Positions 1 to 64,000 of a stretch of 64,000 nt of DNA are shown here, one piece after another; the first letter of the stretch is position 1; the number at the start of each line of letters is the position of its first letter. The position numbers and the translations under genes were made by a program. The stretch is taken from contig CAILHZ010000016.1 in NCBI GenBank assembly GCA_903834135.1, positions 248,001 to 312,000 on the forward strand, in the 5' to 3' direction. Source of the stretch: an uncultured Opitutia bacterium (GTDB lineage Bacteria; Verrucomicrobiota; Verrucomicrobiia; Opitutales; Opitutaceae). The notes under the pieces were generated by a model that saw only the letters and a program-made list of their open reading frames with translations, was not told the origin of the DNA and did no database searches.

Positions 1-1880
1 AGATTACCTACACTCAAAATGGTATAAACTTTTGCAGAACTGCATTCGTTAGCGCACCTGATCAAGTTTTAGTAATCAAGATTTCAGCAGATACGCCCCA
101 CAGTATTTCATGTGATCTAAAATTAGATAGGCAGGAAAACTACAGTGTTTCTAGCCCTGATAAATCAAGTCTCTTAATTACAGGACAACTACCAGATGGA
201 TTATCAGGAAAAAACGGTGTTTCATATGCATCACTGCTTAAAGCATATACAGATGATGGACTACTTACTTTAGATTCAAATACGCTTCACATACATAACG
301 CAAACTCAGTGACTTTATTAGTCACCGCTGCGACTGATATCAAAACATTTGCAGGCAGACACAGCTCAAATGCAAAACTCTCTGCATTTGAGGATATGAG
401 ATCTGCGCAATTAAAAAATTATGATGCACTACTTATTTCACACATATCAGACTATCAAAGTTTCTATAACCGTGTCGTCTTAAACTTAGGCGCAACACCT
501 CAAGCAATTGCAAGCGAAGCAACTCCAGATAGACTGCGTGCTCTGGGCAAAGGCACCTCAGATCAAAGCCTAGAAACACTCTATTTTAATTTTGGGCGAT
601 ATTTATTAATTTCATCATCTAGACCTGGTGGCTTACCTGCAAATTTACAGGGCATCTGGTCCGACGACACTAAGTGTCCATGGCATGGAGATTGGCATCT
701 TAATGTAAATGTTCAGATGAATTATTGGCCTGCTGAAATTTGTAACTTATCAGATTTACATGAGCCTCTATTCTCTCTGATTAAATCTTTACAAACTCCT
801 GGAGCTAAAACTGCTCAACTGTATTATAACGCACATGGTTGGGTTGCTCATACAATCACTAACCCCTGGGGTTTCACTTCCCCAGGAGAGGGCGCTAGTT
901 GGGGCTCATCGACATCTGCTTCAGCATGGCTTTGCGAGCACTTGTGGGATCACTATTTATTTACTAAGGACAAGGAATTCTTAATTAAAGCGTATCCTAT
1001 ATTAAAAGGATCAGCAGAATTTTATGTCGATATGCTGATGGAAGAACCAACGAATCACTGGCTTGTAACAGGACCTTCTAATTCACCCGAAAACTCATAT
1101 ATCCTTAAAACAGGCGAAAGACTTAGCGTTTGCATGGGGCCTACCATAGATCAACAAATTGTACGTTACTTATTTAGCGCCTGCATTGAAGCTTCAGATA
1201 TATTACACCAAGACCCTGAGTTTAGAGCACTATTACAAAATAAGCGGTCACGACTCGCGCCAACCCGGATCGCATCAGACGGTCGTATCATGGAATGGCT
1301 TGAGGAATACAAAGAATCGGAAGTACACCACCGCCATGTATCTCACCTATGGGGACTTTACCCTGGCAATGAAATCACATATCAAAGCACTCCAGATTTC
1401 GCAGCTGCTGCGCGTAAGTCACTTGAAGTAAGAGGAGATTCAGGGACTGGTTGGAGTTTAGCCTATAAACTTAATTTATGGGCAAGACTTCATGATGGTG
1501 ATCATGCAGAGAAAATACTTTTGCGCCAATTACACTTAGTTGGAGTAAGTGATATGAATTATAAAGACGGTGGTGGAACCTACCCTAACCTCTTTGATGC
1601 GCATCCACCCTTCCAAATTGATGGTAATTTTGGTGCTTCTGCAGGTATAGCAGAAATGCTATTACAAAGCTCTGCAGATCTAATTGAGCTCCTACCTGCG
1701 CTGCCAAGTACGTGGTCTACAGGAAATGTAAGCGGACTTAAAGCAAGAGGTAATATCACAGTTGATATGCAATGGAGTGCTGGAAAGATCGTTAGCTATC
1801 ATCTTAAGTCACCATCTCCAGTATATGTTAATGTGAAAATTAACGGTGAGATTAAACATCTCCTGCCAGAGCAAATCTAA
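1..1880 (+). CDS. GH95 family alpha-L-fucosidase, 3' part
   Basis: The reading frame is open from the left edge (first full codon at base 3) to the TAA at 1880, giving 625 residues of a protein whose N-terminus lies outside the window. GH95 enzymes remove alpha-L-fucose (some remove alpha-L-galactose) from polysaccharides by an inverting mechanism. The family core is plain: the HLNVNVQMNYW motif (about 698-729) carries the two conserved Asn residues that act with the catalytic base, SNSPEN (about 1078-1095) matches the acid Glu region, and QIDGNFG (about 1615-1635) carries the conserved Asp. The part before base 309 reads as the end of the beta-sandwich N-domain, so an internal start at 309 is not credible. 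Its neighbours are other secreted carbohydrate-related genes. Family certain; substrate inferred. Confidence 0.93.
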   Translation, partial: ITYTQNGINFCRTAFVSAPDQVLVIKISADTPHSISCDLKLDRQENYSVSSPDKSSLLITGQLPDGLSGKNGVSYASLLKAYTDDGLLTLDSNTLHIHNANSVTLLVTAATDIKTFAGRHSSNAKLSAFEDMRSAQLKNYDALLISHISDYQSFYNRVVLNLGATPQAIASEATPDRLRALGKGTSDQSLETLYFNFGRYLLISSSRPGGLPANLQGIWSDDTKCPWHGDWHLNVNVQMNYWPAEICNLSDLHEPLFSLIKSLQTPGAKTAQLYYNAHGWVAHTITNPWGFTSPGEGASWGSSTSASAWLCEHLWDHYLFTKDKEFLIKAYPILKGSAEFYVDMLMEEPTNHWLVTGPSNSPENSYILKTGERLSVCMGPTIDQQIVRYLFSACIEASDILHQDPEFRALLQNKRSRLAPTRIASDGRIMEWLEEYKESEVHHRHVSHLWGLYPGNEITYQSTPDFAAAARKSLEVRGDSGTGWSLAYKLNLWARLHDGDHAEKILLRQLHLVGVSDMNYKDGGGTYPNLFDAHPPFQIDGNFGASAGIAEMLLQSSADLIELLPALPSTWSTGNVSGLKARGNITVDMQWSAGKIVSYHLKSPSPVYVNVKINGEIKHLLPEQI

Positions 1881-2087
1881 ATAAACACATTAGCATTAAT
1901 TGTATTTACTGCTTGGACTACATGGCACGGGATCCATCTACATACCTAGTTAATAACGGCAGTACTTTAAAGCTAGGCATCGATAGACTCAGGTGCAATT
2001 TTACGGGCAGGAATGCTTTATAGGGCACCGAAAGTAGCTAATAGGGTTTCAGGCAATTATAACGATATCATGATCTAGCGTTTAAAA

Positions 2088-2101
2088 TCCTAAATTTAGG
2101 A
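2088..2101. promoter_or_regulatory. 14-bp perfect palindrome upstream of Rrf2 gene
   Basis: TCCTAAATTTAGGA is a perfect palindrome whose right end lies 38 bp before the GTG start of the Rrf2-family gene. Regulators of this family often bind their own promoters at short inverted repeats, so this is a candidate autoregulatory operator. No second copy was found in the window by eye. Confidence 0.4.
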
Positions 2102-2139
2102 GATTGCGCGCTGCATGAATCAATATAATCTCATGAGCA

Positions 2140-2553
2140 GTGAAAATAACGATCAAGCTAGACTATGCCTGCCGTATCTTATGTGAACTTGCACGGGAAT
2201 ATCGCTCTGGAAAGCCAGTGCGGCTAGATCGCTTGTCTAAAATTGAACAAGTTCCAGCCAATTTTTTAGCTCAAATTTTAGGTGAATTAAGAACCTCACG
2301 TTTAGTTGAAAGTAAACGTGGAATTAATGGAGGATTTCTACTCACTCGCTCTCCAGAGCAGATCACCCTTCTTGATATTGCAGTAGCAATCGAAGGCGGA
2401 CTACTCGATTTAAGCGGAAATCATAAAGGCAAATCAGGAAAAAAACTTAAAGAGGTGTGGCAAGAAATTGGAAAATTCGCCTCCATTAAAGCAGCTGAAT
2501 ACACTCTTGATACAATTGCTGACATGAAAGAGATCGTTATGTACGATATCTAA
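2140..2553 (+). CDS. Rrf2-family transcriptional regulator, no Fe-S cysteines
   Basis: This 137-residue protein has the family layout: an N-terminal winged helix starting MKITIKLDYACRILCELA, then the wing and recognition region (SRLVESKRGINGGFLLTRSPEQITLLDIA, in two parts around residues 53-81), then a helical tail. Rrf2 proteins sense iron-sulfur status, NO or cysteine, or act as simple repressors. The three Cys ligands found in IscR and NsrR are missing between residues 85 and 115, so it probably holds no Fe-S cluster. The start is GTG at 2140; an ATG at 2133 is in another frame. There is no Shine-Dalgarno sequence. It sits between two catabolic genes on the same strand and may control one of them (inference). 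Confidence 0.85.
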   Translation: MKITIKLDYACRILCELAREYRSGKPVRLDRLSKIEQVPANFLAQILGELRTSRLVESKRGINGGFLLTRSPEQITLLDIAVAIEGGLLDLSGNHKGKSGKKLKEVWQEIGKFASIKAAEYTLDTIADMKEIVMYDI

Positions 2554-2606
2554 TCACTGTAATTACTCTACAAATCTGTAACTCGAGTTAGCTTTTAGCG
2601 TCTGTT

Positions 2607-2648
2607 TTGTTGTGAAAGTCTTGGTGTATATAATAAATATATACACCA
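2607..2648 (+). promoter_or_regulatory. Promoter with overlapping inverted-repeat operator for DUF4965 gene
   Basis: A -35-like TTGTTG (2607-2612) lies 16 bp before a consensus TATAAT (2629-2634). A perfect 10-bp inverted repeat, TGGTGTATAT (2622-2631) and ATATACACCA (2639-2648) separated by 7 bp, covers the -10 box and ends 11 bp before the ATG at 2660. This arrangement is typical of a repressor-controlled promoter. As RNA the repeat would form a hairpin just before the start codon, so control at translation is also possible. Confidence 0.6.
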
Positions 2649-2659
2649 GAATACCCCCT

Positions 2660-4729
2660 ATGAGAATATTGAAATTATATAAGCTTTTTTTTGCAAGCGC
2701 CCTGCTCTGCTCATGTTTAGGTTTCGCACAAGAAAGAGCACCGGCGGTTCCTTTAATAACCCATAATCCATATTTTAGTATTTGGTCTATGGCCGACCAC
2801 CTTACTGATCAGCAAACAAAACATTGGACTGAAACTTACCAACCTCTTGTTGGTATCATACGAGTTGATGGTAAAGCATTCAGGTACATGGGTACAAATC
2901 CAAGATCCCTGGAAGCTGCGAAACAACTAAATGTAAGCGTGCAAGCAACGCATAGCTATTACACATTTGAAGCTGCCGGTGTAATTCTAAAATTAAGTTT
3001 TTTCACACCAGCCTTCGTTCAAGACTTAGATTTACTGTCGCGGCCTGTTACTTATATTACATGGGACGTATCAAGCACGGATAGTAAAATACACCATGTA
3101 GATGTGCTATTGGATATGGATGGTGTAATAGCAACCAACACAGACAACCAACTAGTCACTTGGGGAAGAACACAAACCAAGAGCCTTACGGTACTCAATA
3201 TTGGCAGTCGCGATCAAGATGCCCTAAACAGGTCAGGAGATGATCTTAGAATAGATTGGGGTTACCTACATTTAGCATTTCCTAAAAAAGACGGTTTCTC
3301 ATCAGCTCTATCGTTTACTAATATACCCGACTTTGTCTCAACAGGAGAGCTGACAACCGAAGATGATCTAGAAATGCCAAAGACCCCACGCGGTAAGGCA
3401 GCCCACCTTGGAGCAGCGTTTCATATTAATTTATTGCCTGAAAAAATAGAAAGTCGTCATGCACTTATCGCTTATACCGAGGGCTACATGATCGAATACT
3501 TAAATCGAAAACTAAAACCCTATTGGCAAAGAAATAATGTTTCAACTCAAGCAATGCTTGATCAGGCAGAATCTGAATACAGCTCTCTTGAGGTTCGCGG
3601 TAAAGAATATGATAAAGCTTTATCAAACGATTTAGAAAAAATAGGTGGAGCTGGCTATCGCCAACTTGCAATCCTATCTTATCGTCAAACTCTAGCAGCA
3701 CATGGTCTAGCTGCAGATCTTAGCGGCAAGCCCATGAGCTTCCCTAAAGAAAATAATTCAAATGGATGCATCAGTACAGTAGACGTACTTTATCCTTCGG
3801 CACCTTTTTATTTATTTTTAAATCCTTCATTACTCGAAGCCGAAGTGCGTCCAGTACTCGAGTACGCGAGTTTACCACGCTGGAGATTTGATTTCGCACC
3901 ACATGATTTAGGTACTTATCCTCTTGCCAACGCACAGGTCTATGGCGGTGGAGAGGTAACCGAGGAAAATCAAATGCCAGTAGAAGAAAGTGGTAACCTT
4001 TTGATTTTAGGTGCAGCACTTGGACAAACTCAGGGTGACTGGCATGTAGCAAAAGAATTTTGGCCTCAGTTTTCTAAATGGGCTAAATATGTAAGGCTAA
4101 AGGGCTTGGATCCTGAAAATCAATTATGCACGGATGATTTTGCAGGTCACTTAGCCCATAATGCTAATCTATCTATCAAAGCAATCGAAGCTATAGGCGC
4201 TTATTCTCTCATGGCACGCGGACTTGGCTATACATCGATTGCTGATGACTATATGGCAGCAGCTAAACAAATGGCTAAAGCCTGGGAGAATTTAGGCTTT
4301 GATAAAGATCACTATTCTTTGGCATTCGACCGCCCTGGGACTTGGAGTCAGAAATACAATTTAGTGTGGGATAAAATCCTTAGTCTAAATCTCTTCTCTG
4401 ATACAATACGCCAAACAGAGGTTAAGTACTACCTAAGCCATTTAAATCGTTATGGTTTACCTCTAGATAGCCGTAAAGATTACACTAAACTAGATTGGAC
4501 TATATGGTCAGCTACCCTAGCAGATAATCAAGATGACTTTAAGACACTGATGACTCCAATCTCAGCCTGGATAAATGAATCTACTTCACGAGTACCACTC
4601 ACGGATTGGTATGATACCAAAACAGGTAAGATGGTAGGGTTCAAAGCACGCAGCGTAGTTGGCGGTGTTTACATTAAGGCACTAGCCGATACGACACTCG
4701 CCGAGAAATGGCGAGCGAAGGTTAAATAG
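2660..4729 (+). CDS. Secreted DUF4965 / glutaminase A-like protein
   Basis: This 689-residue protein has an N-terminal signal sequence (hydrophobic FFASALLCSCLGFAQ) followed by the module order of the glutaminase A (GtaA)-like family: an N-terminal beta domain (PLITHNPYFSIWSMADHLTDQ), then an alpha-helical barrel with the DUF4965 hallmarks GYRQLAILSYRQ, HDLGTYPLANAQVY and NADDFAGH-like CTDDFAGHLAHN. Bacterial members are usually annotated glutaminase family protein, but many sit among glycoside hydrolase genes and their true substrate is uncertain. An upstream GTG at 2612 is in frame, but it lies inside the promoter region, so the ATG at 2660 is preferred; it also gives a proper signal peptide. 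The gene is probably transcribed alone from the promoter at 2607. Confidence 0.85.
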   Translation: MRILKLYKLFFASALLCSCLGFAQERAPAVPLITHNPYFSIWSMADHLTDQQTKHWTETYQPLVGIIRVDGKAFRYMGTNPRSLEAAKQLNVSVQATHSYYTFEAAGVILKLSFFTPAFVQDLDLLSRPVTYITWDVSSTDSKIHHVDVLLDMDGVIATNTDNQLVTWGRTQTKSLTVLNIGSRDQDALNRSGDDLRIDWGYLHLAFPKKDGFSSALSFTNIPDFVSTGELTTEDDLEMPKTPRGKAAHLGAAFHINLLPEKIESRHALIAYTEGYMIEYLNRKLKPYWQRNNVSTQAMLDQAESEYSSLEVRGKEYDKALSNDLEKIGGAGYRQLAILSYRQTLAAHGLAADLSGKPMSFPKENNSNGCISTVDVLYPSAPFYLFLNPSLLEAEVRPVLEYASLPRWRFDFAPHDLGTYPLANAQVYGGGEVTEENQMPVEESGNLLILGAALGQTQGDWHVAKEFWPQFSKWAKYVRLKGLDPENQLCTDDFAGHLAHNANLSIKAIEAIGAYSLMARGLGYTSIADDYMAAAKQMAKAWENLGFDKDHYSLAFDRPGTWSQKYNLVWDKILSLNLFSDTIRQTEVKYYLSHLNRYGLPLDSRKDYTKLDWTIWSATLADNQDDFKTLMTPISAWINESTSRVPLTDWYDTKTGKMVGFKARSVVGGVYIKALADTTLAEKWRAKVK

Positions 4730-4732
4730 CAA

Positions 4733-5590
4733 TTAGCGCGGCTCGTATCCAGCAGAAGGTTTACCATCATCATCAAGTTTACCAGCTGCCCAAAGTACTC
4801 CACGAGTTACAAGATCTAGATAGCGTGAATCCTGTACTGTAGGGTTACTATGGCCAATTGTTGTACTAAAAACACGTACATTTTTTGGGCCATAGTGATT
4901 CGTCCATACGACTACATAATTAGCTAATTTCGTAGCTCCATTCTTCTGCTTTTGTAACTGAGAACCACGAGCTAGAGAACTATGATTAGGGAAATTAGTT
5001 GGAGGTTGAACATTATTGTAAAGTTCTTCGTCTATAGTTGTCCAATCTGACATGCCATGCGTAATAGGACTAGCATTAGCAATAAACGAAATGCTGATTG
5101 GTGCTCGTGCTCCGTGTGCACTTGATTGTAAACCTAGATAATCAAACCAGAGTGCATTTTCAGACCCAGGCTGCATCGGATGTACAAACTCTGGCGAGAC
5201 ACGGTAAGAGTGCATTGCACAATGCAGATTAACGCCAGGGATTCCATCGCGATGAGGCTTAAGTACGTTTTCTACCTGCTTTTTATCTTTTATGTCTGCA
5301 GCACATTCATCATGAATAACAACATCGTAGCCTTTGGCATAATCAGGATCATTAAGACATCCTAAATTAGGATGAGTGTTTCCATCTGCGCAGTACATCT
5401 GAGTCACAAGGATATTAGCTCTTTTCTCTAATCCTGTTTTGAGAATCTCTTTTTGATTGGCATAGTCGTGGCAGCAGCCACCAGAAATAAGTAAAACTTT
5501 AAGAGGCGCTGTGGTGCTCTGTCCCAGGGCAGACACAACTAAAATGAAGGCAAAAGACACAAAACGAATGATATTTTTGTACGTATTCAT
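4733..5590 (-). CDS. Secreted ThuA-like domain protein
   Basis: This 285-residue protein has a signal peptide (residues 1-23, FAFILVVSALGQS) and a single ThuA-like domain of the class I glutamine amidotransferase-like fold. KVLLISGGCCHDY opens the fold, and DVVIHDECAADI and GIPGVNLHCAMHSYR follow as in the family. ThuA was named from trehalose utilisation; in Verrucomicrobia and Planctomycetes such proteins are common in secreted sugar catabolism sets, with unclear activity. It converges with the DUF4965 gene, with only 3 bp between stop codons. Function beyond the fold is not established. Confidence 0.8.
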   Translation of the reverse strand: MNTYKNIIRFVSFAFILVVSALGQSTTAPLKVLLISGGCCHDYANQKEILKTGLEKRANILVTQMYCADGNTHPNLGCLNDPDYAKGYDVVIHDECAADIKDKKQVENVLKPHRDGIPGVNLHCAMHSYRVSPEFVHPMQPGSENALWFDYLGLQSSAHGARAPISISFIANASPITHGMSDWTTIDEELYNNVQPPTNFPNHSSLARGSQLQKQKNGATKLANYVVVWTNHYGPKNVRVFSTTIGHSNPTVQDSRYLDLVTRGVLWAAGKLDDDGKPSAGYEPR

Positions 5591-5715
5591 AGGGGTTAAA
5601 ATTATTAAAGACTATATCTGAAAGCTTTATTCGTATAGAACAAGCATACAGATTAGTACATTGCTTGAATTAAGGACGTCTATAGCTTCTGTTAGGTTTC
5701 AATTAAGTCACAGTA

Positions 5716-7989
5716 ATGCCCCAGGAAAGCCCAGTTATTCATAATAAGCTAACTCCCAAGTCCTCGGGAGTGTCTTGGTCTACGTTGATTAAGGGGTATA
5801 TTGTATTTGTATCTCTTGGGATAATCTCACACTGGCCTGCTCTTTATGGCGGTTTCATCTGGGACGATGACGCCCATGTTACCCGGAAGGCCATACAATC
5901 CCTTTCAGGATTGTTAGCTATATGGACAAAGCTGGGGAGCACCCAGCAATACTATCCGTTACTGCACTCCCTGTTCTGGGTACAGCATTTCATCTGGTCT
6001 GATTCATCTTTTGCCTACCACTTAACAAATATTTCACTTCATGCTTTTGCATGCTTACTGCTCGTATTAGTTCTGAAAAAACTCTCGATTCCAGGGGCTT
6101 GGCTAGCTGGACTAGTCTTCACACTTCATCCTATTTACGTGGAGTCCATTGCTTGGATATCTGAAGAAAAAAATACGATTTCAGCTATTTTTTACTTTAG
6201 CTCTGCTTTTTATTATCTTCATTTTGAAGAAAAGAAGGTCAAAAAGTACTATATAATTGCAACGGTATTTTTTGTTTTAGCCCTGCTTACAAAAACAGTC
6301 ACTGCAACCCTTCCTTCAGCACTACTTCTCTTAATTTGGTGGAAAAATGGAGAGCTTTTATGGAAGCGTGATATTAAACCTTTAAGGATATGGTTTGGTG
6401 CATCAATCGTTGCAGGCATTTTCACCGCATGGGTAGAATCAAATCTGGTTGGAGCACAAGGCACTGAATACATAATGCCAAGCTATGAAAGAATTCTTTT
6501 ATCGGGGCGCATCATCTGTTTCTATATAAGTAAAATTATACTACCTACTCATCTCGTATTTATTTACGAGCGTTGGACTATCTCTAGATTAAATCCCATA
6601 TCGTACGCCTACCTTGCTGTAGCGATTGGTTTACTCGTAGTATGCATTTGGCTTTACTTATTAAAATCCAAATCAGCGGAGCAAGCTCGCAGCCTAAGAA
6701 CACCACTAGCCTCCTATTTATATTTTTGTGGAACGCTACTACCCGTATTAGGGTTTTTTAATATTTATCCATTTAAATATTCATATGTAGCTGATCATTT
6801 TCAGTATTTAGCTAGTTTAGGTATCGTAGTTCCTATCTGCAGTTTAGCATCACTTGGCATAAAATCAGTTTCACATAAAACAAAATTACTAAGCACGACT
6901 TTATGTGTTTTAGTTCTAGTATGCTTTACTTACCTCACGGTCGTACAAAGTAATGCGTATCAAAACGCAAAAACACTTTATCAAGTAACACTAGATAAAA
7001 ACCCTGAATGTTGGATGGCCCATAATAACATAGGTGTCATCTTACTTGATGAAGGGAAAACTGATCTAGCAGCTAGCGAGTTTGAAGCCGCTCTTCAATT
7101 AAATCCAAACCTCGTTGGCCCTCATGCTAATCTCGGGAATATTTATTCGAAAAATTTATCAACGCAAAATAAAGCTTTTAAGCATTACGAAGCTGCAATT
7201 GCTCAGGCTCCTAATAGCGCTGATATACATAATTTATATGGCACTTTCCTAACAACGATTCCCGAAAAGCATCAAGATGCCTTTAATCAAATTCAGAAAG
7301 CTATTGAGCTACAACCAAATTACCCTGAAGCCCACTACAATCTCGGGATTTTACTTAGCCAATTTAATGATAGGCAAAACGAAGCTATTGAAGAGTACAA
7401 AGCAGCACTGACACTCAACCCGGACTATGTACAGGCACATACTAATCTAGCTATTATTCTAGCTCACACACAAGGGGGACAAAATGAAGCTATAGCCCAC
7501 TTACGTAAAGCTTTAGAAATAGATCCTAGCTATGCTGAAGCACACTGCAATATTGCGCCATTACTCGCATCTGATCCAAGTCAACTAAATGATGCAATAA
7601 GTCACTTAGAAAAAGCACTTTCATTAAAACCTAACTTTGCCCAGGCCCATAATAATTTGGCTAACCTTTTCGCACATATAGACGGTAAAGATCTACAAAC
7701 AATATATCACTATTCAGAAGCAATACGCATTAATCCTATTTACGCTGAAGCTGAAAATAATTGGGCTAACTATTTAGTGAGAAAAGGAAACCATGATAAC
7801 GAAGCAATAGATCATTATCGTAAAGCTATAGCTATAGCTCCCGAGTATATCATTATTCGATATAACCTAGCGCTTCTACTTATGAGAAATCCTGCAGCCA
7901 AACAGGAAGCTGTCGATAATCTTGAAAGACTACTTCGAATAGCACCAAACTATCAACCAGCCCAAGAACTACTCAATAAATTGAAGTAG
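5716..7989 (+). CDS. TMTC-like membrane protein with TPR tail
   Basis: This 757-residue protein has two halves. Residues about 25-410 form about ten membrane helices with features of GT-C glycosyltransferase/TMTC proteins: an early acidic loop motif IWDDDAHVT (about residue 48), HPIYVESIAWISEEKNTIS and LLTKTVTATLP. Residues about 430-757 are tetratricopeptide repeats (repeated pattern of LNPN..GPHANLGNIY, LQPNYPEAHYNLGIL, LNPDYVQAHTNLAIIL), predicted periplasmic. The eukaryotic relatives (TMTC1-4) are O-mannosyltransferases; activity of the bacterial ones is not known. It is a single gene, divergent from the ThuA gene. No Shine-Dalgarno sequence precedes the ATG. Confidence 0.8.
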   Translation: MPQESPVIHNKLTPKSSGVSWSTLIKGYIVFVSLGIISHWPALYGGFIWDDDAHVTRKAIQSLSGLLAIWTKLGSTQQYYPLLHSLFWVQHFIWSDSSFAYHLTNISLHAFACLLLVLVLKKLSIPGAWLAGLVFTLHPIYVESIAWISEEKNTISAIFYFSSAFYYLHFEEKKVKKYYIIATVFFVLALLTKTVTATLPSALLLLIWWKNGELLWKRDIKPLRIWFGASIVAGIFTAWVESNLVGAQGTEYIMPSYERILLSGRIICFYISKIILPTHLVFIYERWTISRLNPISYAYLAVAIGLLVVCIWLYLLKSKSAEQARSLRTPLASYLYFCGTLLPVLGFFNIYPFKYSYVADHFQYLASLGIVVPICSLASLGIKSVSHKTKLLSTTLCVLVLVCFTYLTVVQSNAYQNAKTLYQVTLDKNPECWMAHNNIGVILLDEGKTDLAASEFEAALQLNPNLVGPHANLGNIYSKNLSTQNKAFKHYEAAIAQAPNSADIHNLYGTFLTTIPEKHQDAFNQIQKAIELQPNYPEAHYNLGILLSQFNDRQNEAIEEYKAALTLNPDYVQAHTNLAIILAHTQGGQNEAIAHLRKALEIDPSYAEAHCNIAPLLASDPSQLNDAISHLEKALSLKPNFAQAHNNLANLFAHIDGKDLQTIYHYSEAIRINPIYAEAENNWANYLVRKGNHDNEAIDHYRKAIAIAPEYIIIRYNLALLLMRNPAAKQEAVDNLERLLRIAPNYQPAQELLNKLK

Positions 7990-8060
7990 AGCATATGCTC
8001 AAACTACAGCATTAGTATTACACTTATAAACTGTTAGTCTGAATAATTCATTTTAATACA

Positions 8061-8681
8061 ATGTACCATAAAGCAATCGCAGAGCTTTCTAAAGATGAGA
8101 AGTTAAGAGCTCTCATAAAAACTATCGGCCCAATTGAATTTAAGCCTAAACGCATAGACCCTTATAAATCTATTATTAGAGCAATCATTTACCAGCAACT
8201 AACAGGTAAGGCTGCTGGAACTATATTCGATCGATTTTTAAAACTAGCACCAACGACTGCATTTCCAAAACCTGAATTTATATTAGAGTTATCAGAGCAA
8301 TCTCTAAGATCTGCAGGTCTATCAGGTTCCAAGGTGAGCTATATTAAAGCAGTAGCAAAAATGACAGCTTCTGGTGATTTACCACCACTTAAAAAGTTTG
8401 ATAAGATGAATGATTTAGAAATTATAGATTGTCTTACAGCAATACACGGAGTCGGACGCTGGACTGCAGAAATGTTTCTTATATCAAATATGGGTAGGCT
8501 AGATGTTTTCCCCGTAAATGACCTGGGAGTGCGAAAAGGATTTCAGGTTGTATTTAATAAAAGAAAACTCCCTGAGCCCGAGGCGCTCATGAAGTTTAGT
8601 AAGCGTTGGTCACCTTATCGTACCTTTGTGACCCTCTATTTTTGGCGTGCAGCAGATATGCTGAAAGTCGCTAAAGTCTGA
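8061..8681 (+). CDS. DNA-3-methyladenine glycosylase II (AlkA-type, HhH-GPD)
   Basis: This 206-residue base-excision repair enzyme releases alkylated purines from DNA. The helix-hairpin-helix is at about residues 128-142 (AIHGVGRWTAEMFLI) and the catalytic Asp is in FPVNDLGVRKGF (about residue 154). It lacks the N-terminal domain of E. coli AlkA, and its length fits the short bacterial/yeast Mag1-like class. Its stop overlaps the convergent DUF5009 gene by 11 bp. Confidence 0.92.
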   Translation: MYHKAIAELSKDEKLRALIKTIGPIEFKPKRIDPYKSIIRAIIYQQLTGKAAGTIFDRFLKLAPTTAFPKPEFILELSEQSLRSAGLSGSKVSYIKAVAKMTASGDLPPLKKFDKMNDLEIIDCLTAIHGVGRWTAEMFLISNMGRLDVFPVNDLGVRKGFQVVFNKRKLPEPEALMKFSKRWSPYRTFVTLYFWRAADMLKVAKV

Positions 8682-9801
8682 GAAAAATATTACGTTTATA
8701 TAAAAACCGTGCGATAAGTACGCACAGCATAGCATTAAATAATGCTAAGGTAAGGTCACCCAAACCTGTCCATAAAGAATTAAGCTGGTGAGATACTAGG
8801 CCGCCAACAAAACGTGAGCACAGTGTATGAAAGCTTACAATGTTAGTTAAGACGTAGATAGTTAATGCATTCGCACCAATCCATTTAAATGGAGTTGCCC
8901 AAGTCTTAATATTTAGACCATCTATTAAATAATAAAAGACGCCGAGTAATGCTAGACTGTAGCCACCTGACACAAGTACAAAAGATGATGTCCAAATCTT
9001 CTTAATCACAGGGAAATACATACCCCATACAAAACCAATAATTACACAGGCTATGCCACCAAGAAACATGGTCCATAGTTTAACTTTTTCTGTACGTACA
9101 GATTTAAGATACATTCCTGCACACACACCGAAAAGACATGTAGCAATAGCAGGAATTGTACTAAGTATTCCTTCTGGATCATGATCTTTATTCCAAAGAC
9201 GTCCAGGCAGCCATTGTTTGTCTACCCAATTAGCTAGATTCTTTCCTTCCTCAAAATTTCCTACACCAATGCCTGGCACAGGAATTAATTTCATAATTGC
9301 CCAGTATCCTATTAGAATAGTGATAAACGTTATGATCAAATAACGTGGTTTTAAATACATAAACAGTAAACTAGTCACCAAGTAGCAAATGGAGATGCGC
9401 TGTAGAACACCAAGAAGCCGCATGTGCTCAAGTCCACTGGTAAATCCTCCGTACAGAAAAACACCCAGTAAATACATTAACAATGAGCGGCGAACTATGT
9501 GCTTTATAGCCTCCTTATGCCCTACTCTATTCACAAGTGATGTGATGGATAATGAGATCGAAACACCTACAATGAAAACAAATAAGGGAAAGATAAGGTC
9601 TTCGAAAGTAAATCCCGCCCAAGACGTATGCTTTAATTCGTAGCCGAGAAACTTACTGATAACTCCTCCATTCAGACGGTCAAAAGCCACTCCGAAAAAA
9701 TCACCTCCAGCTATCCATAGCATATCAAATCCACGTAATGCATCAAGAGACTCGAGCCTGTTTGAGCTGGTTGCTATACCAGGGGTTGTAGTAGCACTCA
9801 T
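8671..9801 (-). CDS. DUF5009 membrane protein (heparan-alpha-glucosaminide acetyltransferase-like)
   Basis: This 376-residue multi-spanning membrane protein opens with RLESLDALRGFDMLWIAGG, the signature of the DUF5009/NagX family related to human HGSNAT, which acetylates terminal glucosamine using acetyl-CoA across a membrane. About ten hydrophobic segments follow. The ATG at 9801 (MSATTTPG) is preferred over an in-frame TTG at 9837. Bacterial members often occur with polysaccharide utilisation genes; substrate here unknown. Confidence 0.85.
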   Translation of the reverse strand: MSATTTPGIATSSNRLESLDALRGFDMLWIAGGDFFGVAFDRLNGGVISKFLGYELKHTSWAGFTFEDLIFPLFVFIVGVSISLSITSLVNRVGHKEAIKHIVRRSLLMYLLGVFLYGGFTSGLEHMRLLGVLQRISICYLVTSLLFMYLKPRYLIITFITILIGYWAIMKLIPVPGIGVGNFEEGKNLANWVDKQWLPGRLWNKDHDPEGILSTIPAIATCLFGVCAGMYLKSVRTEKVKLWTMFLGGIACVIIGFVWGMYFPVIKKIWTSSFVLVSGGYSLALLGVFYYLIDGLNIKTWATPFKWIGANALTIYVLTNIVSFHTLCSRFVGGLVSHQLNSLWTGLGDLTLALFNAMLCVLIARFLYKRNIFLRL

Positions 9802-9911
9802 CGCTAGAGAACCTAGTTTTATAACTACAAGTAGCAAGTCCTATTGATCAGTTTATAATCCACTTATCACTTATGAATTGAGCTAATTTAAAAAGATGAT
9901 TTACTGCACCT

Positions 9912-11204
9912 ATGCTTAAAAATAGCAGCCTTAATTTATTGTGTTTAATAACATGCGTCTGTGTAAACCAATTACTCACCCACTCCTCAATAGGTGCTGA
10001 GCTTAATTCAGAAGAAAAACAAATTCTCGCATTCGTTGATACGCATCAAAACGACGCTATCGGATTAATCAAAGAAAGCGTTAATATTAGTAGCGCTACC
10101 GAAAATATAGAAGGAGTTAAACGCTCGGGTGAGTATTTTAAAAATCAATTTAACCAACTCGGATTCACGACACAGTGGATATCAATGCCCGAATCACTTA
10201 AAAGAGCAGGTCATCTCTTTGCAGAACATACAGGTACACAAGGGAAAAAATTACTCTTAATCGGACACTTAGATACAGTACTGCCTGGAGGAAATTTTAG
10301 GCAAAATGGGGATAAAGGATATGGAGCAGGTTCAAACGATATGAAAGGTGGAGATGTAATACTTGTGATGGCACTACGCGCATTAAATAGTATTGGTGCG
10401 TTAAATAACACCCAGTTAATCGCTGCATTCACTGGAGATGAAGAAGCTGCAGGCCACCCTATCGAAATATCCAGGCATGACCTTATTGAAGCTGCCAAAC
10501 GCAGTGATGTTTCATTAGCTTTTGAAAACTCAGTACGTGATACTGTTACCACTGCACGTCGTGGATCAAGTTCATGGAGTCTCAAAGTTACCGGAATCCA
10601 AGCACACTCAAGTATGATATTTTCTGAAGCTATAGGGGATGGTGCAATATTTGAAACAGCAAGAATACTTAATGAATTTCGTTTAGAGCTTAGAAAAGAA
10701 AAAGGCCTTACTTTTAATCCCTCAGTTATTGTTGGAGGCACAGATGTCACGCTTAATGGTCCAGCAGGTACTGCAAGTGGTAAGGCTAACGTAGTCCCAC
10801 GTGCAACACTTGTTCACGGAGATCTACGTTTTGTTAACCAGGAACAACTTGATCGAGCTAGGCATACAATGAAAACAATCGTGGCTCGTCATTTACGCCG
10901 CTCGGATGCCTCGATTACATTTGAGGATTCCTACCCTGCAATGACCGAGAGTCCGGGCAACTTAGCACTCCTAGAAAAAATTAATCAAGTAAGCCAAGAC
11001 TTAGGTCAAGGTAAGGTTGTAGCTTGTGATCCTAATGAGCGTGGTGCAGGTGACGTATCTTTCGTATCACCAATTATTCCATCTTTAGACGGTTTAGGTG
11101 CTCGAGGATCAGGAGCACATGGCCCAGGAGAATACGTAGACGAAAAATCTCTTAATGATCTTATCAAACGCACTGCTATACTCATTTATCGCCTTACACG
11201 TTGA
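9912..11204 (+). CDS. Secreted M20 family zinc peptidase (carboxypeptidase G2-like)
   Basis: This 430-residue protein has a signal peptide (about residues 1-29) and a complete M20 catalytic domain with dimerisation insert. The di-zinc ligands are visible: GHLDTV (His, about residue 118), GSNDMKGG (bridging Asp), TGDEEAAG (catalytic Glu and ligand Glu) and GSGAHGPGEYV (C-terminal His). The closest family type by motif is glutamate carboxypeptidase (CPG2), so it may cleave C-terminal glutamate or similar residues in the periplasm; substrate is inferred. Divergent from the DUF5009 gene. Confidence 0.9.
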   Translation: MLKNSSLNLLCLITCVCVNQLLTHSSIGAELNSEEKQILAFVDTHQNDAIGLIKESVNISSATENIEGVKRSGEYFKNQFNQLGFTTQWISMPESLKRAGHLFAEHTGTQGKKLLLIGHLDTVLPGGNFRQNGDKGYGAGSNDMKGGDVILVMALRALNSIGALNNTQLIAAFTGDEEAAGHPIEISRHDLIEAAKRSDVSLAFENSVRDTVTTARRGSSSWSLKVTGIQAHSSMIFSEAIGDGAIFETARILNEFRLELRKEKGLTFNPSVIVGGTDVTLNGPAGTASGKANVVPRATLVHGDLRFVNQEQLDRARHTMKTIVARHLRRSDASITFEDSYPAMTESPGNLALLEKINQVSQDLGQGKVVACDPNERGAGDVSFVSPIIPSLDGLGARGSGAHGPGEYVDEKSLNDLIKRTAILIYRLTR

Positions 11205-11290
11205 TCGGTACCTATAAGCCTATTGCGTGCGGACTTAGGCGGGCTATAGTTATAGCAAATTAAGTTGCGTTTAATTTGCCGTAGTTATTT

Positions 11291-12490
11291 ATGCACGAAG
11301 TTAAAGATACAGCACGTAGTCTAGTTCGTATCGGGTATGATGCCACTGTGCATAAGTGGTTTCGTGGCCATCTAGCTCGTGAACGTTTTGAAAATGAAAT
11401 TCGGGTGTTAAAATACCTCGAAGAAAAAGGATGTGATTTTGTTCCAAAACTTATCTCAAGTGAATCGGGCGATCTTAAGATAGTTACAACAAATTGCGGA
11501 AAACGAGTTGATCATCTTGATACGCAAGCAATGGCTGCACTATACGATGAACTTACTCCTTACGGAGTTCGTCATGATGATAGAGAATTACGCAATGTGA
11601 CATACCGTATTGGAGACGGACGTTTCTGCCTTATTGATTTCGAGTTAGCTACTATTTTAGAATTTCCTCCACTTCAAATAACTTGGTCAAGTGCTACAGA
11701 TAAAGGCGCTGTAAGAGAAAATAATGAAGACAGCTTCTTAGTTATAAAGTCCGAAGGCAGAGAAGTTCTTAAGCTAAGCGATGTGGGAAATGGCTTGATG
11801 ATAGACTCGGATTATATTCTTGCAGTGAGTGATGGAGTGGGAGGTGCCCGATCGGGTGAGATTGCCAGTAAAATTACAACTGATAAGCTAAACCTGCTCA
11901 TGCCACTAGGTTTTCGCTTAAGAGCTGCGGGTATAAATAATGGATTTAGTGATATTCTTTCTGAGATATTTACAAAAATTCACGATGAATTATTACGATT
12001 AGGTTATAGTTCAGAGGAATACTCAGGTATGGGCTCTACACTAAGTCTCTGCTGGCTTACGCCTGGCTGGCTCTATTACGGCCATATTGGAGATAGCCGT
12101 ATTTATTTTCTCCCAGAAAATGGCAATCTCATGCAACTCACTGAAGATCACACCTTAGTAGGTTCGATGAGGAAAAAAGGTGCTATAACTGAAAGAGATG
12201 CACGTGTTCATCCTAGGCGAAACGTACTCAATCAAATACTTGGAACAGGCTATCAAATCTTAGATCCCCAAGTTGGCGCAGTTGGCTTAAAAAAAGGAGA
12301 TAAATTTCTGATTTGTAGTGATGGTTTAGTGGACGGACTTTGGGATCATGAAATTGAAGCACTCATGCGAGAAACCGATATTAGTTTACTCGCTCATGCC
12401 TTAGTCGATAAGGCAGTAACTGCATCCGGTAAAGACAACGTAACAGCAGTGGCCTTTGAATTCACAGAAGACAAAAGTGCCAATCTATAA
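11291..12490 (+). CDS. Kinase-like N-terminal domain fused to PP2C-type phosphatase
   Basis: This is a 399-residue two-domain protein. Residues about 1-135 resemble a minimal protein-kinase/Bud32-RIO-like fold: a Lys in HKWFRG, an alpha-C-like helix with Glu (ERFENEIRVLKYLEEKG), a catalytic-loop-like HDDRELRNV and a metal-binding-like IDFELA in place of DFG. Residues about 137-395 are a full PP2C (PPM) phosphatase with metal ligands in NNEDSF, VSDGVGGARSG, HIGDSRIY, CSDGLVDGLW and GKDNVTAV. The phosphatase is expected to be active. Whether the kinase-like half binds ATP is unknown; it lacks a normal glycine loop and C-lobe. The upstream 86 bp hold two small hairpins (GCCTA/TAGGC at 11218-11240; GCTAT/ATAGC at 11243-11256). 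Confidence 0.85.
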   Translation: MHEVKDTARSLVRIGYDATVHKWFRGHLARERFENEIRVLKYLEEKGCDFVPKLISSESGDLKIVTTNCGKRVDHLDTQAMAALYDELTPYGVRHDDRELRNVTYRIGDGRFCLIDFELATILEFPPLQITWSSATDKGAVRENNEDSFLVIKSEGREVLKLSDVGNGLMIDSDYILAVSDGVGGARSGEIASKITTDKLNLLMPLGFRLRAAGINNGFSDILSEIFTKIHDELLRLGYSSEEYSGMGSTLSLCWLTPGWLYYGHIGDSRIYFLPENGNLMQLTEDHTLVGSMRKKGAITERDARVHPRRNVLNQILGTGYQILDPQVGAVGLKKGDKFLICSDGLVDGLWDHEIEALMRETDISLLAHALVDKAVTASGKDNVTAVAFEFTEDKSANL

Positions 12491-12511
12491 CTACTTCTAT
12501 GCGTTGGTTTA

Positions 12512-13828
12512 TTACGCTTTCGTTAATTGAGCAGAACGTTTTTTGATTCCAGCTATCACACTTGCAATACGCTCCATTTCACTACGAGAGCTGAGTAACG
12601 TGTATTGAGGTAGCCAAACAGCTTCTTGCACTAAACGATCATTAACAGGACATTGAATGCGCCCCACCCAATCAGCCATTCCTTTACGACCATAAATTTT
12701 TTGGTAGTGAGGATTATTAGCTAACGCCATGACGTGGGTAGAAGCAGGTAAACTTGTATAACCATAGGAAGGATTTATTTTTTCCTTCACCAATGCTTGA
12801 ACAAATTTAGTACGACTTAAACCAGAGAATTCAGATGCGTTATAACGAAATTTAAAAAGGTGCCATGCGCTGCGCGTACATCCCGGATATAGTAAGGAAG
12901 GAGTGATGCCACCTATTTGACTCATCATCTGCCTCAAATACAGCGCATTTGCTTCACGGTGTTTATACTGTTCATCAAGCCTTTGCATCTGAGCTAAAAG
13001 TATTGATCCTTGAATTTCAGTCATTCTAAAATTACCTCCACGACCTGAACTCAAACTCTTCTTCGTACCTCCAGGATTATGGAAATCATAGCAAAGATTA
13101 GCGAATGATTCGTTATTAGATAGTATAGCTCCACCCTCTCCTGATGTAAGATTTTTACTAGCCTGAAAACTAAAACAGCCACCCATTCCAAAAGAACCGA
13201 CAGGTTGCCCACGCCATTCTGCAAACGGAGCCTGACAAGCATCTTCAATTAGAGGAACCGACCTGGATTGTGATAAGGCACTTATCTCATCTATATTTGC
13301 AGGAGAACCGCCGATGTGCACAGGTAACAACAATTTAGTTGCAGGCGTAATGGCATCAGCCATGCGTTTAGGATCTATTTGAAAACTTTCGAGATCACTA
13401 TCTGCAAAAATCGGTAATGCAAAACTACTCGTTACTGAATTGAACGTAGCAACAAATGTGTAGGGAGAAATTATAACCTCATCTCCTGGGCCAATATTTA
13501 AAGCGCCTAGTGCTGTAGTTAAAGCAGTTGTTCCTGATGAAGTAGCAACGCAGTAACGAGCATTCATCTTCTTTGAAAACGCTTCTTCAAATGATCGCAC
13601 TTTACGTGATGCACCATCTCCTCTACCCCAATGTCCGCTGTTCAATGTTTCAACAATAGCATTTTCTTCCGTACTATTCCATATAGGCCAAAGCGGTGAA
13701 GCTTTTTTCTTTGGCACACTCGCGGAAACACTTGGCGTTTGATCTGCACTAGCTGACTTGAGCCCAAGCCCTAAACTTGCTCCTACAGCACTACCAATAA
13801 AAGCACGCCTCGATAATGATTCTTTCAT
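12512..13828 (-). CDS. Tat-signal DegT/DnrJ/EryC1-type PLP aminotransferase
   Basis: This 438-residue protein begins with a twin-arginine signal (SRRAFIGSAVGASLGLGL) and then carries a complete fold-type I sugar aminotransferase domain: GHWGRGDGASRKVRSFEE, ATSSGTTALTTAL (cofactor phosphate binding), IEDACQAPFAEW and the PLP lysine in FQASKNLTSGEGG. Family members normally act in the cytoplasm on nucleotide-linked 4-keto sugars, so export of a folded, PLP-loaded enzyme through TatC (gene at 59926-60915) is unusual. Exported versions are known in Planctomycetes and Verrucomicrobia but have no settled function. Confidence 0.9.
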   Translation of the reverse strand: MKESLSRRAFIGSAVGASLGLGLKSASADQTPSVSASVPKKKASPLWPIWNSTEENAIVETLNSGHWGRGDGASRKVRSFEEAFSKKMNARYCVATSSGTTALTTALGALNIGPGDEVIISPYTFVATFNSVTSSFALPIFADSDLESFQIDPKRMADAITPATKLLLPVHIGGSPANIDEISALSQSRSVPLIEDACQAPFAEWRGQPVGSFGMGGCFSFQASKNLTSGEGGAILSNNESFANLCYDFHNPGGTKKSLSSGRGGNFRMTEIQGSILLAQMQRLDEQYKHREANALYLRQMMSQIGGITPSLLYPGCTRSAWHLFKFRYNASEFSGLSRTKFVQALVKEKINPSYGYTSLPASTHVMALANNPHYQKIYGRKGMADWVGRIQCPVNDRLVQEAVWLPQYTLLSSRSEMERIASVIAGIKKRSAQLTKA

Positions 13829-14061
13829 ATTTGAACGATTTACTAAGCTATCTCCGCTTGGATCAGTTTATTAAACAATTACAGGTTTTGTTTAAGCTAT
13901 TTTAGGGCCCAAATCCTAGGTTCCACTAAGACCGACCTCATACAGTTAGTCTTACAATACTTATATGAGTTAACCATTCACTGCGTATATTTCACTTAAT
14001 TCGACAATCAGGGGTAGACACTATCTATACGTAAGTAACTAATAAAGAATAACATAAAGAA
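13829..14061. other. Intergenic gap without detected gene
   Basis: Between the start of the Tat aminotransferase gene and tRNA-Leu. AT-rich; it must hold the promoter of the minus-strand aminotransferase. I see no hairpin, repeat or small ORF that I can support. Confidence 0.5.
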
Positions 14062-14143
14062 TGCCCGGGGTGGGGGTCGAACCCACAAGACTTGCGTCGG
14101 TAGATTTTGAGTCTACTGCGTCTGCCAATTCCGCCACCCGGGC
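14062..14143 (-). tRNA. tRNA-Leu (anticodon CAA)
   Basis: The reverse strand folds as a class II tRNA: acceptor stem GCCCGGG/CCCGGGC, D-arm GCG...CGC, anticodon stem GTAGA/TCTAC with loop CTCAAAA (anticodon CAA, reads UUG), a long variable arm with GAC/GTC stem and GCAA loop, and T-arm GTGGG-TTCGACC-CCCAC. The discriminator base is A. CCA is not encoded. Total 82 nt. It stands alone between two protein genes. Confidence 0.96.
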
Positions 14144-14316
14144 AAAGCTGAATACAAAATATCACTAAATAGACTGCCCCGAGGCAAGCTTTTGAGAAAA
14201 TGGGTATTTTCCGAAAAAATGAGATAAATTGAACGTTTTTTAAACAACCACGTCTTTCCTTATGTGTTTAGGTGTTCTTTTAGGGTTTTCATACTGTGTT
14301 GTGTGTTTTGTAGTGT

Positions 14317-14348
14317 AAGGGCGTCCGACAGCAATGTCCGGCGCCCTT
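14317..14348 (+). promoter_or_regulatory. GC-rich leader hairpin just before rsmE start
   Basis: AAGGGCG (14317-14323) pairs with CGCCCTT (14342-14348), with further partial pairing inside (CCG/CGG), and TTATTCATTTTAT follows. It ends 12 nt before the preferred ATG at 14361. It could be an attenuator or simply a 5' UTR structure. The in-frame ATG at 14334 lies inside the loop. Confidence 0.4.
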
Positions 14349-14360
14349 ATTCATTTTATC

Positions 14361-15119
14361 ATGCCTGATTTTCGCTCTTACTACAGCCCGACTAAATCGG
14401 ATACCACTACCCTCATACTAAACGCTGAGGAGTCTCATCATTTAGTGGTTGTTAACCGTGCCGAAGCAGGAGATCCAGTAATTGCTTTCAACGGCAAAGG
14501 AACTGAGTGGATATGCACCCTGATTAAATCAGATAAAAAAGCTGCCCATTTAAACGTTATCTCAGTTACAACGGCCAGCGCACTTCCCTTCTCAATCACA
14601 CTTGCTCAAGCCCTACCCAAGGGAACGCATATGGATGACATAGTCCGTAAAGCAACAGAACTGGGTGTTACTTGTATCATTCCTATTAATACGGAGCGTA
14701 CTCAAGTAAAACTGGAATCCGATCGTTCTGAACGCAAAATAGAAAAATGGCAAAACGCTAGCCTCGAAGCAGCAAAGCAGTGCGGCAATCCATGGCTTCC
14801 TGAAATTACAGGACTACAAGAAATTAAATCAGTTGTAGAATCTGCACAAAAATATGATCTCTGCTTAATAGCTAGTTTAGAAAAAAGTTCTGTTTCTTTA
14901 AAACTTGTTCTTTCCTTGTTTGAAAAAAAATCAGGAAGATCACCCAAGACAGTTTTATGGCTTATCGGTCCTGAAGGTGATTTTACTCCTGAAGAATTAG
15001 CATATGCTAAACAACATGGATTTGAATCAGTAACTCTTGGACCACTAGTTCTAAGGTGTGAAACAGCAGCTATTTCAGCTATCAGTATTTTAGGCTACGA
15101 ATTACAAAATCGTAGCTAA
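14361..15119 (+). CDS. rsmE: 16S rRNA (uracil-1498-N3)-methyltransferase
   Basis: RsmE is a SPOUT-fold enzyme that methylates U1498 of 16S rRNA using S-adenosylmethionine. The 252-residue protein starting MPDFRSYY shows the family motifs INTERTQVKLE, SLEAAKQCGN (family form EA.EQ..R), the SAM knot LIGPEGDFTPEEL and LGPLVLRCETAAISA near the C-terminus. The PUA-like N-domain is residues 1-70. The ATG at 14361 is chosen over 14334, which lies within a leader hairpin and adds residues not found in the family. It converges with fabH, 24 bp apart. Confidence 0.95.
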   Translation: MPDFRSYYSPTKSDTTTLILNAEESHHLVVVNRAEAGDPVIAFNGKGTEWICTLIKSDKKAAHLNVISVTTASALPFSITLAQALPKGTHMDDIVRKATELGVTCIIPINTERTQVKLESDRSERKIEKWQNASLEAAKQCGNPWLPEITGLQEIKSVVESAQKYDLCLIASLEKSSVSLKLVLSLFEKKSGRSPKTVLWLIGPEGDFTPEELAYAKQHGFESVTLGPLVLRCETAAISAISILGYELQNRS

Positions 15120-15143
15120 AGATTAACGTGGTGACTTAATAAT

Positions 15144-16145
15144 TTACCAGACCATCAGTCCACCTGCAAATGTAAGGCCTGCACCTACACTACAGCAAAT
15201 AATTTTATCTCCTGGAGAAAAAAGTCCTTCTTCAGAAGCCCACCCTAATGCAATCGCAACACTTGCTGCACTTGCATTACCATAGGTCGCAATAGTCATC
15301 ACAAACTTTTCGTAAGGAATACCAACACGCTTACTCACAGCTTGAAGAATACGCTCATTCGCTTGATGAGGAACGACCCACGCAATATCTTCAGGCTTTA
15401 ATCCTTCACGCTCTAAAGTGTCTGTAATCTGCTGTGCAAATCCAACAACTGCGTGTTTAAAGACTGCTGCACCATTCATCTGCAAATAGAAATTATTAAT
15501 ATCAAGTCCGTTTGCATCAGGAACAGGATTTCGTGCTCCACCTCCAAGACGCTGAATTGATTCATACTGATCTGCGTCTCCTGAAATTCCAAAACGGTGC
15601 AAGCGGTGACCACCTTCAGACAAAGTTAAGACTGCCGCACCAGCACCATCTCCAAAAAGAAATGCCGTATCATGATCCTGAGGATTTGTAATACGCGACA
15701 AAAGTTCCGCTGTGACTACCAGTACATGCTTAGATGTACCGGCTTGAAGAAACGAACGTCCTACTTCTAAAGCATACAACCAACCTGAACATGCAGCGTT
15801 TAAATCAAACGCAAAGACATGTGGAATTCCTAAAAGTTTTGCCAGAGAACTCGCCATCGATGGAACGGGCTGATCTGGAATCAAGGTAGCCATGATAATT
15901 CCATCTATCTTACCGACTTCTAAGCCTGACTGAGAAAGCGCATTACGACATGCCTCAGCTGCTAGAGCAGTTGCACTTTCTTCACCTGTTGCACAACGCC
16001 TTTCTTTAATTCCTGTGAGTCGAACAATTTCTGCCTCAGTTCGATTAGGAAACGCCTTTAAAATTTCGCTATTCGCTCGCACTGTTGCTGGTGCAGCAAA
16101 ACCAACACCTGCGATACACACTGATTTGCTAGCGAGATTTGGCAT
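15144..16145 (-). CDS. fabH: Beta-ketoacyl-ACP synthase III
   Basis: FabH starts fatty acid synthesis by condensing an acyl primer with malonyl-ACP. This 333-residue protein has the full catalytic triad in context: Cys in NAACSGWLYALEVG, His in VPHQANERIL and Asn in YGNASAASVAIALG, plus the C-terminal CSVGAGLTFAGGLM. It lies 32 bp downstream of a lipoyl/E3-binding mini-protein on the same strand, an unusual pairing suggesting that its primer may come from a 2-oxoacid dehydrogenase complex (inference). Confidence 0.94.
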   Translation of the reverse strand: MPNLASKSVCIAGVGFAAPATVRANSEILKAFPNRTEAEIVRLTGIKERRCATGEESATALAAEACRNALSQSGLEVGKIDGIIMATLIPDQPVPSMASSLAKLLGIPHVFAFDLNAACSGWLYALEVGRSFLQAGTSKHVLVVTAELLSRITNPQDHDTAFLFGDGAGAAVLTLSEGGHRLHRFGISGDADQYESIQRLGGGARNPVPDANGLDINNFYLQMNGAAVFKHAVVGFAQQITDTLEREGLKPEDIAWVVPHQANERILQAVSKRVGIPYEKFVMTIATYGNASAASVAIALGWASEEGLFSPGDKIICCSVGAGLTFAGGLMVW

Positions 16146-16177
16146 GCAGTAAAAAAGAGTTAAGCAAAGTACCGAAA

Positions 16178-16645
16178 TTACTTATTACGTTTAGCAATAT
16201 AACGCGCTACATCATCACCAGATACACGCCCACCTGGGCCAGTTGCCTCAATATCTAAAATAGTCGCAGGATCTAAACCAGCTTCTTGAGCTACCTTCGT
16301 AGCCTTAGGCGTCCAAATGGCCTTAGGTTTGTCTACTCCAGTTAAGGCTGCAGCTGTAACTAGATCGGCTTGTGTAGTTAAATGCTTTAAGGAAGTGTCC
16401 GAAGTTTCAATTCTTAGAAAAGGACTTCCAGCAGGCTTAACATCTCCTGGTTTAGCCAAAATGGCTTTAAGTACACCATCACACGGAGATTCAAACACAA
16501 AAACCGACTTATCACTCTCTAACTCAGCAACAGCCAAGCCTTTAGATACAGTTGCACCTTGTTCAATTTTAAGACTTACAACCGTTAATTCGTTAACGGT
16601 AGCACCCATCGAGGGCATTGGAACATCAATCAAAAAGGTGTCCAT
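16178..16645 (-). CDS. Lipoyl + peripheral-subunit-binding mini-protein (E2 lacking catalytic domain)
   Basis: This 155-residue protein contains only the two N-terminal modules of a dihydrolipoamide acyltransferase: a lipoyl domain (residues about 4-80, lipoylation Lys in ELESDKSVF) and an E3-binding domain (about 112-152, TPKATKVAQEAGLDP...GPGGRVSGDDVARYI). It stops cleanly after the E3-binding domain. There is no acyltransferase domain and no such sequence in other frames downstream, where fabH begins 32 bp later. It should dock Lpd and carry acyl groups, but cannot transfer them to CoA by itself. Partners are probably the fused E1 (39273-41324) and Lpd (31482-32879). Confidence 0.88.
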   Translation of the reverse strand: MDTFLIDVPMPSMGATVNELTVVSLKIEQGATVSKGLAVAELESDKSVFVFESPCDGVLKAILAKPGDVKPAGSPFLRIETSDTSLKHLTTQADLVTAAALTGVDKPKAIWTPKATKVAQEAGLDPATILDIEATGPGGRVSGDDVARYIAKRNK

Positions 16646-16716
16646 CAGAGGTTTAAGGATTAAGTAAGACTGAACAAAGATGCCTAGTCGGTCAAGCCGA
16701 GCGGTAAGCTTACAAA

Positions 16717-17499
16717 TTAGGCTCTTGCTGTAAAAATTTCGATTTTTTTTGCATTCGCCTTGGAAGCATCGATTTCAATAAGCGCACCAGAAAGCCTAAC
16801 ATCTGCAGTGGCCACATCAAAACGCTTAGGCATTCCATCAAGAAATTTAGATATAACTGGAGCTACTTCTCGACCGAGAACCGACTCATAAGGGCCAGTC
16901 ATTCCTAAATCACAGACAAAGGCAGTTCCCTTAGGTAAAACACGGGCATCTGCCGTAGGCACATGCGTGTGTGTACCTACCACAGCCGTGACACGCCCAT
17001 CTAAATACCACCCTAAAGCCTGCTTCTCAGAGGTAGCTTCTGCGTGTATTTCTACAATAATTGCATCAGCCTGAGCCCTCAGTTGCTGAATCATACGATC
17101 GGCACACAAAAACGGGCAATCTGCCTTGGTGTTCATAAATTGCCTGCCTAAAACAGTAAAAACAGCTACTTTGAAGCCTCTTGCCTCAATAATGAGGTGA
17201 TCCCAACCAGGGCACGAAGCGGGTAAATTTGCAGGCCTACAGATCTTTTCAATTTGGCCGATTTCAGTCTCAAATCCACGTTGATCCCACACATGATCGC
17301 CAAGCGTGATTGCATCTATACCACAGTCTAACAACGACTTAGCTATAGTTCCATTTATACCAGCTCCTGCGGCTGCATTTTCCCCGTTTGCGATCACGAA
17401 GTCGATTGCATGCTCACTACGGATACGGCCCATACGCGCAGCAATGATATCCCGCCCAGGACGGCCAACGATATCCCCGACAAAAAGGAGCTTAAGCAT
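16717..17499 (-). CDS. YmdB-family metallophosphoesterase
   Basis: This 260-residue protein starts [17 protein letters not shown], exactly as the TIGR00282/YmdB family does. Metal ligands are visible in [16 protein letters not shown] (Asn-Glu-Asn) and the His residues of EIHAEATSE and [11 protein letters not shown]; the [16 protein letters not shown] motif follows. B. subtilis YmdB hydrolyses 2',3'-cyclic nucleotides and affects biofilm and motility decisions. An upstream in-frame start (17559) adds 20 residues not seen in the family. It may be co-transcribed with the mini-E2 and fabH (71 bp gap). Confidence 0.92.
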
Positions 17500-17628
17500 G
17501 GGCTTAAAATGTTGCCAGTAGCTCATAAATGCCAACCAAAATTGATATTTTGAATCCACAAATGCTCCGGCATGCAGGCTTGCCTCTGTAGGGTCGTATG
17601 TATTTGAATTTACCTCTACTTACGTCTT

Positions 17629-19407
17629 ATGAATACCACCGCTCAAGCTACCACACCACTCACCAAGGCTGATATAGGCCCTGAAATGAAGGGTGCAGAT
17701 GCAGTTGTCGAATGCTTGGTCCGTGAAGGCGTAGACGTTATTTTCGCATACCCAGGTGGTGCTTCACAAGAGCTCCATCAAGCCCTAGCTCGTACTGATA
17801 AAATCAGGGTAATTTTACCTCGTCATGAACAAGGTGGGTCATTTGCCGCTGAAGCATATTCACGTGTGTCTGGAAAAGTTGGAGTATGTATGGCGACAAG
17901 TGGTCCTGGTGCCACCAATTTAGTTTCCGCAATTGCTGATGCTTACATGGATTCAATTCCTATGATAGCAATCACAGGTCAAGTATTCACTAAGTACATT
18001 GGCAAGATGGCATTCCAAGAAACTGATTTCTTTGGGATGACCTTACCTATTGTGAAACATTCATACTTAGTAATGAATGTAGCTGAACTGCCACGCATTT
18101 TTAAGGAAGCATTTGAAATCGCTCGTTCAGGTCGTCCAGGCCCTGTCGTGATCGACATTCCAAAGGATATTCAACAAGCAAAATTCAAACCTGAATTCCC
18201 AGCGAGTGTTCACTTCCGTAATCCGCTTTTAAAATTACAGCACAAAGCAACAGATGAGACTCTGAAGCATCTTCTAACTTTAATCACTGAAGCAAAAAAG
18301 CCTGTTATCTATGCAGGTGGTGGAATTATTTCTGCAGAAGCAAGTAAAGAACTTAAAGCATTTGCTGAGAAAACAAATATTCCTGTAGCGACAACTCTAA
18401 TGGGTGTAGGCGCTTTCCCGGAAACTAATTCCCTTTCCATGCAGTGGTTTGGTATGCACGGTAGTGCTTACGGAAACTGGGCTGTTGATGAATCTGATCT
18501 ACTTATTGTTTTAGGTGCGCGCTTTGACGATCGTATCACTGGCGACACAAGCAAGTTTGCTAAGAAAGCAAAAATTGTTCACGTCGACACCGATGCTTCT
18601 GAGCATAACAAAAATATTCATGTTCAATTAAATGTTTTAAGTGACGTAAAGTACGCCTTAGATCGTTTACTCGAATTAATTACTGCTACGAAATTCGCTG
18701 CCCCAGACACGAGCGCTTGGCATAAACAAATCCAAACCTGGAAGACAGAACATCCTTTTAGCTACGAAGAAAGTAAACACATTCAGCCACAAGAGGCAGT
18801 GAAGGTACTTTACGAACTCACAAAAGGTGATGCGATTATCACTACAGGTGTAGGTCAACATCAAATGTGGGCTGCGCAGTTCTACCGCTTTGATGAACCC
18901 CGTCGCTATATTAGTTCCCTTGGTTTAGGCGCTATGGGCTTTGGCTATCCTGCTGCACTTGGTGCGAAAGTAGCACGTCCTGACAAACAAGTTATTGATA
19001 TCGATGGTGACGGCTCCTTCGCTATGAATATTCAAGAGCTTGCCACAGCACATATCGAAAAGATTGGTGCAAAAGCAATGATCTTAAACAACCAGCATTT
19101 AGGCATGGTTGTACAATGGGAAGACCGCTTCTACGGAAGTGTTCGTGGCAATACGATTTTGGGTGACGAAAATAATGTTGGTAGCCCAGACAACCCATCA
19201 GCTCTATATCCTGACTTCGTTAAGATCGCAGAAGGCTACGGCGTTAAAGGTCGCCGTGTCATCAAGCGTTCTGAATTAAAAGAAGCAATTCAAGAGATGC
19301 TAGATTGTGATGGACCATTCCTACTCGACGTTATCGTCCCTTACACTGAGCACGTACTCCCAATGATACCTGCGGGTAAGTCGGTTAAAGAAATGCTTCT
19401 TAAATAA
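17629..19407 (+). CDS. ilvB: Acetolactate synthase, catalytic (large) subunit
   Basis: This 592-residue ThDP enzyme makes acetolactate or acetohydroxybutyrate for valine, leucine and isoleucine synthesis. It has the AHAS order of domains: N-terminal PYR domain with catalytic Glu and [29 protein letters not shown] and TSGPGATNL; a central FAD-binding domain with [11 protein letters not shown]; and a C-terminal PP domain with DGDGSFAMN and [16 protein letters not shown]. No regulatory subunit gene (ilvN) is adjacent, although the window carries leuA 3.5 kb away. Confidence 0.95.
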
Positions 19408-19428
19408 GAAGTTCAGTTTTTTTCCATT

Positions 19429-19459
19429 AAACCGATTCTTCTACGGAGTCGGTTTTTTT
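19429..19459 (+). terminator. Rho-independent terminator after ilvB
   Basis: AAACCGA (19429-19435) pairs with TCGGTTT (19449-19455), followed by a T-run to 19459. It begins 21 bp after the ilvB stop. The convergent dnaX tau frame ends at 19441, inside the loop, so the two genes share this element. Confidence 0.75.
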
Positions 19460-21035
19460 GTCTCTTTAATTCGTGTCGCTCGATTGTACCGAGCTCTAAA
19501 TAATTCTTCTAACGAATCTCTTAAAGGTGCTGGAATGCGGTTAATTAATTCCTGCAAAGAAGGTAGAGGTACATCAGAATTTGGCTCATCGTCTTCAGGC
19601 AGTTCAGGTAAATCATGCGCCTGGGTTTGTACCTCTTCAATCACACCGCCGGTGCGAGAAAGAAATGCAGCCTCTTCAGATTCAGTGGGCCAATTCGATT
19701 CAGTCACTTCTACGTCACTTTCTTGAACGCTTGGCTTTACTACAGTAACTACAGGAGTTTCTTTTTTCTGATTTAAAACAATCGGCGCAAGTGAAACAAC
19801 AGCCTGGTAAGGTGTTGGGTCAATCTCTGCTTGAGCACTTAATATCTCTTTTAACTTAGCTTCGAGTCGCTCAATTAAGTCTTTTTTTTTTGAGCTCCAG
19901 CCGAGTCCGTACCTGATTCATTCACCTCTTGGGTAAGTGCAGCAAGTTCTTTAATCAAAGTATCGATTGCGCGGGAGCGGCTTGCTTCAACTGCCTTAAG
20001 TAAGGTCACTTCAAAATTAATCCGCTCAGCTAAGCCAAGTTTAACACTACTTTCACCTTCACGCAGTACATCAAGCAAACGGGTGAGTTGCTCTGTGGCT
20101 AAAGGAGCACCTAAGAGACTCGAGCGTCCATTTTGCGCAATTGCATCCAAGAGAGCAGTTCTTACCAGTGCCTGTAAGTCTGTAAGTAGTCTTACTAAAT
20201 CACGGCCGGCAGCGTCGCATTCATCAACGAGTGAAATAATGCGTTTATCATCACCTTTAGCTACTGCAGCAGCAAGTTCAGCTACTTTCTCACCTGAAAC
20301 TAAACCATATACATCTAATACATCAGGCTCTGAAATTTCATTTCCGCAGAAAGAAATCATCTGATCAAAGATAGATTGAGCATCACGCATACCGCCATCA
20401 GCCATGCGTGCAATCGAAGCAAGCGCTTGATCTGAGATTTTAATCTTCTCGGCTTTTGCAATCTTAGCTAAGCGTTCAACAATGAGATTAGCAGGAATCG
20501 GTTTTAAATCGAAGCGTTGGCAACGCGATAAAATCGTAGGTAAAACTTTCTGTACCTCAGTAGTAGCAAAAACAAATTTTACGTGTGGCGGCGGCTCTTC
20601 AAGAGTCTTTAATAAAGCGTTGAAGGCAGCTGTCGAAAGCATGTGTACTTCATCGATAATATAGATTTTAAATTTACCCTGGGCTGGTGAATACCGTGCG
20701 GTATCTCGCAAGTCACGAACCTGGTCGACACCATTATTTGATGCCCCGTCGATTTCGATCACATCTAAATGCGTTCCTTCCGCGATCGACTGTACTGCAG
20801 GATCAGTTAATGAAAAATCTACTTTAGGCCCATCCGTGCAATTAAGTGCTTTCGCAAAAATTCGCGCTGTAGATGTTTTGCCTGTACCACGTGGCCCTAC
20901 GAAAAGATAAGCATGCGCGATACGATTACGGGCAATTGCATTCTTTAAAGTCGTTACAACATGATCCTGCCCCACTACGTCATCGAACGTTTGGGGGCGC
21001 CACTTACGGGCAATGACTTGATAAGAGGATGACAA
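19441..21035 (-). CDS. dnaX: DNA polymerase III clamp-loader subunit, gamma and tau forms by recoding
   Basis: DnaX is the ATPase motor of the clamp loader. The zero frame (21035 to 19875) gives a 386-residue gamma-like protein that ends four codons after CAA at an A10 run. A -1 shift at the run opens a further ~145 codons to 19441, giving a 531-residue tau-like product. Motifs: Walker [10 protein letters not shown] (residues 47-55), IIDEVHMLS, sensor-1 ATTE, arginine finger SRCQRFDLK, sensor-2 GGMRDAQS. The Cys ligands of the usual zinc module (C-x8-C-x2-C-x2-C) are missing after ALNC. The start is taken as TTG at 21035 ([17 protein letters not shown]), because the ORF upstream runs into the SRP RNA gene. 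The C-terminal part is acidic, then ends with a helical [20 protein letters not shown]. Confidence 0.9.
19882..19891 (-). other. A10 slippery run for dnaX recoding
   Basis: The coding strand reads CAA followed by an unbroken A-run of ten in total, then GACTTAA. The zero frame stops at that TAA (19875-19877). Reading one base back continues openly for the tau extension. A Shine-Dalgarno-like GGAG sits just upstream (in GCTGGAGCTC), and weak hairpins (CTTA/TAAG, GAG/CTC) sit just downstream. Long A-runs support transcriptional slippage in Thermus dnaX and -1 ribosomal frameshifting in E. coli dnaX. Confidence 0.75.
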
Positions 21036-21050
21036 AGGATAAAAAGGAGG

Positions 21051-21148
21051 TGGCCAGGCACTCCACGGCACTGAGAGAACGTCGTTACCGTTGCTGCCTT
21101 CCGGCCCTAGCGGAGTTCACGCGCCTGCTCATGCATGGCACCTGGCCA
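21051..21148 (-). ncRNA. ffs: Signal recognition particle RNA (4.5S type)
   Basis: The reverse strand forms one long hairpin closed by TGGCCAGG/CCTGGCCA, with the universally conserved apical region GGCCGGAAGGCAGCAACGG (GGAA tetraloop and the asymmetric Ffh-binding loop). Size about 98 nt, the small bacterial class without an Alu domain. It lies 15 bp upstream of the dnaX start on the same strand, an order also known in Bacillus. Confidence 0.95.
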
Positions 21149-21199
21149 AGAAGAAAAATGAAGTGCTTAAGCCTGCGCGCAACAACAATCCTAAAGCTT

Positions 21200-21652
21200 T
21201 TAACTTACCGGCTGAGACGCCTCGAGCTTAGCTTTTTGGTCTAAGGCCTTAAGTCGCTGTTTTTCAATAAATTGATCCATCATACGGCGCTGCCTATCCA
21301 TTAAATCCTGAAACGTCTTTTTCTGCTTGGGCTCTAATTGGTCAGCCACCTCATCTTGCATATGCTCCAAAATGATCTGCTCACTATTCAAGTTTTCGCT
21401 GCGTAGCCTTCTTAAATCTTCAGCAGTGTCGCGAATAATAGGGTTAATCTTCTGAAACTGATCGGGGGTTAATTTAAACTGATTTAACTTAATCCAGCGC
21501 TGCAGCAGTTGTACGCTAAATTTTTCAGGTGGACTGTCTACCCCTTGCACAGGAACTGGACGAGTATACCGGAGTGTAGAAACAGATCCAATCGCAACTC
21601 CTGCTGCAAAAACAACACAGAATGCGATACCTAGTTTCACACGGTGAGCCAT
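21200..21652 (-). CDS. Membrane-anchored Spy/CpxP-like helical protein
   Basis: This 150-residue protein has one N-terminal membrane segment (residues 7-27, GIAFCVVFAAGVAIGSVST), then a charged helical region: LTPDQFQKINPIIRDTAEDLRRLRSE, LEPKQKKTFQDLMDRQRRMMDQF. The LTPDQ...P repeat-like pattern resembles LTxxQ motifs of periplasmic Spy/CpxP-type proteins, but similarity is weak. It follows the sigma factor and a small membrane protein on the same strand (13 bp gap), so it may be the output or sensor of that unit. Confidence 0.65.
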   Translation of the reverse strand: MAHRVKLGIAFCVVFAAGVAIGSVSTLRYTRPVPVQGVDSPPEKFSVQLLQRWIKLNQFKLTPDQFQKINPIIRDTAEDLRRLRSENLNSEQIILEHMQDEVADQLEPKQKKTFQDLMDRQRRMMDQFIEKQRLKALDQKAKLEASQPVS

Positions 21653-21665
21653 AAAATAAGGCCTA

Positions 21666-21950
21666 TTAATCTAAGCTAAGATCAACAAGCTCCGTGGTTG
21701 GTTCATCGTGGCTGACAAGACGAACTAAGCTCGAGGTGTTAACAACTAAGACAACCGCAGCAATTGAACAGGCAAAGAACATCGCCTTAAATGAGACATT
21801 CTCATAGCTCGCATGAAGCGAATTCGGTACTGCTCGTGCAAGCGTAACAACCCGGCTTGCAAAGCCATAAGGAGCGGCCTCTGTCCGAGTATCGCGTGCT
21901 GCACGTGCTGCACTGAATAATCTATTTAATGCTGTGTGTGTATCGTTCAT
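21666..21950 (-). CDS. Small single-span membrane protein, putative anti-sigma partner
   Basis: This 94-residue protein has a cytoplasmic N-terminus (MNDTHTALNRLFSAARAARD), one central membrane helix (about residues 54-77, AMFFACSIAAVVLVVNTSSLV) and a short outer tail. Its start codon overlaps the stop of the ECF sigma gene by 4 bp (ATGA), the usual arrangement for sigma/anti-sigma pairs. There is no recognisable zinc-binding anti-sigma motif, so the role is inferred from position only. Confidence 0.6.
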   Translation of the reverse strand: MNDTHTALNRLFSAARAARDTRTEAAPYGFASRVVTLARAVPNSLHASYENVSFKAMFFACSIAAVVLVVNTSSLVRLVSHDEPTTELVDLSLD

Positions 21951-22537
21951 GTACCTTCTTTCTTTTTAAGTTCTGAGAATAATTTCTGCAACTTTCTTCG
22001 TGCACGAAAGGCTCTAACTTTTACAAGTGAGCCGTTCCAACCGGTTAACTGACTAACCTCAGCGATTGAGTTTTGGTCGAGGTCAAGCAACTGAATCACC
22101 ATACGGTCATCAGGATTAAGTTGATCTAAAAGTTTAAATAAGAGTTCACGTGAAGCTAGAGCATCATCTGGGCCAATTGCATTCGAGCTCACAGCGGTTG
22201 CTTCAAGTAAATCAGCCTCCTGTTCAGATAAATCAGCTAAGCGATACTCAGGCCTGCGCTTTTGTGCCCTCAAATGATCAATACACGTCGTGATAGCTAT
22301 ACGAGATACCCAATGCGAAAAGGGCACTGCACCTTGATACTGATCCATACGGGTGAACATCTTTAAGAACACCTCCTGTGCAATGTCTTGTTCGAGGACA
22401 CGCCGAGGCAAGTGGCCTCGAATGATTCGGATGACCAACGGGTAAAGATGCTCCACGAGCTCGCGCGCAGCGATTTGGTCGCGCGTACGGACTCGTTGAA
22501 GGCACCCAGCCAGATCAAACGACTGGTCTTCGGACAT
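21947..22537 (-). CDS. ECF-type RNA polymerase sigma factor
   Basis: This 196-residue sigma-70 family protein has only regions 2 and 4. Region 2: EQDIAQEVFLKMFTRMDQY and FSHWVSRIAITTCIDHLRAQKRRPEY. Region 4: LDQLNPDDRMVIQLLDLDQNSIAEVSQLTGWNGSLVKVRAFRARRKL (helix-turn-helix, given in parts). It heads a three-gene unit with the 94- and 150-residue membrane proteins, upstream of ffs-dnaX. The leader before ATG is pyrimidine-rich (CTCTCCCTGT) without a Shine-Dalgarno sequence. Confidence 0.9.
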   Translation of the reverse strand: MSEDQSFDLAGCLQRVRTRDQIAARELVEHLYPLVIRIIRGHLPRRVLEQDIAQEVFLKMFTRMDQYQGAVPFSHWVSRIAITTCIDHLRAQKRRPEYRLADLSEQEADLLEATAVSSNAIGPDDALASRELLFKLLDQLNPDDRMVIQLLDLDQNSIAEVSQLTGWNGSLVKVRAFRARRKLQKLFSELKKKEGT

Positions 22538-22654
22538 ACAGGGAGAGATGCAGACTCATGCACATCAAGCAAGACGAGGATTTAGGCATTATAGTTACAC
22601 GCCTTGACTTACGGCAGAATCCTTAAGATATAGATCATACTCAGTATGGCACAA

Positions 22655-22764
22655 CTCATTCAGGTTCTTCGACTTACCACTGCGCGCAGTCTCTAAATTG
22701 CTGCCTAGCAGCTGGTTGCGCGTAAGTCTGATACCCTGAGAAAGATTTAAGGCCCTGACCTTAA
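22655..22764. ncRNA. Structured RNA element between sigma gene and leuA, unidentified
   Basis: The 330-bp divergent gap (22538-22867) holds a long imperfect hairpin: CTCATTCAGG (22655-22664) with CCTGAG (22735-22740), GACTTAC (22671-22677) with GTAAGTC (22722-22728), GCGC with GCGC (22718-22721), and an apical GCTGC-CTA-GCAGC (22700-22712). A second hairpin TTAAGG-CCCTGA-CCTTAA follows (22747-22764). The ordered nested pairing argues for a functional RNA: either the leuA leader on the plus strand or a separate RNA on either strand. It matches no riboswitch consensus that I recognise, and there is no T-box motif. Confidence 0.4.
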
Positions 22765-22867
22765 GTAAGCCCATAGAAGTCTCACTAACTTCCTTTTTAT
22801 AGCCTGCTATTAACCCTTCCCTCCATCCAGTCGTACCTCTAGATTTATTTTAGCGTCTCAAACGCCC

Positions 22868-24532
22868 ATGCAAACGCCTCCGGTCACCAAATACCTTCCC
22901 TTTCCATCCGTTGTACTGCCTAACCGTCAGTGGCCTAACCGCACACTTAAAGAAGCCCCATTATGGTGCAGCGTAGATTTACGTGACGGTAACCAAGCCC
23001 TCGCTCAGCCAATGAGTGTTGAGGAAAAATTAGAGTACTTTGATTTACTGGTTCAAATTGGTTTCAAGGAAATTGAAGTCGGCTTTCCTTCAGCTTCTCA
23101 AATTGAATTTGAATTTTGCAGACGACTGATAGAAGAGAAACGAATTCCTGATGGGGTATCTATTCAAGTACTTTGCCAGTGTCGTGAAGATTTAATTACA
23201 CGAAGCCTTGAAGCCGTTGATAACGCCAAGTCTGTTGTATTTCATTTGTATAATTCTACGTCTCCTAAACAACGAGAATACGTATTCAAGGCAACTGAAG
23301 CAGACATCATCTCAATTGCTGTACATGGGGTAAGATTTTTGAAAGAGAAAATGCAGCCGCTTGTTAAAAGTGGTACGCAAATAAAACTCGAATACTCACC
23401 TGAAAGTTTTACGAGTACAGAGTTACCTTTCGCCCTTAAAATTTGTGAAGCAGTAACAGATGCCTGGGAGCCAACAGAGAATAATAAAATTATTCTTAAT
23501 CTTCCTGCTACCGTTGAATACGCTACACCTAACGTGCATGCAGATCAGATCGAATGGATGTGTACGCATCTGACACGCCGCAATCTATCGATTATTTCAC
23601 TACATACACACAACGATCGTGGCACTGGTGTGGCAGCTACAGAACTCGCACTTTTAGCAGGAGCAGACCGTGTCGAAGGCACTTTGTTTGGAAACGGTGA
23701 GCGTACAGGCAATCTTGATATCGTTACGGTTGCTCTTAATTTATATACGCACGGCATACATCCGAAGTTAGATTTTTCTGATATTAATCATATCAGAGAT
23801 GTGTATGAAAGGTGTACACGACTAGAGGTTCCACCACGCCAGCCTTACGCAGGAGAATTAGTTTTTACCGCGTTCAGTGGCTCACACCAAGATGCGATTA
23901 AAAAATCATGGAGCCAACAAAAACCAGGTTCTGCGTGGGATGTACTATATATTCCAATTGATCCTGCAGATATTGGTCGCAGCTATAAAGCAATAATCCG
24001 TATTAATTCTCAGTCAGGAAAAGGTGGAGTTGCTTATGTTTTAGAAAATGATTTTGGCTTCACTCTTCCTAAATTAATGCACAAGGAGATTGGCCGACTC
24101 ATAAATGATTTGGCAGATTCCCGCGGAACTGAATTAACGCCTGAGCTACTCTTCACTACTTTCGAGGAAGAATATTTAAAACGTACATCGCCTATTTCCC
24201 TTCAACACTTCAAAGCAAGTGGTTCGGATAGCTCTGTAAATGCAGAGGCTAAGATTACAATCAGTGGCGTAAGTCATGAACTCAAAGGTACAGGAAATGG
24301 TCCTATTGATGCGTTTGTTAACGCACTGAGTACAACTACCCTTCCTAAATTTGATGTTGTAAGCTACTCTGAGCACTCACTTGGAACAGGTGCTGAAGCA
24401 AGAGCTGTGAGCTACATTCAAATTCGCACAGGCACTCGTACCCTATTCGGTGCAGGTATAGATACAAATATCGAGCTAGCTTCAATTAAGGCTATCATCA
24501 GCGCCTTAAACCGCCTTCTTGCTTCTCGCTAA
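22868..24532 (+). CDS. leuA: 2-isopropylmalate synthase (long, yeast/actinobacterial type)
   Basis: This enzyme condenses acetyl-CoA with 2-oxoisovalerate in the first leucine-specific step. The 554-residue protein has the TIM-barrel HMGL-like domain with SVDLRDGNQALAQPM (metal Asp), GFKEIEVGFPSASQ, SLHTHNDRGTG (metal His pair) and LFGNGERTGN. The C-terminal LeuA dimer/allosteric domain (about residues 430-554) ends GAGIDTNIELASIKAIISALNRL. The opening KYLPFPSVVLPNRQWPNRTL is typical of the TIGR00970 class, not the E. coli class. Upstream is an unusual structured leader. Confidence 0.95.
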   Translation: MQTPPVTKYLPFPSVVLPNRQWPNRTLKEAPLWCSVDLRDGNQALAQPMSVEEKLEYFDLLVQIGFKEIEVGFPSASQIEFEFCRRLIEEKRIPDGVSIQVLCQCREDLITRSLEAVDNAKSVVFHLYNSTSPKQREYVFKATEADIISIAVHGVRFLKEKMQPLVKSGTQIKLEYSPESFTSTELPFALKICEAVTDAWEPTENNKIILNLPATVEYATPNVHADQIEWMCTHLTRRNLSIISLHTHNDRGTGVAATELALLAGADRVEGTLFGNGERTGNLDIVTVALNLYTHGIHPKLDFSDINHIRDVYERCTRLEVPPRQPYAGELVFTAFSGSHQDAIKKSWSQQKPGSAWDVLYIPIDPADIGRSYKAIIRINSQSGKGGVAYVLENDFGFTLPKLMHKEIGRLINDLADSRGTELTPELLFTTFEEEYLKRTSPISLQHFKASGSDSSVNAEAKITISGVSHELKGTGNGPIDAFVNALSTTTLPKFDVVSYSEHSLGTGAEARAVSYIQIRTGTRTLFGAGIDTNIELASIKAIISALNRLLASR

Positions 24533-24565
24533 GCGGGACTCAAGAGCATCGGACTTTTCTACTCA

Positions 24566-25669
24566 ATGAAGTACACGCCTGAAAAACCTCCCTTAACTGG
24601 AGAAACCCTAGATACGCTAACTGCTCGTCTAGCAGAACACGGTGAGCCTACGTTTAGGGCTAAACAAATTCTTGATTGGGTGTACAAAAAAAGAGCTCGC
24701 TCGTGGGATGCAATGACCAATCTTCCCAAGAATTTGCGTGTATGGCTTGATCAAACATTCACATTCATGCCGTCCGAACTTGTGCTCAATAAGGAGTCTA
24801 CGGATGTAACAGATAAACTACTACTTCGTATGGGAGACGGTTCTTTAATTGAAACCGTTGTTATTCGCGTTCCTCAAGAAGGCGTAGGTATAGAAGGCTC
24901 TAGAAAAACAATTTGTATATCTACACAAGTAGGTTGCGCGATGGCGTGCGTATTTTGTGCAAGTGGTCTTGAAGGACTTAAGCGTGATCTCTCCGCGGGA
25001 GAAATCGTCTCTCAATTACTTCAAGTCTGTTACCGTGAAGATGAGCGTACACCTCGTGCACGAGAAGAACTTGCATCGTTTGATAACATAGTGGTTATGG
25101 GCATGGGTGAGCCGCTTGCAAATTACGATGCTCTTATTTTAGCGCTGAGTATTGTAAATGCACCATGGGGTCTAGGATTTGGCGCCAGAAGAATTACCAT
25201 ATCAACGAGTGGCCTAGTTCCTAAAATTCTTAAACTCGCTGAAGAAAATTTAAGCTTTAGATTAGCAATCTCACTTCATGGAGCCACCGATGAGGTGAGG
25301 TCACAAATAATGCCTGTTAATAAGGCATTCCCTTTAGGTAAATTAATACCCGCTGTGCGCATCTTCAATGAACGGCACGGGCGTATGATAACCCTCGAAT
25401 TCATCTTAATTGAAGATATTAACGATAGTATTGACCAAGCAATCGAGCTACGAGGTATAGCGCTAGATTTACACGCTCACGTTAACCTTATTCCTTATAA
25501 TACCGTTGATGGACTACCTTGGAAGCGTCCGTCTGTAGAACGCCAAGAAGCCTTTGCTGATGTATTACGTGATGCAGATGTATCCGTTACTTTACGTAGA
25601 GAAAAAGGTCATGACATTGATGCAGCTTGCGGACAACTACGTTTAAAGACCGAAAAATCAATAGCTTAA
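24566..25669 (+). CDS. rlmN: Dual-specificity 23S rRNA A2503 / tRNA A37 methyltransferase
   Basis: RlmN is a radical-SAM enzyme that adds a methyl group to C2 of A2503 in 23S rRNA. The 367-residue protein has the [4Fe-4S] motif CAMACVFC (Cys124, 128, 131), MGMGEPLANYD, RRITISTSGLVPKI and the C-terminal catalytic Cys in AACGQL. Thirty-three bases after leuA, same strand. No Shine-Dalgarno sequence. Confidence 0.96.
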   Translation: MKYTPEKPPLTGETLDTLTARLAEHGEPTFRAKQILDWVYKKRARSWDAMTNLPKNLRVWLDQTFTFMPSELVLNKESTDVTDKLLLRMGDGSLIETVVIRVPQEGVGIEGSRKTICISTQVGCAMACVFCASGLEGLKRDLSAGEIVSQLLQVCYREDERTPRAREELASFDNIVVMGMGEPLANYDALILALSIVNAPWGLGFGARRITISTSGLVPKILKLAEENLSFRLAISLHGATDEVRSQIMPVNKAFPLGKLIPAVRIFNERHGRMITLEFILIEDINDSIDQAIELRGIALDLHAHVNLIPYNTVDGLPWKRPSVERQEAFADVLRDADVSVTLRREKGHDIDAACGQLRLKTEKSIA

Positions 25670-25744
25670 GAAAGTATCTAGAGATAGTGCCTTTTTTAAT
25701 ATAAGGACTCTGTGCAGCTCGCATCTGCTTTGTCTTTACATACA

Positions 25745-25770
25745 TATCAATACTTACATATATGTTGATA
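25745..25770. promoter_or_regulatory. Inverted repeat immediately before metF start
   Basis: TATCAA (25745-25750) and TTGATA (25765-25770) are exact inverted arms separated by 14 AT-rich bases, ending one base before the ATG of metF. It could be a repressor site or a start-proximal hairpin. Evidence is limited to the symmetry. Confidence 0.3.
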
Positions 25771-25771
25771 G

Positions 25772-26650
25772 ATGTCATTCGACACCCCCATTTCAACTCT
25801 TTTCACTCGAGGCACACCGCTTCGTTCTCTTGAGTTTTTCCCACCCAAAGATGATGCGGGGGTAGAGACTTTAAAACATACAGCTCAGGCTCTGGTGAGT
25901 TTAAAACCAGACTTTGTATCAGTCACCTACGGCGCAGGTGGAAGTACCCGCGAGCGTACTGCTCAAGTCAGTGCTCTTTTACGTAAAGAATTTCTGTTTA
26001 CAGTAATGCCTCACCTTACCTGTGTAGGACATTCAAAAGAAGAACTCACAAGTATTGCAGATAAAATTTATTCAGGCGGCTTTCGAAATATTATGGCACT
26101 GCGTGGAGATCCTCCAAAAGGCTCTACTGAATTTGTGCAAAGTACTTACGGTCTTCGCTACGGCAGTGAGTTAGTGAGCCTACTTAAATCAAGACATCCA
26201 GAATTTTGTTTAGGTGTAGGTGGCTACCCTGAAAAACATCCTGAAGCTGCTTCCTCTGAATTAGATATTATCAACCTAAAAAAGAAAGTAGATGCAGGTG
26301 CTGATTTTATAACTACACAACTTTTCTACGATAATAACGTGTACTTTAGTTTCGTAGAGCGCTGCAGAAAAGCAGGAATAACAATACCTATTGTACCCGG
26401 AATTTTACCTGTATTATCTCTAAAACAAGTAACACGTTTTACTGCTCTATGCGGCGCTAGTTTACCCGCTAAACTCGTTGATGATCTCACCCATGCGGGT
26501 GACGATATGGAAGCACAAGAAAAGATAGGAACAGCCTGGGCTCTTTATCAAATTAAAGACCTTCTTAAACAAGGCGCTCCTGGTTACCATTTATATATTA
26601 TGAACCGGGCTAAGACGGCACTCGCTTTGACTGCAGGTCTAGCGAGTTAA
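25772..26650 (+). CDS. metF: 5,10-methylenetetrahydrofolate reductase
   Basis: MetF reduces methylene-THF to methyl-THF for methionine synthesis using FAD. The 292-residue TIM barrel shows SLEFFPPKDDAG (catalytic Glu), SVTYGAGGSTRERT, HLTCVGHSKEEL, NIMALRGDPP, GGYPEKHPEA and ADFITTQLFYDNNVYFSF. Full length for the bacterial enzyme. It ends 3 bp from the convergent SUI1 gene. Confidence 0.95.
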   Translation: MSFDTPISTLFTRGTPLRSLEFFPPKDDAGVETLKHTAQALVSLKPDFVSVTYGAGGSTRERTAQVSALLRKEFLFTVMPHLTCVGHSKEELTSIADKIYSGGFRNIMALRGDPPKGSTEFVQSTYGLRYGSELVSLLKSRHPEFCLGVGGYPEKHPEAASSELDIINLKKKVDAGADFITTQLFYDNNVYFSFVERCRKAGITIPIVPGILPVLSLKQVTRFTALCGASLPAKLVDDLTHAGDDMEAQEKIGTAWALYQIKDLLKQGAPGYHLYIMNRAKTALALTAGLAS

Positions 26651-26653
26651 TGC

Positions 26654-27046
26654 TTATCCTCCTGCGAAAACAGGACGGAAACCAGCTTCAGTAAGAATAC
26701 GTGAGATCACCTCGCGCTGATCACCCTGGATTTCGATTTGTCCGTCTTTGACTGTACCTCCGCAACCACACGCTCCCCGTATTTTTTTGCACAGCTGTTC
26801 TTTTTCGGGAAGTCCAATTCCAGTAAAGCCTTTTATAACAGTTACAGTCTTACCTCCCCTACCACCGGTTTCTCGTATTATATCAACTCTTCCACGATTT
26901 TTTTGAAGCAGCTCTTGTTTTATCTCTTTTTTAAGGGATGCAGCAGGAATAGAGCCTTTAGGTAAATTAAGACCAGATAGGGCATCAAAAGGAGACTGTC
27001 CTAAAGACTGACCACCCTCGGTAGATATCTTCTTTGAGTCACTCAT
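26654..27046 (-). CDS. SUI1/eIF1-like translation factor (YciH family)
   Basis: This 130-residue protein has a low-complexity N-terminus and a SUI1 domain at about residues 55-130: RGGKTVTVIKGFTG, KIRGACGCGGTVKDGQIEIQGDQR and the C-terminal VISRILTEAGF. Bacterial YciH can discriminate initiation complexes in vitro like eIF1. It may be of special interest in an organism whose mRNAs mostly lack Shine-Dalgarno sequences. Followed upstream by an 82-residue hypothetical gene (16 bp gap). Confidence 0.93.
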   Translation of the reverse strand: MSDSKKISTEGGQSLGQSPFDALSGLNLPKGSIPAASLKKEIKQELLQKNRGRVDIIRETGGRGGKTVTVIKGFTGIGLPEKEQLCKKIRGACGCGGTVKDGQIEIQGDQREVISRILTEAGFRPVFAGG

Positions 27047-27062
27047 GGTGTTTTAGCCATAA

Positions 27063-27311
27063 TTATGCCGGTTTATGCTTAGGAGCACACGTACCTTTTA
27101 CAGGGGTTTCACCCCCTAAATAAGCAAGCGCTTTTGCATAGCTTCTATTTTGCATAAAGTGTTTAAGCTGAGGATCTAAAGTATCTTTGTGTTCAATTAA
27201 AAGCGCATCTAATTTCTCCATCGAACTGATAACAACTGCACCATCAGATTTACTGATGCCAGTTAAGAGTGAAATAAGAGATTCTTTAATATGTACCTCA
27301 GACGTATGCAT
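27063..27311 (-). CDS. Small hypothetical protein
   Basis: This 82-residue protein is predicted soluble and mostly helical (IKESLISLLTGISKSDGAVVISSMEKLDALL), ending in LGGETPVKGTCAPKHKP. No domain recognised. It is probably co-transcribed with the SUI1 gene 16 bp downstream. The reading frame is complete with an ATG start, and it fills the space between two clear genes, which supports it as real. Confidence 0.6.
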   Translation of the reverse strand: MHTSEVHIKESLISLLTGISKSDGAVVISSMEKLDALLIEHKDTLDPQLKHFMQNRSYAKALAYLGGETPVKGTCAPKHKPA

Positions 27312-27370
27312 AGAGTTTATCTAATACCTTGGTTACCCAGCTTAAGAAGGAATGCAAACTAAGTCCGCTA

Positions 27371-27442
27371 ATCTAGCCAGACTTGTCTTAAGGCCTCATA
27401 AAGTTAGATTTATAGAAACTATCGTAGGATAGTTTTTGTCGT
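27371..27442 (+). promoter_or_regulatory. Leader hairpins upstream of sucA
   Basis: AAACTATC-GTAG-GATAGTTT (27416-27435) is a perfect 8-bp hairpin followed by two more T residues. Upstream, ATCTA...TAGAT and GCC/GGC can enclose another stem. They lie 50-120 nt before the sucA ATG in the divergent gap, and could be an attenuator-like leader or a plain 5' UTR structure. Confidence 0.35.
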
Positions 27443-27488
27443 AAGACTAATCATTCTTATCACCCACTCCTTTTAACACTTTTCATAA

Positions 27489-30254
27489 ATGAACTCTCTT
27501 TCTATTCCAACAGGCGCTAATGCTGAAATCATCGATGTGATGTACCGCACTTGGCTCGATAATCCAGATGCCGTTGATCCAACATGGCGTGCATTTTTTC
27601 AAGGTTTCTCTTTAGGCAGCAACGGAGGCCGTCCATCCGATGCTGCCGCACGTGATGAATCATCAGGCATCATTGTCGATAGCCTTAAACAATCCCACGT
27701 TCATTACTTAATCGCTGCGTACCGTTCGCTTGGTCACTACCAGTCGCATATAGACCCACTTAGCGAAAAGCCTGCACCTTATTCAAAACTTCAGCTTAGT
27801 GAATTTTCTCTAAGTGATGCAGACCTAAATACTTCATTTGATATTGGCACCTATCTAGGTGGTGGCCAGATGAAGCTAAAAGATGTTATCGCGGCACTTG
27901 AAGAGACCTACTGCGGATACGTAGGCGTTGAATATACGCACATACAAGACCAGGAATGCAGAAAGTGGCTTCAGGACAGAATTGAATCGACTCGGCTTAA
28001 ACCAACATTCTCGGATGCCCAAAAATTACGCATCTTAAGGCATGTCCATAAAGCAGAACTTTTTGAAAAGTTTTTACATACAAAATATGTGGGTCAAAAA
28101 CGATTCTCACTAGAAGGCGGTGAAACAGTCATTGCTGCAATTGACGCTATTATCGATCACTGTCCTGAAACTGGAATTGAAGAAATCGTAATGGGTATGG
28201 CCCACCGCGGACGCCTCAATGTTTTGTGCAGTATTATGCGCAAATCCTTCGATGCTTTGTTTGAGCAATTTTCCGAAAATTATCTTCCTGACTCAGTGGC
28301 AGGTGATGGAGACGTAAAGTATCACTTAGGCTACGAATCGGTTATTACTACACCAAGTGGTGGTAAAGTAGAAGTACGTCTAGCTGCTAATCCCTCTCAC
28401 TTAGAAATTGTTAACCCTATCGTAGAAGGTAAAGCACGTGCACGCCAACGAATCCGTGGTGACTTAGAAGAACGCCGCCGTGTACTTCCTTTACTCATTC
28501 ACGGTGATGCAGCTCTTGCAGGTCAAGGCATAGGTGCAGAAACACTTAATTTCTCCCAACTTCCTGGCTACCGTACAGGTGGAACAGTTCATATTGTAAT
28601 TAATAATCAAATTGGTTTCACAACCGATCCTAAGGACTCACGTTCGAGTCGCTACTGCACAGACGTAGCGAAGATGATTGAAGCTCCGATTTTCCACGTC
28701 AACGGAGACGATCCAGAAGCTGTCTGCATGATTGCTCAACTCGCTGTTGATTTCCGCGTTCGCTTTAAACGCGACGTATTCGTTGATATGCTCTGCTTCC
28801 GTAGACACGGTCATAACGAAACAGATGAGCCTTCGTTTACCCAACCGCTTCTTTATAAGAAGATCAATGCTCACCCACTGATCTCTACACTCTACACAAG
28901 TAAGCTCGTAAGTGAATCAAGTCTTACCTCTGCGCAGGCCGATGCAGTTAAAGCGGAGTATTCTGCATCGCTAGAAGAAAATCTAGCAAAAGCAAAAGCT
29001 CGTGAAGCAAGTAAAGCTGCAAAGCGTGCGAAACCAGGCGATGCCTATAAAGGCTCAACTGCAGTATTTCAACCTACCTACAATCATAAGCCTATTCCGA
29101 CGGGAATCTCTCAGGAGATGCTCACTCGCATTGCAACAGGCTTAGCTGTAGTCCCAGAAAACTTTAAAATTAATCCTAAGGTTAAACGCATCATCGATGC
29201 TCGTCTTGAAGCAAGTAAAACGGGCGGCTCAGCTGACTGGGGATTTGGTGAAGCACTTGCTTTTGGCTCACTACTTATCGAAGGCATTCCAGTACGCTTA
29301 AGCGGTCAAGATTGCGAACGTGGCACATTCAGTCATCGCCATGCCGTACTCTCCGATTCAGAAACTGGTGAAAAATACACCCCGCTGAAAAAGCTAGATC
29401 CAAATCAAGCTAAGTTCTGCGTTTATAATTCCCTGCTCTCCGAGGCAGCTGTACTTGGTTTCGACTATGGCTACTCTTTGGATTATCCTGAAATGTTGCT
29501 ACTTTGGGAAGCTCAGTTCGGTGACTTCGCAAATGGCGCACAGGTAGTAATCGACCAATTCATCGTTAGTGGTGAATCAAAATGGCAACGTACAAGTGGT
29601 ATAGTATTACTTCTTCCGCACGGTTACGAAGGTCAAGGCCCTGAGCATTCCTCAGCACGTCTCGAGCGTTTCCTACAGTCATGTGCTGAGGATAATATCC
29701 AGGTAGCCAATCTGACTACTCCAGCTCAGTACTTCCACATCTTACGTCGTCAGGTAAAACGTGATTTCAAGAAGCCACTGATAATAATGTCGCCTAAGTC
29801 GCTTCTGCGTCATCCTGCAGCTCAATCTAAGTTGGAAGAATTTGTGAGCGGCTCTTTCCACGAAATCTTAGATGATCCACTTTATTCGTCACAGCCAGCA
29901 GGCATCAAACGAGTCATTCTATGTTCAGGTAAAGTTTACTATGACCTAGTAGACTACCGCACTAAGCACAACGTCACAGATACTGCTATTGTTCGTATCG
30001 AACAATTATACCCTCTTCAAAGTGAGCACTTAGCAGAAATTGCTAAACGTTATAAAGGTGCACGTATTATTTGGGCTCAGGAAGAATCTCAGAACATGGG
30101 TGCATGGACGTGGATTAATCCACAACTGCAAAGCCTCTTTGGAACTACGCCTGTTTATGCAGGCCGTGACGCATCCTCTTCACCTGCCGTGGGTGTTCTC
30201 GCACTGCACAAGATCGAACTCGAAAACTTACTTAAAGACGCATTTAGCTTATAA
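27489..30254 (+). CDS. sucA: 2-oxoglutarate dehydrogenase E1 component
   Basis: This 921-residue ThDP enzyme decarboxylates 2-oxoglutarate and passes succinyl to the lipoyl group of SucB. The N-terminal segment ending in PTWRAFFQGF is the E2-interaction motif of OdhA. Then come VIAAIDAIIDH, MGMAHRGRLNVL, NPSHLEIVNPIVEGKARA, QLPGYRTGGTVHIVINNQIGFTT (in parts) and RRHGHNETDEPSFTQP. The C-terminal transketolase-like half has FGEALAFGSLL and GQDCERGTFSHRH. First gene of sucA-sucB-lpd, 20 bp before sucB. Confidence 0.97.
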   Translation: MNSLSIPTGANAEIIDVMYRTWLDNPDAVDPTWRAFFQGFSLGSNGGRPSDAAARDESSGIIVDSLKQSHVHYLIAAYRSLGHYQSHIDPLSEKPAPYSKLQLSEFSLSDADLNTSFDIGTYLGGGQMKLKDVIAALEETYCGYVGVEYTHIQDQECRKWLQDRIESTRLKPTFSDAQKLRILRHVHKAELFEKFLHTKYVGQKRFSLEGGETVIAAIDAIIDHCPETGIEEIVMGMAHRGRLNVLCSIMRKSFDALFEQFSENYLPDSVAGDGDVKYHLGYESVITTPSGGKVEVRLAANPSHLEIVNPIVEGKARARQRIRGDLEERRRVLPLLIHGDAALAGQGIGAETLNFSQLPGYRTGGTVHIVINNQIGFTTDPKDSRSSRYCTDVAKMIEAPIFHVNGDDPEAVCMIAQLAVDFRVRFKRDVFVDMLCFRRHGHNETDEPSFTQPLLYKKINAHPLISTLYTSKLVSESSLTSAQADAVKAEYSASLEENLAKAKAREASKAAKRAKPGDAYKGSTAVFQPTYNHKPIPTGISQEMLTRIATGLAVVPENFKINPKVKRIIDARLEASKTGGSADWGFGEALAFGSLLIEGIPVRLSGQDCERGTFSHRHAVLSDSETGEKYTPLKKLDPNQAKFCVYNSLLSEAAVLGFDYGYSLDYPEMLLLWEAQFGDFANGAQVVIDQFIVSGESKWQRTSGIVLLLPHGYEGQGPEHSSARLERFLQSCAEDNIQVANLTTPAQYFHILRRQVKRDFKKPLIIMSPKSLLRHPAAQSKLEEFVSGSFHEILDDPLYSSQPAGIKRVILCSGKVYYDLVDYRTKHNVTDTAIVRIEQLYPLQSEHLAEIAKRYKGARIIWAQEESQNMGAWTWINPQLQSLFGTTPVYAGRDASSSPAVGVLALHKIELENLLKDAFSL

Positions 30255-30274
30255 TCCTATAACCTTTTATTTTT

Positions 30275-31477
30275 ATGCCACTCATCGAAGTCAAAATACC
30301 GCCTATGGGCGAATCCATCACCTCCGGAGTTCTTGCCAAGTGGCACGTTAAAGAAGGTGACATTGTAAAAAAAGACCAACCTCTATTTGAACTTGAGACA
30401 GATAAAATTACATCCGAAGGCACTGCTGAAGCCGCAGGCCAAGTTTCTCTTAAAGTAACTGCTGGCACAGAGGTCAAAATTGGCCAAGTCGTTGCATCAA
30501 TTAATGCTGATGTATCCACAGCTGCAGCACCAGCAGCACCAGCAGCTACAGCTGCTGGTGCTACTGCAGCAAAAGTTTCTGCATCTGATACGTCATCTCC
30601 TGCAGTAAGACGTATTGCAGCAGAAACAGGTATTGATCCAGCCTCTGTTTCAGGTTCTGGCAAAGCAGGGCGTGTAACCAAGGGCGACATGCTCAGTGCA
30701 AATGAAGTAAAGCCTGCTGCCATAACTGCACCAGCAGCCGTTGTTAAAGCACCAGTAGCTACACCAGTAGCTGCTGGCACCCGCCAGACACGTAAAAAGA
30801 TGAGCCCTCTACGTCAAAAGATTGCGCAGCGTTTAGTTTCTGCTCAACACGAGGCAGCAATGCTCACCACATTCAATGAAGTGGATATGTCTGCTGTGAT
30901 GGCACTACGTACCAAATACCAAGATGATTTCGTAAAGAAAAACGGATTCAAACTTGGTTTCATGTCATTCTTCACTAAAGCCGTTGTTCATGCACTTAGA
31001 GAAGTTCCTGGAGTAAATGCACAAATCGATGGTGATTCTATTATTGAAAATCACTATTACGATATCGGTATCGCTGTCTCTACAGAAAAGGGTCTTATGG
31101 TTCCAGTGATACGCAACTGCGATACTCAAAGTATGGCTGGAATCGAAGCTGGAATTGGTGACGCTGCAAAGCGCGCTCGTGAAGGCAAAATCACCTTGGC
31201 TGATTTCGAAGGCGGAGTCTTCACAATCACTAACGGAGGCACCTTTGGATCGATGCTATCAACGCCGATCATTAACCCTCCTCAAAGTGCAATTCTTGGC
31301 TTACACGCAATCAACGAACGCCCTGTTGCTGTAAATGGCCAAGTGGTCATTCGTCCTATGATGTATTTGGCTCTCAGTTATGATCATCGCATTGTGGATG
31401 GTCGTGAAGCAGTTACTTTCCTCGTGAAAGTAAAGCAAGCCATTGAAGATCCTGCACGTTTACTCTTAAGCCTCTAA
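30275..31477 (+). CDS. sucB: 2-oxoglutarate dehydrogenase E2 (dihydrolipoamide succinyltransferase)
   Basis: This 400-residue E2 has one lipoyl domain (residues 1-76, Lys in LETDKITSE), an Ala/Pro linker, an E3-binding domain (about 107-143, [15 protein letters not shown]), a second linker and the acyltransferase core (about 170-400) with catalytic [14 protein letters not shown] perfect inverted repeat in the first linker (30535-30562) is noted separately. Four bases before lpd. Confidence 0.97.
30535..30562. repeat. 13-bp inverted repeat within sucB linker codons
   Basis: AGCACCAGCAGCT (30535-30547) and AGCTGCTGGTGCT (30550-30562) are exact complements separated by two bases. They encode part of the Ala-rich linker after the lipoyl domain. 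The mRNA would form a strong hairpin between domain-coding segments. Confidence 0.7.
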
Positions 31478-31481
31478 TCTA

Positions 31482-32879
31482 ATGGATACCTTCGACTTGA
31501 TCATTATCGGAGCTGGCCCTGGCGGCTATGTCTGTGCATTTCGAGCAGCACAACTAGGACTCAAAGTAGCCCTCATTGAAAAACGTGCTACACTTGGAGG
31601 TGCCTGCCTTAATGTAGGTTGTATTCCAAGTAAGGCACTGCTGCATTCAACCGAACAATTTGTTTTCGCTAAACACCATGCTGCAGAACACGGCATTCGT
31701 TTAGGAGAAGTAACTGCAGATATTGCAGCACTCATGAAACGTAAAGACTCCGTAGTCACAAAACTCGTTGGCGGTGTAGCTCAACTGGCTAAAGCGCGTA
31801 AAATTACGGTCCTTACAGGTACAGCATCATTTGTATCTGCAAATGTTCTATCGTTGATTTCTACAGCGGGAATAACTCAACTCACCGCAAAAAATATAGT
31901 AATTGCTACAGGGTCTTCACCTGTCGAATTACCATTCATGAAATTTGACGGAAAGACCGTAGTATCAAGTGACGATGCTATTAGCTTTGAAACAGTACCT
32001 CAAAAACTCGTTGTCGTTGGCGGTGGTGCAATTGGTCTTGAGTTGGGTTCGGTATGGAGTCGTTTAGGTAGTCAAGTTACCGTTGTTGAATTCCTCCCTA
32101 AGATAGCCGCGACCTATGATGACGATATCGTTCGCACCTTTACACGCATTCTAGAAAAACAGGGACTTAAAATTGAAACGGGTGCAAAAGTAACAGGACT
32201 AAAAAAATCTGGTGCAAGCCAGATTCTAACTGCAGAACGTGACGGTAAAGTACTCGAATTTCCTGCAGACAAAATCTTAGTCGCTGTGGGAAGACGTGCT
32301 TATACAGATGGGCTAGCGCTCGAAAATGCAGGTGTTGAACGTGATGAAAAAGGAAGAATCAAAGTTGATTCCCATTTAAAAACAAAAGCTCAAGGTGTGT
32401 GGGCAATTGGCGATGTTGTCGCTGGTCCTATGCTTGCACATAAAGCTGAGGAAGATGGCGTTGCAGTCGCTGAATGGATTGCTGGTAAAGCAGGTCACGT
32501 AAACTGGGACTTAGTTCCAGGTGTTGTTTACACAGAACCTGAAGTTGCATCCGTTGGTATCGGTGAGGATACCGCTAAAGCACAATCTATCGCAGTTAAA
32601 ATCGGTAAATTTAACTTTGCCGCAAATGGAAGGGCTATTGCAATAGACGCAGTTGATGGTTTCGTAAAAATTATTGCTGATGCCAAAACAGATAAAATCT
32701 TAGGCGCTCAAATCGTGGGTCGCGGAGCTGGTGAACTCATATCCGAAATAGTAACGCATATGGAATATGGTGGTAGTGCAGAAGACATTGCACGTACGAT
32801 CCATGCTCACCCAACAATGACAGAAGCAATCAAGGAAGCAGCTCTTGCAGTTTCAAAGAGCGCACTTCACGCGATTTAA
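31482..32879 (+). CDS. lpd: Dihydrolipoamide dehydrogenase (E3)
   Basis: This 465-residue FAD disulfide oxidoreductase reoxidises lipoyl groups with NAD+. FAD motif [19 protein letters not shown], redox-active pair [19 protein letters not shown] motif [15 protein letters not shown], and catalytic [15 protein letters not shown] at the C-terminus. Last gene of the suc operon, and the only E3 in the window, so it may also serve the fused E1/mini-E2 system. Confidence 0.97.
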
Positions 32880-32898
32880 AGAAGTTTTAAACTCTCTT

Positions 32899-32945
32899 AT
32901 AATAGCCTAAGTAACTACACGTTAGTTATTTAGGCTATTATTATG
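32899..32945 (+). terminator. Terminator after sucA-sucB-lpd
   Basis: TAATAGCCTAA...TAACTA pairs with TAGTTA...TTAGGCTATTA (32900-32940) around a short CACG-type loop, giving a long stem 20 bp after the lpd stop. The T-tract is short (TTATTAT). Confidence 0.65.
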
Positions 32946-33040
32946 CCTATTAAAAATTGAGGCATTAGGTTCGAGGTGGCAAGGGATCTGCTAAGTAGGC
33001 CTAGACGAAGCGATATAAAGTCGCTTCCTACAACTAAAAC

Positions 33041-34486
33041 GTGCCTATCATCAATCCTTCCTACGCAACCGATAATTTCTTTGACGAAATGATGGCGAGT
33101 AAAGGCCAGGTACGTCCCCATTATAATAGACTACATCAGCGCCTTGGTACACTTACTGAAGACGATTTTAATAAAAGACGTGCTGCAGTAGACTTAGCTT
33201 TTCTAAGACGTGGGGTAACTTTCACAGTTTATAATGACTCTGAAGGTACAGAGCGTATATTTCCATTCGATTTAATTCCGCGTATTATCCCATCTGCTGA
33301 GTGGGCACGTATTGAGGCAGGACTAATTCAGCGTATCACTGCATTAAATCTTTTCCTTCATGATATTTATCACGAACAAAAGATCCTAAAAGATAAAGTT
33401 TTGCCTGCAGTACAAATCCTAACAGCAAAACATTTTAGGCGTGAGTTTATGAATTTTTCAGTGCCTAAGAATATTTATATCCATATATGCGGCACTGATC
33501 TTATACGTGATCATAATGGCCAATACTTAGTCTTAGAGGATAATTTAAGATGCCCATCAGGTGTATCATACATGCTTGAAAATAGAGCGGCAATGCGAAG
33601 AGCTTTCCCAAATGTTTTTCAGAGTTATGGAGTACAACCAGTAGAAGGTTATTCAGATCAACTCTTAAAAGATCTCAGATACATAGCTCCTAAAGGAGGT
33701 TCAAAGCCCAACGTCGTACTGCTAACTCCTGGCGTTTACAACAGTGCCTACTTTGAACACACATTCCTCGCACGTCAGATGGGAATTCCAATTGTAGAAG
33801 GCAGAGACTTGATTGTAAAAAGTTCAAAAGTCTACATGCGCACTACTGCGGGCTTAGTCCAAGTGGATGTTATTTATAGACGTATTGATGATGACTTTTT
33901 GGATCCTTATGTCTTTAGATCTGACTCAGTACTTGGAGTCCCAGGATTAGTTTCAGCATGTAGGGCAGGAAATGTTTCCCTAGCCAATGCTATCGGGACA
34001 GGAGTTGCGGATGATAAGGTCATCTACGCTTTTGTACCTAAGATGATTAAATATTACTTAGATCAGGATCCAATCTTAGCAAATGTTAATACCTATTTAG
34101 CATCAGATCCTACGGAGAGAAAATTTATTTTAGAGAATATGGAAAAGCTCGTCGTAAAATCTGCAAATGAAGCAGGTGGTTACGGTATGCTCATTGGACC
34201 TGCATCAACAAAAGCTGAAGTTGCAGACTTCAGAAATAAGGTCGCGGAAAACCCACGTAATTTTATAGCTCAGGATCCTATCATGCTGTCTCGCTCACCT
34301 ACGTGGTGTGATGGAAAACTCGAAGGTAGACACATCGATTTACGTCCCTACATTCTGTACGGAGAAAAAGTAACTGTGACTCCAGGTGGTTTAACACGTG
34401 TAGCATTAAGAAAAGGATCCTTAGTAGTAAATTCCTCCCAAGGAGGCGGCTCTAAAGACACTTGGGTTCTTAAAGGAGAGAGTTAA
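33041..34486 (+). CDS. Circularly permuted ATP-grasp protein (DUF404/DUF407)
   Basis: This 481-residue protein starts with GTG ([17 protein letters not shown]). Family hallmarks: [23 protein letters not shown] (in part), [46 protein letters not shown] (in parts), [13 protein letters not shown] and the C-terminal HIDLRPYI. The family carries a circularly permuted ATP-grasp fold and is predicted to form amide bonds on a peptide or amino-acid substrate. It is the first gene of a three-gene unit with the Alpha-E and transglutaminase genes, a combination recognised by comparative genomics as a probable peptide-ligation system of unknown product. Confidence 0.92.
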
Positions 34487-34488
34487 AC

Positions 34489-35544
34489 ATGATGGCACAA
34501 AACGAAAAACAACCCATCTCTCGTCCTCAAGCCACAGTGATGCTTTCGCGTGTAGCTCATTCGCTTTACTGGATGAGTCGCTACATCGAGAGGGCTGAAA
34601 ATACAGCAAGACTGCTCGAAGTTAACCAACAATTTCTTTTAGATTTCCAGGGGTTTGATGATACTGGACTTAAAGAGCACTGGGGCTCGATTCTAGCGAG
34701 CGCAGAAGACGATGTGCTTTTCAAAACGATCTATGATGTTGCAGACAGTCACAACGTGACTGACTTCATGTCGCTAGATCCAAGAAACCCAAATTCAATT
34801 CTATCATGTATTTTTGCAGCTCGTGAAAATGCACGCATGATTAGAGATCAGATTTCGATTGAAATGTGGGAGACAATTAATGAGCTATACTTATTTCTAA
34901 AAGGACGGGAAAGGTCAGAAATATGGGCAAGAGGACCATACGAATTCTTTGAAGATATCAAACGACACTCCCATCTCTTCCAAGGCTTAACGGAATCTAC
35001 TTTCTCAAGAACCGAAGGCTGGGAATTTATTCAATTTGGCAAATTTATAGAACGAGCTGATAAAACAACCCGCATACTTGACGTAAAGTATCATATTTTA
35101 CTACCTGATGCATCTGACGTAGGTGGAGCCGTAGATACTGCCCAGTGGCAAGCTGTACTAAGGTCCGCAAGCGCACTGGAAGCATATCACCGCTTTTATG
35201 TACACGAAATTTTACCATGGAAAGCTGCTGAATTTATTATATTTTCAGAAACATTCCCACGTTCCTTATACTACTGTGTGACACGAGTAGATGAATTTCT
35301 ATGCCGTATACTTGCAGAAACAGGCCCTCGCAGAAGAACTGCAGCCGCACGAGCGAGTAAACGCCTACTCTCCGACCTGCAATCGCTAGCAATTGACGAT
35401 GTACTCAACAAAGGTCTTCATGAATTTCTTGTCGAAATCCAAAAATCTCTTGATCATATTGGCGATGAAGTAGTTGAAACGACTATGTTTTATAAAGCCG
35501 AAATATCTTCCGAAGAGCAACAGCAACAACAACAGCAGCAATAA
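34489..35544 (+). CDS. Alpha-E domain protein (DUF403) with poly-Gln tail
   Basis: This 351-residue all-helical protein starts MMAQNEKQ, with the family start VMLSRVAHSLYWMSRYIERAENTARLLE (in parts), then FIFAARENARMIRDQIS-like IFAARENARMIRDQI, EGWEFIQFGKFIERADKTTRILDVKYH (in parts). Alpha-E proteins always accompany the permuted ATP-grasp and are thought to be its partner. The gene starts 2 bp after the upstream stop and has one of the few Shine-Dalgarno-like sequences in the window (GGAGAG). The C-terminus is EEQ followed by a run of Gln. Confidence 0.92.
   Translation: MMAQNEKQPISRPQATVMLSRVAHSLYWMSRYIERAENTARLLEVNQQFLLDFQGFDDTGLKEHWGSILASAEDDVLFKTIYDVADSHNVTDFMSLDPRNPNSILSCIFAARENARMIRDQISIEMWETINELYLFLKGRERSEIWARGPYEFFEDIKRHSHLFQGLTESTFSRTEGWEFIQFGKFIERADKTTRILDVKYHILLPDASDVGGAVDTAQWQAVLRSASALEAYHRFYVHEILPWKAAEFIIFSETFPRSLYYCVTRVDEFLCRILAETGPRRRTAAARASKRLLSDLQSLAIDDVLNKGLHEFLVEIQKSLDHIGDEVVETTMFYKAEISSEEQQQQQQQQ
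35516..35541 (+). repeat. CAG/CAA microsatellite encoding poly-Gln
   Basis: An imperfect trinucleotide array of CAA and CAG codons encodes eight consecutive Gln at the end of the Alpha-E protein, directly before the stop. Such arrays can change length by slippage; here a change would alter only the tail. Confidence 0.8.
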
Positions 35545-35592
35545 AGGCCCTACGTTCTTTTTACTCTATGTTTCTATTTTTAAACAGCGCTC

Positions 35593-36456
35593 ATGCTTCT
35601 AAGCCTTTCCCATAAAACGACGTTCGTTTATAAAGGAGAAGCAAGGGATAGCGTAAATGACATCAGACTATGTCCAATGTCAGATGCGCTCCAGAACTGC
35701 CGTAGCTTTAAATTGACGATCAACCCTGAGACATCGGCACTCGATTATGTCGATTTTAACGGAAACATAGTTCATTCCTTCAATATTACTGAAGGTCACG
35801 CACGGCTAGTAATTGATGCAGAGTCTGAGGTAGAAACCGTTGCTAATAACGAGCGAAAACCTATAGCCGTCATTGCATTCAAAGAACTTCTAGATTTTCC
35901 CGATAAAGCTATTCTTTCTGAATTTCTAAAAGACTCAGCTTACGTGCCTCTTACAGAAATATTAGTTAAAGAATCAAAAAAATTAGTAAAAAAAACACGT
36001 GGTGATATTTGGTCCGAAGCAAAAAAAATTGGGGCTCATATCTTTAAAACATTTAAATACAGTCCAGGAACAACAGGCGTTAGAACGCTTGCTACCGATG
36101 CTCTAAAAATACGCGCTGGGGTGTGCCAAGATTTTGCTCACGTGATGATTGGAATATGTCGATTACACAGTATTCCAGCACGCTATGTAAGTGGCTATTT
36201 TTTAAATACATCACGCAGGCACGGAGAAATTGAAGCCTCACACGCATGGGTAGAAGTTTATATTCCTTCTTACGGTTGGGCAGGTTTTGATCCGACCCAT
36301 GATCGTGAAATAGATGAGCGCTATATCAAAGTTGCGGTAGGTAAAGACTACTCGGACATTATCCCAGTAAGTGGCACCTACCGTGGTGGTATAACGCAAA
36401 AGCTTAAAGTAGATGTAAAAGTTCGAGAACTTACCCGAACACTCATCCACGCTTAG
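35593..36456 (+). CDS. Transglutaminase-like cysteine peptidase family protein
   Basis: This 287-residue protein has the Bact_transglu_N beta domain (residues 1-85, MLLSLSHKTTFVYKGEARDS) and a transglutaminase/papain-like core with catalytic Cys in RAGVCQDFAHVMI, His in EASHAWVEVY and Asp in GFDPTHDRE. It is the expected third member of the ATP-grasp/Alpha-E unit (48 bp after DUF403) and is predicted to cleave or transfer the peptide made by it. Its stop overlaps the convergent lipoprotein gene by 4 bp. Confidence 0.93.
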   Translation: MLLSLSHKTTFVYKGEARDSVNDIRLCPMSDALQNCRSFKLTINPETSALDYVDFNGNIVHSFNITEGHARLVIDAESEVETVANNERKPIAVIAFKELLDFPDKAILSEFLKDSAYVPLTEILVKESKKLVKKTRGDIWSEAKKIGAHIFKTFKYSPGTTGVRTLATDALKIRAGVCQDFAHVMIGICRLHSIPARYVSGYFLNTSRRHGEIEASHAWVEVYIPSYGWAGFDPTHDREIDERYIKVAVGKDYSDIIPVSGTYRGGITQKLKVDVKVRELTRTLIHA

Positions 36457-36899
36457 CGGTACATTTCTTCAGAGATTCCAACTACTTTATTATTAACGAA
36501 ATCGACACGGAATCGGTCAAATTCACGCATCAAAGTAACAGGAATAGGTGCAAAGCCTGCATTCATTCCCATACGAGACCTGCGACCCATTCCACCAAAA
36601 TAGCCACTGCTGTAAATATAGGCTCCATCGTAGTAAGCTGCTTCAACGTAATGCCAGGTTTGTGTTTGGCCCTTTGAATCCGTGCGAACAGTAATACGAT
36701 CAGGTTCACCTAATGCTAGTTTAACTGCATTCATATCAAAGCCAACACCAACCTGACCCATTTTAACCAACGCTTGTTGTTGAGGAGTGAGTTGAGCAAA
36801 AACTTCAGGACTGCGAGCAATACGAGATTCTGGCGTTGAGCAACCAGCGAATGCAAACGCACCTAAAAGAAGTACGGATAGTAGATATGTAGTCTTCAT
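36453..36899 (-). CDS. Lipoprotein with BamE/SmpA-like repeat motif
   Basis: This 148-residue protein has a lipoprotein signal (LLGAFAFAGC, Cys at about residue 20) followed by a segment like the SmpA/BamE start, VKMGQVGVGFDMNAVKLALGEPDRI. That motif (G..Dxxx V..aLGePd) is typical of small outer-membrane lipoproteins. A Tyr/Gly-rich stretch (YYDGAYIYSSGYFGG) follows. Predicted to be attached to the outer membrane. Exact role unknown. Confidence 0.75.
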   Translation of the reverse strand: MKTTYLLSVLLLGAFAFAGCSTPESRIARSPEVFAQLTPQQQALVKMGQVGVGFDMNAVKLALGEPDRITVRTDSKGQTQTWHYVEAAYYDGAYIYSSGYFGGMGRRSRMGMNAGFAPIPVTLMREFDRFRVDFVNNKVVGISEEMYR

Positions 36900-36982
36900 A
36901 ACAAATTCGGGTTATTTATCTTTTTATAAATTTGCAGATCTTGTCTTGCTAGTAAGACGTATTTTAGGGGAATTTGTTTCTT

Positions 36983-37678
36983 ATGCCAGCACTGCTTCTA
37001 TGGGACATTGACGGAACCATTCTTTCTTCGAGTGGCTCAGGACTTAAAGCAATCCGCCTAGGATTACTTAACCACTTTAATATCAATGATTTAATAGATG
37101 ATATAGACTTTTCTGGGCGCACAGATCGCTGGATTATGCGTCAGATCTTCGCCAAACATAATATACCCGCCACAGAGGAAAACTTTAGTGGTTTCATCGA
37201 AGCGTACCTCAAAGCACTACCTGAGCAGATTGCTGTCTCGAAAATTACTGTTTTCCCAGGTGTGAAAAAATTACTCCATGAGGGCACTCAAAAAGAAGGT
37301 ATTCACCAAGGATTGCTTACCGGAAATTTGCACCGCGGAGCCAAAATCAAACTAGGTCAGCAAGATCTATGGAAATATTTCCCAATGGGTGCGTTTTGCG
37401 ATGATAGCGAATTTCGCAATGATCTCGTGCCTTACGGGATGATGCGCGCAATGGAACACTTCAAAATAGCATTTAAACCAAGCGAGGTCTGGATCATAGG
37501 CGATACACCCCATGACATTGCCTGCGCTAAAGTAATTGGAGCACATGTCATAGCGGTTGCAACTGGTCACCATGATGTAGAAGAACTCTCGGGCCACAAC
37601 CCTACTGCTACGCTCCCTGATCTTTCTAATACAGATGCTTTTTGGGATTTGATCACGAAGCACACTGGGAACCCTTGA
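36983..37678 (+). CDS. HAD-superfamily phosphatase (phosphoglycolate phosphatase-like)
   Basis: This 231-residue protein has motif I LLWDIDGTIL, a helical cap (FSGRTDRWIMRQIFAKHNI), motif II GLLTGN, motif III region and motif IV IIGDTPHDIACAKVIGA. It dephosphorylates small phosphometabolites; the exact substrate cannot be assigned. ATG at 36983 is preferred over the in-frame TTG three codons upstream. It precedes rpiB by 37 bp. Confidence 0.88.
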   Translation: MPALLLWDIDGTILSSSGSGLKAIRLGLLNHFNINDLIDDIDFSGRTDRWIMRQIFAKHNIPATEENFSGFIEAYLKALPEQIAVSKITVFPGVKKLLHEGTQKEGIHQGLLTGNLHRGAKIKLGQQDLWKYFPMGAFCDDSEFRNDLVPYGMMRAMEHFKIAFKPSEVWIIGDTPHDIACAKVIGAHVIAVATGHHDVEELSGHNPTATLPDLSNTDAFWDLITKHTGNP

Positions 37679-37715
37679 CCTCTGGACCTAGAAGTTGAAA
37701 TCTAATCATTCCTCC

Positions 37716-38153
37716 ATGACAAAATTTAAAATCGCAATCGGCTCAGACCACGCCGGATTTAAATATAAAGAATCCATTAAAGCTTGGCTCTTAAATGAAG
37801 GCCATACAGTAAGAGATTTCGGAACTAACTCCGATAAATCATGCGACTATCCTGATTTTATACGGCCGGTTGCTGAGTCTGTAGCTCGGGGTGAATTTGA
37901 GCGTGGGATTGTTTTAGGCGGCTCAGGCAACGGTGAAGCGATTGTAGCAAACCGAATCAAAGGCGTTCGCTGTGGCTTATGCTGGAGTGAACAAACAGCA
38001 ATTTGGAATCGTTCCCATAACGACGGTAATTGTCTTTCCTTAGGAGAGCGCACCGTATCTGAAGAACTCGCGCTAAAAATTGTGGCAACTTGGCTATCCA
38101 CAGCTTTTGAAGGCGGTCGCCATTTAGAACGCATTCGTAAAATAGACGCTTAA
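37716..38153 (+). CDS. rpiB: Ribose-5-phosphate isomerase B
   Basis: RpiB interconverts ribose 5-phosphate and ribulose 5-phosphate. The 145-residue protein starts MTKFKIAIGSDHAGFKYKE. The active-site loop reads LGGSGNGEAIVANRIKGVRCGLCW: the E. coli-type catalytic Cys is replaced and a Glu follows GSGNG, as in the mycobacterial enzyme class that uses Glu as base. His and Asp of SHNDGNCLSLGER are present. ATG at 37716 gives the family N-terminus; the upstream TTG is not needed. Confidence 0.93.
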   Translation: MTKFKIAIGSDHAGFKYKESIKAWLLNEGHTVRDFGTNSDKSCDYPDFIRPVAESVARGEFERGIVLGGSGNGEAIVANRIKGVRCGLCWSEQTAIWNRSHNDGNCLSLGERTVSEELALKIVATWLSTAFEGGRHLERIRKIDA

Positions 38154-38164
38154 TAAATACTTTC

Positions 38165-39145
38165 ATGATCTACCGAAATCTTGGCCCCACAGGACTTAAA
38201 GTTAGCGCCCTCTCCTATGGAGCTTGGGTTACTTTCGGAAACCAGATTGGAGATCCTGTAGCTGAAAAACTACTCCACACTGCCTATGATGCAGGTGTAA
38301 ATTTTTTCGATAACGCAGAAGGTTACGCTAAGGGACAAGCGGAGATTGTTATGGGAGATATCCTCAAGCGCTCGGGCTGGAAACGAAGCAGCTATATTAT
38401 TTCAAGCAAAGTATTTTTTGGCTCTGAAGCAGGACTACCCAATCAAATCGGTCTTTCTCGTAAGCATGTTGTAGAAGCATGTAACGCTGCATTAAAGCGG
38501 TTCCAGACAGATCATATCGATTTATACTTCTGCCATCGCCCAGATCCTGAAACACCTATTGGCGAAACTGCACGTGCCATGCACGACCTAATAATTCAAG
38601 GCAAAGTTTTATACTGGGGCACGAGCGAATGGAGTGGAGAACAATTACGTATAGCGATTGATTTCTGTACCAAACACAATCTGCACTGCCCAGTTGTAGA
38701 ACAACCCCAGTATAACATTTTCCACCGGGAACGTTTTGAAAAAGACCTGGCTCCTATTTTTAAATCTCCAGGCCTTGGAACTACTATTTGGTCGCCCTTA
38801 GCGAGCGGTTTACTCACAGGAAAATATAATAACGGGATTCCAAAAGACTCTCGCTTAAATGTTGCAGGGCTTGAATGGCTAAAAGATCGCCTCACAGGTG
38901 AAGGCTCTGCTCCACGTTTAGCTGCCGTTGCTCAGCTAGCTGCTGTGGCAAAAGAATTAGATGTATCACTGCCTAAACTCGGTATCGCTTGGTGCCTTAA
39001 AAATACAAACGTAAGTACTGTTATACTCGGAGCTTCGAAGGTAGAACAATTAAGTGAAAATCTAAAAGCCTTAGAAATCGTAGATCGATTGACCCCACAA
39101 GTCATGGCTAAGATAGAAACAATCACCAAAGCTGTGATTGACTAG
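38165..39145 (+). CDS. Aldo/keto reductase (voltage-gated K+ channel beta-subunit-like)
   Basis: This 326-residue NADPH-dependent TIM-barrel protein has NFFDNAEGYAKGQAE (catalytic Asp-Tyr context), SSKVFFG (Lys), DLYFCHRPDPETP (His) and the cofactor loop SPLASGLLTGKYNNGIPKDSR (in parts), typical of the Kv-beta/YghZ branch. Substrate unknown, possibly aldehydes. Eleven bases after rpiB. Confidence 0.9.
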   Translation: MIYRNLGPTGLKVSALSYGAWVTFGNQIGDPVAEKLLHTAYDAGVNFFDNAEGYAKGQAEIVMGDILKRSGWKRSSYIISSKVFFGSEAGLPNQIGLSRKHVVEACNAALKRFQTDHIDLYFCHRPDPETPIGETARAMHDLIIQGKVLYWGTSEWSGEQLRIAIDFCTKHNLHCPVVEQPQYNIFHRERFEKDLAPIFKSPGLGTTIWSPLASGLLTGKYNNGIPKDSRLNVAGLEWLKDRLTGEGSAPRLAAVAQLAAVAKELDVSLPKLGIAWCLKNTNVSTVILGASKVEQLSENLKALEIVDRLTPQVMAKIETITKAVID

Positions 39146-39180
39146 GCAAGTTAGTTTAGACCTACCTAATAGTTTCTTAC

Positions 39181-39216
39181 AAAGAGCCTAATTTGTTCCT
39201 ATTTAGGCTCTTTTTT
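39181..39216 (+). terminator. Rho-independent terminator after aldo/keto reductase gene
   Basis: AAAGAGCCTAA (39181-39191) pairs with TTAGGCTCTTT (39203-39213), and a T-run continues to 39216. A strong, canonical terminator 36 bp after the stop. Confidence 0.85.
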
Positions 39217-39272
39217 ATGTTCATCTATCGCTTGCCCCCGAGCCAAAGGAACCTCATTCTTAGGTATTGCAC

Positions 39273-41324
39273 ATGTCGTTTCCTCAAACGCCCGACATCC
39301 TTGAGAAGCGCTCCTTAAGCGCGTCCCTTCTTGAACATGAATCCAGTACTGCACTTGAGCAGATCTATGCATGGATGTTTTGCTCAAGAACGCTCGATAA
39401 TCGTATTTTAGAGCTCTTTCGCCAAGGACTGATCAAGGGGACGGTGACTGGAGGACAAGGCAACGAAAGTTTGATTGTCCCTCTTGCACTCCTTGCAGAT
39501 AAATCCAAAGACGTCATTTCTTTTACGCACCGCGGGCTTGGTGGACACCTAGTATGGAGTGGTCACATATGTGATCATCTCAACCAGTATTTTGCTAACG
39601 CAGAGAGTCCAACTAAAGGACGAGAAGGTAACATACATCATGGAGATCCAAGTAATAGATCAATCCCCATGATTAGTCATTTAGGAGCAATGACTGGTAC
39701 AGTTCTTGGCCTAACAGATTCTCAGCGCAGGCATGGGCATGACGCAGTCGGATTTACTTTCTTTGGCGATGGTAGCTCAAGTACAGGAGATATTCACGAG
39801 TCTCTTAATTTAGCTTCCTTATTATCCCTACCTATTATTTTTATCGTTGAAAATAATAAGTATGCTTATTCGACACCCATTAGTGAACAGTTTGTTAAAG
39901 GCACTGAACTATGGAAGAGAGCAGCAGGCTACGGCATGGAAGGCTTCAGCCTTGATGCAACGAATCCCCATGCAAGCGCAAAAGTACTCGCACAGGCCAT
40001 CGGTAAAGTTAGATCAACGTCAAAGCCTATACTCATTGAAGCACATACGCTACGCTTACGTGGTCATGCTGCCTATGATACCTGCGACTACCTACTACCA
40101 GGTGAAGCCGAAGGTTTCACAAAACAAGATGGTCTCCCAAAACTTAGAGTAGAACTAGTCGGATTAATTGGAGAAACAAAAGTTCACGCTCTAGAGAATC
40201 AATTAAGTACATTCATAGAAGACTGCATTAAAGTTTCACTTTCTACTAAGCGGCCTTCTGCTGATGGAATGGAAAATGATTTATTCGCTGCAAGCGGTGA
40301 TCCATTCCCTTGGAAAGCAGTTCTAGATAATGACTCGCCAACTTTAAAGTCAGAGAATCTTAATAGCGCACAAGCAATTAATAAGGCGCTTAAGAAAATT
40401 CTTACAGAACGTCCCGAATCCCTACTGCTTGGTCAAGACATCGGCACGTATGGGGGTGCGTTCAAAGTAACTGAAGGACTGCTTAATAAATTTGGCCGTC
40501 CTCGCGTTTTCAATACACCGTTAGCAGAAAGTTCATGCACAGGCTACGCAATTGGTTTAGCTTTGGGAGGACACCGGGCAATTGAAGAATTTCAATTCGC
40601 TGATTTCGTTACTGAAGCAATCACTCAAATTACACTCAATGCAGCGACGATGTACTTTAGATCAGGCGCTAAATGCCCGATCGTATTTCGTTTACCCGCT
40701 GGTGGGGGTCTTACATTTGGGTCCTTCCATTCTCAGGAGCTTGAATCTTTCTTACTAGCGATGCCTGGACTGAAAGCACTGTATCCTTCAACGCCCCAAG
40801 ATGTTTTTAATGCAATGCTTGCAGCATATGAAGACAATAACCCAGTACTTATTTTCGAACACAAGGGGCTATACAGAAAAGGTAAAGGAGAAGTCAGCTG
40901 GGATCCAAATTACCGCTCTGTATGGACACCGCGTTTAGTACGCAGTGGAAATGACGCGACATTTATTACTTATGGCGAAATGGTGAATATCGCCAGCGAA
41001 GCCTGTACCTATTTCGAAGCTGAATACGAAAAGCACTTTGATCTTTTTGATTTACGCTGCCTATCGCCATTAAAGCTAGATGCCATTGAAGCATCCCTTA
41101 AGAAAACGGGGCGTTTAATTATTTTACACGAAGGTCGTATAACACACGGCTTTGGTGCTGAACTCACTGCGCGGTTAGTAGAACGTAATTTTACATCACT
41201 AAAAGCAGTACCTTTAAGAATTGGATCATTAGATCTTCCCGTTCCTTTTGCACCTGAACTAGAGGCTGCTTTTAGACCTAGCACTGAAAAAATTATTGAA
41301 AGGATTACCCCATGGCTAAGCTAA
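39273..41324 (+). CDS. Fused 2-oxoacid dehydrogenase E1 (alpha and beta in one chain)
   Basis: This 683-residue protein joins the two chains that are separate in most pyruvate or branched-chain complexes. The alpha part (about 1-340) has HRGLGGHLVWSG, the ThDP motif FGDGSSSTGDIHESLNLASLLSLPIIFIVENNKYAYST (in parts) and LRLRGHAAYDTCDY. The beta part (about 350-683) has LLLGQDIGTYGGAFKVTEGL, RVFNTPLAESSCTGYAIG and FRLPAGGGLTFGSFHSQE. Similar fusions are known in Chlamydiae, Bacteroidetes and Verrucomicrobia. No E2 or E3 gene is next to it; the lone lipoyl/E3-binding mini-protein at 16178-16645 is the best candidate partner here. Its end overlaps kdsC by 13 bp. Confidence 0.9.
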   Translation: MSFPQTPDILEKRSLSASLLEHESSTALEQIYAWMFCSRTLDNRILELFRQGLIKGTVTGGQGNESLIVPLALLADKSKDVISFTHRGLGGHLVWSGHICDHLNQYFANAESPTKGREGNIHHGDPSNRSIPMISHLGAMTGTVLGLTDSQRRHGHDAVGFTFFGDGSSSTGDIHESLNLASLLSLPIIFIVENNKYAYSTPISEQFVKGTELWKRAAGYGMEGFSLDATNPHASAKVLAQAIGKVRSTSKPILIEAHTLRLRGHAAYDTCDYLLPGEAEGFTKQDGLPKLRVELVGLIGETKVHALENQLSTFIEDCIKVSLSTKRPSADGMENDLFAASGDPFPWKAVLDNDSPTLKSENLNSAQAINKALKKILTERPESLLLGQDIGTYGGAFKVTEGLLNKFGRPRVFNTPLAESSCTGYAIGLALGGHRAIEEFQFADFVTEAITQITLNAATMYFRSGAKCPIVFRLPAGGGLTFGSFHSQELESFLLAMPGLKALYPSTPQDVFNAMLAAYEDNNPVLIFEHKGLYRKGKGEVSWDPNYRSVWTPRLVRSGNDATFITYGEMVNIASEACTYFEAEYEKHFDLFDLRCLSPLKLDAIEASLKKTGRLIILHEGRITHGFGAELTARLVERNFTSLKAVPLRIGSLDLPVPFAPELEAAFRPSTEKIIERITPWLS

Positions 41325-41830
41325 CACCTCAGCACATTCCCATTTCTTTTTGGAGTACAGTTAAGCTCTTTGCGATGGATGTAGACGGTATACTAACAGA
41401 CGGAACCATTCAGATTTCATCCGATGGCACAGAGACAAAATCATTTTCAATCTTAGATGGCATGGGACTTCGTCAAGTGATTATGTCTGGGATTGAAGTC
41501 GCATGGATTAGTGGCCGCGCATCTGGTGCTACGACCCTGCGTGCAAAAGAACTAGGTATTCCACACGTCATTCAAGGTCGCGTAGATAAAATTACGGCTC
41601 TTGAAGAACTTGCTAGCAAATTAAACATAGATGCAAAAGCCTGCGTCTATATGGGAGATGACGATATTGATGCTCCGGCTCTTAAGTGGGCAGGCCTTGG
41701 TATATCTGTTCCCACAGCAATGCCCTCTGCAAAAGAGGCTTCAAGTTGTATCACTGAGAAGGCAGCCGGTTACGGTGCTGTACGTGAAGTATGTGAACGG
41801 CTTACCGAAGCCAATAAGCCGAAGTTGTAA
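41312..41830 (+). CDS. kdsC: KDO 8-phosphate phosphatase
   Basis: This 172-residue HAD phosphatase lacks a cap (type C0) and makes free KDO for lipid A core synthesis. Motifs: FAMDVDGILTDG (nucleophile and acid Asp), SILDGMGLRQVIMSGIEVAWISGR (in parts), KITALEELASKL and YMGDDDIDAPALKWAG. It has an AGGA sequence at a good distance from the ATG. It begins the LPS export unit kdsC-lptC-lptA-lptB. Confidence 0.93.
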   Translation: MAKLTPQHIPISFWSTVKLFAMDVDGILTDGTIQISSDGTETKSFSILDGMGLRQVIMSGIEVAWISGRASGATTLRAKELGIPHVIQGRVDKITALEELASKLNIDAKACVYMGDDDIDAPALKWAGLGISVPTAMPSAKEASSCITEKAAGYGAVREVCERLTEANKPKL

Positions 41831-41851
41831 TTTTAGCTCCCGTTCACCCAA

Positions 41852-42310
41852 GTGAAATTCCGTTTATTTATCCTCTGCGTTACAGTACTAGGTCTTGCAG
41901 CAGGAAGTGCGTCGCTACTAAGCCAAGTTAAAAGCGATTCAACCAATACCCTTCCTCCAGGCCTTCAATGGAAACTTCCTTTATTCACTAAAGAGGGGTT
42001 TCGTTCTATGAGTCTTAGAGGAGACAGAGTTATCCCTATTGGAAGCGACCGTATCGATGTCGATAACATCGAAATTATGGTTTTTTCGGGTGATAAAAAA
42101 CAAACTGTAAGCACTATCTTATTAAGCCCTAAAGCCAGCTACTACGCAAAAGCAGCTGAGGTAAAAGGCAGTGGTGAAGTACGAGTAATTCGTGATAATG
42201 GCGAAATTTCTGGCGAAAATTGGCAATATAAGCGTGTTGGAGAAAAGATTTCCATCCGTCGCAATGCTCGAGTAGTTTTTAAAGAACAAGTTACTGATAT
42301 GCTCCGATGA
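41852..42310 (+). CDS. lptC: LptC-like LPS export protein
   Basis: This 152-residue protein has an N-terminal membrane anchor (residues 4-24, LFILCVTVLGLAAGSASLLS) and a beta-rich periplasmic part (SMSLRGDRVIPIGSDRIDVDNIEIMVF in parts) like the beta-jellyroll of LptC. It bridges LptBFG and LptA. The call rests mainly on its position between kdsC and lptA; the sequence itself is divergent. GTG start; ATGA overlap with lptA. Confidence 0.78.
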   Translation: MKFRLFILCVTVLGLAAGSASLLSQVKSDSTNTLPPGLQWKLPLFTKEGFRSMSLRGDRVIPIGSDRIDVDNIEIMVFSGDKKQTVSTILLSPKASYYAKAAEVKGSGEVRVIRDNGEISGENWQYKRVGEKISIRRNARVVFKEQVTDMLR

Positions 42311-42906
42311 AAACCTTTCTAAGTCTAACTCCTCTAGTGTTCGGATTGTGTGTAATATCATACGCTGCTGCACCTCAAGCTCAGCCTACCGTCATTACAA
42401 GTGATCAACTTGAAGCTCGCAGTACAGACACAGAAACAGATTCTCATTTTACAGATAATGTTAATGTAAGCGGGACCAATCTCTCAATTAAGTGCGACCA
42501 CTTAGAGGTCGTTACTTCTAAGCTCGCTAATAAAACTGATACACTCGGAAATCCACAGCACTTTAAGTACATGCTTGCAACAGGCCATGTCCGTATTGTT
42601 CAAGGTGACCGCGAGGCAACGTGTGAGCGTGCTGAAGTGATGCCTAATGATGATAAGATTACTTTAACTGGCCATCCTTCTGTTACTGATCATGGCAACG
42701 GCTCTATTTTAACAGGAGAACCTCTGATTCTGTATAAGACACAACGAATCGCTCGCGGTAAGAATGTCAGAATCACAATGCCTCCACTAAAAGATTTGGG
42801 TTACGATAAAAATCAAGCCCCTCCTTCTTTACCGCCTCCACCTGCTCCTATTAAGATTACAATTCCAGTAATCAGTCCGAATGCAGCACAGCCTGAAACA
42901 AAATGA
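42307..42906 (+). CDS. lptA: LptA/OstA-like periplasmic LPS bridge protein
   Basis: This 199-residue protein has a signal peptide (residues 1-22) and an OstA-type beta-jellyroll: VITSDQLEARSTDTETDSHFTDNVNVSGTNLSIKCDHLEV (in parts), ATGHVRIVQGDREATCERAEVMP, ending in a Pro-rich tail (LPPPPAPIK). It carries LPS across the periplasm. ATGA overlaps on both sides indicate translational coupling. Confidence 0.88.
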   Translation: MKTFLSLTPLVFGLCVISYAAAPQAQPTVITSDQLEARSTDTETDSHFTDNVNVSGTNLSIKCDHLEVVTSKLANKTDTLGNPQHFKYMLATGHVRIVQGDREATCERAEVMPNDDKITLTGHPSVTDHGNGSILTGEPLILYKTQRIARGKNVRITMPPLKDLGYDKNQAPPSLPPPPAPIKITIPVISPNAAQPETK

Positions 42907-43637
42907 GCACACAAAACTCATCGATTCAGACTGAAGGTCTAGTTAAGACGTACGGAACAAAGTCAGTTGTTAATGGAGTAAATTTAACGATTAAAGCAGG
43001 TGAAGTTGTTGGTCTACTCGGCCCAAATGGTGCAGGCAAAACAACCACGTTTTATATGATCGTGGGACTAGTACCTGCAACTTCAGGACGAGTTCTCTTT
43101 GATGGTAAAGATATCACTCAATTACGGATGCATGAGCGTGCCCGTACAGGCATTGGATATCTTCCTCAGGAACCTTCCGTATTTAGAAAATTAACTGTTG
43201 CTGAAAATATTCTAGCAATCACTGAAGCCGTGGGCATGTCTAAATCTCTGCGTGGCCCAGAAGTTGAATTACGCCTTAAAGAATTAAATTTAACATCAGT
43301 AGCTGATCAAAAAGCATACACCCTTTCAGGTGGCGAAAGACGCCGCTTAGAAATTGCACGCACTCTGGTGATGCGGCCAAAATTTTTACTGATGGATGAG
43401 CCGTTTGCAGCAATCGATCCAATCTCGGTTTCCGAGGTTCAGAAAATTATCCTGCAACTTAAGAGTCAAGGAATCGGTATTATAGTCACAGACCATAACG
43501 TGAGAGAAACACTACGTATTGTAGACCGTGCTTACCTCATTCATAAGGGAAAGGTGCTCACTGAAGGTTCAGGAGATTTTCTCATTCAAGATGCTCAAGC
43601 AAAGAAATTCTATTTAGGCGAGAATTTCGACCTTTGA
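42903..43637 (+). CDS. lptB: LPS export ABC transporter ATPase
   Basis: This 244-residue ABC ATPase has Walker A GPNGAGKTT (about 40-48), Q-loop YLPQEPSVFRKLTV (the LptB-typical sequence), signature LSGGERRRLEIARTL, Walker B FLLMDEPFAAIDP and H-loop VTDHNVRET. It drives LPS extraction with LptFG, which are not in this window. Confidence 0.95.
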   Translation: MSTQNSSIQTEGLVKTYGTKSVVNGVNLTIKAGEVVGLLGPNGAGKTTTFYMIVGLVPATSGRVLFDGKDITQLRMHERARTGIGYLPQEPSVFRKLTVAENILAITEAVGMSKSLRGPEVELRLKELNLTSVADQKAYTLSGGERRRLEIARTLVMRPKFLLMDEPFAAIDPISVSEVQKIILQLKSQGIGIIVTDHNVRETLRIVDRAYLIHKGKVLTEGSGDFLIQDAQAKKFYLGENFDL

Positions 43638-43673
43638 CACAAGTCCTAATAACTCAGATAATCTAATCCCGTT

Positions 43674-44696
43674 ATGCAAAAAGAGATACACGGCATCACG
43701 GTCGAGCATTTTTTCGCGACCTACACAGAAAAACTTAAACTCGAGGTGATCGCTGGCGCAGAAGGCATGCATAGCATGATCAAAGAAGGTAGCATTAATC
43801 GGCCGGCATTAGCGCTCACTGGATTTTTTAAATATTTTGCCAATAAGCGTATCCAAGTTCTTGGAGCCGCTGAAATGACCTATTTAAAAACACGCAATGC
43901 TAAAGATCAGACTGAGATTTTCACAGAGATGGCAAAGCGCCACGTGCCCTGCATAATTCTTACCCGTAATTATAATCCTACCGACTCAATGCTGCAGGTC
44001 TGTACGGAGATGAACTTGCCCTTACTACGAACACCGCTAATCACAATGAATTTTGTGAATTTAGCGACCCTGTGTATCGATAATGAATTTGCTCCAAGTT
44101 CAATTGAACATGCAACAACTCTGGATATTAAAGGCATTGGCGTAATGCTACGCGGAGATTCTGGTATTGGTAAAAGCGAATGCGCACTCGCCCTGATTGA
44201 ACGCGGCCACTCTCTAGTCGCTGATGATTTAACACTGATTAAACTTGTCGATGAACGTGAATTAATGGCAACAAGCCGCGATTTAAGTCGTGGCTATATG
44301 GAATGCCGAGGCATTGGTATTATAAATATTGCAGACATGTTTGGAGTTAAATCTATCCGCTATGAAAAGCGCATTGATTTAGTCGTCACGCTCAAAGAGT
44401 GGACACCTGAATCAATCGAAGAACGTACCGGCCTAGAAGAGCACTTCTATCCTATTCTTACGATGCAGGTGCCTCACATTGAACTTTTTGTTCGTCCTGG
44501 AAGAGATATGGCACGCTTAGTGGAAGTCGCTGCACTTACCCAGGCCTTAAAGCGAATTGGGCACGATCCAGCTAAAGAATTTAATGCTCGTTTAATCGCT
44601 TCGATGGAAAATCAGAAACAAGAAGTAGTCACACGCATTAAACCAGTAGAGCGCGAAGAAGGTTTCCCTGGCGCTTCAACAGGAAAATCAAAATAG
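43674..44696 (+). CDS. hprK: HPr kinase/phosphorylase
   Basis: This 340-residue bifunctional enzyme phosphorylates and dephosphorylates the Ser of HPr. N-terminal domain residues 1-130; Walker A GDSGIGKSE (161-169); family signature MECRGIGIINIADMFG; HLTLI-like ADDLTLIKL. It sits 36 bp after lptB, as hprK often lies near lptB-rpoN-ptsN in Proteobacteria, but rpoN, hpf and ptsN are missing here. No HPr gene is in the window. Confidence 0.95.
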   Translation: MQKEIHGITVEHFFATYTEKLKLEVIAGAEGMHSMIKEGSINRPALALTGFFKYFANKRIQVLGAAEMTYLKTRNAKDQTEIFTEMAKRHVPCIILTRNYNPTDSMLQVCTEMNLPLLRTPLITMNFVNLATLCIDNEFAPSSIEHATTLDIKGIGVMLRGDSGIGKSECALALIERGHSLVADDLTLIKLVDERELMATSRDLSRGYMECRGIGIINIADMFGVKSIRYEKRIDLVVTLKEWTPESIEERTGLEEHFYPILTMQVPHIELFVRPGRDMARLVEVAALTQALKRIGHDPAKEFNARLIASMENQKQEVVTRIKPVEREEGFPGASTGKSK

Positions 44697-44702
44697 TATT
44701 TC

Positions 44703-45464
44703 ATGAGTAATCCAACACCTAGAGTAGACGGCCGCCGTCACGACCAACTACGCCCTATTGAATTTATAGCAGGCATTGCCCCTTATGCGACCGGCTCTGT
44801 TCTTGTTAAATATGGCTCAACTCAGGTTATCTGTGCTGCTACAATTGAACCAAATGTACCCTCATGGATGAAACAACAGGGTGTCAAAGGAGGCTGGCTA
44901 ACAGCCGAATATTCCATGCTTCCTTATTCGACCTTGGATCGTAAGCCTAGGGATATCTCAAAAGGTCGTTTGGATGGTAGAACGGTTGAAATTCAACGCC
45001 TCATCGGTCGCTCACTAAGAGCAATTTTAGACTTAGGCAAATTAGGTACAAATACCCTTTGGATTGATTGTGATGTACTCCAAGCCGACGGTGGAACTCG
45101 CACCGCTTCAATCACAGGTGCATACCTTGCAGCCCGCCTAGCTATACAGAAGTTGTTGGATGCCAAGCGTATACCAGAGAATCCTCTCAGTGATTCCGTA
45201 GCTGCAGTCAGTGTTGGCGTATGTGGCGGATCTGAACTCTTAGACCTAGCATATGTCGAGGATAAGGATGCTGAAGTCGATTTTAACGTAGTTATGACTG
45301 GCCGGGGTCAATTTGTTGAAGTCCAGGGAAGCGGTGAAGAATCGACATTCTCCCAAGACCAACTCCAAGCGTTAATCGCCTTATCTCAAGTGGGTCTTAA
45401 GGAATTAGCAGCAATGCAAAGCGCATTTCTGGTAAAAGAACTGTTAAAAAGCAGCTCCAGCTAA
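44703..45464 (+). CDS. rph: Ribonuclease PH
   Basis: RNase PH trims tRNA 3' ends phosphorolytically. The 253-residue protein begins RVDGRRHDQLRPIEFIAG and has VKGGWLTAEYSMLPYST, GRTVEIQRLIGRSLRAI, CDVLQADGGTRTASITGAY and AEVDFNVVMTGRGQFVEVQGSGEE (in parts), with the phosphate-binding Arg residues in RDISKGRLDGRT. Six bases after hprK. Confidence 0.96.
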   Translation: MSNPTPRVDGRRHDQLRPIEFIAGIAPYATGSVLVKYGSTQVICAATIEPNVPSWMKQQGVKGGWLTAEYSMLPYSTLDRKPRDISKGRLDGRTVEIQRLIGRSLRAILDLGKLGTNTLWIDCDVLQADGGTRTASITGAYLAARLAIQKLLDAKRIPENPLSDSVAAVSVGVCGGSELLDLAYVEDKDAEVDFNVVMTGRGQFVEVQGSGEESTFSQDQLQALIALSQVGLKELAAMQSAFLVKELLKSSSS

Positions 45465-45498
45465 AACTTTAGCGGTTATAAGGTAGGCACATGAGCTT

Positions 45499-45547
45499 GT
45501 TAACCCAGCTTACAACCCAAGCTTGGTTAACAGATCATATCTTTTTT
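45499..45547 (+). terminator. Terminator-like hairpin after rph
   Basis: GTTAACC-C-AGCTT (45499-45511) pairs with AAGCT-T-GGTTAAC (45519-45531), a 12-bp stem with one internal mismatch. A T6 run (45542-45547) follows after 10 bases. The distance to the T-run makes it a less certain terminator. Confidence 0.5.
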
Positions 45548-45554
45548 GCGTGCT

Positions 45555-45577
45555 CTTGGCATTAGGCTTATGCCAAG
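45555..45577 (+). promoter_or_regulatory. Perfect hairpin in sucC 5' leader
   Basis: CTTGGCAT (45555-45562) pairs exactly with ATGCCAAG (45570-45577) around a 7-nt loop, 23 nt before the sucC ATG. It may be an operator or a leader RNA structure. CTTGGCAnnnnnnTGCCAAG-like symmetry in DNA also fits a dimeric regulator site. Confidence 0.4.
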
Positions 45578-45600
45578 ATTAAGGTTCGTTTTCGTACGCT

Positions 45601-46785
45601 ATGAATATCCACGAGTACCAAGCAAAAGCCCTTTTCGAAAAATTTGGTGTGCCTGTCCCTAAGGGTGCAGCAGCCACCAGTTTAGAGTCGTTTAAAACGA
45701 CTCTGGCCACCCTGCCTGAAGGAGCAACGATGGTGAAGTCCCAGATACATGCGGGAGGTCGAGGTAAAGGAACTTTTACTAACGGCTTCAAGGGCGGTGT
45801 TAAATTCTGTAAGACAAAAGCCGAAGCAGAAGAAACAGCAGGCAAAATGCTTGGTAATACTTTAGTCACTGCACAAACTGGTCCTGCAGGTCGCAAGGTT
45901 CAAACCATCTACTTCACAGTAGCAAGTACGATCAAGAAAGAATACTACCTCGCAATCCTTTTAGACCGCGCAACATCAAAGCCTGTTATTGTCGCATCAA
46001 CTGAAGGTGGCGTAGAAATTGAAAAAGTAGCTCATGATACACCTGAGAAGCTATTTAAAATCGTTATTGATCCAGCTTTTGGTTTAGCAGAATACCAAAT
46101 CAGAGAGCTTATTTTTAAATTAGGCTTTGATGCTACGGAATCAAAGAATGCCGCTAAGCTGATTCGCAATCTGTACAAATTCTATTGGGAAACAGACTCT
46201 TCTATGGTTGAAATCAATCCTTTGATTACGACTCCAGAAGGTGAAGTACTCGCTCTAGATGCTAAGGTATCCTTCGACGATAACGCTTTGTTTAGACATC
46301 CTGAAATTGTAGCGCTACGTGATTTAAACGAAGAAGACTCAAAAGAAATTGAGGCCTCTAAGTATTCACTAAGCTACATTGCACTCGATGGAAGCATTGC
46401 TTGCTTAGTAAATGGTGCAGGTCTTGCGATGAGCACCATGGATATCATCAAGCACTTTGGTGGTGAACCTGCTAATTTCTTGGACGTAGGTGGTGGCGCA
46501 TCTAAAGATCAAGTGGTCGCTGCGTTCAAAATCATTGTAGGTGACCCGAACGTTAAAGGTATTTTAGTTAATATTTTCGGTGGCATTATGGACTGTAACG
46601 TAATCGCAACTGGCATTGTAGAAGCAGTCAAAGAAGTTGGATTAAAACTTCCTTTAGTTGTCCGATTAGAGGGCAACAATGTAGCAGCAGGTAAAGCAAC
46701 CCTTGCTAAGAGCGGCCTGACTATCGTCAGTGGCGACTCCATGGCAGATGCTGCAAAGAAAATCGTTAAACTCGTTTCAGCCTAA
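45601..46785 (+). CDS. sucC: Succinyl-CoA synthetase, beta subunit
   Basis: This 394-residue ATP-grasp subunit has [49 protein letters not shown] and [17 protein letters not shown]. With SucD it converts succinyl-CoA to succinate with NTP formation, the step after SucAB. It ends 19 bp before sucD. Confidence 0.97.
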
Positions 46786-46804
46786 ACTTCTACCCTCTCC
46801 CTCC

Positions 46805-47728
46805 ATGGCTATTCTCATTTCTTCTGAAACTAAGATTCTTATCCAAGGCATTACGGGCGACTTCGGTGGTCGTCATGCTAAATTGTCCTTAGATTACGGC
46901 ACCCAAGTGGTAGCTGGTGTAACTCCAGGCAAAGGTGGCCAATTCTTTGACCACGCTGGAAAGAAAGTGCCTATTTTCAATTCAGTGGCAGACGCGAAAA
47001 AAGCAACCGGTGCAACCGTATCTGCTATTTTTGTTCCACCTCCTTTTGCTGCAGATGCAATCCTTGAGTGTGTTGACGCAGGTTTAGACCTAGCTGTTGC
47101 AATCACCGAGGGAATTCCAATTAAAGACATGGTGCGTGTAAAACGTGCTATGCAGGGAAAATCTACCCGCCTAATTGGCCCTAACTGCCCTGGCTTAGTC
47201 ACTCCAGGAACAGGAGAAGGCTCTAATGGAGGATGCCGTATTGGTATCGCTCCTGGTTACATTCACAAGAAAGGTCACGTCGGTGTTGTGTCTCGCTCTG
47301 GAACTCTTACCTACGAAGCGGTATTTCAACTCACAACACTTGGCATTGGTCAAAGCACTAGTGTTGGTATTGGTGGCGATCCAGTGAATGGAACATCCCA
47401 TTTAGACATCGTTAAAATGTTTAACGATGATCCAGATACACACGGCATCATAATGATTGGCGAAATCGGTGGTACAGCCGAAGTGGAAGCTGCTCGCTGG
47501 CTTAAAGCAAATTGCAAGAAGCCAGTCGCTGGTTTTATCGCAGGTGCAACAGCTCCTGCAGGACGCCGCATGGGTCACGCCGGTGCAATCATTGGTGGCG
47601 CAGAAGATACAGCAGAATCGAAAATCGCAGTCTTTAAAGAGTGCGGTATCGAAGTAGCTATCACGCCTTCAGATATGGCAGACGCTTTAATTCGTGCAGC
47701 AAAAGCACGTGGCGTAACCTTAAGCTAA
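46805..47728 (+). CDS. sucD: Succinyl-CoA synthetase, alpha subunit
   Basis: This 307-residue CoA-binding subunit has [46 protein letters not shown] and the phospho-His loop [13 protein letters not shown]. The ATG at 46805 gives the family N-terminus; the longer frame from 46730 lies in sucC. The leader CTCTCCCTCC is pyrimidine-only, with no Shine-Dalgarno sequence. Confidence 0.97.
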
Positions 47729-47733
47729 TAAGA

Positions 47734-47768
47734 TAAGAGCAGCTTAAAAAGCTGCTCTTATTATTTAG
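47734..47768. terminator. Bidirectional terminator between sucD and GH127 gene
   Basis: TAAGAGCAGCTT (47734-47745) and AAGCTGCTCTTA (47749-47760) form a perfect 12-bp stem with a 3-nt loop. AT-rich sequence flanks both sides, and it lies between convergent stops. Confidence 0.85.
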
Positions 47769-49824
47769 TCGTAGTTGGAAAAGCTGAGATTCGTAAACGG
47801 GCAGCTCCCATAGGAATAAGCACCAGCGATTCTTCTGATGCCTGTGTCTTAACGGGACTTTGAGGGAGCACGCCACAGAGTTCGTATTTATCCACGCTCC
47901 ATTCAGCTACTTGTTTACCACGTGTAATCATTCTTAATGGTGAAGTTAAAGCACTAAAGGGATAGTTGTCCTTAGGCCATGCTCCTTGTTCGATCTGAGG
48001 AGTAAAGGCTAGTTCTGAATTATTTAATTCCAGTGCATAATTCCATGAAGTCAAAGGGAAGATATCATGAGATGGCCAAAGTAAAGGGTTCGCCCCTTTT
48101 TGGTATCGCGAGTCGTGGATAATCGTACCCTTAGTATCCACCTGCTTATAGTTTTCTCCAATATTGAGTGAAAAACTAAGAGGACCATAATCTACAGTAA
48201 CGCTATTTTTATTCTCAGTCCACGTACGTGTCGAAATTTGCATAGGCAAAGTCATAACGACCAAATCTTTCTCATTCCATAGCCTCCTGATGCATATAAA
48301 AGAGTCGGGATTAGCATCTACACTAAACGTAACTCCATTGACAGAAACTGAAGCCGCTTTACACCATCCAGGTACACGTAAGTAAAGTGGAAAAACAACA
48401 GGCTCTAACGTATGCACTGTGAAATTAATTTTATCCACGAAAGGATAATGTGTCGTTTCCTCTACGCGAACTGTCGTTCCATCTCCGACTTTAGCAGTAA
48501 CTTCACTTTCAGAATAAGCTCCTGTACATAGCCCATCATCCGAAGTTGCGTACCATAAATATTTAGAGAAATAGGGCCAACCCATGGAGTGATTATGCTG
48601 ACAACATCTGGAACTAAAGGGATTCATTGTTAAAAAAGGCCCCTTGTTGCCAATACCGGGTGCATGATTTTTAGAATCACTTATTACCATATTAGGCGCT
48701 GTTAGATACCTAAGCGCTTTCATATCTTCCATAAATGCTGCGGGTAGTGTGTTGAAAGCAACGTCTTCACAATTATCTATCCACTTAGGATCGCCTGTTA
48801 TTTCCATGAGTATTTCATCAGAAAACATTTGTTCCACCATGCCACAGGTCTCAACAGCCTGTCTTGGATCAGAATACCCCACTCTACAATTTTCATCAGA
48901 GCCAAACATACCACCTGGCACTTGCCCATAGCGTTTACGTACTTCATTAAAATCAGCGTAGGTTGCTTCTAGTTCAGCAACATTGTGTGTCTGCATGTAG
49001 TGCATTGCTGGCTCCCTAAAGGACTCGGCAATATTTACATTGTGCCAATTAGGAAGCGTTCCCTTCATTTCCCAATTCGCCGTACACCGGTGTATCTTAG
49101 TTGCTAATTCAAGAAGTGCTGGATTGCCCGTTCTATTATATAGCCAATACACACTATAGAGATTATCTCCGCCTCTCATTTTTTGCCAATAGTGAGTCAG
49201 AAACTTCTCATCAGGAACAGTGAGTTGATACTTAAAATAATTCTCTAATACAGTGATCACTCGCTTGTCATTTGTATGCTCGTAGTACGTTTCTAGAGCG
49301 AACATCATAAGCATATTAGCCCAAAAGTCTCTGGACCCATCATTTTGAAATTTTATGTTTGGCCCGAAATCTCCATCTGGTCTTTGACTATTTAATACAC
49401 CCTCTATCCACGTATGACTTTCTAAAATCATATGTGTATCATTAAATATATACGCCATCTGAATATATCCTCTCAGCCAATAAGGTACTTCTTCCCAGCC
49501 ATATTGGCCTTGCCCATCTTTAGACAACCAAGCGTTGTCAGTTTTCTGAAGCCATACACTAATCTCTCCTAGATGCCCAGCTAGACCATTGCGCTCTCTA
49601 TTAAGCATTTCCAGAAGCCAACCCTTAGGCTGGATTGAACCAATAGGAAGAGCCACTAAGCGGCTTGCTTCAAGTGGGAGTCGATTACTTACATAATAAT
49701 GATTTGTACCCTGTACTTGAATACGTGGAACACGTGTTACTTCATTTTGCATTGAAGCCTGAGTAGGTAATGCCAGTAGGCTTGCGACTAACCAAAAGCT
49801 GTAGGTGGGTATATAAAGCTTCAT
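47761..49824 (-). CDS. Secreted GH127-type beta-L-arabinofuranosidase (DUF1680)
   Basis: This 687-residue protein has a signal peptide (residues 1-23) and an (alpha/alpha)6 barrel with the GH127 hallmarks: EEVPYWLRGYIQMAY, RPDGDFGP, the Zn/catalytic site ETCGMVEQM (Glu and Cys) and SSRCCQHNHSMGWPYFS (paired Cys; one is the nucleophile in the characterised enzyme HypBA1). A C-terminal beta domain follows (VDYGPLSFSLN). GH127 removes beta-L-arabinofuranose; related GH146 enzymes share the motifs. Substrate inferred. Confidence 0.9.
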   Translation of the reverse strand: MKLYIPTYSFWLVASLLALPTQASMQNEVTRVPRIQVQGTNHYYVSNRLPLEASRLVALPIGSIQPKGWLLEMLNRERNGLAGHLGEISVWLQKTDNAWLSKDGQGQYGWEEVPYWLRGYIQMAYIFNDTHMILESHTWIEGVLNSQRPDGDFGPNIKFQNDGSRDFWANMLMMFALETYYEHTNDKRVITVLENYFKYQLTVPDEKFLTHYWQKMRGGDNLYSVYWLYNRTGNPALLELATKIHRCTANWEMKGTLPNWHNVNIAESFREPAMHYMQTHNVAELEATYADFNEVRKRYGQVPGGMFGSDENCRVGYSDPRQAVETCGMVEQMFSDEILMEITGDPKWIDNCEDVAFNTLPAAFMEDMKALRYLTAPNMVISDSKNHAPGIGNKGPFLTMNPFSSRCCQHNHSMGWPYFSKYLWYATSDDGLCTGAYSESEVTAKVGDGTTVRVEETTHYPFVDKINFTVHTLEPVVFPLYLRVPGWCKAASVSVNGVTFSVDANPDSFICIRRLWNEKDLVVMTLPMQISTRTWTENKNSVTVDYGPLSFSLNIGENYKQVDTKGTIIHDSRYQKGANPLLWPSHDIFPLTSWNYALELNNSELAFTPQIEQGAWPKDNYPFSALTSPLRMITRGKQVAEWSVDKYELCGVLPQSPVKTQASEESLVLIPMGAARLRISAFPTTTK

Positions 49825-49893
49825 AAGCGTGATTATCTAACACTAGGGGGTTATAACTAAGACGAGCCAGATAGCGCTTAGGCTACACGAAAA

Positions 49894-50691
49894 CTAAAAT
49901 AAACCAAGCGCTGGACCACAGCCTGCACCCCACTTTATAGCTTTACCTCGTACTAAGTGCTTACGTAAAAAAGATTTCGCCTTACGCACAGCAACGGCCA
50001 TGGAGTCGCCACGGGCAACGTAGTAGGCAATAGCACTCGAAAGAACACAGCCTGTCCCATGGGTATTTTGTGTTTTTATACGCGATCCTGAAAAAAGGTA
50101 AAGTTGTCCGGTTTTTAAAATAAGCACATCTGTACAAACTGACCCTTGTGCATGACCACCTTTAATTAAAACAGCTCCGCAACCAGTTTTCAAAATTGCT
50201 AAAGCAGCACGCAGTAAATCCTCTCCTGAGGTAATCTGCATACCAGATAAGCGTTCCGCCTCGTCTAGATTTGGTGTAACAAGAAGTGCCCTAGGAAATA
50301 AAGTTTTCTTAAGAACAAGTAATGCTTTCTTTGAAAGAAATTGTGTCCCACTACTTGATCCGATCACAGGATCTATAATGAGTGGAATTTTGGGGTATTT
50401 TTTAAGACTTTGAGCAATGCTTCTAACAGAAGCCTCATTAGGGATTAAACCGGTTTTGACTGCACCTACTTTAAAATCTTCAAGTATAGCTAAAATCTGC
50501 TCTGAAATAATTTTTGGCTTAATTGGATTAATTGATCTAACGCCTTTAGAATTTTGCACAGTCACTGCAGTGATTGCTGTACATGCATATCCGCCTAAAG
50601 CACTTAAGGTTCTTAGATCTGCCTGTATTCCAGCTCCGGCTATACTATCTGAGCCAGCTACAGATAAAACAATAGCACTCCTAGGTTTCAC
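49894..50691 (-). CDS. thiD: Hydroxymethylpyrimidine/phosphomethylpyrimidine kinase
   Basis: This 265-residue ribokinase-fold enzyme phosphorylates HMP twice. Motifs: LSVAGSDSIAGAGIQADLRTLSALGGYACTAITAVTVQN (in parts), VIDPVIGSSSGTQFL, TPNLDEAERLSG, KGGHAQG and the anion hole TQNTHGTGCVLSSAIA. GTG start overlaps the thiF stop by 4 bp. Last gene of the thi operon. Confidence 0.95.
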   Translation of the reverse strand: MKPRSAIVLSVAGSDSIAGAGIQADLRTLSALGGYACTAITAVTVQNSKGVRSINPIKPKIISEQILAILEDFKVGAVKTGLIPNEASVRSIAQSLKKYPKIPLIIDPVIGSSSGTQFLSKKALLVLKKTLFPRALLVTPNLDEAERLSGMQITSGEDLLRAALAILKTGCGAVLIKGGHAQGSVCTDVLILKTGQLYLFSGSRIKTQNTHGTGCVLSSAIAYYVARGDSMAVAVRKAKSFLRKHLVRGKAIKWGAGCGPALGLF

Positions 50692-51800
50692 GAACCAGAA
50701 AGCTCCCAGAGTTTAAATCCACCCTTTAAGCTTATTGTTATCTTAAAATTACTACGCTGTCTTAAAATTTCTGCTGCTTTTAAGCTGCGTACTCCACCCG
50801 CACAGTAAAAGACCGTTGTATCATTTGCATTAAGGGATGCTTCTTCAGGCATAAGCGCTGCCTGCAACTTACTGAGAGGTAAATGCAGTGAAGGCATGAT
50901 TGCGCCCATTTCTCTTTCCCATTCTTCACGCACATCTACAAGCTGAAGTTTAGGATTAGTTTTAAGCATTGCTCTTAACTCTGTGGCATCAATTTCCTTA
51001 ATTTCGTTCATGGGTATATCGCAAGTTTTTCCAAAGTCTTCACTAGGAAGCTGAGTTATTTTTAGGTTAGCAGCAACAAGTGATAACGCAATAATATGCG
51101 TTTTCATAGTAAGCGCGTTTATTAGAAAAAGTTTACCTCTTAAAGGCTCTCCAATACCTGTAAGCACTTTAATCGCCTCACATGCTTGAGCCGTCCCAAT
51201 AAGACCTGGAAGTACACCTAAGACACCCGCTTCTGAACAATTAGGTACAGTTCCAGCAGCAGGAGGTTCAGGGAATAAACAGCGGTACGTAGGACCACCC
51301 TTAAAGTTAAATACACTGAGTTGGCCATCGAAGCCCTGAATTGCTCCGAAGACGAAAGGCTTACCAGATATGACACAGGCGTCATTTACTAAATACCGTG
51401 TAGCAAAGTTATCAGATCCGTCCACGACCACATCACAGGAATTAACAAGCTTCAGTGCATTGACTCTGTTGAAGCGCTCCTTAACTACTTCAATTTGAAT
51501 AAGCGGATTTAGCTGACCAAGTTTCTTAGCAGCGCATAAAACCTTTGGCTGACCCTTATCCTCTGAAGTATAAAGGACTTGGCGCTGGAGATTCGATAAA
51601 TCAACTAAGTCATCATCGACTATGATCAGTTTTCCTACACCTGCTGCAGCAAGATAAAGCAGCACAGGACAACCTAATCCACCCGCACCAATAACAAGGA
51701 CAGTACTCTTTTTTAGCGCTGCTTGTGCATCAGGGCCAAATCCTTGTAGGCTTAGGTGACGCTGATAACGCACTAATTCTTCATTAGAAAACGCATTCAT
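50688..51800 (-). CDS. thiF: ThiS adenylyltransferase with C-terminal rhodanese domain
   Basis: This 370-residue protein has an E1-like adenylating domain (residues about 1-245) with GAGGLGCPVLLYLAAAG, QRQVLY, DGSDNFATRYLVND and a FPEPPAAGTVPNC segment (one Cys of the zinc pair). A rhodanese domain occupies about 270-370 (QLVDVREEWEREMG, active-site FYCAGGVRSLKA). It activates ThiS and may also deliver sulfur through the rhodanese Cys. The MoeB-like architecture is common in thi operons. Start at 51800 gives ATGA overlap with thiH. Confidence 0.93.
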   Translation of the reverse strand: MNAFSNEELVRYQRHLSLQGFGPDAQAALKKSTVLVIGAGGLGCPVLLYLAAAGVGKLIIVDDDLVDLSNLQRQVLYTSEDKGQPKVLCAAKKLGQLNPLIQIEVVKERFNRVNALKLVNSCDVVVDGSDNFATRYLVNDACVISGKPFVFGAIQGFDGQLSVFNFKGGPTYRCLFPEPPAAGTVPNCSEAGVLGVLPGLIGTAQACEAIKVLTGIGEPLRGKLFLINALTMKTHIIALSLVAANLKITQLPSEDFGKTCDIPMNEIKEIDATELRAMLKTNPKLQLVDVREEWEREMGAIMPSLHLPLSKLQAALMPEEASLNANDTTVFYCAGGVRSLKAAEILRQRSNFKITISLKGGFKLWELSGS

Positions 51801-52939
51801 TTTGCTATAGAAAGGACAGGAGCTTGCCCATCGTAAGTTAAATCCCAGTCTTTCCACACTGCATCGTAGCCTGCTGATTTTAAAAATGAAGCTACCTCTA
51901 ATGGACTGCGTTCATCATCAATTGCAAATTGTTCTAAGGAGTCCATGTCACTTGCATAACCGCCTGGATTTGTTTTTGACCCCGCACTCATTGAAGTAAA
52001 TCCGAGACGATATGCGTTATTTCTGAACTCTATTCCCTCACGTGTAGATAAGGATAATTCTAGTTCCTGACTAAATAATCGAAATGCACAGGCTGCTTGA
52101 ACTAGGCAGCGTTCATCAAAGTGAGTGACTTCAATTTTACTGCCCTCATGCGGGCGAAGTCTTGGGAAAGATAAACTGTATTTAGTTTTCCAATAAGTTT
52201 TCTCAAGGTATCTTAGATGTAGCCCAATATACCACGATTCAGCTCTCCAATCTGACAAACCATACAGAGCCCCTAAACCGATTTTCTTTACTCCGGCTTT
52301 ACCTAGCCTATCTGGCGTTTCTAAACGATATTCAATATCAGACTTAGGCCCTTTTAAATGATACTTAGGATAAACTACTGGGTCGTACGTTTCTTGATAC
52401 ACAAGAACAGAATTTAACCCATTTTCAGTAAGATAAGCATATTCTTTCTGCTCAAGTGGCTGCACCTCCATAGACAAACTCGAAAATCTTGGTCTAAGTA
52501 AACGCATTGCATTAGCTATGTATTCAGCGCCGTAGCGCGATGACTCTCCTGTAACAAGTAACACATGTTCAAATCCATGCGCTTTAAGTACATCCGCTTC
52601 AGCTAAAATTTCAGAATCTGTGAGTGCTTTACGAGGAATTTTATTTTGTGCACTAAACCCGCAGTAGGTGCATACATTAGCACATATATTTGTCAGATAC
52701 ATTGGCGCATACAACTGCATCGTTTTACCAAATCTTTCTACAGTAAGCTGGTGGCTTAATTGAGCCATTTCTTCGAGATAAGGTTCTGCTGCAATAGAGA
52801 GCAGTGCCGCAAGATCATCGAGGGATAACCCTGTTCTAACATGACTTAAAGCCCTTACAACATCGCTTTTTTTCTTAGTCTTTATTGACTCAGAGATCTG
52901 GCTAAAGTCGTGTTTTTTCCACTCAGAAACAAAAGTCAT
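51797..52939 (-). CDS. thiH: Tyrosine lyase (dehydroglycine synthase), radical SAM
   Basis: ThiH cleaves tyrosine to give dehydroglycine for thiazole synthesis. The 380-residue protein has the cluster motif CANVCTYCGF, LLVTGESSRYGAEYI, QETYDPVVYPKYHLKGPKSDIEYRL (in parts) and FPRLRPHEG. The choice of ThiH, not the oxygen-dependent ThiO, suits low-oxygen growth. ATG at 52939 is preferred over TTG at 52954, which overlaps thiG. Confidence 0.95.
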   Translation of the reverse strand: MTFVSEWKKHDFSQISESIKTKKKSDVVRALSHVRTGLSLDDLAALLSIAAEPYLEEMAQLSHQLTVERFGKTMQLYAPMYLTNICANVCTYCGFSAQNKIPRKALTDSEILAEADVLKAHGFEHVLLVTGESSRYGAEYIANAMRLLRPRFSSLSMEVQPLEQKEYAYLTENGLNSVLVYQETYDPVVYPKYHLKGPKSDIEYRLETPDRLGKAGVKKIGLGALYGLSDWRAESWYIGLHLRYLEKTYWKTKYSLSFPRLRPHEGSKIEVTHFDERCLVQAACAFRLFSQELELSLSTREGIEFRNNAYRLGFTSMSAGSKTNPGGYASDMDSLEQFAIDDERSPLEVASFLKSAGYDAVWKDWDLTYDGQAPVLSIAK

Positions 52940-52950
52940 AAAATAAAAAT

Positions 52951-53736
52951 TCAAGAAGTGCCGCTTGAAAGAAACGAAGTGAGTGGAGATGTCGCAGAAG
53001 CAGAAACTTTGGCACCACTAAGACCTGCTTCATAGCCAAGTCTACCCGCCTTGACTGCTTTCTTAAAGGCTTCACCCATAGCAACAGGATCACGTGCAGC
53101 AGCAATTGCTGTATTAACAAGTACTGCGTCGGCACCCATTTCAAGTGCAGCAGCCGCATGCGAAGGAGCACCAAGTCCAGCATCAATCACAACAGGGACG
53201 CGGGATTGGCTAATAATAATTTCAAGAAATACGCGCGATTCTAAACCCCGATTACTGCCTATAGGTGCACCTAAAGGCATAACTGCAGCAGCGCCTGCTT
53301 CTTCGAGTTGCTTGCACAAAACGGGATCTGCATGCACGTAAGGAAGTACCACAAACCCACGCTTCACAAGTTCCTTAGTTGCAATGAGCGTTTCAATAGG
53401 GTCAGGCATCAGATACTTCGGATCAGGATGAATTTCTAACTTAAGCCAATTAGTTTGAAGTGCTTCACGTGCTAGTTCTGCAGCTAAGATTGCTTCTTTT
53501 GCATCTCTAACACCCGACGTATTAGGTAAGAGTCTATATTTCTTAGTATCTAGTTTAGATAAAATATCGTCGTCTTGCCCTCCTGTTCTTACACGCCTAA
53601 GTGCTACAGTCACCATCTCTGAACCAGTAGCAACAATACTGTCGCGCATCATATCTGAGGAGCTGTATTTTCCTGTTCCCACAAAGAGTCGGGAACTAAA
53701 CGATACGCCATGAATAACAAGTGGCTTAGAATTCAT
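52951..53736 (-). CDS. thiG: Thiazole synthase
   Basis: This 261-residue TIM barrel has [45 protein letters not shown] (Schiff-base Lys region), [35 protein letters not shown] (in parts) and [22 protein letters not shown] (in parts). It builds thiazole phosphate from DXP, dehydroglycine and ThiS thiocarboxylate. Confidence 0.96.
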
Positions 53737-53754
53737 ATTTTAAAATCAGTTTAT

Positions 53755-54390
53755 TTAAACGCTCCAGGCCTTAAGAAAAGCGGCTACATTTTCATTTACA
53801 GTGTCGTTACGCAAAAGTGCTGAACACACCGCTGTTCCCGCAGCACCTAAATCACGACATAAAGGAACATCACTTACTTCAATACCACCAATTGCCCATG
53901 CAGGAATTGATCCTAAATTTTGAATTAACTGACGTATACCGTCATAACCTTGCAGAGGTGCTAATTCTTTTTTTGTACGAGTAAATCGTAGAGGTCCTAC
54001 TCCCACATAATCCATACATCCGGCCTTAGCTGCTTTCTCGGCTTCATGGATATAATTTACTGTTCCTCCCAATATTTTATCAGGTCCAATTAAGCGTCTT
54101 GCTTCACGCCATTCTAAATCAGTACGACCTAAGTGCACTCCGTTTGCATCTACCTCTAGAGCAATCTGAACGTTATCATTAACGATAAATATCGTTCCAT
54201 GATCTTTACATATTTTTGCCGCAATACGGGCAGTATCTAGCCACTGCTGGTAAGGCGCATCTTTCATTCTAAGCTGAATCCACTTTACTCCAGCAGCGCA
54301 TAGTTTTTTAACCTGATCTTCTTGGGCAAGTGGACCCCCGTGTTGAGTGATCGCCATTAAGGGATACCGTTGTGATATAGAAAGTGCCAT
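53755..54390 (-). CDS. thiE: Thiamine-phosphate synthase
   Basis: This 211-residue TIM barrel joins HMP-PP and thiazole phosphate. Motifs: WIQLRMKDA, FIVNDNVQIALEVDANGVHLGRTD (in parts), GGTVNYIHEAEKA, YVGVGPLRFTRTK and WAIGGIEVSDVP. Four bases after thiS, 18 bp before thiG. Confidence 0.94.
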   Translation of the reverse strand: MALSISQRYPLMAITQHGGPLAQEDQVKKLCAAGVKWIQLRMKDAPYQQWLDTARIAAKICKDHGTIFIVNDNVQIALEVDANGVHLGRTDLEWREARRLIGPDKILGGTVNYIHEAEKAAKAGCMDYVGVGPLRFTRTKKELAPLQGYDGIRQLIQNLGSIPAWAIGGIEVSDVPLCRDLGAAGTAVCSALLRNDTVNENVAAFLKAWSV

Positions 54391-54394
54391 ATAC

Positions 54395-56559
<2,165 letters not shown>

Positions 56560-56621
56560 TTAGCTTTTCGCGCTACCTATCGCCTAAAAGAATACACAGG
56601 CCCTTTTCTCTTGGAGCCCCT

Positions 56622-56716
56622 GTTTTCCCTACGGCGACATTAAGCGCATCAGGTTCGAAGGATTTAAGAGCAGATCGTGCTCCTGTCTCAGCCCAGCGCT
56701 CCGGGCTCTCCTAAAC
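56622..56716 (-). promoter_or_regulatory. TPP riboswitch (thi-box) upstream of thiC
   Basis: The reverse strand carries the aptamer: P1 GTTT/AAAC, P2 AGGA..AGCCC with GGGCTGAGA and TCCT, an optional P3 stem (GAGC/GCTC), and the P4/P5 side with GAACCTGATGCGCTTAATG and CGCCGTAGGGA. The CUGAGA and ACCUGA...GCGUAGGGA blocks are the diagnostic thi-box. It lies 75 nt before the thiC ATG. The downstream switch mechanism is not obvious; ACAGG/CCTGT can pair weakly right after P1. Confidence 0.96.
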
Positions 56717-56849
56717 GAGGTGAAGCTATACACTATGACAAACTTTCAATATTTCAACCGAAACCTATTGGCGTAAATTAAACTAAAATATGCCGATTCC
56801 TCTGGACATAAAACTATGAAATAGCATGTTTCCTCAGCGCATCAGGAAA

Positions 56850-56956
56850 AGTTATGTAAAAACATAGCTTTAGCCAACCAAGCCGGGAGCGGCTAGGATG
56901 GATCGGGCATAAAAAAACCGATGGATAAGGCTTTTGCCTTATGCCGACTGCTCCCG
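56850..56956 (+). ncRNA. Structured RNA with two alternative folds, unidentified
   Basis: In the 490-bp gap between thiC and the next gene, AGTTATGT-AAAA-ACATAGCT (850-869 of 56 kb) is one hairpin. CGGGAGC (56884-56890) closes with GCTCCCG (56950-56956) around two hairpins: ATCGG/CCGAT (56902-56906, 56918-56922) and ATAAGGC-TTTT-GCCTTAT (56925-56942). A competing 7-bp pairing, GGCATAA (56906-56912) with TTATGCC (56939-56945), excludes both inner hairpins. A terminator follows at 56966. This looks like a small RNA or riboswitch-like leader; no known class recognised. Confidence 0.6.
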
Positions 56957-56965
56957 AAAATGATG

Positions 56966-56996
56966 CCAACGTTTCACTGCGTTGGTTTTTATTTTT
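56966..56996 (+). terminator. Strong rho-independent terminator of the structured RNA
   Basis: CCAACG (56966-56971) pairs with CGTTGG (56980-56985) around an 8-nt loop, followed by TTTTTATTTTT (56986-56996). It lies 10 nt after the closing stem of the structured element, so the two form one transcription unit or an attenuator before the small ORF. Confidence 0.88.
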
Positions 56997-57037
56997 CCAG
57001 AAACCTGCTGCGGGTAAAAAATCACCATTCCCGCAAC

Positions 57038-57283
57038 ATGATAAAACTATATAAGAACTATCCTAGGCTAAGCTTTCGGCTAAATCCAAACAATCCGAAC
57101 CATCATCTCTGGAATAATAACGGGACGATATTCTTTGACTGCACAATACATCCCACGCCTTATACAAAATTAAGGATCAGGCATTCTTTACAAACAAGCG
57201 ACCTTAGCACTGCACTCATCAAACGAGATTTCCTTTTAGGAGAACTGCTACAAGGAATCTTCCCTGCTGAACTTAAGCTATAA
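57038..57283 (+). CDS. Small protein resembling arm-type N-terminal domain of tyrosine recombinases
   Basis: This 81-residue ORF starts at ATG 57038. After a basic, Asn/Pro-rich start, the pattern GTIFFDCTIHPTPYTKLRIRHSLQTSDLSTALIKRD (in parts; aromatic strand, K.R.R.SL.T.D, then helix A..KRD) resembles the three-strand plus helix arm-binding domain at the start of many phage-type integrases. No catalytic domain follows: the ORF ends 11 bp inside the convergent ATP-grasp-like gene. It could be a free-standing DNA-binding protein, an integrase remnant, or a chance ORF. It follows the structured RNA and terminator by 42 bp. Confidence 0.5.
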   Translation: MIKLYKNYPRLSFRLNPNNPNHHLWNNNGTIFFDCTIHPTPYTKLRIRHSLQTSDLSTALIKRDFLLGELLQGIFPAELKL

Positions 57284-58682
57284 TACGGCAGGGAAGTAAC
57301 GCGGCATCCTGCATGCCGTGAATTATTTTTTTATCTGGGGGGCAAAACGTTGCCAAAGCCCCAGATAGCTGTGCTTTGCCAGCCTCTACAAAATAATAAG
57401 GGCACAGTCGTAAGCGTCCATCCACCTGCGCTAACGATACACTGCCGTCATCTAACACCTTGTACACAGGGTGACCTACCCGTTTTGGTTTTTTATATAC
57501 CTGAAGCACATGAAGATTTTCATGGGCAAGTTCGATAGCGTTTAAAACTCCTGCTTGCCATTCTTTACTCGAGCAGTCGCTACCTAAAATAACACTTCGT
57601 GCACCCCAGGCAGTCTCATGAAAACCACTTATTTTAATAATTAAGTCGCGTTCTTTTTGAGATGCTAAAGCAAGTTCCCCCCAATTGCCGAGCATGCGTC
57701 CAGCAACTTTAGGTCCATCTAAGACAGCACCTGGAGGCAGGGGGGCAGGATCAATCACCCAAGAATGAGGTATAAGTGTAGATAGCTTCTGAAAAGCACG
57801 CGCCGTGAGAACCTCGCTCCAATACTCTTTTAACTGGTGATGATGAAATAAAGCAAAGCCTAGTTTCTCCTCCTGAAAAGCTCGCATCGGTGGAGCAATA
57901 CAGATTTCTGAATTGTGCCATGCTTCAAAAATATACTTCGCTATTTTAATATTAGCTAAATCGAATAGTTCAAAAAATCGGTATAAAATATCAATTTTTT
58001 CAGGATTTCCTCCACTGTCATAAAAGAGCGCACCGCCCAGAGGAAATATATCTTTAGGTCCCATGCAAAACACCCGCTTACCCAGAATTTGAAGCTGATT
58101 AGCAAGCCACTCCATTTCAGGTCTATAGGTCGCTGCTTCATCACTGACAATTAATGCAATCAAAGGGTTTGCTATATCGGGACGTAGAGCAGCCAGCGAA
58201 CTATGAAACTGCTTAATCATCCTGTCATCATCACCTAGAATCTTTTCCCCTGAAGCAGAATATAACCGATTCAAATAAGCAGTTAACCCAATACCTCCAG
58301 GAACTGAATCAAGCTCTGTCATAACAAAGCCTTCGTCAGTCAAAAGTAAATCGGGTCTTAATACCGAAGGAATTAATCCGCGATTACGCGAATCCCGTGC
58401 GTGATCGATTAAATCTTTAGGTTTTCCTCTATCGAGATATTCAGCGACCCAAGGAGCAACTAAAGGTTTATTACGAAGGAGATTCTTCCCTGCAACACTG
58501 CGTGTGTAAAGCACCTCAAGGGCTTGATGATATTCTAAACACGCTGAACCAATCTCTTGTAATTCAGTAACCTGTGCTTGAGTTAGAGGCCAAGCCTGAG
58601 GCGAGAGCTGCCATGTCTTCGCTTCAAACAAAGGTTGGCTCTTCAGTGAAGCCTGAATGTGTTCGTAAGAGAGAGTCTGCAT
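57273..58682 (-). CDS. ATP-grasp-like protein of unknown function
   Basis: This 469-residue soluble protein matches no family that I can name with certainty. Segments such as FVMTELDSVPGGIGLTAYLNRL, DLIIKISGFHETAWGARSVILGSDCS (in parts), LHVLQVYKKPKRVGHPVY and KIIHGMQDAALLPC recall ATP-grasp ligases of the glutathionylspermidine-synthase/permuted type (a Lys-containing strand plus a Gly-rich lid, acidic metal site). It lies 29 bp downstream of prfB on the same strand and may be co-transcribed. Function unknown. Confidence 0.65.
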   Translation of the reverse strand: MQTLSYEHIQASLKSQPLFEAKTWQLSPQAWPLTQAQVTELQEIGSACLEYHQALEVLYTRSVAGKNLLRNKPLVAPWVAEYLDRGKPKDLIDHARDSRNRGLIPSVLRPDLLLTDEGFVMTELDSVPGGIGLTAYLNRLYSASGEKILGDDDRMIKQFHSSLAALRPDIANPLIALIVSDEAATYRPEMEWLANQLQILGKRVFCMGPKDIFPLGGALFYDSGGNPEKIDILYRFFELFDLANIKIAKYIFEAWHNSEICIAPPMRAFQEEKLGFALFHHHQLKEYWSEVLTARAFQKLSTLIPHSWVIDPAPLPPGAVLDGPKVAGRMLGNWGELALASQKERDLIIKISGFHETAWGARSVILGSDCSSKEWQAGVLNAIELAHENLHVLQVYKKPKRVGHPVYKVLDDGSVSLAQVDGRLRLCPYYFVEAGKAQLSGALATFCPPDKKIIHGMQDAALLPCRIIA

Positions 58683-58711
58683 GGCGATTATTGAAGAGCT
58701 CTGTATACGCT

Positions 58712-59858
58712 CTATTCGTCGTCCATTTGAATATCTTTATTACGATGACGAGGAGAACCTGCCCGCAGCCATGCATAGACAAAACGGTCTATGTCCCCAT
58801 CTAATACACCTTGGGTATCACTGGTGCTAACACCGGTGCGTAAATCCTTTACCATCTGATAAGGAGCAAGTACATAGCTACGAATCTGACTACCCCAACC
58901 GATTTCACCTTTTTCTCCGTAGAAACGCTCCATATCACTGCGTTGTTCATCGAGTTTCTTTTCGTACAACCGTGCTTTAAGTACAGTCATTGCACTGGCA
59001 CGATTCTTAATCTGAGAACGTTCGTTTTGGCAGACGACTACAATACCGCTTGGAATGTGGGTAATACGGACCGCTGAATCTGTTGTATTTACGCCTTGTC
59101 CCCCTTTTCCAGAAGAACGGTACACATCGACCCTAATTTCTGATTCAGGTATCTCGATGTCGATGTCTTCATTGACTTCAGCAATGACGTCAACCGCGCA
59201 AAAGGAAGTATGTCTGCGTTTATTAGAATCAAAGGGACTGATACGCACAAGACGGTGAACACCACGCTCAGCTCTCACATAGCCATATGCGTTTTCACCT
59301 TTAATGGAAATGGTTGCCTTAGTAATGCCCGCTTGATCCCCGACTTGGACATCTTGAATTTCTACAGTAAAACCGCGCCTTTCAGCCCAGCGGTTATACA
59401 TACGAAAAAGCATATCAGCCCAATCACAGGACTCCGTACCGCCTGCACCTGCCTGGATAGAAAGATAAGCATTATTGCGATCGAACCTGCCATTTAAGAA
59501 TGCCGATATTTCAAGCTGATCTAGCTCTTCTACTAAAGCTAAAACAGAATGCTGAACTTCAGCTTCAAATGCATCTTTTTCTTTCGCATCAGCCCCTTCA
59601 GCTAACTCGACCATGATGGAAACATCTTCGAGCTTCTTCTTGTAAGCAACTAAGGGAAGTATTGTGCGCTTAAGGGTATTGAGTTTTATGATGTGCTTTT
59701 GAGCACGGTCGTTATTATCCCAGAAACCAGGCGACCCCATCTCCGCCTCAAGAGATTCTATTTCTCGTTGTTTTTGTTCGCCGTCAAAGAAACCTCCATA
59801 AGTGGCCGGCCCGCTTATTGATGGTTTCGATGTGTGTAAAGATTTCTGGTTCGATCAT
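58712..59858 (-). CDS. prfB: Peptide chain release factor 2, with programmed +1 frameshift
   Basis: RF2 ends translation at UGA and UAA. Frame one starts at ATG 59858 ([24 protein letters not shown], 24 codons) and stops at TGA 59786-59784. Skipping the T at 59786 continues in the frame ending at 58712, giving 381 residues in total. The stop-recognition motif SPF ([12 protein letters not shown]) and the catalytic GGQ ([15 protein letters not shown]) are present. A single-frame start at 59740 would remove the N-terminal helical domain. The site senses RF2 level: low RF2 lets ribosomes shift. Confidence 0.95.
59783..59797 (-). other. prfB +1 frameshift site
   Basis: The coding strand reads GGAGG-TTT-CTT-TGA-C: an internal Shine-Dalgarno-like GGAGG (59797-59793) three bases before the shifty CTT (59789-59787), an in-frame TGA and a following C. 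This matches the classic E. coli prfB autoregulation site in every element. Confidence 0.95.
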
Positions 59859-59925
59859 GAAAGTGAAGGTGAAATAGAACCTAGATATTCAAAAAGGGCA
59901 AGCGCTGTGCTTAGGGCCTTTTGAC

Positions 59926-60915
59926 TCAAATATCTATAGTTTTATTAGCTTTGCGCTTCTTCCATTCCCAGTACCACGCAATCCAGATACAGGCTTCGTA
60001 AAGAATATATAGCGGCACTGCCATGGCTACTTGCGTAATCACTTCCGGAGTCGTTAGTACTGCACCTAAGACTAGAGAAATGACAATAACATGCCTGCGG
60101 AACTTAGCGAGTTGAGCATGGGATAGAATTCCCATTTTTACTAAAATTAATACGACTAGAGGGAATTGGAAGCCAAGGCCCATTCCTAACAAGAATTTAC
60201 ATACGAAACTGATATATTCATCCGCTCTCCAATCTTGTGCATCAAAACCAAGCAAATTCGAGTAAGTCATTGATGCCCGAAGTGCTATCGGAAGCATAAG
60301 ATAATACGTTAACAGCACCCCAGCTAGTGCGAGGATAATACCCCACAAAACCCATAGAAAAATACTTTTACGTTCTTTGCGTTTAAATGCGGGTACAATA
60401 AAACTGCCCAAGAAATAAATCCAAAACGGGGAAGAAATAATAATGGCTGCGTATACAGCAACATGAAAGGCCGTAAAAAAGGCTTCTGAAGGACTTAGGT
60501 TATGAAGTCTAACTTCCAAGGGAGGATCCTGCGATGTATTAAGATCTGGAACTAAAGTTAATACCTGCTGACCTGCAATTTTAACTGTTCCGATATGATA
60601 AACGGCTTGTGGTGCTTCTCCGGCTGGCAGTGCAGGGAATTCTTCCCTACTCACCTCAAAGGGTCCAAAACGGTTCCTGCCAATCTCTAAAGTGACCGAA
60701 GGCTTAGGATGCTCAAACATACGCATATGTTTAAGAGGTCGCTCAAGCACACTGACGATTTGTGGCGTGATCAATAAGCAGATCATAATGGCCACTCCAA
60801 TGGCGATCACTGAGCGAACAATAGCGGTTCTTAGATCCTGTACATGATCCCAGAAGGATTTGCGTGCGCCTTGATCCTCCTCTTCGGTTGTAAACTCAGA
60901 ATCGTTAAGAGCCAT
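59926..60915 (-). CDS. tatC: Twin-arginine translocase subunit TatC
   Basis: This 329-residue membrane protein has six spans and the TatC features FWDHVQDLR (conserved Glu/Asp-Leu-Arg start), LSPSEAFFTAFHVAVYAAIIISSPFW (in parts) and GLGFQFPLVVLILVKMGIL. An extra-long first periplasmic loop (about residues 57-143) separates spans 1 and 2. It forms the receptor for RR signals such as that of the aminotransferase at 12512-13828. No tatA/tatB genes nearby. It precedes prfB by 67 bp. Confidence 0.94.
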   Translation of the reverse strand: MALNDSEFTTEEEDQGARKSFWDHVQDLRTAIVRSVIAIGVAIMICLLITPQIVSVLERPLKHMRMFEHPKPSVTLEIGRNRFGPFEVSREEFPALPAGEAPQAVYHIGTVKIAGQQVLTLVPDLNTSQDPPLEVRLHNLSPSEAFFTAFHVAVYAAIIISSPFWIYFLGSFIVPAFKRKERKSIFLWVLWGIILALAGVLLTYYLMLPIALRASMTYSNLLGFDAQDWRADEYISFVCKFLLGMGLGFQFPLVVLILVKMGILSHAQLAKFRRHVIVISLVLGAVLTTPEVITQVAMAVPLYILYEACIWIAWYWEWKKRKANKTIDI

Positions 60916-60972
60916 GGGAAGTTACAAACTGACCTAATACAGGCCCCTTGGTCAATGATCGAGCACTTGATT

Positions 60973-61908
60973 TTACTGCCTTAAATGACCTGCCTTAAGT
61001 TCTTCTACATAGCTGGCATAGGTTTTAGCAATACCTTCGGCTACACTTACTTTAGCTTTCCAGCCTAAATTAGTCATTCTGCTCACATCCATCAGTTTAC
61101 GCGGGGTTCCGTCAGGTTTTGTTGAATCCCAAACGATTTTTCCGGTATAAGCCGTAGCGTGTGCAACTAGCTCGGTTAACTCCCTAATAGTAACATCTAA
61201 ACCAGTTCCGATATTGATCCAATCCGGTGGATTTTCAGCCTTAAGCAAAAAAGCACAGGCATCAGCTAAATCATCTACATACAAAAATTCTCTGCGGGGA
61301 GAACCACTACCCCAAGCGACTACTTCAGATTTGCCCTGTATTTTAGCTTCATGAAACTTACGAATCAAAGCAGGAAGGACATGAGATTTTTCTAAATGAT
61401 AATTATCCCCCGGTCCGTACAAATTCGTAGGCATCGCAGAGTGATACAATACTCCATACTGCTTACGATAATACTGGCATAATTTTAAACCGGCTATTTT
61501 TGCAATCGCGTAAGCCTCATTCGTTAATTCAAGAGGACTTGAGAGTAAGCAATCTTCACGCATAGGCTGCGGTGCTAGCTTAGGATAAATACATGAACTT
61601 CCTAAAAAAAGAACGTGCTTAACACCATGCGTATACGCTGAATCAATTGTATTAGATGCTACGATAAGATTATCGTACAAAAATTCTGCAGGGTACGTAT
61701 TATTAGCCTGAATTCCACCTACCTTAGCTGCAGCGATAATGACAACATCTGGTTTTTCTTTTGCATAAAACGCATCTACTTGGGCCTGATTTTTTAAATC
61801 AAGTTCTTGCCTTGTTTTAAGCAGAAGTGAAACACCAGGCACGTCCTGAAACCTACGCACTAAGGCAGAGCCGACCATACCTCGATGTCCTGCGATGAAA
61901 AGCTTCAC
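60973..61908 (-). CDS. fcl: GDP-L-fucose synthase
   Basis: This 311-residue extended SDR epimerase-reductase makes GDP-L-fucose from GDP-4-keto-6-deoxymannose. NADP motif [32 protein letters not shown], catalytic [20 protein letters not shown] (YxxxK), [10 protein letters not shown] and [17 protein letters not shown] start 5 bp after gmd. Confidence 0.96.
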
Positions 61909-61913
61909 GTGTA

Positions 61914-62954
61914 TTATACGGATTTTGTTTTTGCTGCTTGTTCACTATCCATCGTAGCAACACGCGCTTCTCGTTTTGCTTCTTCAAGATCATGTTCCAC
62001 CATAATCTTTACTAATTCTTTAAAGCGAACCTTAGGCTCCCAGCCTAGCTTCTTGCGTGCTTTCTCTGGATTTCCAATCAAAAGTTCTACCTCTGCTGGT
62101 CTTTCATAGCGTTGATCGTATTTAACATACTTCTGCCAATCTAGCCCAAGTACATTGAATGTTTCTTGGCAGAAATCTCTAACACTATGTGTTTCGTTGG
62201 TCGCTACAACATAGTCATCTGGCGTGTCTTGTTGGAGCATAAGCCACATCATCTCGACGTACTCTTTGGCATAACCCCAGTCACGCCGTGCGTCTAGGTT
62301 ACCAAGATAAATTTCACTTTGTAACCCCATCTTAATACGGGCAGCAGCACGTGTAATTTTACGCGTTACGAATGTTTCACCACGACGCGGTGATTCGTGG
62401 TTAAATAAGATACCATTACTCGCATGCAGATTATAGCTTTCGCGGTAATTCACGGTTAGCCAATAAGCATACACTTTAGCACATCCGTAGGGTGAGCGTG
62501 GCCAAAAAGGTGTAGTTTCAACTTGAGGGACTTCCTGCACTTTACCAAACATTTCCGAAGAGGAAGCTTGGTAATAGCGCACTTTCTTAACTAGTCCTGC
62601 TTCACGAATAGCTTCAAGAATGCGCTGCGCACCTAAACCATCTACATCGCCCGTATATTCTGGAATATCGAAAGAAACACGCACGTGAGATTGTGCACCT
62701 AAATTATACACTTCATCTGGCTGCAACTCATACAATAACTTAACCATCTGTACAGAATCAGCTAAGTCTCCGTAATGAAGGAATAAGCGAGTATCCTTTA
62801 AATGAGGATCGCGATATAAGTGATCAATACGACTTGTATTAAAAGTTGAAGCTCTACGTATCACTCCGTGGACCTCGTAGCCCTTATCGAGTAAGAGTTC
62901 AGCAAGGTAAGACCCATCCTGCCCGGTAATACCTGTAATTAGTGCTTTTTTCAT
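61914..62954 (-). CDS. gmd: GDP-mannose 4,6-dehydratase
   Basis: This 346-residue SDR enzyme has [31 protein letters not shown] (in parts), [50 protein letters not shown] (catalytic Tyr-Lys), [17 protein letters not shown] and [19 protein letters not shown]. First step from GDP-mannose to GDP-fucose. Pairs with fcl. Confidence 0.97.
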
Positions 62955-63035
62955 ATTATTTAGCTAACTTTGACAGTCTCTAAGCCTGAGGCAAGCCGTG
63001 ATAAAAAGCTTATAATTTAGTGTCTTTTAACCGTT

Positions 63036-64000
63036 CTATTTTAGAATTTTAAATAAACTTGTATAATCATCAGTCCATAGACGAAGCGCAGCTGTTTTTG
63101 TAAGGGCAGGCTTATCAGCGCGGAGCGTAAAGTTAGGGGTGCTCGAAATTCTGTTTTTTTCTCCAACGATCATCCAGGAAGTTTCATAGACCCACCAATC
63201 CGGAACATTATCATCGGAAATAGTCACACACCCTAAATTAAAATGTTCAGCTAATTTTTCAACTACGGGTTGTAAGTCAAAATAGCGGTTTGAAATATGC
63301 ACTGCGATTAATCCATTAGTTCGTAGATGTTTTAAGTACACCTCGAACGCTTCGACTGTTAGCAAATGAACAGGGATTGCATCGCTATTAAAAGCATCCA
63401 AAGCAAGTAAATCAAACTGCTGAACTTTTCCTTCTTTTAGCTCACTCTCTAACGAAAGACGCGCGTCACCCATGACGACGTCTACTTTGGCATTAGATTG
63501 GCTAAGATAGGTAAAATCTTTTTTAGCGATTTCGAGAACTTGGGGATTTATTTCATAAATTTTAACCTGATCGCCTGCTCTACCGTATGAAGCGAGAGTA
63601 CCTGTACCCATACCAACTAAACCCAGTGTGCGAACTCTGTTTTTAGGGAGGCTGTTAATAGCAAGGCCGATACCACTCCCCTGTGCATAATACGTTGTCT
63701 GCCGCATAGCCTTAGCCTTTTCAACAAATTGAATGCCGTGGATAATACGTCCATGCTGAAGCACCCGGTAAATATCTGATGTTTCATCAGATCTATATTC
63801 AAATACACTTAAAACACCGAAAAAATTGCGGGAAGAATCAATTAGTCCAACGCGTGCTGTTTTAATTTGAGTTAAAAAAAGAGATCCTAAAAGCGATGTT
63901 ATAAAGATAAGAAATAAACCAAGCCTAGGCGACCACTGCTGAAGTATTCCTTTCTTAAAATCAATAAAGCACGCAGTCAGAACTGCAAATGCTATACTCA
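63036..64000 (-). CDS. Membrane-anchored spermidine synthase-like protein, 3' part
   Basis: The reverse-strand frame is open from the right edge to the stop at 63036 (320 residues). Two membrane helices near the edge (SIAFAVLTACFIDF and LGLFLIFITSLLGSLFL) lead into ARVGLIDSSRNFFGVLSVFEY and HGRIIHGIQF, typical of bacterial MFS-like/spermidine synthase fusions. The SAM-binding fold follows (TLGLVGMGTGTLASYG, YEINPQVLEIA, VVMGDARLSLE, LALDAFNSDAIPVHLL). The GTG at 63764 is therefore not the start. The substrate of these fusions is unknown; most lack polyamine specificity residues. Confidence 0.85.
   Translation of the reverse strand, partial: SIAFAVLTACFIDFKKGILQQWSPRLGLFLIFITSLLGSLFLTQIKTARVGLIDSSRNFFGVLSVFEYRSDETSDIYRVLQHGRIIHGIQFVEKAKAMRQTTYYAQGSGIGLAINSLPKNRVRTLGLVGMGTGTLASYGRAGDQVKIYEINPQVLEIAKKDFTYLSQSNAKVDVVMGDARLSLESELKEGKVQQFDLLALDAFNSDAIPVHLLTVEAFEVYLKHLRTNGLIAVHISNRYFDLQPVVEKLAEHFNLGCVTISDDNVPDWWVYETSWMIVGEKNRISSTPNFTLRADKPALTKTAALRLWTDDYTSLFKILK

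Follow-up and report, generated by a model that had tools for sequence, protein, structure and literature searches.

A lipoyl carrier paired with a KASIII paralogue in Opitutaceae: a candidate route for priming fatty acids without free acyl-CoA

In the 2-oxoacid dehydrogenases, E1 loads acyl groups on a lipoyl-lysine and E2 moves them to CoA, while FabH uses acyl-CoA primers. In Bacillus and Staphylococcus, the E2 of the branched-chain 2-oxoacid dehydrogenase makes the free acyl-CoA that is the primer for FabH. Transfer from E1/E2-like proteins to ACP is known from systems of the quinocarcin/naphthyridinomycin type, and a domain make-up of lipoyl domain and PSBD is known from mammalian E3BP. 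The closest known idea to the one presented here is BkdABC of Photorhabdus, which three reports describe as a Bkd complex whose BkdB contains an ACP and whose products are a 3-oxoacyl thioester and iso-fatty acids (PMC4578411, PMC3838401, PMC4901931). Our analysis suggests that Opitutaceae, bacteria of soil and water, start fatty-acid chains directly from a keto-acid-splitting enzyme and skip the CoA step.

The window, i.e. the whole stretch of 64,000 nucleotides that was analysed, carries the genes of this putative system together with an operon and neighbours that are needed as context.

14334-15119, plus strand: putative rsmE-like gene, convergent with the KAS2 gene; by synteny, it often bounds the locus in relatives
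15144-16145, minus strand: KAS2, a KASIII paralogue with the triad Cys119-His260-Asn290, in which E39, L43 and H158 replace Trp32, Arg36 and Arg151 of E. coli FabH (Pfam/NCBIfam, PDB alignments, residue counts, AF2 model)
16178-16645, minus strand: the carrier ("mini-E2"), with a lipoyl domain (Lys46 in ESDKS) and a PSBD and no acyltransferase (Pfam)
27489-30254, plus strand: sucA, the E1 of OGDH, context outside the system (NF006914, 1263 bits)
30275-31477, plus strand: sucB, the full-length E2 of OGDH, which goes with sucA, context (NF004309, 552 bits; PF00198)
31482-32879, plus strand: Lpd (E3), which closes the OGDH operon (TIGR01350, 556 bits)
39267-41324, plus strand: fused E1alpha-E1beta 2-oxoacid dehydrogenase, with a possible ATG start at 39273; overlaps the kdsC ORF by 13 bp (Pfam)
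41312-43637, plus strand: what we take, from the sequences, to be kdsC-lptC-lptA-lptB, conserved downstream of the E1 (HAD domain of kdsC by Pfam)

The original prediction had singled out a protein of 155 residues with a lipoyl and an E3-binding domain and no acyltransferase, and the ORF check and Pfam bear this out. Biotin_lipoyl (PF00364) covers residues 7-79 (E 1.1e-12) and E3_binding (PF02817) residues 112-146 (E 9.5e-6; 26.2 bits against a cut-off of 23.7), and there is no match to 2-oxoacid_dh (PF00198) at E 0.001 or to any further Pfam domain. Lys46, the predicted lipoylation site, is invariant in all 30 aligned homologues. As the carrier is devoid of PF00198 and is followed by a KASIII instead in four fused relatives, we do not class it as an E2. 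Annotation might label such a gene as a broken or truncated E2; it gains a concrete function if the reading proposed here is true.

The fabH-like gene lies 32 bp after the carrier gene, with ORFs, coordinates and gap just as predicted. Its product of 333 residues, KAS2, matches ACP_syn_III and ACP_syn_III_C in Pfam, passes NCBIfam NF006829 (315 bits, cut-off 249) and falls narrowly under the cut-off of the fabH model TIGR00747 (288.7 versus 292.1 bits). The AF2 model (pLDDT 92.6) matches E. coli FabH at a TM of 0.91 and an rmsd of 1.6-1.7 (1hn9, 9ka5). There are three KASIII C-terminal domains in the genome from which the window comes: KAS2, a canonical FabH, which is located after what is presumably plsX, and a divergent one in a setting that resembles what we take to be an Ole-type cluster. 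Two genomes, G009 and G028, have KAS2 while a canonical FabH was not found; both are drafts of 94% completeness, so that these could be gaps.

KAS2 was searched with its own sequence in 41 genomes and via canonical FabH in 57 relatives. The residues Trp32, Arg36 and Arg151 are CoA contacts of E. coli FabH according to the cited study (PMC4606726). None of the three occurs in any of the 78 unique KAS2 sequences, 76 of which have Glu at position 32. The Cys-His-Asn triad and Arg249 are present in all 78, and the positions of Lys256 and Lys257 are always occupied by Lys or Arg. Arg249 is the ACP-docking Arg. The canonical FabHs from related genomes have all retained Trp, Arg and Arg (46 of 46; 30 plus 16 more), as have the PDB FabHs in the alignments shown (five of five). 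Judged by its residues, KAS2 looks as one would expect of a ketosynthase that has kept contact with malonyl-ACP and given up contact with CoA.

The complete loss of these three residues speaks against a reading in which CoA is still used, with the E2 acyltransferase of another complex acting in trans and KAS2 being an acyl-CoA-using FabH that is kept near the source. However, clamp loss is seen in other KASIIIs, too. Six further KASIII paralogues of the order, which are 28-33% identical to KAS2, all have neither Trp32 nor Arg36; Arg151 is missing in three of them and Arg249 in five, and no carrier-like frame was found around them in the stretches fetched. Loss of the CoA clamp is thus not specific to lipoyl-linked enzymes, and we rejected it as proof of transfer from the lipoyl group. 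The divergent KASIIIs found in four genomes of other families are not KAS2, to which they are 28-33% identical. In another family of the order, a KASIII that has Arg249 and lacks Trp32, Arg36 and Arg151 occurs within an open frame of 1131 residues (locus L264, G055:C1:724000-726500).

Conservation of the fabH neighbour, on which the original prediction hinged, was found in the relatives, many of which have both parts in one chain. A close homologue of the carrier (at least 100 bits; best segments 49-71% identical, the window's own excluded) is present in 33 of the 57 relatives, and in 32 of these the same KASIII adjoins the carrier or is fused to it, G027 being the exception, so that the pairing is not due to chance. 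In 14 of the 33 relatives the carrier belongs to a longer open frame (526-611 residues), and the frames examined represent lipoyl domain, PSBD and KASIII in one chain. The four chains scanned with Pfam (G016, G024, G043, G272) all show Biotin_lipoyl, E3_binding (31.9-46.3 bits), ACP_syn_III and ACP_syn_III_C. An AF2 model of the fused chain, which is of low confidence and whose KASIII part is poorly modelled (pLDDT 67.7; rmsd of about 13 by Foldseek), has disordered stretches between lipoyl domain, PSBD and KASIII as they occur in E2 arms. By its predicted domain order, the chimera is an E2 with a ketosynthase as its catalytic domain. Besides its usual pair, G272 codes in a further single frame for another carrier-KASIII pair that is more divergent (G272:C66:12449-13978), the KASIII part being 56% identical to KAS2 of the window.

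A scan of GTDB species genomes yielded 218 relatives, the best 80 of which were kept as loci; their titles name Opitutaceae or its genera, Opitutae/Opitutia, or unspecific Verrucomicrobia. Among the best 80 of 218 there are 20 fused loci, 42 with split genes that are adjacent on the same strand, and 18 with the carrier only. By tblastn, KAS2 was found in 61 of these 80 loci and is absent in 16 whose locus does extend to rsmE, the gene at the far boundary; the remaining three end too early. In a KAS2 tree (FastTree, rooted on canonical FabH, several organisms being present twice from two sources), the 59 split rows group in a single clade (SH-like 98) that is nested among 35 fused ones, and in a tree of the short carriers the 19 rows without KAS2 require two changes. 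Most simply, these trees would be explained by an ancestral lipoyl-PSBD-KASIII chimera, by a later split as represented by the window, and by loss of KAS2 inside the split lineage. Of these, the ancestry of the fused form is well supported.

The presence of a fused E1 in the same window as the carrier had also been claimed, and the gene indeed extends from 39267 or 39273 to 41324. It codes for the domains PF00676 (E1_dh), PF02779 (Transket_pyr) and PF02780 (Transketolase_C). We compared its distribution with that of the carrier in 385 genomes of the class that are at least 85% complete, counting carriers of at least 99 bits and fused E1s with an E of at most 1e-130. Both occur in the same 38 genomes, neither in 347 and one alone in none (one of the 38 carrier matches is cut at a contig end); the next matches of the carrier model reach at most 72 bits and are located in frames of E2 size. 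These 38 are 37 of the 40 Opitutaceae genomes in the set and G043, which belongs to another family, the only one among the other families sampled in which the system was found. The 57 relatives comprise 33 with E1 and carrier, 22 with neither and two with E1 only; in the latter, of 67% and 81% completeness, KAS2 or a piece of it lies at the edge of a contig. We consider the link between E1 and carrier to be supported by the co-occurrence in the 385 class genomes. The window has 23 kb between the two genes, and G024, G272 and G288 have 12, 16 and 18 kb, respectively; in other single-contig genomes the distance is large, for example about 0.7 Mb in G016 and 0.15 Mb in G157.

The same distribution bears on the idea that the carrier is a binding-protein subunit (E3BP-like, or a spare lipoyl domain) of PDH or OGDH and that KAS2 is functionally unrelated. 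The lipoyl-PSBD make-up resembles that of E3BP, and KAS2 is absent from 14 of the 38 genomes that have E1 and carrier, but the carrier is fused to the KASIII in many relatives, its presence exactly tracks the fused E1, and ordinary E2s also occur in the five family genomes (G021, G022, G078, G265, G418; 94-100% complete) from which E1 and carrier are jointly absent. We regard this explanation as very improbable.

A system in which KASIII takes the place of the E2 core requires that the fused E1 has no E2 of its own. Two PF00198 domains, those of SucB and of the PDH E2, were found in the genome from which the window comes (2.65 Mb, 26 contigs, 94% complete), along with three E3_binding domains, in these two proteins and in the carrier. 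The PDH E2 is encoded on contig C25 and adjoins separate PDH-type E1alpha and E1beta genes (PDH assignment by eye). As SucB and the PDH E2 each adjoin their own E1, no E2 is left for the fused E1; a full-length E2 elsewhere in the genome, which would have spoken against the original prediction, was not found. G043, which has the E1 and a fused carrier-KAS2 and is 96% complete, has no PF00198 match at E 1e-10. Apart from the one-chain protein described below, 34 of the 35 KAS2-bearing family genomes have at most two PF00198 matches, the identification of the ordinary E2s as SucB and PDH E2 applying to the window's own genome; G012 has three matches, and a third, medium match occurs in G309, which has no KAS2. 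An artefact of incomplete assemblies was rejected as the cause for E1 lacking an E2, considering the carrier in 38 of 38 E1 genomes and the at most two PF00198 matches in 34 of 35. The single Lpd at 31482-32879, to which the original prediction had pointed, is real; that prediction left unmentioned that it is part of a sucA-sucB-lpd operon. We rejected it as a member of the carrier-KAS2 system, because it is the Lpd of OGDH, which the carrier presumably shares.

KAS2 is missing from 14 of the 38 genomes with E1 and carrier, and the carrier can therefore persist without KAS2. FabH has kept its CoA residues in all 14. Nine of them code for a protein of about 1050 residues that has E1alpha, E1beta, a lipoyl domain and a weak PF00198 match in one chain; neither KAS2 nor this one-chain dehydrogenase was found in G149, G194, G237, G306 and G316. 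One-chain matches also occur in each of the five family genomes that lack both E1 and carrier, as well as in three of the 35 KAS2-bearing ones. The one-chain dehydrogenase is thus present in 14 of 19 family genomes without KAS2 versus three of 35 with KAS2, which are raw counts with too few independent pairs on the tree. This comparison leaves out three genomes of ambiguous state, G007, G023 and G026 (64%, 67% and 81% complete). They have KAS2, whole or in part, at the edge of a contig, and the carrier was not found in them; in G007, which has a KAS2 fragment there and is one of the 22 relatives with neither gene, E1 was not found either. From this distribution, the CoA-forming one-chain dehydrogenase may stand in for the KAS2 route.

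The one-chain protein is an unusual all-in-one 2-oxoacid dehydrogenase, with matches in 17 of the 57 family genomes and in some other families. Examples are L240 740-3865 (G265), L241 306-3533 (G078) and L242-L245. No PSBD was found by Pfam in the two that were scanned, and the sequences read in six genomes are BCKDH-like by eye.

The genomes without KAS2 favour continued use of CoA: the carrier is retained together with a FabH that keeps its CoA residues in all 14, and in nine of these the one-chain dehydrogenase could act in trans. This is countered by G043, where no PF00198 was found at all, and by the fused lipoyl-PSBD-KASIII, which is hard to explain by mere proximity with a third protein between its parts. 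Taken with the residue pattern of KAS2, we think that an E2 acting in trans is unlikely.

With respect to the substrate of the fused E1, comparison to solved structures is ambivalent. The alpha part is nearest to human BCKDH (94 bits versus 75 for Bacillus PDH) and the beta part to Bacillus PDH (210 bits versus 185 for human BCKDH). The latter would fit an E1 that is specific for pyruvate, so that direct transfer gives acetoacetyl-ACP and a CoA-free acetyl primer for straight-chain acids. However, there is already a PDH in the genome, the alpha part points to BCKDH, the one-chain dehydrogenase, BCKDH-like by eye, is present in each of the five family genomes without the system, and branched acids are major in those Opitutaceae for which two reports give values (PMC5303756, PMC12193912). 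A pyruvate-specific E1 thus appears quite improbable to us, and the substrate is probably a branched-chain 2-oxoacid.

The Opitutaceae listed in a published table are rich in iso- and anteiso-acids (Opitutus terrae is given as not determined), and high anteiso-C15:0 is also listed there for species from other families of the order (PMC12193912). For Lacunisphaera limnophila, 48.6% iso-C15:0 and 6.6% iso-C13:0 3-OH are reported in the available text of its description (PMC5303756). Carrier, E1 and KAS2 are all absent from G265, which probably represents this species, so that, going by that reported value, the system is not the sole source of branched acids.

Both halves of the system adjoin KDO/LPS genes: E1 is found with kdsC-lptC-lptA-lptB, and the carrier with pyrG-kdsA in most relatives (80 loci, L077-L156). 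Of the 31 E1 loci fetched, 29 have kdsC after E1 on the same strand (25 of the 27 distinct genomes), with the lpt genes next in most, and the carrier follows kdsA, again on the same strand, in 72 of the best 80 loci. It might be concluded that the system primes acyl chains for the lipopolysaccharide of the outer membrane only, and not those of general membranes. Synteny is the one type of evidence for this, though; the carrier of the window is not beside kdsA, and the probable L. limnophila genome is without the system while the species has the iso-C13:0 3-OH mentioned above, in so far as its description was available (PMC5303756). We see very little chance that the system is restricted in this way.

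In summary, we somewhat favour a 2-oxoacid dehydrogenase system in which the E2 core has been replaced by KASIII and which primes fatty acids without free acyl-CoA. In such a system, the fused E1 would decarboxylate a 2-oxoacid that is probably branched and would load the acyl group reductively onto the lipoyl-lysine of the carrier, with the PSBD recruiting E1, the Lpd of the OGDH operon, or both. The acyl-dihydrolipoyl arm would swing to the KASIII next door, which is part of the same chain in many relatives, and the Cys of KASIII would take over the acyl group. Condensation with malonyl-ACP would then give 3-oxoacyl-ACP, the first step of (iso/anteiso) synthesis, and Lpd would reoxidise the dihydrolipoyl group of the carrier.

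The original prediction that the acyl-lipoyl carrier hands its group to FabH is only partly supported. The missing spare E2, the conserved or fused neighbour and the co-occurrence of E1 and carrier speak for it, while the CoA-free transfer itself is still inferred, the acyl group may be branched or acetyl, and KAS2 is absent in 14 of 38 genomes. In more general terms, we give even chances to a third route of priming, from E1 via lipoyl to KASIII, with acyl-dihydrolipoyl-protein and not acyl-CoA or acyl-ACP as donor, with the single chain as the ancestral form, and with KASIII tending to be missing where the one-chain E1-lipoyl-E2 protein is present. If true, fatty-acid initiation would be separated from CoA, a ketosynthase would be able to replace the catalytic core in the E2 of a 2-oxoacid dehydrogenase, and engineering would gain a compact route to branched 3-oxoacyl-ACP.

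Among the matches listed in a search of the open-access literature, with most subscription journals being outside its scope, there is no description of a lipoyl-KASIII protein. The system can nevertheless be compared to several known ones. With the E2 of PDH, OGDH and BCKDH the chimera shares the order of lipoyl domain, PSBD and catalytic domain, each joined to the next by a flexible linker, as well as the partner E1, but its catalytic domain is KASIII and not the CoA acyltransferase PF00198. KAS2 has the fold of FabH, its Cys-His-Asn triad and Arg249, but differs in being fused or adjacent to a lipoyl-PSBD carrier, in having lost the CoA-holding residues, and in existing besides a canonical FabH. 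The BCKDH and FabH of Bacillus and Staphylococcus equally lead from a 2-oxoacid via a branched primer to FabH, while here no E2 acyltransferase is assigned to the E1. BkdABC of Photorhabdus is set apart by its description, in the text available, since the ACP domain of BkdB needs a phosphopantetheinyl transferase, whereas the carrier described here consists of lipoyl domain and PSBD; an ACP domain is not matched by Pfam at E 0.001 in the carrier, in KAS2 or in the four fused relatives. A further difference to BkdABC is the setting, which is likely to be a housekeeping one for the Opitutaceae system.
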